NCBI GenBank assembly: GCA_018303785.1
Contig: JAGVXM010000041.1
Coordinates: 1-37,439, forward strand
From: Candidatus Pacearchaeota archaeon
GTDB taxonomy: Archaea > Nanobdellota > Nanobdellia > Pacearchaeales > GW2011-AR1
DNA length: 37,439 nt
Reading direction: 5' to 3'
In this document: positions 1-37,439 of the stretch, piece by piece
Position numbering within the stretch: position 1 is the first letter of the stretch
Layout of the letters: each line of letters opens with the position of its first letter
Notes under the pieces: generated by a model
Told to the model about the DNA's origin: nothing
Databases searched by the model: none
The model's input: only the letters and a program-made list of their open reading frames with translations
Position numbers and translations under genes: made by a program

Positions 1-310
1 CCTATATTTAGTCGTTATCTGAATTGATTTCAGATTATTTCCGACGGAACTTCCGTAGGATTTGTACGCGTTTATTTTTATTTTTTCAGAGCTTCCGCTC
101 AAAGTTATTTGTGTTTCCATTTTTTCTCCGCGCGGCAGCGCGGTGCGCGCGCCGCAAAGTTTATTTAGAATGAGCTAGTTCTCTCTATGATTACTGATTT
201 CAATGGGGCTAGCTGTCTAGCTCCCTTTGGATAATTTTTCTAGAAATAAATATTTATTGATGGTAAACGCAATTCATCCGTCACCTTAAAAGGTGCGGAT
301 TTCCTGCGTA
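1..310. other. Hairpin-rich non-coding region with a GC-rich island (possible structured RNA; strand unknown)
   Basis: No ORF in the track. Inverted repeats seen at 19-33 (ctgaa/ttcag), 44-56 (acggaa/ttccgt), 89-100 (gagc/gctc), 128-155 (26 of 28 nt are G/C), 205-225 (gggGCTAG/CTAGCtccc) and 276-300 (atccg-t-cacctt/aaggtgcggat). Confidence 0.35.
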
Positions 311-527
311 GCATTTAAAATGTATTAACACTACTTAAACTAAATTGGTTGTTTATAACTACAGATTTTAACACTACAAGGTTTATTTATTACTACAACC
401 CTATATGCAAGAAGTTTTTAGTAAAGATTAAAAGTTTTAGCATGAATAATTTAGGTACTACAAGGATATATTGAAACATATTAACACTACCGAAAATTAT
501 TTAAATGTCCAAATGATTTAAATTGTT

Positions 528-722
528 ATGGAATGGGAAACAATTAAAAATTTAGAGAAATCGCTTCAAGATAAATTACTGTCTATTCCAGGATTTCCTC
601 GAACTATCTCTCGTCACCGAAAACCGGCCCTAGGGGAGCTGGATCAACTATATTCCAAGTACCCGGAGTTATTACAAGAACGTGTCACGGGTCGGTATTA
701 CCATTCTAAAGAGGAAATTTAA
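528..722 (+). CDS. Hypothetical small protein (64 aa)
   Basis: ATG ORF, no recognised motif. Confidence 0.45.
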   Translation: MEWETIKNLEKSLQDKLLSIPGFPRTISRHRKPALGELDQLYSKYPELLQERVTGRYYHSKEEI

Positions 723-773
723 CAGGGTTCGTATAATGTATCTTGTGCGAATCTTTTCTGTGTGAATGATGAT

Positions 774-1250
774 TTATACAGAATTTGGATTTCCTGGAAC
801 TTGTTTTAACCTTTCCCGTAGTTGATTAAAATGATTAAGATACTCCATAGGTCTTCCTTCGGGTTTTGCCAAATATGTTTTATCGATAAGATCTGCTATT
901 TCCCTTGCACTTGCATGTCTTCTTGTTTTAATCTCACGGCCGAGATAATCAACAGCAGTATTATGTAATTTTTCCATGCGGCTCTTTCCTTCTAATAAAG
1001 GAGTAATTTCATGGTCTCTCACTTCACTTGGAGAATGTCCAACTATACTCCTGATTGAAATTATTGGAATGAGCATATGAGAATTAGAATCATAATTAGA
1101 ATCAAGATCTTCAGGAAGCGGAGGACTAAAGGAATAAATTCGGGAAATATGTCGATTATTGTCTAGATCGATAGCAGTTAGATAAGGAATATCTTGACCA
1201 TGATCATAGAGTTCTATTCCCTCTAACCTTAAGGAAAAATTAAAGTCCAT
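774..1250 (-). CDS. Hypothetical protein (158 aa)
   Basis: ORF without competing frame; no recognised family. Confidence 0.6.
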   Translation of the reverse strand: MDFNFSLRLEGIELYDHGQDIPYLTAIDLDNNRHISRIYSFSPPLPEDLDSNYDSNSHMLIPIISIRSIVGHSPSEVRDHEITPLLEGKSRMEKLHNTAVDYLGREIKTRRHASAREIADLIDKTYLAKPEGRPMEYLNHFNQLRERLKQVPGNPNSV

Positions 1251-1380
1251 TGTTATGAAATTCTTTGGTGATTTAGTGTTATACTTTAATAGCTACTAAG
1301 TTTAAAAATATTTATATTATAATAGATTTCTTCATGCTAAAAGTTTTTAGCGATGCTTAAAACTTAAAACCTTATTTCTG

Positions 1381-1626
1381 TCAATTAATTTTCCAGTGTG
1401 TGAATATTGCAGCAATTATCTCTTCTATAGTTGCTTCTTCATCCTCTAAAATTTTACCAAGCATTTCGATCCTTGTTCTATCCTTCGGAGTCCACCCATA
1501 ATATTCGTTAAGGTAACAAATTTCTATATTAGCTGTATGAGGAATTGTTTTTTCAGTTCCATTAGACCCATTTACGCGGTAAACCATTACTCGTTTTCCA
1601 TTCGATTCGAAGAGAGTATTTCCCAC
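1381..1626 (-). CDS. Hypothetical protein (81 aa)
   Basis: ORF; no recognised family. Confidence 0.5.
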   Translation of the reverse strand: MGNTLFESNGKRVMVYRVNGSNGTEKTIPHTANIEICYLNEYYGWTPKDRTRIEMLGKILEDEEATIEEIIAAIFTHWKIN

Positions 1627-1822
1627 AAAGTATCTTCCTTAATCCCTCCTTCTAAAATGTAATCTAATACTGTTTTGGACATATTTTTTAACAGAGGTTA
1701 AAGTTTTTATTAATTTATGTAATTAGATATAAACAGCAAAAACCGAGATTGTAGTGCTAAATTAAATTGTTTTTAATAATGTAAGGCTATATAAATATTA
1801 TAAAAAATAGAAATAAAAATAA

Positions 1823-2035
1823 TTAATGCCTATGTTGACAAGGACACCATCGTTTGAGAAGGATTGCTGCTGCTGCAATAATGATTGTCCATTTAGCCCA
1901 TATGGTAGCATACCAGCCAGGAACTAATGCGACCACCAAGATTGCTAATGGTAGAATCCATTTCAGAGTTCCACAAACTCCACACTCGCAAACATGTCCC
2001 TTTTCCACTGATTTGGACATTGATTTTTTGGCCAT
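1823..2035 (-). CDS. Small membrane protein with Cys-rich ends
   Basis: Trimmed to the internal ATG at 2035 (preceded by an agaggt RBS-like motif). MAKKSM...CECGVCG, two hydrophobic segments, C-terminal WCPCQHRH. Confidence 0.6.
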   Translation of the reverse strand: MAKKSMSKSVEKGHVCECGVCGTLKWILPLAILVVALVPGWYATIWAKWTIIIAAAAILLKRWCPCQHRH

Positions 2036-2242
2036 AGTTTTACCTCTTTTTATCAATTAACTTATCAAGCCTAGAGAGTTATTTAAACTTTTTTATTATT
2101 TATTAAAAAATGGCTTGTTTTGCACAAATAACTTAATTATCTGGTAACAAACGCCTGTTTTATCGATGATAAGTAAAATAAAATAAGCTTGGCTATTTAA
2201 ACATCCAAACAGTCCAGTGTATTGATTGTTCGCTGTTTATAA

Positions 2243-2262
2243 TGTTTAGACTCATCTAAACA
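2243..2262. promoter_or_regulatory. Palindromic operator-like site TGTTTAGA-CTCA-TCTAAACA
   Basis: Perfect 8-bp inverted repeat with 4-nt spacer, about 100 bp upstream of the HTH gene at 2362. Confidence 0.4.
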
Positions 2263-2361
2263 CTGTGTATACAATTGGATCTAGCTATAATTATCGTCGA
2301 TATTTTTTAATTTTATTTTATTAATAAAAACATTTATAAATCTGTTAATAATTTAATTAGT

Positions 2362-2979
2362 ATGTTTGGATTATTTAGAAAAAAAGAGGACAAAACAGAG
2401 ATAAACACTCTTAAACATGCTGTTCAAACATGTTTCAACAACGTTAAGCAAGATATAAACAACCTAACTCAATGGATTAAACACCTTGATGCTCAAGATG
2501 TGCAAGTAAAAAATGATATTGTTGATGTCAGCGAAGAAATTTCTAGTATTAAAGGTGAGCTTGAGAACCTTAAAAATATGATTGCTATACTTGGAAATAA
2601 ACAGTCATTCAAACAACGCAAAACAATGTTTAATGAACAAACAGTCAATTACCCAGTTTTAGACAGTGTTCAAACAGATGTTCAAACAGCTATTTTGGAT
2701 AATTTAACCGCTAATGAAAGAGCTATTATATTTATGTTACTAAATTCTGATATGAAATTGAGTTATGAAGATCTTGCTGCAATGCTAGGAAAGAATAAAT
2801 CAACAATCAGAGGACAGGTTAACAGTATAAAACAGAAAAGTGAAGGGTTGATTGAAGAGAGTATGGGGGAGAATAATAAAAAAAGAGTGTATATTCCTGA
2901 GAAAATAAAGGGAATATTGCTAAAAAGTCGAAAAGTGAGAGATAAATCTAAAAAAAAAGAGAAGGAATATGAAAATTAG
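2362..2979 (+). CDS. Coiled-coil protein with C-terminal winged-HTH-like domain (putative DNA-binding regulator)
   Basis: N-terminal heptad-like helix, QTDVQTA linker, then LTANERAIIFMLLNSDMKLSYEDLAAMLGKNKSTIRGQVNSI (HTH-like). Confidence 0.65.
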   Translation: MFGLFRKKEDKTEINTLKHAVQTCFNNVKQDINNLTQWIKHLDAQDVQVKNDIVDVSEEISSIKGELENLKNMIAILGNKQSFKQRKTMFNEQTVNYPVLDSVQTDVQTAILDNLTANERAIIFMLLNSDMKLSYEDLAAMLGKNKSTIRGQVNSIKQKSEGLIEESMGENNKKRVYIPEKIKGILLKSRKVRDKSKKKEKEYEN

Positions 2980-3231
2980 GAGTATAAGTGTAGCAAAAAC
3001 TGAAAAAGGGAGGGTTTACTCGATTAATTATAATGTTGGATATGAGTAAAAAGTGAGTAAAAAAGGAGAGAATTCAGTAATGAGATAATTTAGTGGCCGA
3101 ATATGTCCAAAGAGAGAATTAATTTTAAAATGGCTATAACTGCCAAATTTTTGGTTTTTAGACATTTAAGACCCCAAAAATTCAACGCAGAAAATATTTG
3201 GTTAATATGTCAATAATAACTTAATTTTAAT

Positions 3232-3249
3232 TATTCGTTACAACGAATA
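3232..3249. promoter_or_regulatory. Palindrome TATTCGTT-AC-AACGAATA at the 3' end of the minus-strand HTH gene
   Basis: 8-bp perfect inverted repeat, 2-nt spacer, directly abutting the stop of 3251..3943. Confidence 0.3.
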
Positions 3250-3250
3250 T

Positions 3251-3943
3251 CTATATTTCCCTTAATTTTATAATTGTTGCTAAAGAGGCAATTTGTTTTA
3301 ATTCTGGGGAGATTTTAATTAATATTTTCTTATTATTTAACTTCTCTTTTTTTAGAGGTATTCCTTTGGTTACGATCTTTTGAACATAATCTCTCACTGA
3401 ACTTTCGCTTAATCTTAAATGCTTAGATAGTATAGAATAGGTGACTTCTTGGATTTGTTCCTCTAATTGATATATCGTCGAGAAAACGGTCATTTCTTGA
3501 TGAGTTAGATGTTTGAATTTCAACCTGATCTCTTTCTTCAATGTGTCTAAGGACCCTAAGATTTCTGTGGCTTCCTTGAGGTTATTTTCAATAGATCTTG
3601 GAGGTTTATGGGCTAAAATATGTGTCGAATTGTCTGTCTGTTGGTTTGTCTGTCTGTCTGTTGGAACACCTTCATTTCCACTGGAAATGGGTAAATTCTG
3701 GGGTTTTAACCCCCTTATTTCCCATGGAACTGTTGGATTATGTGTCGGACTCACTGGATCTGTCTTAATTATCTGTCGGATTGTCGAAATTTCCCCTAAA
3801 ATCCTATCATAGGAATGATTTACATTTCTTAGACTATCGAGAAGCGAATTTAGAGATATTTTCAAATTAAGGATTTCTTCATTGAGAAAATTAATATCTC
3901 CTTTAACTTTCTGAAATGCATTTTTTAAAGATTCTTCATCCAT
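3251..3943 (-). CDS. Coiled-coil protein with QTDR-type linker and C-terminal HTH (paralogue-like to 2362..2979)
   Basis: N-terminal coiled coil, GVPTDRQTNQQTDNSTH linker, C-terminal LTHQEMTVFSTIYQLEEQIQEVTYSILSKHLRLSESSVRDYVQKI. Confidence 0.65.
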   Translation of the reverse strand: MDEESLKNAFQKVKGDINFLNEEILNLKISLNSLLDSLRNVNHSYDRILGEISTIRQIIKTDPVSPTHNPTVPWEIRGLKPQNLPISSGNEGVPTDRQTNQQTDNSTHILAHKPPRSIENNLKEATEILGSLDTLKKEIRLKFKHLTHQEMTVFSTIYQLEEQIQEVTYSILSKHLRLSESSVRDYVQKIVTKGIPLKKEKLNNKKILIKISPELKQIASLATIIKLREI

Positions 3944-3973
3944 TCTACTTTACGATTTAGAAATTATATAAAG

Positions 3974-4246
3974 TTAGTTATTTTGGCGTGCATGATAGAT
4001 CTCATATACTTTATTCGAGAGTCTCCATCGTATCCTTCTTGAAAATATATCTCCTTGAGTATTCTTTTTGATTGATGAAACTAATTCATTTTTTTCAAGT
4101 TCGAGCATTAACTTTTTTACAAATTCTTCATCCCTCGCTATTTCTTTTGCAATTTCCGCAGTAAATGGGTAATTAGGAAATGTAGAAAAAAGATAAGAAA
4201 GAATTTGTTCTGTGATTTTGTCTTTTTTTTCTTGACTGATTCTCAT
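3974..4246 (-). CDS. Small HTH-like protein (90 aa)
   Basis: AEIAKEIARDEEFVKKLMLELEKNELV resembles a winged-helix segment. Confidence 0.5.
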   Translation of the reverse strand: MRISQEKKDKITEQILSYLFSTFPNYPFTAEIAKEIARDEEFVKKLMLELEKNELVSSIKKNTQGDIFSRRIRWRLSNKVYEIYHARQNN

Positions 4247-4336
4247 CGAAGTATATATCCTAAATTATTTTTAAAGGTTGGTATAGATAGTTTTATAAGA
4301 CAATTTTGACTATCATGTAAAAGAGTTCTTAACCAT

Positions 4337-6922
4337 ATGAAAGAAGATTTAACTTACCCACGCGCAGTAGTACGAAAAGAGAAAGATGTAATTGGAATTC
4401 TTGATCCCCTCGTAAAGGAGTGGTTTTTTTCTAAATTTCCAAAATTTTCGGAAAGCCAACTTTATGGAGTGATGAACATCCATGAACGAAAGAATATTTT
4501 AATTTCAGCAGGAACAGGAAGCGGGAAAACACTGACTAGTTTTCTTAGTATTCTCAACTATTTAGTACAGTTGGCAAAAAAAAATGAATTAGAAGAGAAA
4601 ATTTATTGTGTATACTCTTCTCCATTGAAGGCGTTGAACAATGATATTTATGTTAACCTCATAAGGCCTTTGGAAGAGATTTATGTATTAGCGGATAAAA
4701 AAAATATAACTTTGCAAAAAATTCGGGTAGGATTGAGAACAGGAGATACGACAGTTCAGGAAAAAGCAAAGATGTTGAAACATCCTCCTCACATATTTAT
4801 TACCACTCCTGAAAGCCTCGCGATCTCACTTACCACAAAAAAATTTATTGAACTATTTTTTGGTGTAGAATTTATCATTATAGATGAAATTCATTCTTTA
4901 GGAAATAAACGAGGAGTATATTTGAGTATTAGCTTAGAACGTCTCGAAGAGATAAGCAAGATAACTCCGGTTCGTGTTGGACTTAGTGCTACTGTTGCTC
5001 CATTAGACGAGGTAGCAAATTTTTTAGTTGGAGTGGATCGTGAATGCTTGATTGCAGAAGTAGAAAATAAAAAAACTATTGATTTAAAGGTGTTGACAGG
5101 GGTGGAAGATCTTATTGAAACAAACTCTTACGATATAAAGTCTTCTTTATATCATATTATTGATGAGTTAGTTCAGAAACATCAGACTACAGTTATTTTT
5201 ACTAATACTCGTGCTGCAACCGAACGTGTGGTTAATCATCTTAAAGAAATATTTCCTGAAAATTATTTAGAAAACATTGAAGTACACCATTCATCTTTAA
5301 GTAAAGATCATCGATTTAAAGTTGAAGAAAAGCTTCGTAACGGAGAACTGAAGGTAGTAGTTAGTTCGACTAGTTTGGAATTAGGAATCGATATTGGTTT
5401 TATTGATTTGGTTATTTTATTGGGAAGTCCGAAAAGTAGTGCAAGAGCTTTGCAGAGGATTGGGCGAGCGGGGCATAAGCTTCATGATATTTCAAAAGGA
5501 AGATTTATTGTACTGGATCGAGATGATCTTGTTGAAAGTACTATTCTAGTTAAAGAATGTGTAGAGCGCAAGATTGATAAGATTCATATTCCAAAAAATT
5601 GTCTTGATGTGTTAAGCCAGCAGATTTATGGAATGTGTATCCAAAAAACCTATAATATTGATGAAATGTTTCTATTAATCAAAAAAAGTTATTGCTACCA
5701 ACATTTGAAAAAAGAGGAGTTTATGAGCACTATCTCATATTTATCTGGAGAATATGCATTAGAACATCGTAATGTATACGCAAAGATATGGTATGATAAA
5801 AAAACAAAACAATTGGGGAAAAAAGGAAAACTTGCCCGAGTTATTTATTTTACTAATATAGGAACTATACCTGAAGAAAGTTTTATTAGTGTTGTATCTG
5901 CTGATCAAAAAATAGGAGTAATAGATGAATCGTTTCTGGAAAAAATGAAACCTGGAGATGTTTTTGTCCTCGGAGGAAAGAAATATCAGTTTATGTATAC
6001 GAGAGGCATGAAAGCTTATGTAAAAAGTGGTATCAAAAGAAATCCTACTATTCCCAGTTGGTTTTCAGAACAATTACCATTAAGTTTTGAATCTGCTTTA
6101 GAAATACAAAAATTTAGGAAACTAATTAATGAAAAATTTGAAAAAAAACAAACAAAAAAAGAGATAGTTAAGTTTATCGAGGAATATACTTATGTAGATG
6201 GAGTAGTTGCCGAGCAAATTTATCTATATTTTTATGAACAGTATCATTATTCTCAGATACCTCATTCAGAAAAAATTCTTATAGAGTTGTATAAGGGAGA
6301 AAAAAATTATGCTATTGTTCATTCTCTCTATGGTAGGAGGGTTAACGATACATTATCTAGAGTTTTGGGTTACTTAATGGGACAAATGGCGGGAAGAGAT
6401 ATAGAAATTGGTATAAGCGACAATGGGTTTTATTTTGCGGGAGAAAAGTTATTGTTAGAAGAGGCAATGGCAGTTTTGCAGCCTACGAATATCGCTGAAG
6501 CTCTCGAAGAAGCAATTGCAAAAACTGAGATATTGAAAAGAAGATTTAGGCATTGTGCTGCTCGTAGCTTGATGATATTAAGAACTTATAAAGGTAGAAT
6601 AAAGACTGTTGGGAAACAGCAAATGAAAAGTCATTTTTTATTAAGCGCTATTAATAAAATAAGTAAAGACTTTCCGATATTAAAGGAAGCAAGGAGAGAG
6701 GTTTTGGAAGATGTAATGGATGTGCATAATGCCCAACGAGTATTGCAATCGATTAAAGATAAAAAGATTAAAATTCAGTACCATGCAACCAAATTACCGA
6801 GTCCATTTGCGTTAACATTAGTATTACAGGGGTATAGTGATTTAATGCGAATGGAAGATAAGATTGAGTTTATGAAGAGAATGCATAAAGAAATAATCCA
6901 TGAAATCGAAAAAAACAAATAA
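4337..6922 (+). CDS. Lhr-type ATP-dependent helicase (SF2)
   Basis: Walker A SAGTGSGKT, DEIH box, VGLSAT motif III, SSTSLELGIDIG, QRIGRAGH motif VI; 861 aa. Confidence 0.9.
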   Translation: MKEDLTYPRAVVRKEKDVIGILDPLVKEWFFSKFPKFSESQLYGVMNIHERKNILISAGTGSGKTLTSFLSILNYLVQLAKKNELEEKIYCVYSSPLKALNNDIYVNLIRPLEEIYVLADKKNITLQKIRVGLRTGDTTVQEKAKMLKHPPHIFITTPESLAISLTTKKFIELFFGVEFIIIDEIHSLGNKRGVYLSISLERLEEISKITPVRVGLSATVAPLDEVANFLVGVDRECLIAEVENKKTIDLKVLTGVEDLIETNSYDIKSSLYHIIDELVQKHQTTVIFTNTRAATERVVNHLKEIFPENYLENIEVHHSSLSKDHRFKVEEKLRNGELKVVVSSTSLELGIDIGFIDLVILLGSPKSSARALQRIGRAGHKLHDISKGRFIVLDRDDLVESTILVKECVERKIDKIHIPKNCLDVLSQQIYGMCIQKTYNIDEMFLLIKKSYCYQHLKKEEFMSTISYLSGEYALEHRNVYAKIWYDKKTKQLGKKGKLARVIYFTNIGTIPEESFISVVSADQKIGVIDESFLEKMKPGDVFVLGGKKYQFMYTRGMKAYVKSGIKRNPTIPSWFSEQLPLSFESALEIQKFRKLINEKFEKKQTKKEIVKFIEEYTYVDGVVAEQIYLYFYEQYHYSQIPHSEKILIELYKGEKNYAIVHSLYGRRVNDTLSRVLGYLMGQMAGRDIEIGISDNGFYFAGEKLLLEEAMAVLQPTNIAEALEEAIAKTEILKRRFRHCAARSLMILRTYKGRIKTVGKQQMKSHFLLSAINKISKDFPILKEARREVLEDVMDVHNAQRVLQSIKDKKIKIQYHATKLPSPFALTLVLQGYSDLMRMEDKIEFMKRMHKEIIHEIEKNK

Positions 6923-7658
6923 TATAAAAATCCAGTATCTCCATGATTGCATTCTTATTCAGAATCAAATACTGGTTATTGGAGATATTCATATTGGTTA
7001 TGATGAACATTTTGATGGAAGGGCTATCTTTCCGGGAATGCAATTAGATGAAATTATTGATAAATTAAATGGAATTTTTAGTTATTTAAAATCTAGGGAT
7101 ATATTGATCAAAAAAATTATTCTTTTAGGAGATGTTAAACATGATTTTGGTCAGATCAGCGATATTGAATGGCGGGAAACATTGCAATTTTTAGATTTTT
7201 TGAAAAAAAATTCTGAAGAAGTGGTTGTTATTCGAGGGAATCACGATACTATTTTAGAGCCTATTCTTTATAAAAGAGATATCAAATTAAGAGATTTTTA
7301 TAAACTTAAAATTAATGGAAAAAATATTTGTTTTCTCCACGGTAATAAACTGTTTAAACAATGTTTGGACAAACAGACAGCCTATCTTTTTTTTGGTCAC
7401 TTACATCCCGCAATTGTTTTAGAAGATCCATATAAAAGTGAAAAATTTAAATGTTTTTTAGAGGGGACTTGGAAAAATAAACAGGTGTTTGTTTTACCCA
7501 GTTTTAGCTCGTGGAGTTATGGTTATGAAATCACAGAACCTAACGATCGAAAATTTTTTGTCATTGATCATAAGACTCTATTAAGTTTCAATGTAATTTT
7601 ATATGATTCTAGAGAACAGATACCTTATAATTTTGGAAAAGTAAAAAATTTTCGTTAA
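6900..7658 (+). CDS. ICC-like metallophosphoesterase (Lhr-associated type)
   Basis: VIGDIHIGYDEH, LLGDVKHDFG, VIRGNHD, FLHGN, FFGHLHPA; overlaps the helicase 3' end. Confidence 0.85.
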   Translation: MKSKKTNNIKIQYLHDCILIQNQILVIGDIHIGYDEHFDGRAIFPGMQLDEIIDKLNGIFSYLKSRDILIKKIILLGDVKHDFGQISDIEWRETLQFLDFLKKNSEEVVVIRGNHDTILEPILYKRDIKLRDFYKLKINGKNICFLHGNKLFKQCLDKQTAYLFFGHLHPAIVLEDPYKSEKFKCFLEGTWKNKQVFVLPSFSSWSYGYEITEPNDRKFFVIDHKTLLSFNVILYDSREQIPYNFGKVKNFR

Positions 7659-8065
7659 CTCTTTTTTTTATCCATATTTATTCTAGGCATAGGTATATGA
7701 TAGGGTAAAGACATTTCATCTTCTAAATACAAAGCTTTTACATTGCATTTGTTCATTATAAAATTAAATAAAGGGACTCTTATTTCAGTGGGGATTTTCT
7801 TATCTTTCCATGAATTTAGAAATTGTTTTAATTCGTCTTTTTCTGGTAATATAATAATACTTCCTTCAAATTCAATTTTAGCAAATTTATCAGAATATTC
7901 GATGACTAAATTAAATTGAATTTTGATAACTTCTTCGTCAGTTATTGAGATCTTTTCTTTAGAGATATCTTTTATATTTATATTTTGATTTATAGAAACA
8001 TTAGCTTTTTGACTTTCTTCTTTTTCTACTAGTATTTTAGTCAAGTTAAAACCTATTATTTTCAT
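7655..8065 (-). CDS. Hypothetical protein (136 aa)
   Basis: ORF convergent with the phosphoesterase; no strong motif. Confidence 0.6.
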   Translation of the reverse strand: MKIIGFNLTKILVEKEESQKANVSINQNINIKDISKEKISITDEEVIKIQFNLVIEYSDKFAKIEFEGSIIILPEKDELKQFLNSWKDKKIPTEIRVPLFNFIMNKCNVKALYLEDEMSLPYHIPMPRINMDKKKS

Positions 8066-8205
8066 TTGATAATTTATTGATTAAGGTTTTTAAATATTTA
8101 TATCAAAAATTTCTATTTTACGTTGAGATTAGAACAGTGTATATTTCTATAATTTTAAATCGCACTATTAAGCATAAAGAAATTTGTAGATTATATTGAT
8201 TTAAC

Positions 8206-8466
8206 TTACATTAAATCTTCTTCAGAAATAACCACAAAATCGCCGATTGCAATTATAGAGTTATATGGAATAAGCACTTCGCCCTTATTTGAAAGCTCTA
8301 AATTAAGATGAGAACAATAAGAGGTTGCGTCACGAACAACGATATGAATTAATTCTCCTGTTCTTGTTTCAAAAGTAATATCTTTTACAACTCCCAATTT
8401 TTTCCCTTCTTTTGTAACCACTGATTTAGAAAGTATTTCACGATGAGGTCTTTTTTCTATTGTCAT
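8206..8466 (-). CDS. PRC-barrel domain protein
   Basis: LSKSVVTKEGKKLGVVKDITFETRTGELIHIVV...VLIPYNSIIAIGDFVVI is a typical PRC-barrel pattern. Confidence 0.8.
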   Translation of the reverse strand: MTIEKRPHREILSKSVVTKEGKKLGVVKDITFETRTGELIHIVVRDATSYCSHLNLELSNKGEVLIPYNSIIAIGDFVVISEEDLM

Positions 8467-8499
8467 TCTTTCTTTAGAAAGCTTTTATTTATAAACTTT

Positions 8500-9137
8500 T
8501 TTATAGTCTACTTTTGGATTTTTAGTCTATTTACTTTTTAATATGACTATGATTTATTCTAAGAATTTAATGGGGTCTCTCTCCCTGTGGTTTCGTGTGG
8601 AAATGTTTATATAAGGAAGTAAGTTTTTTTGTTTTTAATTTTTATTTATAAATTTTTATATATTATATTATATATATTATATTATTATGATTAATTTGTT
8701 ATTTAAAAAATAAAAAAAACGAAAAAATCTCTAATTAATACAAAAAAATCAAATAATCACATAATCAATAAAAAGTATAAACAATTAAAAAATTAATAAT
8801 AAATCAATAAAAAAGAGTAATAAACAAAATAAACAATAAAAGGCAATAAAACAATATTAAAATAATAACGCAAATAAACAAATAACAAAAGATCAATAAA
8901 TTCATCAAAAGTAAATAATACAACCCAAAAAATGAATAATAAAAAAAGAAAAAATCATAATACCGAAAAATGAATAATAAAAAAAGAAAAAATCATAATA
9001 CCGAAAAATGAATAATAAAAAAGAAATCTCAACGGTAAAATCTGATTTTTCCATGAGAAATATAGGTGTCACTGGTTAGAGAATAGTCGAGTTTATAAAG
9101 TTTTGAAAATTTTAAGACTGGTTGAGGTGAAAAGAGG
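8500..9137. other. Putative replication origin region (AT-rich DUE-like, G-poor tract)
   Basis: About 640 bp of intergenic DNA directly upstream of orc1/cdc6. Top strand goes from T-rich (about 8500-8700) to A-rich and almost G-free (about 8700-9020), with tandem repeats. Confidence 0.5.
8928..9027. repeat. 38-bp tandem direct repeat, about 2.6 copies
   Basis: Unit aaaaatgaataataaaaaaagaaaaaatcataataccg at 8928-8965 and 8966-9003, partial third copy from 9004. Confidence 0.85.
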
Positions 9138-10343
9138 ATGTCCAAATTAGATAATATTTTCGACTCGGTGAGTCAACGAAACTTATTCAAAAATAAACAG
9201 TTTTTACAATCTAATTATTCACCTAATACTATACCTCATCGTGATGAGCAAATTGAGGCTGTTGCGTCGATACTAGCGCCGGCATTATTAGGGCAGAAAA
9301 CTAGTAATTTATTTATTTATGGAAAAACAGGAAGTGGGAAAACTCTTAGCGTATATCATGTTGCAAATGAACTCTCAAAACGTGCAGCTGAAAACAAGAT
9401 TTTGCGAATTGAGTATATTAATTGTAAATTGAAAAAAGTTGCAGATACCGAATATAGAATATTAGCAGAACTGATTAAGAAATTGGGAGGTAGTGTTCCT
9501 TCAACCGGATTGCCTACTGATCAAGTATACTTAAAATTTTTAGATATTTTAGAGAATTCTGAGGGAAAATTATTAATTTTAATTTTGGATGAGATAGATC
9601 AAGCTGTAAAGAAAATTAATGATGAGTTTTTATATAACTTAACTAGATTAAATTCTGAATTGAATAAAAAACAGATTATCCTTGTAGGAATTAGTAATGA
9701 TCTGCGTTTTTTAGATATGATTGATCAGCGTGTGCGCAGTTCACTTAGTGAGGAAGAAATTGTTTTTCCGCCGTATAATGCTCTGCAATTGCAAGATATT
9801 CTAAAAAAAAGAGCAGAAGATGCGTTTAAAGAAAATGTCGTTTCTGATGGAGTTATCGCTAAATGCGCGGCTTATGCTGCTCGTGAACATGGAGATGCTC
9901 GAAGAGCTTTAGATTTACTGCGTGTTGCTGGTGAACTTGCTGAAAGAAATGCTCATAGCAAGATCAAAATAGATCATATTGATCAGGCGAATGAAAAAAT
10001 TGAACGAGATAAAATTTTAGATATAATAGAAACTGGAACTAAACAGTTTCAATTAGTGCTTTATTCTATTTTAGAACTACAATTAAAAGTAAAAGAGAAA
10101 GGAAGTGTATATACGGGAGATATTTTTGATTTTTATGAAAAGCTATGTAATAATTTAAAAGTAGACTGTTTAACTCATCGTCGGGTATCTGATATTATTG
10201 CAGAGTTAGATATGCTTGGTTTAATCAACACTCGAGTTATCAGTAAGGGCAGACATGGGCGGATGAGGGAGATAAAATTAGTTATACCCGAAACTATTCT
10301 TTCGAGATCGCGCGATATTTTAGTCGAAAGTTTGAATCTCTAG
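9138..10343 (+). CDS. cdc6: Orc1/Cdc6 replication initiator
   Basis: FIYGKTGSGKT Walker A, LILILDEIDQ Walker B, sensor GISND, RVRSSLSEEEIVFPPY, ARREHGDARRALDLLR-type motif, C-terminal winged helix. Confidence 0.95.
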   Translation: MSKLDNIFDSVSQRNLFKNKQFLQSNYSPNTIPHRDEQIEAVASILAPALLGQKTSNLFIYGKTGSGKTLSVYHVANELSKRAAENKILRIEYINCKLKKVADTEYRILAELIKKLGGSVPSTGLPTDQVYLKFLDILENSEGKLLILILDEIDQAVKKINDEFLYNLTRLNSELNKKQIILVGISNDLRFLDMIDQRVRSSLSEEEIVFPPYNALQLQDILKKRAEDAFKENVVSDGVIAKCAAYAAREHGDARRALDLLRVAGELAERNAHSKIKIDHIDQANEKIERDKILDIIETGTKQFQLVLYSILELQLKVKEKGSVYTGDIFDFYEKLCNNLKVDCLTHRRVSDIIAELDMLGLINTRVISKGRHGRMREIKLVIPETILSRSRDILVESLNL

Positions 10344-10382
10344 TACACTTTAGTTTAAATAATCGCTTGCCTGGAGGTTGAT

Positions 10383-11963
10383 ATGTCTCAAAATATACTG
10401 AAAATATTTGTGGAGAAAGGTTTTTTGCTAGACAAAGAAATTTTAGAATTTTTAAATGAATTAAGCGATGAAACGGTAGCTCATGAAATACTCAATAAAA
10501 TTGCTATTATTTCTAAGAAAAAAATTATTACTCGAAGTTTAGTTAATGAAAATTTTGATAAGATTAAACCTTTATTGTTTACTTTAGATTCTGAAAAGAA
10601 AAAGTTAGTTGATAAATATTTTGTGAATGTAAGTATTTCAGTTGAGGTTAAAAAAGAGAGAACGATAGAAATAATTCCGGATAATGTTTCTATTAGAATA
10701 TTATCTTCGCCGATTATTGCCTCAAAAAAATTAGAAGTTAAAGATTTTGTTAAGCATTTTAGAAGTAGATATAATGTTTTGAAAAAAATACTTCAAGAGA
10801 AAGCAGAACTTACAAATTTGATATCCATCGATAAAATTTCTGGAAACCGAGATTTTTCAATAATAGGAATGGTTTCAGGAAAACAAATAACAAAGAATAA
10901 GAATTTAATTTTAGAAGTTGAAGATTTGACAGGGAAAATTAAATTACTTATAAATCAAAATAAAGAGGAATTGTTTCAGAAAAGCAAGGAAATACTTTTA
11001 GATGATATAATTGGATTTAAATGTAATGGCACGCGCGATTTTTTGTTTGTTAATGATTTTTTTTATCCGGATTCTTTTATTAAAGATAAAAAAAGGACAA
11101 TTAATGATGTTTATGCTTTGTTTATTTCTGATATTCATGTTGGGAGTAAAAATTTTCTCAGAGGACCATTTACTCGTTTTATTGATTGGTTGAACGAGCA
11201 GAATGAGGAACATCAAAGCCTTATCAAACAAATAAAATATATTTTTGTCGTTGGTGATACCGTCGATGGAGTTGGAGTATATCCGGGACAGGAAAAAGAA
11301 TTAGAAATTAAAGATATTAAAAAACAATATGATATATTGGCCGAATTCTACAGAAAGATTCCTCCTCATATTCATATTATCCAATGTGCAGGACAGCATG
11401 ATGCAGTGAGAGTTGCTGAACCTCAACCTCCTGTTGGCACTGATTTTGCAGAAGCATTACACACTCTTCCATCTATTCATCTTGTAAGTAATCCGAGTTT
11501 TATAGAAATTGAGAGGGGAAATTGTTTACAAAACGGGACTAAAATAGAAGATGGAATTAAAGTTTTGATGTATCATGGTGCGAGTATGCATGGTATCATC
11601 AATGAAATTGAAGAGCTTCGATTATCTAATGCTCACTCAACTCCCACAAAGGTTATCAAACATATGTTATTACGAAGACATTTAGCTCCTTCACACGGAG
11701 ATACGACTTACATTCCTGATATGAATGAGGATCCGTTATTGATTAAGGAAGTTCCCGATATTATTACGACTGGCGATTTGCATAGAACAGATATTGATAC
11801 TTACAACAACATTCTTATTGTTTCTAATTCGTGTTGGCAGTCTATGACTGCTTTCGAGGAAAAAGTTGGAAATAAGCCAGATCCATGCAAGGTACCTATT
11901 CTTAATCTTAAAACTCGCGCTTTGAAAATATTAGATTTTAGCGATGAGGTGGAACATAGATAA
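10383..11963 (+). CDS. polB: DNA polymerase D small subunit (DP1)
   Basis: OB-fold region followed by FISDIHVGSKNF, VVGDTVDGVGVYPGQ, CAGQHDAVRVAEPQP, MYHGASMHG, TGDLHRTDI. Confidence 0.95.
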   Translation: MSQNILKIFVEKGFLLDKEILEFLNELSDETVAHEILNKIAIISKKKIITRSLVNENFDKIKPLLFTLDSEKKKLVDKYFVNVSISVEVKKERTIEIIPDNVSIRILSSPIIASKKLEVKDFVKHFRSRYNVLKKILQEKAELTNLISIDKISGNRDFSIIGMVSGKQITKNKNLILEVEDLTGKIKLLINQNKEELFQKSKEILLDDIIGFKCNGTRDFLFVNDFFYPDSFIKDKKRTINDVYALFISDIHVGSKNFLRGPFTRFIDWLNEQNEEHQSLIKQIKYIFVVGDTVDGVGVYPGQEKELEIKDIKKQYDILAEFYRKIPPHIHIIQCAGQHDAVRVAEPQPPVGTDFAEALHTLPSIHLVSNPSFIEIERGNCLQNGTKIEDGIKVLMYHGASMHGIINEIEELRLSNAHSTPTKVIKHMLLRRHLAPSHGDTTYIPDMNEDPLLIKEVPDIITTGDLHRTDIDTYNNILIVSNSCWQSMTAFEEKVGNKPDPCKVPILNLKTRALKILDFSDEVEHR

Positions 11964-12438
11964 ACATATTATTGCTGTTACCGGCATTATCATAAAAGAT
12001 GGAAAGTATTTGATTACTCAACGAAGTTTAGATAAAAAAGCGTTTCCGGGAAAATGGACTGTGCCGGGAGGGAGATTAGAAGTTAATGATTATATCAACG
12101 AAAAAAAAGATACGCATAATCATTGGTATAATGTTATAGAAAAAGTATTACAGAGAGAAGTTAGTGAGGAAACAGGATTATCCATAAAAAATATTAGGTA
12201 TTTAACTAGTATTACTTTTTTGAGAGGAGATGAACCTACTTTTATAATTAGTATGTATGTGGATTATAATGGTGGAGAAATTGTTCTTAATAATGAAAGT
12301 ATCAATTATGCATGGGTAAGTTTAGAAGAATCGAAAAATTATGATTTGATTGACGGCATTTATGAGGAATTTGAACTGCTTGATAAAATTCTAAAAGGAA
12401 AGACGGCTACTTGGGAAAAAAATGGAGGAACTTTATGA
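11944..12438 (+). CDS. NUDIX hydrolase
   Basis: PGGRLEV...VLQREVSEETGL NUDIX box with an insertion; overlaps DP1 by 20 nt and DP2 by ATGA. Confidence 0.85.
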   Translation: MRWNIDKHIIAVTGIIIKDGKYLITQRSLDKKAFPGKWTVPGGRLEVNDYINEKKDTHNHWYNVIEKVLQREVSEETGLSIKNIRYLTSITFLRGDEPTFIISMYVDYNGGEIVLNNESINYAWVSLEESKNYDLIDGIYEEFELLDKILKGKTATWEKNGGTL

Positions 12439-15400
12439 CTGGATTAAGCGCTGAGACTGAAATATATTTTGAATCTTTACATAAAGAGATTCAACGAAAT
12501 TATGTGATTGCGGAAACTGCTCGTAGCAAAGGATTTGATCCTGTCGATAAAGTGGAAGTTCCTTTGGCTTTAAGCATGGCAGCAAAAGTCGTTAGACTTA
12601 TTTCAACTAAATATCCTCAGCTTGATAGAGATGATATTATTGATAGAATTTTAGAATTAGAAAAGCAATATGGAAGTTTGGATAATTCGGTCAGCTTTAA
12701 AATTGCAGAAGAAATTGCACAAGAAAAATATTGTAGATTTGAAACTCAATTAGAAGCAATTGACGCGGGAATTAGAGTAGGTTTTGCATACACTACTTTG
12801 GGTGTTGTGTCATCGCCTATCGAGGGATTTACAGAAATAAAGACTGGAAAAACTAAATTAGGTGAAAGTTATTTGAAGGGATTTTTTTCAGGACCTATTC
12901 GAAGTGCAGGAACTACTGCGAGTTGTGTTGTTTTAATGTTAATTGATTATTTGAGACAGTTGTTTGGATTCGCGAGATTTGATCCTAGTGAGGATGAATG
13001 TAGGAGAATGGTTACAGAGTTATATGATTATCATGAACGAGTTAATAATTTGCAATATTTACCGACGGAAGAAGAAGCGCTTTTTATCGCTAAGAATTTA
13101 CCTTTTCAGGTTTGTGGTGATCCGACTGAAGATAAGGAAGTTTCTAATTACAAAGATTTACTGCGTGTTGAAACTAATTTTATTCGTGGAGGTGTTTGTT
13201 TAATATTGGGTGAGGGATTGGCACAAAAAGCCGCAAAGGGATTAAGAATTTTAAAAGGATTAAAAAAAAATGGATTTAAAATTCATGATTGGGATTGGTT
13301 AGAGGATTATGTAAAAATTCACGAAAAAAGAGAGAAGGATAAAAGTGATACCGGCCCCACTTACATTAAAGATTTGGTTGCTGGAAGGCCTGTCTTTGGA
13401 CATCCTGGAAAAGGATTTCGATTTCGTTACGGGAGGAGTAGGGTGTCCGGTTTTTCTGCAGTGAGTTTGCATCCTGCAACAATGGGAATCACTAATGATT
13501 TTCTTGCTGTTGGCACTCAAATAAAAATTGAAAAACCTACCAAAGGAGGCATTGTTACTCCTTGTGATGAAATTGATGGCCCTATTGTGAAATTCAAAAA
13601 TGGGAATGTAAAAAAAATTCTAAATTATGACGAAGCTAAGTTGGCTTATGATGAAATAGAGGAAATTATCTATTTAGGAGATATTTTATTTCCTTTAGGC
13701 GATGTAATGAATAGAAATTCGTTGTTAATTAAACCAGGTTATGTCGAGGAGTGGTGGAATTTAGAATTAGAAAAAGCTGGTGGCAAGGTTGAGGATTTTT
13801 ATCAGGTTACTTTGGAAATGGCAATTTCTTTGAGTAAAACTTATTCTTTACCTCTCCATCCAAAATATATTTTTTATTGGACTCAAATATCTTATGACCA
13901 ATTTTTAGGATTTATTGATTGGCTGCAACATGCCAGGATTCACGAAAAAAAATTATTATTTCCTTATAATTCTTCAGAACGAGAGCGATTTCATGTTGGG
14001 AAACGTGCACTGGAATTATTAGGTGTTGAACATATTGTTGGAATTGAGCATGTAATTGTTGAAGAAAAAATAACTCAGGCATTGCTTGTTAATTTGGGAT
14101 TGGATATGTTTCATGATGGGGCGATACATCTAGATCATTCGTTTAAGAAACCTGAAGAAGCTGATACTGGTGAGGTATTGACGACGGTTAATTCATTAAG
14201 CGCTTTTATAATAAAAGATAAGGCTGGAGAGTTTATTGGAACTCGAATGGGAAGGCCGGAAAAGGCTAAGTTGAGAAAATTAACCGGTAGTCCTAATATA
14301 TTATTTCCTGTCGGAGAAGAGGGAGGAAGAATGAGGAGTATTACTGAAGCTATGAAACAGGGAAGTATTCGAGGAGATTTTCCGTATTACTATTGCACTC
14401 CATGTTCGAAAGAGACTATTTACAGAATTTGTGAAAATTGTCATACCCGAACCGAAAAAAAATTTTATTGTAGGATGTGTGCTAAAGATATTGACGAAAA
14501 TTGTGAGATTCATAATGTAAAAACTAATTGTAAAAATGTCCGAATTGATATAAATCATTACATGGAAAAAGCTCGAGAACAATTAGGGATGATGAAAGTT
14601 GAATTGCCGGTTTTAATTAAGGGAGTTAAGGGAACAAGCTCTGAGGATCACAACATTGAAAATTTGGTTAAAGGAATTTTACGAGCAAAATATGGATTAT
14701 GTGTTAACAAAGATGGCACTATTCGTTATGATATGACTGAAATTCCTCTTTCGCATTTTAAACCTATCGAGATTGGTGTTTCTGTTGAGAAGTTATTAGA
14801 ATTAGGATATGAAAAAGATTATAAGGGAAAAATTTTAGAACACGATGAGCAAATTCTTGAATTAAAACCTCATGATATCTTGTTGCCGTGTAATCCTTAT
14901 TCTGGGGATGAAAAGGGAGATGAATTGTTTATTAATATGACTCAATTTATTGACGAATTGTTAGTAAAATTATATGGATTGCCAGCTTATTTTAATGTTA
15001 AAAAAAGAGAGGATTTGATTGGGCATTTAGGGGTTTGCATGGCGCCTCATAATTGTGCTGGAGTTATTTGTCGTATCATCGGGTTTTCTAAAGTTCAAGG
15101 ATTGATGGCAAGTCCGTATATGCATGCTGCGATGAGGCGAGATTGTGATGGAGACGAGGCTGCAATCATGTTATTGTTAGATGTATTGTTAAATTTTTCC
15201 CGGAAATTTTTACCTTCGCATAGAGGAGGAACACAGGACGCTCCATTAGTTCTTAATGGAAAAATTTATGCTCAAGAGGTAGATGACCAGATTTTGGATT
15301 TTGAATTAGTTAATTCTTATCCGTTGGATTTATACGAAAAGGCAGAGAAAAAAATTCATTCTAATGAGGTTCTGATTGAGACGGTGAAAAAAAGATTACA

Positions 15401-15893
15401 TTTGGGTGAGGATCCATATGTGAACACTGGTTTTACTCATCATTCCAATAATTTTAATCTTGGTGCGATATGCAGTTCTTATAAAACGTTGCCGACGATG
15501 AAAGATAAAGTTAAAGAACAGATGAGATTATGCGTTAAACTGCGAAGTGTCGATCAAGGAGATGTTGCTCGTTTAATTATTGATAGGCATTTTATGCGTG
15601 ATTTGAAAGGTAACCTGCGTAAATTTTCACAACAAAACTTCAGATGTTCTAGTTGTAATGCAAGTTATAGACGAACTCCGTTAAGTGGTAAATGTGAAAA
15701 ATGTCCTGGAAAAATAATTTTTACTATTTCCTATGGCAGTATTGTAAAATATATTGAGACTGCAATGGAATTAATCACCAATTATGATGTGCCCAGTTAT
15801 ATTATTCAAGATTTGGAACTGACTAAAAAATATATTGAGAGTATTTTCGGAAGAGAAACTGAAAAGCAAGAATCAATTGAAAAATGGTTTTGA
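12435..15893 (+). CDS. polC: DNA polymerase D large subunit (DP2), no intein
   Basis: GRSRVSGFSAVSLHPATM, SPYMHAAMRRDCDGDEAA catalytic motif, zinc-finger Cys clusters, C-terminal PIP-like QESIEKWF. Start set to the ATG in the ATGA overlap at 12435. Confidence 0.95.
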   Translation: MTGLSAETEIYFESLHKEIQRNYVIAETARSKGFDPVDKVEVPLALSMAAKVVRLISTKYPQLDRDDIIDRILELEKQYGSLDNSVSFKIAEEIAQEKYCRFETQLEAIDAGIRVGFAYTTLGVVSSPIEGFTEIKTGKTKLGESYLKGFFSGPIRSAGTTASCVVLMLIDYLRQLFGFARFDPSEDECRRMVTELYDYHERVNNLQYLPTEEEALFIAKNLPFQVCGDPTEDKEVSNYKDLLRVETNFIRGGVCLILGEGLAQKAAKGLRILKGLKKNGFKIHDWDWLEDYVKIHEKREKDKSDTGPTYIKDLVAGRPVFGHPGKGFRFRYGRSRVSGFSAVSLHPATMGITNDFLAVGTQIKIEKPTKGGIVTPCDEIDGPIVKFKNGNVKKILNYDEAKLAYDEIEEIIYLGDILFPLGDVMNRNSLLIKPGYVEEWWNLELEKAGGKVEDFYQVTLEMAISLSKTYSLPLHPKYIFYWTQISYDQFLGFIDWLQHARIHEKKLLFPYNSSERERFHVGKRALELLGVEHIVGIEHVIVEEKITQALLVNLGLDMFHDGAIHLDHSFKKPEEADTGEVLTTVNSLSAFIIKDKAGEFIGTRMGRPEKAKLRKLTGSPNILFPVGEEGGRMRSITEAMKQGSIRGDFPYYYCTPCSKETIYRICENCHTRTEKKFYCRMCAKDIDENCEIHNVKTNCKNVRIDINHYMEKAREQLGMMKVELPVLIKGVKGTSSEDHNIENLVKGILRAKYGLCVNKDGTIRYDMTEIPLSHFKPIEIGVSVEKLLELGYEKDYKGKILEHDEQILELKPHDILLPCNPYSGDEKGDELFINMTQFIDELLVKLYGLPAYFNVKKREDLIGHLGVCMAPHNCAGVICRIIGFSKVQGLMASPYMHAAMRRDCDGDEAAIMLLLDVLLNFSRKFLPSHRGGTQDAPLVLNGKIYAQEVDDQILDFELVNSYPLDLYEKAEKKIHSNEVLIETVKKRLHLGEDPYVNTGFTHHSNNFNLGAICSSYKTLPTMKDKVKEQMRLCVKLRSVDQGDVARLIIDRHFMRDLKGNLRKFSQQNFRCSSCNASYRRTPLSGKCEKCPGKIIFTISYGSIVKYIETAMELITNYDVPSYIIQDLELTKKYIESIFGRETEKQESIEKWF

Positions 15894-15992
15894 ATTTAAA
15901 TTATTTTTACTAAAATCTGATAATTCTTATAGGTGATTGAGGCGTTTTAGCACCAAAAAGGCTTATAATTTAGCGAAACTACGACGATAGTA

Positions 15993-16796
15993 ATGAAAAA
16001 AGTGTTGTCAGACATGTATTTTCTTGGTAGAAAATGCATATTTTGTGATAAATATGGATTGTACAAACTGAAAAATAAGAAAGTAAAATGTAAACATTGC
16101 AAGAAATATTATTCTCTAAATAAATTACAAAGAGACATGCAGATTATTTATTATTTTTATTTAGAAATATCTGCAAGAAAAGCTGCTCATGAAATAAATC
16201 TTGATTATAGCGTTGTTCACAGAAAATTTATGCAATTCAGAAAACTTATTGGAGAGCACTGCAATAATGAAGTAAAGAAATTAAATGGAGAATTAGAAAT
16301 AGATGAAAGTTATTTTGGCGGAAAAAGAAAAGGAATGCGAGGAAGAGGAGCAAAAAATAAAACGATTGTATTTGGAATCCTCGAGAGAAAAGGACAGATT
16401 TATACCAAAATTGTTGAAAATGTTTCTGCAGAAACATTGATGCAGGAAATACAAAATAAAACAAAGAAATGGTCAGTGTTTTACACTGATGGATGGAGAA
16501 GTTATGCAAGTCTGGAGCAATATGGAAAGCATAATATTATTGATCACGATAAAGAATTAGTTGACGTTAATCACAATCATACAAATTGGATAGAGGGTTT
16601 CTGGAGCTTTGCCAAAGAACGATTTCACAAGTATCATGGAATAAGTAAAACAAACTATCCATTATACATTAAAGAAATGGAATTCAGATTTAATAATCTC
16701 GCGGGGAGCTTCCTCGGGAGATTTATTCAGATACACCTGATCAACATCGCTATTTACAAAAAAGCAATATATTTCATAAAAAAGATGGTTCACTGA
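15993..16796 (+). mobile_element. IS1595/ISXO2-type transposase
   Basis: N-terminal zinc-ribbon-like CIFCDKYGLYKLKNKKVKCKHCKKYYSL, ELEIDESYFGGKRKG, VFYTDGWRSYASL, VNHNHTNWIEGFWSFAKERFHKYHG. Confidence 0.9.
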
Positions 16797-16819
16797 TTCA
16801 AAGTTTGCGTGCCGTTACG

Positions 16820-17004
16820 ATGACTCGTGTTTTATTTTCTAACAATTTAACTCAGAAAAAAGTAGAACTTTTATCTGAAGAAGAATCCAAGAATTTAAAC
16901 AATTGTATGGTACGAGTCCTTATTTACTTATTTGTTCTATCATTGCTGAAGAATTAGTGAGAATGAGCAGAGAATTGGAGGAATTAATTAAATTACCTCA
17001 TTAA
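16820..17004 (+). pseudogene. Probable frameshifted short gene
   Basis: MTRVLFSNNLTQKKVELLSEEESKNLNN continues only after a frame change as LYGTSPYLLICSIIAEELVRMSRELEELIKLPH. Confidence 0.35.
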
Positions 17005-17101
17005 ATTATTTTTCAGTAATTCTGATTAAGAAGGTTCTTCTCTGGAAAAGTACGCGCTTTTTTATCTAAATATTTTTAAATGTGATTTTATTATCTCTTT
17101 T

Positions 17102-17995
17102 ATGAAAAAATCAAGGGGAAAACTACAGACTGACGAAGAATCGATTCATGACTTTTATATGAAGACTCTTTCTTCTGATTTAGAACGTGTGCTTCATTGG
17201 ACCGCTATCCTAAAACATGTTCGTAATAGAGTGAATAATCCTTTCAATTCTACCTGTGATCCTATTCATCTAGTGGATGCGGATGAGATTATCCTACGAA
17301 ATAGTTTTTTTTGTTTTGCTACAAGTCTAAAAAAATATTTGATGAATGGAAAAAGAAACGAAGATGGAGAAATTAATCATTACCGTCTTGTGCGCATTCT
17401 AGATGATAAAAGATTCGATAAAAGATTTTCTGCAGAGTATGGAGATTTACGGGGTATGTTAGATGAACATCCTGAATATTTTAATGTTGATGGATTTGTT
17501 GCAGAAGAGTCGTTATATTCTAAAGAACTTTTTGTTCCTGTCGTCTATATACGGGAAAATTTGCTGATTGATTTGCCACGATTTTCTCATGTTAAAAAAC
17601 ATGAAGATTCTCATGCGTTTAGTAAGGGATGGAAAAAACCAGAAGAACTGGTGGGTTATTCAACGAGTGATGATGGGGAGGGAGAACTTTTGGTAAGGCA
17701 TGAACTTGATGAATTTATTGCAAACCTTGAAGTAGGAGAAGAATTGCAACAACCTCATGCACTAACTGCTTATACATGCGGAGAGAGAAGAGCATTTAAT
17801 TGTTATAAAAGATTATCAGAAATTAATAAAGAAGCTGTCCACAAAGCACGAGAGAAAATTTCTCCTTCCAATCACACAGACCTTGCATATATGTTACGTG
17901 TATTACCTGCTCAAAAAATGGGAGTTTTACTGCATTACGTTGTTGATTTGTATAATGAGCAGGGGCTTCCGTCAATAGAATTTATTGATAAATAA
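17102..17995 (+). CDS. Hypothetical protein (297 aa)
   Basis: Long ORF; no recognised family. Confidence 0.65.
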   Translation: MKKSRGKLQTDEESIHDFYMKTLSSDLERVLHWTAILKHVRNRVNNPFNSTCDPIHLVDADEIILRNSFFCFATSLKKYLMNGKRNEDGEINHYRLVRILDDKRFDKRFSAEYGDLRGMLDEHPEYFNVDGFVAEESLYSKELFVPVVYIRENLLIDLPRFSHVKKHEDSHAFSKGWKKPEELVGYSTSDDGEGELLVRHELDEFIANLEVGEELQQPHALTAYTCGERRAFNCYKRLSEINKEAVHKAREKISPSNHTDLAYMLRVLPAQKMGVLLHYVVDLYNEQGLPSIEFIDK

Positions 17996-18006
17996 TATTA
18001 CTGCCT

Positions 18007-18405
18007 ATGAAAGAACCTGATATCCCTGTTGGACTAGTTTTTAGTGTGAATGATACTGTAGAAAAAAGAGTCTGTTATAATATTATTCTCGATACCACAA
18101 CTATCAAAAATAGGGCTACTGGTGAAGATAGACTTATTTTTTTAGCAGATATTTTATATTTAAATAAAAGAGGGAAATTGAAGCTATACCAAACCGCTGC
18201 TCAATATGATTCATCGATATTTTTTGATTTATTCAGGAACAAAACTTTATTTTTATTACATCCTACTCAATTCGACGCTTTCAAGCAGTTTTATACTATC
18301 AGTGATATTAGTCCAAGTACGTTGCGTTTGAACTACCCTAAAACTGAGAAGCTTATACGCTCAACACATGGACTTGAGAGAATAGTTTCTTCTTCAACTC
18401 AATAA
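18007..18405 (+). CDS. Hypothetical protein (132 aa)
   Basis: ORF 12 nt downstream of the previous CDS, likely co-transcribed. Confidence 0.6.
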   Translation: MKEPDIPVGLVFSVNDTVEKRVCYNIILDTTTIKNRATGEDRLIFLADILYLNKRGKLKLYQTAAQYDSSIFFDLFRNKTLFLLHPTQFDAFKQFYTISDISPSTLRLNYPKTEKLIRSTHGLERIVSSSTQ

Positions 18406-18437
18406 CGTATTTAAACCGTTATTTCTTACAAAACTAA

Positions 18438-18497
18438 GGGTCTGTAGTTTAATGGATAGAATAACTGGTTTCGGCCCAGTTGATCGGGGTTCGATTC
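18438..18497 (+). tRNA. 3'-truncated tRNA-Arg(UCG) (5' acceptor strand to T-loop only)
   Basis: gggtctg-TA-D-arm(gtttaatggatagaat)-anticodon arm actgg/TTTCGGC/ccagt (anticodon TCG)-T arm 5' strand cgggg-TTCGATTC. The following agaaaaattttg does not complete the T-stem or acceptor. Confidence 0.65.
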
Positions 18498-18560
18498 AGA
18501 AAAATTTTGATTAGACGCCTTAAAAATAATCCCTAATCAGGATTTTGAGTAGCAGGCTCA

Positions 18561-19016
18561 TTGAACATGTTTAGTCCTATTATAACAATTGAATCACTAA
18601 TAAAAACAGCAAGTCTTGAACATATAGATATTTCTCGAGATTACCGGAGTAAAATAAGTAATCGATGTTATCAGATACAATCTGAACTTATACGACAAAC
18701 AAGAGGTTTACACTTTGAATATAATCTTTCTTCATTTCATCTTGCAGGAGAAACCCAGGCTTGTCTTGATACACTGAAAAAAGCAAAGGAAGCCTTACAC
18801 CAACACCCTTTTCGGTATGTTATTGATGGGAGAATTGCGTCTATTGTTCAGAGTGCCTTATCCAGGAAAGAAAAAGTTCCTCCAGAGTTTATGGACGATT
18901 ATGCTTATTTTGAATTTCTTCCTTGGAATAATCCTCATCTTAATTATTATTCTGTTAACGATCTACTGAGAAATCATTCTTTTGAGGCTATTCCGCTTGA
19001 ATATAGGGATCGTTAA
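18561..19016 (+). CDS. Hypothetical protein (151 aa)
   Basis: ORF; first usable ATG is about 12 nt further downstream (MFSPIITIESL). Confidence 0.5.
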   Translation: MNMFSPIITIESLIKTASLEHIDISRDYRSKISNRCYQIQSELIRQTRGLHFEYNLSSFHLAGETQACLDTLKKAKEALHQHPFRYVIDGRIASIVQSALSRKEKVPPEFMDDYAYFEFLPWNNPHLNYYSVNDLLRNHSFEAIPLEYRDR

Positions 19017-19122
19017 TCTTAAAAACTTCTTTTATTGTAGTACTGCATGAATAAAGAGAAAAATTTGGAGGATGTTTTGTAATGTTAGAAATGTATAAAA
19101 ATAATCGAATTAGGAGAATAAT

Positions 19123-19562
19123 ATGAAAAATAACATTTATGTTATGGCGGTCATGTTCTTGTTTTTAGAGATTATTAGTTTAACTTCTGTTTTGGCCTTA
19201 AGCGCGACAGTAAGTGTGCCACAGAAATATCAAGGGGTTCATGCCGGTGAGCAGATATTTTTTGAGACGGAAATTAAATGGCCAGAAAACACTATGAGAA
19301 AGGATCTGAGAATAGAATACTTTGTAAGAGATAATGAAGAAATGAAGTTGCTTATCTGAAAGTTCTGAAGGCTATTGAAGCTCAGGCTTCTTTTATTGAT
19401 TCTATTGTTCTTCCTGAAGGGTTGGATTCCGGAGTTTATAGGATTTATGTTAAAATTGGAGATTATAAGGAATTAGATGAAGAAATTGGAGCGAGTTTCA
19501 TTGTTACTGGAAAAAAAGAAGATTTGTTCAAAACATATCATGAGACTTTTGAATTAAGATAA
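19123..19562 (+). pseudogene. Frameshifted secreted protein gene
   Basis: Signal-peptide ORF ends DNEEMKLLI*. A second frame continues EVAYLKVLKAIEAQASFIDSIVLPEGLDSGVYRIYVKIGDYKELDEEIGASFIVTGKKEDLFKTYHETFELR*. Confidence 0.6.
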
Positions 19563-19714
19563 GAATTACATAAATTAATGAAAAAAGTAATTTATGAAAC
19601 TGAAATGCGTGAGTAAGATGATGATTATTGTGAAGCTTTACGCTTATACATTGGTGATGGAGAACTTATTTTTGATTCTTATTATCAGTAGTTAACTTAT
19701 ATTGAACAAGAAAT

Positions 19715-19766
19715 AACGAGCGTGTCTAATAATTTAGCTCGAGGATAATTATTAGACACGCTCGTT
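19715..19766. repeat. 20-bp perfect inverted repeat with 12-nt loop
   Basis: aacgagcgtgtctaataatt-tagctcgaggat-aattattagacacgctcgtt. Confidence 0.9.
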
Positions 19767-19806
19767 GATTGGGTGAGTTTATAAATTTCTTTTTCTTATC
19801 TTATTA

Positions 19807-20250
19807 ATGGATAAATCTACTGAAAAAAGAATTGAAGAAAGGATTGGTAAGGAACTGAGTAAAGAAATTAAGGAGGAAGTTGATCAGGAAGTGCGACGAG
19901 AAGTAAAAAAAGAAGTTACTCGAAAATTGTCTTTAGAACTTCAAAAATTGCACCCGAAAAAAATTTATGAGGGGACTGTATCTAAAACAAAAAGAGTCAG
20001 AGATGAATTTAAGAATCAGATGGCTATTGCAATTACTGCTGCATTTGCTTTTTTGATTGCTCTTTCCTGGAGAACCCCTATAGAGCAGCTTGTTAATAAA
20101 TTAATAGAACAGCTAGGATTAGTTGGAAAGGAAATTTTTATTTAATTCATTTCTGCGATTGTTATTACGTTAATTGCGGTTCTTGTTCTATTGCTTATTA
20201 GTCATGGAAAAGCAAAAATCCCTAGATATAAAAAAATATGGTGGGAATAA
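19807..20250 (+). pseudogene. DUF5654-like membrane protein interrupted by in-frame TAA (ORF 19807-20145 plus in-frame extension to 20250)
   Basis: FKNQMAIAITAAFAFLIALSWRTPIEQLVNKLIEQLGLVGKEIFI* followed in frame by FISAIVITLIAVLVLLLISHGKAKIP..., a second hydrophobic helix. Confidence 0.5.
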
Positions 20251-21442
20251 GAAGACAGCCCATTAAGTGAATTCTTTTTACTTCTGAAGATATAGTGAAA
20301 ATACCTAAAGCTGTAGCTGTTACCAAAATAATTAATCCTATTATCGAACCTCTTATAGAAAAATCTGAAAAAAATAAAACTAAAACAAATAAAAATAGTA
20401 GGGTAACTTTCGAAAGTATTTCATATGGGACTTTGTAAATATATTTTGCTGCTAACTTTGAAAATAAAATAGCTATTACAAAACTGATCATTCCTGCTAA
20501 GACAATTGTTAATAATATTAGGTATAAATGTGTTCGAGAAAATTCGGGTAGTAATTGGGATACTGCTACTGCAGCACCTGTTCGCATTTTTCCAATTGAA
20601 TAGAGAGTGATGAAAGATAAGCCCATTACGATAACATTAATGGCACCTAATAAAAACAAAAATTGTCGTTGATCGTCTATTTTCATTAATTGTTTTCCTA
20701 TTAGTGCTGCTTGTGATGTGCCTAGACCTGGAAGAAAAGCAGTGAATGGAGATGCAATGACCGCCGCACTCATTGTTCTTCTTATCATTCTTAGGGATAA
20801 TCTAATTTTGTGTAAGGGAATTATTTTTTGTTCGGGAATTTTTGTTTTCTGATGTAGGCTTATAATTAAGCTGCTTGCTCCAAAAAGGCCGGTAAATAAA
20901 GGCAATAAAGGTTCTTTCACATTTAAGTTTAGTGTAGCAATTCCTAAAAATCCTGCTAAAATAAATATAAAAAAAGCGAGCAGTCTTTTTTCTTTTTCTT
21001 CTGAAAAAATTAATATTAATGAAATCAAAATGAGAATTGGAGCCATTATATTTTGTAGTAACGGATATATTTTTGGAAGCACGTAAATGAAAATGGGAGT
21101 GTAAAAAATTACGACGAATAAACCCATTATGCTTCCGTATAACGTGTATACAATAGCCGCGTAACCTTTTCCCTGCAGCAATAATTGATGGCCTGGAAGA
21201 ATGGATAAAAAGGAATTTTCGTCGGGAGCTCCAAGAAACACACTCGGGATAAAATCCATAAATGTATGGGCTATCGCCATTGATACAATAAAAATTACTA
21301 GAAAGAACGGATTGATTTCTGAGAATGATGAATAAAAACTTAATAGAATAACCGAGATTAGATTAATATGGATGCCCGGGGATAGTCCGGTGAAAATTCC
21401 CACTCCTATTCCAAGAATAATTGCAATGATAAATTCTAACAT
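20222..21442 (-). CDS. TctA/DUF112-like integral membrane protein (tripartite tricarboxylate permease family)
   Basis: GIGVGIFTGLSPGIHINLISVIL, HTFMDFIPSVFLGAPDENSFLSILPGHQLLLQGKGYAAI, TAFLPGLGTSQAALIGKQL. Confidence 0.85.
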   Translation of the reverse strand: MLEFIIAIILGIGVGIFTGLSPGIHINLISVILLSFYSSFSEINPFFLVIFIVSMAIAHTFMDFIPSVFLGAPDENSFLSILPGHQLLLQGKGYAAIVYTLYGSIMGLFVVIFYTPIFIYVLPKIYPLLQNIMAPILILISLILIFSEEKEKRLLAFFIFILAGFLGIATLNLNVKEPLLPLFTGLFGASSLIISLHQKTKIPEQKIIPLHKIRLSLRMIRRTMSAAVIASPFTAFLPGLGTSQAALIGKQLMKIDDQRQFLFLLGAINVIVMGLSFITLYSIGKMRTGAAVAVSQLLPEFSRTHLYLILLTIVLAGMISFVIAILFSKLAAKYIYKVPYEILSKVTLLFLFVLVLFFSDFSIRGSIIGLIILVTATALGIFTISSEVKRIHLMGCLLIPTIFFYI

Positions 21443-21527
21443 ATATTCTCAATTATAAAAAAAATAAAAATGTTTGTTATCTTTATTAAAAGTAAAAATT
21501 TATAAATGCTTAAGGCTTGGGTTTTTT

Positions 21528-23402
21528 ATGAGAGGTGCGAAAGTATTATTTGTTTTCTTAAGCTTGTTACTCCTGGGAGTAGTATTTGCTCAAAGCGATA
21601 TCACTACTGAAAATAAAGAAGCAGCTGCTGAAAGTGAGACTGATTCTAGTATTGATGCTGAAGAAGATGGCGAGGTTTCAGAAAGTTCTGTTGAGAGAAA
21701 TGTAGAAACGGAAATTGAATCTGAAAATGATTTGAGTGAAGAAGAAATTGATGAAGAATTAGGAGATGGAGGATTTAGTTCTGGAATTTTTCATAGTATT
21801 GATTTAGCTTTAGATAAATGGCTGCAAAGTGATTTAGAAAATAGGAAAGAGAGAGCCGCTGAAATTAGATCTTTAATTAAGGACGGGAAAATTGAAGAGG
21901 CTAAAAAATTATTAGAATTATATAATGAGCATGCGGAAAAAGTAGAGGAAGAGGTTTCGCCCGAAGAGAAAGAGGAAGCTGAAAAAAGTTCTGATGTTAT
22001 CGATGAGGCATTTGAAAATTTAGAAGAAGACTTATCTGATGAAGATAAAGGAGTGTTTGAAGTGATTAGAGAGCGAGAGAAAAGAATCAAAAAAGCTGCA
22101 CAGATTGCAGAGAAAATTTCGAGCTTGTGTGGTGAATTAGCTTTACTGGATCCTGAACGGTATGACGCTCTTTGTAATATTGACAATGAAAAAGCTCCTT
22201 CATGGAGAAAAAAACAGCATTTGGAATTATCAGAAGAGCAAAAGAAAGAGGCTCACGAATTTGCAAAAATTATGAAATCATGTTTTAGGACTAATGGAAG
22301 GGATTGTGATTGCGATGCTATTGCTTTTGTTCCGATGAAAGGAATGTGCATCAGTGTCAAACCGTTGGCTATTGCATGCAGCAGAGGAGATAAAGATGCT
22401 TGCGAGAATATGCAAAGTATTGAAATGCCTGAAATGCCTCCAAATTTAGAAGCAGTGATGAGCGAAATTGAAGAAGGTTTTCATGAAGATAGCTATTCTC
22501 AATTTCTTCCTCCTGAATGTGAAGCACAGGGATTAGATCCAAAGGAATGTATGGCATACATGTTTGAATTACATGCGCCTGAAGAATGTGAGGAAGCATT
22601 ACGTAATGGGAAAATATCGACGACAAATATGCGTGAAGCTCGACATGCATGTGAAGCTTTGATGTTTGAAAGCAATGCCCCTCCTGAATGTATTAAACAA
22701 GGTATTACTAATCCTAGAGAATGCGCGAAGTTGTTCAAAAGTAATATTGGTAACGGCGGACCTGGAAAACGTTTAAACGCTGATAGATGTAAAGAATTAC
22801 AAGATCCAAGTGAAAAAGCTGCATGTTTTGAAAAATTGTATGACGAGTTTAATACACATAAAGGAGAGTATGAGAGAGATTATAGCGAATACTATAAGCA
22901 AGATAATGAAAAGCGATGGCAGGAAACGATGAAAAAGCAAGAAGAATGTGCAAAATCGTGTGCGGAACAACAAATGGCATGGTCGTTTAGCAATGGTAAT
23001 TGTCAATGCCGTGATGGATCTGGAGATTATCAAAAATATTATCAGGAAAGATCTCCTGAAGGTAAGGATCCTCGACAATATCAAGAGCAGTTCGCGAGAG
23101 AATGCGGATCTCGTGGAGGAAGATGGAATTGTGAAGGAGGTTCATGTACTTGCGATGCTCCTCCACAGCAAAGCCCTCCGTTTGATGGACAATCACATCC
23201 ACCTTTTGATCCTTCACAACAATCACCTCTGCCTTATGATTCTTCACAAAAATCTCCCCCTCCTTCAGAACAAGGGAGTAGCGAAACTACGCCTACACCC
23301 GAATCAACAGAAACAACTGAAGCTGAATCCCCGGAAACTCAGGTTGCGTTTACAGGTTCTGTGATTTTAGAAAACAGATTTTTACGCTATTATTTTAGTT
23401 AG
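21528..23402 (+). CDS. Large secreted Cys-rich acidic protein with Pro/Gln/Ser-rich C-terminal region
   Basis: Start moved to MRGAKVLFVFLSLLLLGVVFAQ (signal peptide). Glu-rich N-part, many Cys (RTNGRDCDCDA, CAKSCAEQQ, NGNCQCRDGSG, CGSRGGRWNCEGGSCTCDA), PPQQSPP linker. Confidence 0.75.
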   Translation: MRGAKVLFVFLSLLLLGVVFAQSDITTENKEAAAESETDSSIDAEEDGEVSESSVERNVETEIESENDLSEEEIDEELGDGGFSSGIFHSIDLALDKWLQSDLENRKERAAEIRSLIKDGKIEEAKKLLELYNEHAEKVEEEVSPEEKEEAEKSSDVIDEAFENLEEDLSDEDKGVFEVIREREKRIKKAAQIAEKISSLCGELALLDPERYDALCNIDNEKAPSWRKKQHLELSEEQKKEAHEFAKIMKSCFRTNGRDCDCDAIAFVPMKGMCISVKPLAIACSRGDKDACENMQSIEMPEMPPNLEAVMSEIEEGFHEDSYSQFLPPECEAQGLDPKECMAYMFELHAPEECEEALRNGKISTTNMREARHACEALMFESNAPPECIKQGITNPRECAKLFKSNIGNGGPGKRLNADRCKELQDPSEKAACFEKLYDEFNTHKGEYERDYSEYYKQDNEKRWQETMKKQEECAKSCAEQQMAWSFSNGNCQCRDGSGDYQKYYQERSPEGKDPRQYQEQFARECGSRGGRWNCEGGSCTCDAPPQQSPPFDGQSHPPFDPSQQSPLPYDSSQKSPPPSEQGSSETTPTPESTETTEAESPETQVAFTGSVILENRFLRYYFS

Positions 23403-23741
23403 TTTGTCAACGGAAATCTGCAATCTTTTTTGATAGGAAGTTATTCTTCCTTCTATAATCACTTTATCTTCTTTTTTAACTGGAAGGTCATTTGTTGAAA
23501 GTAGATTTTCAATCTTTCCTGTTTCATCTTCTACAGTTATAACATAGAAACTATTTTTATCTGCATTATAATTTTTTATGTTTTTAACTTTTCCGGAAAT
23601 TGTTATTTTTTTATTGATTTCATACGAAGATATCTCTCCGATATTTTTTTTCGGAGGAGGAGTAATAGCGGCAATAATAAGTAATATTGCTATGCCTCCT
23701 ATTGACATCAATAACATTGACTTCACAAATAATTTTTTCAC
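23382..23741 (-). CDS. Membrane-anchored OB-fold (tRNA_anti-like) protein
   Basis: N-terminal TM, then ITISGKVKNIKNY...YVITVEDETGKIENLL...KKEDKVIIEGRITSYQKRLQISVDKL. Confidence 0.7.
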   Translation of the reverse strand: MKKLFVKSMLLMSIGGIAILLIIAAITPPPKKNIGEISSYEINKKITISGKVKNIKNYNADKNSFYVITVEDETGKIENLLSTNDLPVKKEDKVIIEGRITSYQKRLQISVDKLTKIIA

Positions 23742-23815
23742 TCTTTTTTTATCACTTTTCTCTATAAAAACTTTTAGAGGGAAACATTTATTAAATAATT
23801 TTTTCTGGTTTCCCT

Positions 23816-24844
23816 ATGAAAGGGTTGTCTATTCTCGAAAAATTAGATATAATCAAAAGGAACACTGCTGAAATTATTGGTGTGGATGCTTTGGAAAAAC
23901 TTTTGCACGAAAAAAAAGTTCCTTCGGTGTATTTAGGAACGGCTATTACTGGCAAACCTCATATCGCCTATTTTCTTTGGGTTTTGAAATTGCATGATTT
24001 TTTGAGAGCGGGATTCAAGGTTAAGATTTTACTTGCAGATGTTCATGGAGCGTTAGATAACACTCCGTGGAATATTCTTGAGGAGAGATACAAATACTAT
24101 GAGGCTGCAATAACTCAAATGCTTCAGGCAATTGAAAAAGGAAATAAAAATATAGAGATTGTAAGAGGCAGCAGTTTTCAATCACAAAAAGATTATATTT
24201 CTGATTTATTGAAAATGTCAACGTATGTATCGGTGCGTGACGCAAAAAAAGCCGCATCTGATGTCGTGAAGAATGTTGAAGGAGAACAGGCAAAACTTTC
24301 GGGTTTAATTTATCCTTTGATGCAAGCCTTAGATGAGGAATATTTGAAAGTAGATATACAATATGGGGGCGTTGATCAACGGAAAATTTTTGTTTTTGCC
24401 CGCGAGAATCTTCCAAAGTTAGGATATAAATCTCGTATAGAGGTAATGACTCCATTAATCCCTAGCTTAACAGAGGGAGGGAAAATGTCTGCAAGTAATC
24501 TTAGTTCGAAAATAGATTTAATTGATAGTGAAGAAGAAATTCGAAAAAAAGTTAATGCAAGCTATTGTATGGAAGGGAATCCTAACAATGGGATTATGGC
24601 ATTTTTGAAATACGTTTTGATGGTTATTAAAGCAGATAATAATGAAACATTCATTGTTAAACGGTCCACGAAATTTGGGGGCGATGTTTCATATGATTCT
24701 TATACGAAAATAGAAGAAGACTTCGTTGCAAAAAAATTACATCCAATGGATTTAAAAAATGCATTTGCTGAGGAGATTATAAGTTTATTGGGAAGAATTG
24801 ATAAGAACAAATTACAAAAGTTAGCGGAGAAGGCGTATCCTTAG
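23816..24844 (+). CDS. tyrS: Tyrosyl-tRNA synthetase
   Basis: YLGTAITGKPHIAYFLWVLK, LLADVHGALDN, QYGGVDQRKIFVFAREN, KMSASN. Confidence 0.92.
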   Translation: MKGLSILEKLDIIKRNTAEIIGVDALEKLLHEKKVPSVYLGTAITGKPHIAYFLWVLKLHDFLRAGFKVKILLADVHGALDNTPWNILEERYKYYEAAITQMLQAIEKGNKNIEIVRGSSFQSQKDYISDLLKMSTYVSVRDAKKAASDVVKNVEGEQAKLSGLIYPLMQALDEEYLKVDIQYGGVDQRKIFVFARENLPKLGYKSRIEVMTPLIPSLTEGGKMSASNLSSKIDLIDSEEEIRKKVNASYCMEGNPNNGIMAFLKYVLMVIKADNNETFIVKRSTKFGGDVSYDSYTKIEEDFVAKKLHPMDLKNAFAEEIISLLGRIDKNKLQKLAEKAYP

Positions 24845-25789
24845 TCATTCAGTAAAAAATTCGACGATATCTTTATCTTTTACTTCATGTTTTAATCCTA
24901 CTTGTTGCCCGGGAAATTTTGATGAGGGTCCCCAAATTTTAGCGAACTTAACTTTTTTGGAATATCCATGTAAAATTTTTTCAGCAACATCTTTTAGCGT
25001 AGAATTACTTTGTAGAACAACTGGAATATCAAGATTTTCCCGCTTTCCTTGATGTTTAGTGTATACTCGAATAACATCAAATGAATTTAAAATCTTTTCT
25101 TTGAGTTCATCCAACCCTTCTTCGGTATAGGTGGAAATAATCGCAAAATTATATTTTTTTGTTCTTAGCGTTTCTCTAATTTTTCTTCTTGTTTCTTCAT
25201 CATGCATATCTATTTTATTGAAAATTACAATTCTTTTTGCATGCGGATTTTTTATTGAATCAAAAATATATTTTATTTCATTAATTTTTTCAACTACAAT
25301 AAGCAAGGTGTCGGCGTTATTCACCACTCCTCGATCGAAATAGTCGCTTCCAATAGGAGGCATATCTATAAGCTGAATATTACATCCTTGATAATGCAAT
25401 GTTCCAATCAGAGGTTCTATAGTTGTATAGCCATAACTGGCAATTTTAGGTTGGGCATTTGTTAGCGATTTCAGTATGGATGATTTTCCTGCATTAGTTA
25501 ACCCTACCAATACTGCTTGCATAACCTCTTTTTTTATTCCTTTTTTTCCACTGGATTTTTTCGCTTTTTTAGTCATCTCTTGACGTAATTTTTTGTATCT
25601 CGTTCTTAGATTTGCTCTCAAAGCTTCCGCGGATTTATGTTTTGGAACATATTTCAACATCTCTTTCAGTGCTTCTATCTTATCCTCATCATCTTTTGCT
25701 GCATAAAACTTTTTTTCTGCGTTCGCAAATTCAAATCCTGGATTGGTTGCCATAGCATATCTAATGGAATGGGTTTTAAAAATTTTCAC
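24845..25789 (-). CDS. Drg-family GTPase with TGS domain
   Basis: G1 LVGLTNAGKSSIL, NKID, C-terminal VYTKHQGKRENLDIPVVL...DIVEFF. Likely start at the downstream MATNPGFEFANAEKKFYAAKD. Confidence 0.9.
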   Translation of the reverse strand: MKIFKTHSIRYAMATNPGFEFANAEKKFYAAKDDEDKIEALKEMLKYVPKHKSAEALRANLRTRYKKLRQEMTKKAKKSSGKKGIKKEVMQAVLVGLTNAGKSSILKSLTNAQPKIASYGYTTIEPLIGTLHYQGCNIQLIDMPPIGSDYFDRGVVNNADTLLIVVEKINEIKYIFDSIKNPHAKRIVIFNKIDMHDEETRRKIRETLRTKKYNFAIISTYTEEGLDELKEKILNSFDVIRVYTKHQGKRENLDIPVVLQSNSTLKDVAEKILHGYSKKVKFAKIWGPSSKFPGQQVGLKHEVKDKDIVEFFTE

Positions 25790-25931
25790 ATTCTTTTTAT
25801 GGGAAATTATAAAAATCCTCTTTTATTATTGTAGCCATGGAATATAACTTTGGTAATTATAATTTTCCCAGAAACATCTCGATTAAAAAATTGATCTACT
25901 TCATTTTTATTATCGGGGCGAGGAGCAGTCT

Positions 25932-26603
25932 TTGATGAAACTCGGCATTCTTTTTAGCGGTGGCAAAGACAGCATGTATGCTTTATATTTGGCGAAAAAA
26001 GAAAAATATTCTGTGGAATGTTTGATCAGCATTTATTCGGATAATAAAGAAAGTTTTATGTTCCATACTCCTTCTATAAAAAATGTAGAACAACTCTCTC
26101 TTGCATTGGATTTGCCGCTGGTGTCGGTAACTACTTTGGGAGAAAAAGAAAAAGAGCTGGAAGATTTAGAGAAAGCTATTCGCATCGCCATTCAAAAATA
26201 TAAGATTGAAGGCATTGTAACGGGCGCTGTTGAATCAGTGTATCAGGCTTCACGAATTCAAAAAATATGCTGCACACTCCAGATTGAATGTTTCAATCCG
26301 TTATGGCAAAAATCCGGCGAACAGATTTTGTGGGATTTAGTGAAAAATAAATTCAAGGTGATGATAACTGGAGTTTTTGCTTTTCCTTTAGACAAATCAT
26401 GGTTGGGAAGAGTCATTGACGCATCGTTTATTTCTGATATGAAAAAACTACATGAACGCTATGGCATCAGCATGAATGGCGAAGGAGGAGAATATGAAAG
26501 TTTGGTAATTAGTTGTCCGTTGTTTAAACGGAAAGTGCGAGTAAAAAATTATGAAGATTTTGGTGAAAAAAATAGTTGGCGACGGGAAGTTAGCTTGGAG
26601 TGA
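25932..26603 (+). CDS. dph6: Diphthine--ammonia ligase (Dph6-like ATP pyrophosphatase)
   Basis: LGILFSGGKDSMYALYLA, GIVTGAVESVYQASRIQKIC, GMNGEGGEYESLVI. Confidence 0.88.
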   Translation: MMKLGILFSGGKDSMYALYLAKKEKYSVECLISIYSDNKESFMFHTPSIKNVEQLSLALDLPLVSVTTLGEKEKELEDLEKAIRIAIQKYKIEGIVTGAVESVYQASRIQKICCTLQIECFNPLWQKSGEQILWDLVKNKFKVMITGVFAFPLDKSWLGRVIDASFISDMKKLHERYGISMNGEGGEYESLVISCPLFKRKVRVKNYEDFGEKNSWRREVSLE

Positions 26604-27052
26604 AAATAATAAATGCTCAAGTAAAAGATGCAAGGGAAATTTCTCGCCTTAAGAAAGAGACTATCAAAAATATAAATCAGGAGTATAATGATAAACAAAT
26701 TAAAACCTTTACGAAATTATTTTCTCTTAAAAATACACGGAGGCATATTAATGAAAGAAAAATGTTTTGCTTAGTTGATAAGGGAAATATAATAGGCACT
26801 GTTGACTTAAAAGAAGATAGAATTGGAGGACTGTTTGTTAAATTTAATCTCGTCGGAAAAGGTTATGGCAAGAAACTGATGAGTTATATTGAGAAGTTTG
26901 CAAAGAAAAAAAAATTAAAAAAAGTATGGCTTTATTCAACTCCTTATGCAGAAAAATTTTATAAGAAGCTAGGATATAAAGTTGTTGAGAGAGGAACATG
27001 GGTTTGTGACAATGTTAGATTTTCTGAAATAAAAATGGAAAAAAGATTATGA
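26600..27052 (+). CDS. GNAT-family N-acetyltransferase
   Basis: GGLFVKFNLVGKGYGKKLMSYIEKFAKKKKLKKVWLYSTPYAEKFYKKLGYKVVERG. Confidence 0.85.
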   Translation: MKIINAQVKDAREISRLKKETIKNINQEYNDKQIKTFTKLFSLKNTRRHINERKMFCLVDKGNIIGTVDLKEDRIGGLFVKFNLVGKGYGKKLMSYIEKFAKKKKLKKVWLYSTPYAEKFYKKLGYKVVERGTWVCDNVRFSEIKMEKRL

Positions 27053-27288
27053 AAAAAATTTATGCTGAAGCGGGATATGGCAATAAAACTTTTTTATCAA
27101 CTGAAATTGAAGAGGGAAAAAGAGAATATAGGATTCCTCGATTTATTATTCCCAAAAAAATTGAAAGCTTTTACATTAGGATTTGGATTTTTAAAAAGGT
27201 TTATGTTTTTTCAACTAAGAATGGGTTTGAAATTAATAAGAAAAGCAAAAATAAATTTAAAGTTATTTTCGGTATTGCAGGATATTAG
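27049..27288 (+). CDS. DUF3977-like small protein
   Basis: MKKIYAEAGYGNKTFLSTEIEEG...FYIRIWIFKKVYVFSTKNGFEINKKSKNKFKVIFGI matches the remembered pattern of this family; starts at ATGA overlap with the GNAT gene. Confidence 0.65.
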   Translation: MKKIYAEAGYGNKTFLSTEIEEGKREYRIPRFIIPKKIESFYIRIWIFKKVYVFSTKNGFEINKKSKNKFKVIFGIAGY

Positions 27289-27289
27289 C

Positions 27290-27838
27290 ATGAAAAAAAT
27301 TCTTATTATAAGTATTTGCAAAGAAAGACTTCATTATTATGAATTTGTGAAACCAATTGAAGATATTGTAAAGAAATCCGGGAAAAAATTTTTTACAAAA
27401 CATTATACTAAGCTTAACTCTCTGGATGTAGAAAAAGCGGAGAGGATAATTATTTGTGGGACGAGCTTGAAGGACAATGATTTTATGAAACACCTGAAAA
27501 ACTTTATGTGGATTAAAACAATCGATAAACCTGTTCTAGGTATTTGCGGAGGTATGGAAATAATTGGAATGGTTTATCAAGAGAAACTTAAGAATAATCT
27601 GGAAATTGGTTTTTATGAAGAGAAATTTACTAAAGAATTTCTGGGGATATATGGAATCCAGGAAGTTTATCATCTACATAACTATTACGTTAATTTTTTA
27701 TCAAAGTATTTCTTTTTTTTTACCGAGGGAAAAATTGCACAAGCAGTCCGCCATAGAGAAAGAGAAATTTATGGCGTACTATTTCATCCTGAAGTACGAC
27801 AGAAGAATCTGATTACGCAATTTTTGGAGAAAAAATAG
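27290..27838 (+). CDS. Class I glutamine amidotransferase-like protein
   Basis: PVLGICGGMEIIG nucleophile elbow, YGVLFHPEVRQ. Start trimmed from 27062 to the ATG at 27290 because upstream overlaps the DUF3977 frame. Confidence 0.8.
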   Translation: MKKILIISICKERLHYYEFVKPIEDIVKKSGKKFFTKHYTKLNSLDVEKAERIIICGTSLKDNDFMKHLKNFMWIKTIDKPVLGICGGMEIIGMVYQEKLKNNLEIGFYEEKFTKEFLGIYGIQEVYHLHNYYVNFLSKYFFFFTEGKIAQAVRHREREIYGVLFHPEVRQKNLITQFLEKK

Positions 27839-27938
27839 GCTTTTGAACGTTGATTAACTAAAATTTTTAATTTTTAGACGTTTTAATTAGCATTGTTCAT
27901 GGGACAAAGCTTTTATAGAAGGCAGCCTAACAAATATC

Positions 27939-28637
27939 ATGAATCAAAATAATGAGATGAACGAAGGAGCTAAAGTTTCCTTACACTCGGAATCTTTTGC
28001 AACTAAGCCCGTATATGTTTTAATCGGAGTTTTGTGTGTTTTACTTATTATTAACCAATTTTTTATTATAGGCATTTCAGGTTCTTTTGTAAAGAAAATA
28101 GAAAAGGTCGATATCTCTCAAATTAAATCTACTGCACAAACTTTGGCTTCTGTGTTCCCATTATCTCAAATTAGCGATGAGCAAGATGCTATTGATATGT
28201 TAATTGCTCAAGGAACTCCGGATTATGGCGAATCTATGGGAGTTAGTTATGATGATCCTGTGGGTAGTTTGGAAAAATTAGCAGGAGCTTATCCTACGGT
28301 AAAAAAAGATGTTCAAACTAATAACCCAGAAGTATGGGACAGATATTTGAATTTAGCGACGAAACCTGTTGGAATAAGCTGTGAATACTGTTGTGGTATT
28401 GGACCTGTCGGGATTACTAATGATGGTGAATTGAGATGCGGCTGTTCTCATAATCCTGCAATTCAGACATTAACATTGTTGTTGATGAAAGATACAGATA
28501 TGAGTGATGCAGAGGTTTTACAAGAAGCGATGAAGTGGAAAACTCTTTGGTTTCCTAGAGATATGGTTGGACTTGCATTAAAAACTGCTGGCGGAGATAT
28601 TGAAACTGATTTGCCAGGGATGGTTGGAGGATGTTAA
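27939..28637 (+). CDS. Membrane-anchored Cys-rich protein ending in LPGMVGGC
   Basis: N-terminal TM (PVYVLIGVLCVLLIINQFF), CEYCCGIG...CGCSHNPAIQTLTLLL...WKTLWFPRDMV, C-terminus DLPGMVGGC*. Confidence 0.75.
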   Translation: MNQNNEMNEGAKVSLHSESFATKPVYVLIGVLCVLLIINQFFIIGISGSFVKKIEKVDISQIKSTAQTLASVFPLSQISDEQDAIDMLIAQGTPDYGESMGVSYDDPVGSLEKLAGAYPTVKKDVQTNNPEVWDRYLNLATKPVGISCEYCCGIGPVGITNDGELRCGCSHNPAIQTLTLLLMKDTDMSDAEVLQEAMKWKTLWFPRDMVGLALKTAGGDIETDLPGMVGGC

Positions 28638-28671
28638 ATGATAAAAAATAATATGAAAGGAGGATATTATC

Positions 28672-28887
28672 ATGAATAAGAATTTGGTTATTGTCGGTAT
28701 TTTAGTACTTTTAGTATTAATTGCTGCTGTTCAAACATTCCAAATGATGAGCATTAAGAATAATCTTAATGAGATAGGTTCTGGAAAAGTTGTTAAGAAG
28801 ACCTCTTCTGGATCTTCATCAACTTCTGGACAAGCGAGTGTTCCGACTAATTTGCAAAATTTACCTGGAATGGTTGGTGGTTGCTAA
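28672..28887 (+). CDS. 71-aa membrane-anchored protein with Ser-rich linker ending in LPGMVGGC
   Basis: Strong SD (aaaggagg), N-terminal TM, Ser/Gly/Thr linker, C-terminus NLPGMVGGC*. Confidence 0.75.
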   Translation: MNKNLVIVGILVLLVLIAAVQTFQMMSIKNNLNEIGSGKVVKKTSSGSSSTSGQASVPTNLQNLPGMVGGC

Positions 28888-28906
28888 ATTTAATTGATAT
28901 TTTAAG

Positions 28907-30070
28907 ATGAACTTTGAAGAAGATAGATTTGTACATACATTTGAAAAAAAGTTAAGTAATAAGAAAACTTTTAATCAAGTTTTTTATGGATTGCTGATTG
29001 TTCTTGGAGTTTTATTATTGATAAATATTTATTTGGCAAGTGCAGGATACTCTGCGGTTAAACTGAAAGCTGCCGAGGTAAAAGAGGCAAACCGGCCTGC
29101 TGAGATATCTTTGATGATAATTGATTCTGGATGTAAAGATTGTTTTGATGTTGAGGCTTTAGTTACTCAAGTTAAAGATAAAAATGTTAAAATTTTAGAT
29201 GAAAAGAGAGTAGAAAAAAATTCTGAGGAAGCAAAAACGTTGATTGAGGATTATAATATTAAGAAACTCCCTACCGTTATTGTTTCTGGCGAGTTGGATA
29301 AATTTAGTATGACTGGTTTTGAAACTGTTAACGATAAACAAGTATTCATGAATATTCTTGCTCCTTATGTTGAAAGCTCGACGGGGCAGACTAAAGGTCT
29401 GGTAAAACTAGTTCATGTCACTGACACTTCTTGTGTAGAATGTATTAGTATGGAACCTGTTATAGCAAGCCTTGGTGAAGCTGGTGTAAAAATTTCGGAT
29501 ATCAAAAAAGTTGATTATACTTCTCCTGAAGGTAAAAAATACATTAGCGATTATGGTTTAAAAGAAACTCCTGCACTATTGATTTCAAATGAAGTTACCT
29601 ATTATAATGGTATGAAAGAAACTCTAGTTTCTTTGGGAAGCACAGAAGTGAAAGGATTTTTTAAATTGCATTCAACTTTACCTCCTTATCGAAAAACAGG
29701 AACGGGGCAAGTAGCGGGATTAGTTGATATGGCTTTATTGAAAGATAGTTCATGTCAATCTTGTTATGATGTTGAAGTCAACAAACAAATTATGGAGCGA
29801 TTTGGTTTATTTATTAAAGATACCAAGACTTATGATGTTAATTCTGCTGAAGGGAAACAATTAATATCCAAATATAAAATTACGAAGGTTCCTATTTTGA
29901 TATTGTCTCCTGACGCGAAAGAATACCCTACTTTATCTCGAGCTTGGCCTCAAGTTGGAACTACTGAATCAGATGGATGGTTTATCATGAGGAAACCAGA
30001 AGTTATAGGTTCGTATAAGGATTTGTCGACTAATCAGGAAATAAATCCCAATGAAAATATTGGCGAATAA
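28907..30070 (+). CDS. Membrane-anchored protein with three thioredoxin-like domains
   Basis: Three internal repeats, each CxxC plus cis-Pro-like motif: GCKDC...KLPT, SCVEC...ETPA, SCQSC...KVPI; N-terminal TM. Confidence 0.8.
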   Translation: MNFEEDRFVHTFEKKLSNKKTFNQVFYGLLIVLGVLLLINIYLASAGYSAVKLKAAEVKEANRPAEISLMIIDSGCKDCFDVEALVTQVKDKNVKILDEKRVEKNSEEAKTLIEDYNIKKLPTVIVSGELDKFSMTGFETVNDKQVFMNILAPYVESSTGQTKGLVKLVHVTDTSCVECISMEPVIASLGEAGVKISDIKKVDYTSPEGKKYISDYGLKETPALLISNEVTYYNGMKETLVSLGSTEVKGFFKLHSTLPPYRKTGTGQVAGLVDMALLKDSSCQSCYDVEVNKQIMERFGLFIKDTKTYDVNSAEGKQLISKYKITKVPILILSPDAKEYPTLSRAWPQVGTTESDGWFIMRKPEVIGSYKDLSTNQEINPNENIGE

Positions 30071-30465
30071 TGAAACCTCTTATTTTGCTTCCTATAGTGC
30101 TCCTAATTTTAGGAGGATTTACTTTCTTTTTTTTATTTGCTGATAGAGCAGTTTTCCATTCACCTGGAAATGAAACAATAAATCTGACTGGGGAAACTAA
30201 AGAATTTAATATAGAGGCATTTCAATTTGGTTTCGAACCGTCAATAATTGAGGTGAATCAAGGAGATGTTGTAAAGATCACAGCTTGGAGTCGAGATGTG
30301 GAACATGGATTAATGATTAGCGATTACGATATAAACTTGAAATTAAATAATGAACCTCAAACTATAGAATTTGTCGCAGATAAAAAGGGAACTTTTTCTT
30401 TTTATTGTCATGTGCCATGCGGAAAAGGACATGGAGCAATGCGGGGAACTTTTATTGTTAATTAA
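30070..30465 (+). CDS. Stand-alone cupredoxin with COX2-type CuA motif
   Basis: EHGLMISDYDINL His and CHVPCGKGHGAMRG (C-x3-C-x3-H-x2-M); N-terminal TM. Confidence 0.85.
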   Translation: MKPLILLPIVLLILGGFTFFFLFADRAVFHSPGNETINLTGETKEFNIEAFQFGFEPSIIEVNQGDVVKITAWSRDVEHGLMISDYDINLKLNNEPQTIEFVADKKGTFSFYCHVPCGKGHGAMRGTFIVN

Positions 30466-30467
30466 TT

Positions 30468-31424
30468 ATGAAACATTTTATATTTATTTTTAGTATTTTA
30501 TTTTTATTGGGATCTGTGATGGCTCATGATGGAAAAAATCATACCGAGATTCCTCCAGGTTTACAAAGCGTTATTGATTACAATCAAAGTCAGGCTGAAT
30601 TTTATTTTGCAAATCTCGGATTTCTTGTTGCTTTTCTCGTCGGTGTAATTGCTATATTAACTCCCTGCAGTATCGCGATATTACCTTCATTTTTTGCATA
30701 TACTTTCAAAGAAAAAAAAGAATTGGTTAAGATGACTCTAATGTTTTTTTTGGGTTTTACCCCTGTTTTTATTTTGATGGGAATCGCAGCTGCATATTTT
30801 GGAAAGACTTTGGCTATTTTTCAGGATCAAAATACTTTAGTTATGGCTTCAGGATTTGTTTTATTAGCCTTTGGAGTGATGGCTTTGTTCGGAAAAGGAT
30901 TTTCAGGTTTTACTTCATTTAGGAATAGGAAACCTGAAACCGATTCTTTAGGAGTATTTTTCCTCGGATTATTTTTTGCAGTCGGTTTCACTGCGTGCAT
31001 GGGTCCCGCTCTTTTTGGGATGTTGTTAATTTCTGGCGTACTGAAAAATTATTATTATTCTGCATTTTTGATGTTTTTTTATTCTCTCGGCGTATTTGTT
31101 ACTTTTTTCATAGTAGCTTTTTTCATGGATCGCTTTAACTTCTCAGAGAAAATAAATCGCTTAAACAAAAAAATTGGATTTCCAATTACTAATTTAATCT
31201 CTGGAACATTGTTGATCATGCTCGGATTTATTTTCATTTTATATCAAGGTACTGATGTATTAACTCACTTTGGTTTCGGTGATATTTCATATAGGATTTA
31301 TCGAATGCAAGAAAAACTAATAAGTTGGAAATATTCTTCAATTACTGGGGGAATACTTTTATTAGCTTTTATTATCTTTATGTTTTTAGTATTACGGAAA
31401 AAACATGGTAAAAATAAATTTTAA
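30468..31424 (+). CDS. CcdA/DsbD-like cytochrome c biogenesis transmembrane protein
   Basis: AILTPCSIAILPSFFAYTF and GFTACMGPALFGMLL paired-Cys TM motifs; multiple hydrophobic helices. Confidence 0.85.
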   Translation: MKHFIFIFSILFLLGSVMAHDGKNHTEIPPGLQSVIDYNQSQAEFYFANLGFLVAFLVGVIAILTPCSIAILPSFFAYTFKEKKELVKMTLMFFLGFTPVFILMGIAAAYFGKTLAIFQDQNTLVMASGFVLLAFGVMALFGKGFSGFTSFRNRKPETDSLGVFFLGLFFAVGFTACMGPALFGMLLISGVLKNYYYSAFLMFFYSLGVFVTFFIVAFFMDRFNFSEKINRLNKKIGFPITNLISGTLLIMLGFIFILYQGTDVLTHFGFGDISYRIYRMQEKLISWKYSSITGGILLLAFIIFMFLVLRKKHGKNKF

Positions 31425-31878
31425 AAAAATTTTTTGGTTCGCACTTATTTTAATAGGCGTATTTGTGATTGCGATTTACTTTATGATTCCTAAACAAGTG
31501 GATTGTAAGACTGCTTCAGTTAAGGACATGAATATCCTTCATGAAAACTTAGCGTTGCATATTCATCCTCAGTTAACCATTATTTTAGATGGAGAGAAAC
31601 AATCACTTCCTGCAAATATTGGGGTTACAGGGAATATTATGCGACCAATTCATACGCACGATTCTACGGGTGTTTTACATGTTGAAGCCCCTTGTCAACG
31701 AGAATTTCGTTTAGGAGAATTTTTTGAAGTGTGGGGAAAAACTTTTAGTACTACGTGTATTTTAGATAAATGTGATGGCAGAATAACTATGACGGTGAAT
31801 GGGGTTGAAAACACTTTATTTGAAAATTATCTTATGAATGATAATGATAATATAACCATAACTTACACGAGTAAATGA
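31405..31878 (+). CDS. Membrane-anchored His-rich extracytoplasmic protein
   Basis: N-terminal TM; LHIHPQLTIILDGEKQSLPANIGV...MRPIHTHDSTGVLHVEAPCQREFRLGEFFEVWG. Confidence 0.75.
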   Translation: MVKINFKKIFWFALILIGVFVIAIYFMIPKQVDCKTASVKDMNILHENLALHIHPQLTIILDGEKQSLPANIGVTGNIMRPIHTHDSTGVLHVEAPCQREFRLGEFFEVWGKTFSTTCILDKCDGRITMTVNGVENTLFENYLMNDNDNITITYTSK

Positions 31879-32249
31879 AAATCATAAATGCTTTGCCAAG
31901 AATTAGCGTTGGTTGCGTATTTTTTATTTTTGGAATTATGCAGTTGATTAACCCTGAAAAATGGATAGGGTATTTGCCAACTATAATTTCATCTTTTGGT
32001 GATCCGCTAAGATTTATATTTTTTAATGGGATATTTGATTTATTTTTAGGATTTTTTTTGTTATTGGGATTATTTACTAGAATTGTTTCTTTTATAGGCA
32101 TTATCCATTTAATAGGTGTTATTTTAACTTTTGGATTTAACGATATTTCAGTTAGGGATTTTGGATTATTGTTAGTACTTGTTTCAGTGTTTTTACGTGG
32201 ACCTGATGATTACTGTTTAGATAATAAATTTTGGAAGAAAAGAATATAA
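31875..32249 (+). CDS. DoxX-like membrane protein
   Basis: PRISVGCVFFIFGIMQLINPEKWIGYLP...DLFLGFFLLLGLFTRIVSFIGIIHLIGVI. Confidence 0.7.
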   Translation: MKIINALPRISVGCVFFIFGIMQLINPEKWIGYLPTIISSFGDPLRFIFFNGIFDLFLGFFLLLGLFTRIVSFIGIIHLIGVILTFGFNDISVRDFGLLLVLVSVFLRGPDDYCLDNKFWKKRI

Positions 32250-32653
32250 AACATTATAAAGGAATTATTTCTCAACAAGTTATGGAAGATTCATTGCCAC
32301 AACGCCCTCGATGGGTGAAGGATAAAACCCTACATTCTGATTTTGAAGTTATACAAAGCAAGACTTACGATGATTATAAGGATCATAAGAATGATATGGG
32401 ATGTTATGTGTTGATCAAAGTAGATTTTGAATTTTATGAAATACATTTAGCTGTTTGTAATTATAAGCACGAGATTGTGAAAGTTTTTAAGGGCAGACGA
32501 GCGCAGGATATTTATAGCACTCTCTTTGAATACGAGAAAAATAATAATCTGCAATGGTTTAACGAGAAGCAGCATATTGCTTATATCGGAAAGGAATTGA
32601 AAAAAGCGGAGATTGCGTTAAGTATGGGCAATTCAGGATATTATCAGGAGTAA
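32231..32653 (+). CDS. DUF4346-like protein
   Basis: DYKDHKNDMGCYVLIKVDFEFYEIHLAVCNY...QHIAYIGKELKKAEIALSMGNSGYYQE. TTG start or ATG at 32282. Confidence 0.7.
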   Translation: MEEKNIKHYKGIISQQVMEDSLPQRPRWVKDKTLHSDFEVIQSKTYDDYKDHKNDMGCYVLIKVDFEFYEIHLAVCNYKHEIVKVFKGRRAQDIYSTLFEYEKNNNLQWFNEKQHIAYIGKELKKAEIALSMGNSGYYQE

Positions 32654-32688
32654 GGTAAGTTTATTAATTCTTTTTGTTTAATTATTTA

Positions 32689-33885
32689 ATGAAAGAGCCA
32701 GTGTTTTATCGACGGAAATTAGATAATGGTATTACTGTTCTTTGTGAGGAGCGGATGATTCCTGTTGTGGCTACAGCGACAAGCGTAAAATTTGGCGCGC
32801 AATTTGAAAATAAAAAAATAAAAGGCATTAGTCATTTTATGGAACATCTGGTTTTTAAGGGAACTACTAAAAGGGATGTTGTTCAGATTTCTAAAGAGAT
32901 TGAAGATCGTGGAGGAATTCTTAACGCATTTACTTCTGAAGAGCTTACCTGTTTTTGGAATAAAATGCCCAGTAAACATTTTCATTTAGGAGCAGATATC
33001 ACTAGGGATTTAGTTAGTAATCCTTTGTTTGAGGAAAAAGCTTTAGAGCGAGAACGAAAGGTGGTATTAGAAGAAATAAAAATGTATCACGATAATCCTA
33101 CCAGCTTTATTTTTGAAAAAATTAAAGAGCTGCTGTACAAAAAGCCATTTAATATTTCTATAACGGGAACTGCAAAAACGGTTTCACAATTATCTCGGAA
33201 GACTATTCTAGATTTGCACAATAAGGTATACAGTTCAAATAATCTAATATTCAGCGTTGTTGGAAATGTAGATAATGAAGAGGTTATTAAGGAAGCTCAG
33301 AAGTTTGTAAAAAAGAATTACGCAATTAAGCCTATGAAAATTCAGACAAGTTTTGGCACATTTGTCCACAAAAGAAAAGGCATAGATCAAGCTCATGAGG
33401 TTTTAGGATTTCATATGCCTTCATTGTCTCATAAACAACGACATGCTGCGGAATTATTTGATAATATTTTAGGAGGAGGAATGAGTTCTCGTTTATTTCA
33501 AGAAATTCGGGAAAAAAGAGGATTGGGTTATGCAATTAAATCTCATCTCGAGCAATCAAAAGATTATGCTTATGAGGTAATTTATGTTGGGACAGTTAAA
33601 GAAAAAATTCAAGAAGTTAAAAAATTAATTTTAAATGAAATAAGGAAGTTAAAAGAATTACAACAAAGAGATTTGAGTGATGCAAAAGAACGATTGATTG
33701 GTTTACGTGCACTTAGTAAGGAACGTTGCGAGAACACCATGTTTGAGTTGCTCCAAGAAGAAATTGCTGGTAGTGCTGAAAATTACTACAAATATGAAGA
33801 AAATATTAGTAAAGTTAAACTTAGCGAGGTTTGTAATCTAAGTACTTTAAAGAATTATAGCTTTGCTGCCCTAATTCCCCATTAA
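32689..33885 (+). CDS. M16-family zinc peptidase
   Basis: HFMEHLVFKGT (HxxEH), LEEIKMYHDNP, GGGMSSRLFQEIREKRGLGYAI. Start trimmed to the ATG at 32689. Confidence 0.9.
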   Translation: MKEPVFYRRKLDNGITVLCEERMIPVVATATSVKFGAQFENKKIKGISHFMEHLVFKGTTKRDVVQISKEIEDRGGILNAFTSEELTCFWNKMPSKHFHLGADITRDLVSNPLFEEKALERERKVVLEEIKMYHDNPTSFIFEKIKELLYKKPFNISITGTAKTVSQLSRKTILDLHNKVYSSNNLIFSVVGNVDNEEVIKEAQKFVKKNYAIKPMKIQTSFGTFVHKRKGIDQAHEVLGFHMPSLSHKQRHAAELFDNILGGGMSSRLFQEIREKRGLGYAIKSHLEQSKDYAYEVIYVGTVKEKIQEVKKLILNEIRKLKELQQRDLSDAKERLIGLRALSKERCENTMFELLQEEIAGSAENYYKYEENISKVKLSEVCNLSTLKNYSFAALIPH

Positions 33886-34053
33886 ATTTGATTTCTCTAT
33901 TAAAATTATTCCGAAAATTGTAGGGATTGTGCACAATAATGAAATAAGAAATAATAGTTTATCCTCTGAATGATGAAAAATTTCTGGAAGGCTTAATCCC
34001 ATTAAGCCAAAAAATAATAAAAAAACACCAAAAAAATAAAAAAATCTTTTCAT
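33871..34053 (-). CDS. Small two-helix membrane protein
   Basis: 60 aa, FFYFFGVFLLFFGLMGL and LLFLISLLCTIPTIFGIILI. Confidence 0.5.
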   Translation of the reverse strand: MKRFFYFFGVFLLFFGLMGLSLPEIFHHSEDKLLFLISLLCTIPTIFGIILIEKSNLMGN

Positions 34054-34055
34054 AT

Positions 34056-34415
34056 CTATTCCTTGCTTGTTCCGTAATATACAACTAAGGTAATTACTCC
34101 AAGGACAACATGCAATACTGAAATTTCCGTGTTGATATTAAGGTATGTTAATAATAAGTCGTCAACTACTGGTACAAAACCTAGAACTCCTAATACGACT
34201 CCGATCCAACCGAGCGTCATATTGTAGCCAGGCCCCATCCCTTTTATTCCGACCCAAACACCAATCAATCCTGCAATTATATGCAATATATTCTGAATTG
34301 TATTAGTTCCGAAAAATCCTCCGTCACCAACTAATGGATTATCGACAAATCCTAAAATACCTATTAATACTAACGCAATACCTAATAATAATGCAAAAGT
34401 TTTTTGTGTATTCAT
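34056..34415 (-). CDS. DUF4383-like membrane protein
   Basis: TFALLLGIALVLIGILGF...NILHIIAGLIGVWVG...LGWIGVVLGVLGFVP...LHVVLGVITLVVY. Confidence 0.7.
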   Translation of the reverse strand: MNTQKTFALLLGIALVLIGILGFVDNPLVGDGGFFGTNTIQNILHIIAGLIGVWVGIKGMGPGYNMTLGWIGVVLGVLGFVPVVDDLLLTYLNINTEISVLHVVLGVITLVVYYGTSKE

Positions 34416-34443
34416 TTTAACCTCCTTTCACTAACATACATTA

Positions 34444-34584
34444 TCATTTGAATGCCGACCAAATACCAAAAATTATTGAGAGAACAGCGCCTAATGGGAC
34501 CGCCCACTCTCCGAGTTCGGCAACATAATTTCCTATTAGAACAATTATTCCTCCTAATGCTGCAATCCACCCTGCTATTTTCAT
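34444..34584 (-). CDS. 46-aa small membrane protein (not in ORF track)
   Basis: Read from the reverse strand: MKIAGWIAALGGIIVLIGNYVAELGEWAVPLGAVLSIIFGIWSAFK*. Confidence 0.6.
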   Translation of the reverse strand: MKIAGWIAALGGIIVLIGNYVAELGEWAVPLGAVLSIIFGIWSAFK

Positions 34585-34645
34585 ATTATCCTCTCTCTAT
34601 TGTAATAAGAAAAACCTATTTAAATATGTTTTGATTTTTCTGTGG

Positions 34646-35419
34646 ATGGAAGTCATTCGTGTTCGATTAATTGATAAAAATTCTGCTGGATGCGAATTGG
34701 CCCCGATTGAAATATTAAAAAAGTTTAAGGAAATCCATACTAAAGAAAATGGTGAAATGCTGAGTAAAGAAAAAATTAGGTACGAAGAAATTCATGTAGA
34801 CCTTGAAAATTTAAGAGAAGCAGACCATTTGATATTAGAAAATAGCAAAGAGGTATTTGAAAGAAATTTTAAAGTATTCTTTGTTGGAGGAGACAATAGT
34901 ATAAATTATTCGATAGTTAAGGCATTCACAATTACTGAAAAAAACCCACTCATAATTAATTTTGATGCGCACACTGGCTGTAGTATCAATCCTAGTCGAG
35001 ATTTAAACTGGATGAAACGGGTTATTGATGAAGAGATTAGTGGTAGGATTTTTTTAAATTTGGGAAGCCGGGAAATTGAGGAATTAGACTTTATGAAACG
35101 AAATCATATTTTGAATATTGGAATTGAGTTATTGCTAGAAGATATTCATGGTATTTGCGATTTGATCATGGAAAGAGCAAGGGTTTCGAGTAATTTTTTT
35201 CTGACAATTGATATAGATGTTCTAGACCCATCTTTTGCACCCGGAGTTTCCTCAGTTGTTCCTGGAGGAATGTCTAGTCGTCAATTGCTGTATATTATTA
35301 AACGTTTGATTAAGTTAAAAAATTTTAAAGGAGTTTCATTAACGGGCATTAATCCTGCAAAAGATGTGAATGATATAACTACCAAACTCGGAGCGCGTAT
35401 TTTAGCAGAATTAATGTAG
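34646..35419 (+). CDS. Arginase/agmatinase-family ureohydrolase
   Basis: FFVGGDNSINY, INFDAHTG, LTIDIDVLDPSFAPGVSSVVPGGMSSRQLL. Start at the ATG at 34646 rather than TTG 34631. Confidence 0.9.
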   Translation: MEVIRVRLIDKNSAGCELAPIEILKKFKEIHTKENGEMLSKEKIRYEEIHVDLENLREADHLILENSKEVFERNFKVFFVGGDNSINYSIVKAFTITEKNPLIINFDAHTGCSINPSRDLNWMKRVIDEEISGRIFLNLGSREIEELDFMKRNHILNIGIELLLEDIHGICDLIMERARVSSNFFLTIDIDVLDPSFAPGVSSVVPGGMSSRQLLYIIKRLIKLKNFKGVSLTGINPAKDVNDITTKLGARILAELM

Positions 35420-35545
35420 TTTAGCTATTACTTCGCTTCTTTTTATAGTTGTACTCTCGGTAGATGCAGACCTCTGTTTTACAATCTTCACGCACCTGAA
35501 GGTAAAGAAAAAAAGTAATTTAAAGCATTTGTTATTAGATTTAGC

Positions 35546-36097
35546 ATGTCATTAACTCGCTGTTTTATTGCATTGGATCTTTCACGGGAGGCAATTAATG
35601 AAATAAAAAATATTCAAAAAGTAATTGGTAAGAAATTTCTATTTACGGGTAAATTTACTGAACCTGAAAATTTTCATTTAACACTGAAATTCTTAGGAGA
35701 AATCAACGATGAGCAGATTGAAAAAGTAAAAAAGATATTAGCTGAAATACAGTATACTGTATTCACTGCGAATTTAGGAGTGGCAGGGGTTTTTTCAAAA
35801 AAAATTCCAAAAATTTTATGGATTGCGTTACATGGTGCATATGATTTGCAGAAAGTAGTTGATAATTCTCTGCGGGAATTATTTCCGATTGAAGAAAGAT
35901 TTATGGGCCATATTACTTTAGCTCGCATCAAATACATTTCCGAGAAAAAAGCGCTGACAGAGTATATTCAAAATTTGCACGGTCAGAGTACATTCTTGGT
36001 AAACAAGTTTTATCTAAAAAAATCTGAACTAAAGTCTGAAGGCCCGATTTATTATGATCTTGCAACGTATTCTCTGATGGATAAAATTAGTAAATAA
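35546..36097 (+). CDS. thpR: RNA 2',3'-cyclic phosphodiesterase (ThpR/LigT 2H family)
   Basis: Paired HxTx motifs NFHLTLKFLGE and MGHITLARIK; RCFIALDLS start. Confidence 0.92.
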   Translation: MSLTRCFIALDLSREAINEIKNIQKVIGKKFLFTGKFTEPENFHLTLKFLGEINDEQIEKVKKILAEIQYTVFTANLGVAGVFSKKIPKILWIALHGAYDLQKVVDNSLRELFPIEERFMGHITLARIKYISEKKALTEYIQNLHGQSTFLVNKFYLKKSELKSEGPIYYDLATYSLMDKISK

Positions 36098-36198
36098 AAA
36101 ATAGAAAAGTAATTTTAGAATATAAATTAATTGATAACCTGAAGTACATAATTTTTTGTAGAATCATTTAAATACAAAAAATTAGTATCTTTATTTTA

Positions 36199-36435
36199 AT
36201 GGACACATTAAAAATTGAAGATCTTGAGGGAAAAATTCAGAGATTATCGCAACAAGTGATTAAGCAATTTAATAGGTGGCCGGATAGAGTGCCGGATTCT
36301 ATAACCTTGTATGATGATGAGGTTCCTATATTGGAAAAATTTAAGACTATTTTTGGAAATTCTTTACAATCGAATGGATATGATATGCCTATTATAATAG
36401 GTAATGAAGAAAAAGGTTATTCTATAAGTGTCTGA
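36199..36435 (+). CDS. Hypothetical protein (78 aa)
   Basis: ATG ORF with acidic composition; no recognised family. Confidence 0.5.
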   Translation: MDTLKIEDLEGKIQRLSQQVIKQFNRWPDRVPDSITLYDDEVPILEKFKTIFGNSLQSNGYDMPIIIGNEEKGYSISV

Positions 36436-36640
36436 CGATATTTCAGCACTAAATAGTTTTTACTCCCACAAGCTTTTTAAAAGATCGATCGTTAATATTA
36501 TTATAAAAAAAGAGGATGGCGTATAGGCGTTTTATTTATATTAATGGTAAAAAGTATTTCTATACCGCCGGGATGGATAGAGATTGACAAATTTACAGGA
36601 TAATGGACGAGAAAAAAATTATTGAGAAGAGAGGTAGAAA

Positions 36641-36940
36641 ATGTATGTAAAGAAAAAAGATTTAATTTTTAATATAAACAAAAAAGGAAATAAAGAGTCA
36701 CAAACAGTGACAAGAATAATAAGGAACTTCCGTCCTAAGTATGATACTATTGGCTATAATGACTATATAGATTTTTCTTTTAATATATATGTAGAGGATG
36801 GCGCGGTGCCCCGAACAGTAAGGAAGCTGCCTGATGAGCAGTTTATTCTCTCACCAGAAGAAATTCCGGGTTCGATTCTCGGTCGCACCGCCTCTGCTTT
36901 GAATTTTTTTAAAATAATAAATATGAGAGGTAAAAAATAA
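36641..36940 (+). CDS. Hypothetical protein (99 aa), possibly chimeric with tRNA-like sequence
   Basis: RBS-like gagaggtag upstream; stop overlaps the next start as TAATG. Confidence 0.4.
   Translation: MYVKKKDLIFNINKKGNKESQTVTRIIRNFRPKYDTIGYNDYIDFSFNIYVEDGAVPRTVRKLPDEQFILSPEEIPGSILGRTASALNFFKIINMRGKK
36803..36891 (+). other. tRNA-like relic (clear T-arm, partial anticodon arm and acceptor)
   Basis: T-arm ccggg-TTCGATT-ctcgg (36866-36882); anticodon-like arm gctgc-CTGATGA-gcagt (36826-36842); 7-bp end pairing gcggtgc/gcaccgc. D-arm not canonical. Confidence 0.3.
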
Positions 36941-37439
36941 TGGGATTGGAAGAATGGCCTTTTTGGAAGAAGTGTGCTCTGTATATTACTATCATTGCGA
37001 TAAGTATTGATTTATTCATTTTTTTTATTGCATGGTCTGCTGATAATCTTTTTCCAAGAGGCGGTACTTTTTCGTGGATTGATGGATCAATCGCTGTTTT
37101 TTTTAGTATTCTCTTACCTAGGGTTATATCATTAGTAACAATATGGATTTCATTATATTCTTCATTTTATTTTTCAAAAAAATATGCATTACAAGGACAG
37201 AAAGGATTATCAATATTAGGAGGGATTATTGCTCCGATAATTGTGTTTTTTGTTTTATATTTTATATTACCAATGCCATTGCTCGATGCACGCACCAATG
37301 CTGGAAGACCTACATTTTATAATATAGAGTCCATTATGTATCTGGCACAGGGAGGATTTTTCTTATTTATAACCGTTATATTAAGCATAATTATTTCTAT
37401 TAAAACCTCTAAAGAATTTTATTCCCAAAATATAAATAG
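36940..37439 (+). CDS. Partial multi-spanning membrane protein running off the window
   Basis: MGLEEWPFWKKCALYITIIAISIDLFIFFIAW...KTSKEFYSQNIN, open to the last base (166 codons plus 2 nt); absent from the ORF track because it has no stop. Confidence 0.7.
   Translation, partial: MGLEEWPFWKKCALYITIIAISIDLFIFFIAWSADNLFPRGGTFSWIDGSIAVFFSILLPRVISLVTIWISLYSSFYFSKKYALQGQKGLSILGGIIAPIIVFFVLYFILPMPLLDARTNAGRPTFYNIESIMYLAQGGFFLFITVILSIIISIKTSKEFYSQNIN

Follow-up and report, generated by a model that had tools for sequence, protein, structure and literature searches.

The P1 and P2 genes and their surroundings

The window analysed here is the whole 37,439-nucleotide stretch of DNA, contig JAGVXM010000041.1 of a Candidatus Pacearchaeota archaeon (assembly GCA_018303785.1). 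Two of its adjacent genes, here called P1 and P2, encode membrane proteins that end in the same eight residues, and genes for thiol and copper proteins follow them on the same strand:

27939-28637, + strand: P1, 232 residues (N-terminal TM helix, helical domain with a Cys5-His core, MVGGC tail), from its ORF and homologues
28002-28070, + strand: P1 TM segment, about residues 22-44 (helix 23-54 in the structural model), with an NQxQI-type end and a TM profile similar to that of P2
28380-28451, + strand: candidate metal/thiol core of P1, CEYCCG...CGCSH (C148, C151, C152, C167, C169 and H171, columns invariant in both alignments)
28611-28634, + strand: P1 C-terminal tail LPGMVGGC, its invariant part MVGGC at 28620-28634
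28672-28887, + strand: P2, 71 residues (TM helix, Ser-rich linker, tail identical to that of P1), from its ORF
28861-28884, + strand: P2 C-terminal tail LPGMVGGC, its invariant part MVGGC at 28870-28884
28907-30070, + strand: triple-thioredoxin-like membrane-anchored protein with CxxC in each domain (from Pfam, alignment A3 and genome co-occurrence); associated, not obligatory
30070-30465, + strand: membrane-anchored CuA cupredoxin (CHVPCGKGHGAM) with a NosZ/CoxB-like CuA domain; associated, not obligatory
30468-31424, + strand: CcdA/DsbD-type membrane thiol transporter (from Pfam); associated, not obligatory

An earlier note on this DNA had pointed out that P1 and P2 both end in LPGMVGGC-stop and that six of the seven codons able to vary differ synonymously between them. 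Both ORFs bear this out: P1 ends in ttg cca ggg atg gtt gga gga tgt taa and P2 in tta cct gga atg gtt ggt ggt tgc taa, so of the seven the Val codon alone is common to the two. The P1 peptide begins at 28611 rather than 28612. In this 874-kb genome PGMVGGC followed by a stop codon occurs at two sites, the ends of P1 and P2 (control matches, 0). The part of the peptide that is general is shorter than the identity first noted, in that MVGGC is invariant but LPG is mostly a feature of the P1 branch that includes the window; SGG, GGG, LPQ, LPS and others precede MVGGC in other loci.

The tail in other genomes

We searched 378 genomes of the class for GMVGGC at the end of a gene with the pattern GMVGGC+(TRR), which also permits TGG after the Cys codon. 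There were 99 matches in 69 genomes and a single match to the reversed-pattern control, which rules out a chance origin of the tail. The codon after Cys was TAA, TAG or TGA in 99/99 matches and never TGG, with all three stop codons used freely, and the matches are clustered, mostly 150-600 bases apart. About 190 loci were read, comprising tail matches, P1 homologues found independently of the tail (80 loci, then 39 more) and the window. In their 1.15 million ORF residues MVGGC is C-terminal 366 times (more than the number of distinct proteins, since some loci overlap) and internal 0 times. The Val, Gly, Gly and Cys codons of the tail are all used freely across loci, and the synonymous codon match of tails is 0.43 within a locus versus 0.35 between loci, a scrambling that rules out a recent copy. 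From the exclusively C-terminal position of MVGGC and its freely used codons we infer that the peptide is under strong selection and that Cys is required at its very end. The earlier note had argued for such selection and against a recent copy, and had named enrichment at C-termini in relatives as a test; both points are borne out.

In DPANN loci the tail is carried by two to three different membrane proteins from neighbouring genes. Its carriers in the loci read are P1 itself or small partners with one N-terminal TM helix that are encoded beside P1, and none was found there outside this P1 system. The partners are of several kinds, in which the TM helix is followed by a Ser/Ala linker, by DTTGWTxNEIMNYEMHGTIPAR or by YEQMMARMHPDQ. 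The latter two sequences mark a second and a third kind of these proteins (L042, L046, L050, L074, L181, L193 and others), and the Met/His-rich segments of such proteins, for example NYEMHG and MMARMHP, are possible metal sites. Small tailed proteins of L042, L046, L048, L195 and L198 have, before the TM helix, N-terminal extensions with paired Cys residues (MDCCKTKNHDGCCKD...) that are probably cytosolic.

How strictly is the tail kept? Of 165 different P1 sequences that contain the Cys5-His core, 143 end in MVGGC, two in QVGGC, one in MVGAC and one in IVGEC; the tail is missing from 17 or 18, of which one is cut by a contig end. A tailed small protein lies close by for 156 of the 165. Each of the 17 intact P1s without a tail is accompanied by a small partner that carries one, and the partnerless P1s away from contig ends (L156, L157, L170, L218 and L219) all have the tail themselves, so no intact locus is devoid of tails. 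The tail-less proteins include a P1 subfamily with the motif CDYCCGSP (L041, L082, L083, L094, L222-L226, L228, L229), in which the tail of the small partner is kept and several P1s are fused to an N-terminal multi-TM domain. No remnant of the tail was found beyond the stop codon in the six tail-less P1s that were read. In L218 the lone P1 has a tail that has drifted to IVGEC, and that of its sister L219 is MVGGC; in L043 P1 alone has changed, to MVGAC, and its partner still ends in MVGGC.

The P1 family

Both P1 alignments have the same invariant positions: C148, E149, C151, C152, G163, C167, C169, H171, E196, K201, P206 and the terminal VGGC. No match above curated cut-offs was found in Pfam for 36 P1 homologues or in NCBIfam for the window P1; hmmsearch gave 0 sequence relatives in the PDB and Foldseek no significant fold relative there (best E 1.9, TM 0.13). 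A named motif, family or paper for the tail or P1 was found neither in family libraries nor in the PDB nor in the open-access literature, where 'MVGGC' led to no relevant paper; the earlier note likewise knew of no motif with a name that fits the tail. Relatives of P1 in the genome collection come from DPANN archaea (Pace-, Woese-, Aenigm-, Micr- and Altiarchaeota, Diapherotrites and one Nanohaloarchaeon) and from one contig labelled Patescibacteria. The latter, 4.8 kb long (L177), has P1 and a tailed partner and is probably a mis-binned archaeal contig. There were no P1 relatives in viral contigs (IMG/VR), and a viral origin of P1 was rejected on this ground.

The AlphaFold2 model of P1, made with 73 homologues, is all-helical (pLDDT 91.2, pTM 0.80). 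Its tail is modelled with a pLDDT of 88 at residues 221-230 and 67 at residues 231-232, and in the model of P2 alone, which has a helix at 3-36, the linker and tail are of low confidence (tail pLDDT 55-59). The higher value for the P1 tail is weak evidence that would fit its packing on P1. The net charge around the TM helix of the small tailed proteins, +1.0 before and +0.3 after, is a weak sign that their C-termini lie outside the cell membrane.

Thioredoxin, CuA and CcdA genes near P1

The cupredoxin at 30070-30465 has the residues of a CuA site, CxxxCxxxHxxM with an upstream His (C113, C117, H121, M124 and H79; alignment A5), and its family matches are to the NosZ/CoxB CuA domain. This stand-alone gene sits directly between the triple-thioredoxin gene and ccdA, and it is plausible that these flanking genes form a maturation neighbourhood for the CuA protein. 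Another gene of the window, at 31405-31878, encodes a membrane-anchored protein that falls into no known Pfam family and has conserved His motifs of the HTHD type; homologues of it (cluster F25) are present in many P1 loci.

The earlier note had proposed to test whether the tail co-occurs with this cassette, and it does so only in part. Of the two outcomes named there as refuting, lack of enrichment of the tail in relatives and lack of co-occurrence, neither was observed. The full-length triple-thioredoxin protein is present in 51/100 genomes with P1 versus 6/278 without it (p ~3e-28), and the CuA protein (E<=1e-28) in 40/100 versus 31/278. In the branch to which the window belongs (HNPA type), 57 of 71 loci have the triple-thioredoxin gene and 50 of 71 have ccdA, with the CuA cupredoxin sometimes present. 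The HSYAMRG branch keeps its tails, but the triple-thioredoxin gene is nearby in just 7/63 of its loci and ccdA in 10/63. The cassette is therefore associated with P1-P2 and is not an obligatory partner; the triple-thioredoxin protein as a universal reader of the tail is ruled out by the same branch. Neighbours in the HSYAMRG branch are instead a MarR-like regulator, a CPLCT membrane protein, DUF411, a CCAHH membrane protein and a Cu-type ATPase. Over all P1 loci the copper and thiol neighbours are CuA and other cupredoxins, Cu-type P-ATPases, DUF411, a Met-rich SHOCT protein, CcdA, thioredoxins and DsbA. In six genomes (G176, G180, G208, G228, G354, G368) the triple-thioredoxin protein is present and P1 was not detected.

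Parallel change from Met to Gln in both tails

In three loci, L125 (Woesearchaeota), L160 (Micrarchaeum) and L189, P1 and P2 both end in QVGGC, a sample of three cases in which one of the P1s is a fragment at a contig end. No locus read mixes Met and Gln tails. In a P1 tree built without the tail columns (a quick tree with SH-aLRT support) the three QVGGC loci are separate, which gives at least three changes, two of them forced by well-supported branches, and each Met to Gln change needs at least two base changes. The Gln codons of P1 and P2 differ in L125 and L189, which makes fresh gene conversion an unlikely source of the paired tails. A search of 371 genomes of the phylum for further such loci returned only the known pairs in G066 and G263, together with four single QVGGC matches, none of them in a P1-like locus. 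That both tails have switched with no mixed locus argues for one common site that reads both, and a common acceptor or common metal site would be the best explanation for the parallel change. No residue of the P1 core that co-varies with the switch was found in the Gln loci, so the acceptor pocket is not located.

Possible roles of the tail

Three roles had been suggested for the tail: a metal/thiol ligand, a docking site for a partner, and a C-terminal Cys modification or sorting signal. The parallel Met to Gln change favours a shared site, for docking and/or as a metal ligand. The tails are interchangeable between P1 and its partners, which points to a common acceptor, and besides the tail P1 is the only part that is always present in the loci. 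We therefore propose tentatively, as a real possibility short of a probable one, that the tail is docked in the core of P1, where it supplies Cys and Met/Gln to a copper site. MVGGC-COOH would then be a plug-in ligand tail common to the members of one membrane complex, in which P1 and its small partner or partners are anchored by their N-terminal TM helices with the C-termini outside. A tail, whether from P1 or from a partner, would dock in a pocket of the Cys5-His core, the terminal Cys serving as a strong thiolate ligand and Met, replaceable by Gln, as a weak one at a copper(I/II) site that may hold copper or pass it on. It is the gene neighbours that suggest copper as the metal. In the window's branch the triple-thioredoxin protein and CcdA would keep the thiols of tail and core reduced, and the CuA protein would be the likely recipient of the copper. 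Three observations count against this proposal: Val and both Gly residues of the tail are as invariant as Cys, as recognition would require and pure metal ligation would not; no residue of the P1 core co-varies with the Met/Gln switch; and in L043 P1 alone has changed to MVGAC. The same data might be read, with similar reserve, as a C-terminal recognition code of a new kind in DPANN archaea, in which one dedicated reader (the P1 core or an enzyme) accepts the Cys-ending pentapeptide of several membrane proteins and co-evolves with the tails, as in the Met/Gln switch.

Could the terminal Cys be a sorting or modification signal, for example for lipidation or coupling, read by a trans-acting enzyme encoded elsewhere? 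Such an enzyme could account for five fixed residues with a free C-terminus and for P1 and P2 tails that change together, and V-G-G-C resembles a lipobox, although at the wrong end of the protein. Known C-terminal anchoring signals have a TM helix after the motif. Nothing follows the tail Cys here, and the proteins are already anchored by N-terminal TM helices; P1 and P2 thus have neither the motif, TM helix and basic tail, in that order, of sortase and archaeosortase substrates nor a lipobox Cys directly behind a signal peptide at the N-terminus, VGGC being at the C-terminus. A general sorting enzyme would also be left with no other substrates, there being no tail outside the P1 system in the loci read, and the change from Met to Gln puts a polar residue at position -4. 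C-terminal lipid anchoring by archaeosortase and lipobox lipidation by AliA/AliB both occur in archaea (PMC12186497), but we consider a signal of this type in P1 and P2 unlikely.

A metal-free redox tail, whose Cys shuttles disulfides between the CxxCC/CxC core of P1 and the triple-thioredoxin/CcdA pathway or DsbA, seems to us improbable to a like extent. The strong association of the triple-thioredoxin protein with P1 genomes and the adjacent CcdA in most loci of the window's branch agree with it, as does the precedent of flexible C-terminal Cys relays such as the Cys pair of MerA, which there carries Hg (PMC4500099). The tailed HSYAMRG branch, with its few triple-thioredoxin and ccdA genes and its many copper and DUF411 genes, does not agree, and the exchange of Met and Gln is left unexplained.

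That P2 is a stripped duplicate of P1, with the tail a mere assembly contact and no Cys chemistry, appears distinctly unlikely. The TM profiles of P1 and P2 do align (pairwise hhalign, E ~1e-8, Q[IL]xx[IL] matched), but likeness between TM segments can easily stem from composition, a contact with no reactivity would be unlikely to retain the terminal Cys in every tail found, QVGGC, MVGAC and IVGEC included, and descent alone does not explain parallel Met to Gln changes in three lineages. A ribosomal termination-arrest peptide that controls downstream genes and has no role in the mature protein would fit a tail exactly beside the stop codon on consecutive genes of one operon, but it is very improbable given that first, second and third genes and lone P1s in varied gene orders all carry the tail and that any of the three stop codons may follow it.

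Selection on MVGGC and its concerted change in both proteins point to a shared docking or metal-binding tail without an existing name that probably serves extracellular copper or thiol chemistry, and its molecular role may be a new variant of copper handling. A five-residue motif exactly at the C-terminus, fixed over several DPANN lineages on two to three proteins and with parallel Met/Gln switches, gives clean genetic evidence of a membrane system yet to be characterised, and P1 is a family with no Pfam, NCBIfam or fold match in archaea whose gene functions are mostly unknown. The puzzling stand-alone nosZ-like CuA protein of DPANN gains a set of neighbouring genes, both here and in roughly one quarter of the P1 branch to which the window belongs. 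A ligand role for the tail also predicts short peptides whose copper binding is directly testable.

Comparison with known systems

We know of no counterpart to a shared, co-evolving C-terminal code on different proteins. The window cupredoxin is of the same kind as the DPANN 'nosZ-like' CuA protein described from oxygen-deficient zones (PMC10936187), with its CxxxCxxxHxxM motif, its NosZ CuA matches and the absence of an oxidase around it. P1, P2 and the tail are separate from that protein, and a search of the paper's text for MVGGC gave no match. The gene neighbourhoods of P1 are shared with copper-handling loci that contain DUF411, CcdA and Cu-ATPases, but neither P1 nor P2 matches any of the families found in such loci. 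The archaeosortase and lipobox signals of Haloferax (PMC12186497) are likewise short C-terminal or Cys-containing signals on archaeal surface proteins; in P1 and P2, unlike these, Cys is last, no TM helix follows the motif and the carriers are limited to one operon family.

Two metalloproteins come closer to the chemistry proposed here. Mercuric reductase MerA has flexible Cys residues at its C-terminus, which pass a soft metal on to a different site across subunits (PMC4500099), a mobile relay that is a precedent for the proposed function of the P1 and P2 tails. MerA is, however, a cytosolic flavoenzyme with a Cys pair, whereas P1 and P2 are membrane-anchored and have just one Cys at the terminus, and neither was found to be related to MerA in sequence. 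The weak axial ligand of blue copper sites is Met in plastocyanin and azurin and Gln in stellacyanin (PMC11881046); P1 and P2 are helical or disordered and, unlike blue copper proteins, are not cupredoxins, but their tails resemble these sites in the Met/Gln exchange and the essential Cys.
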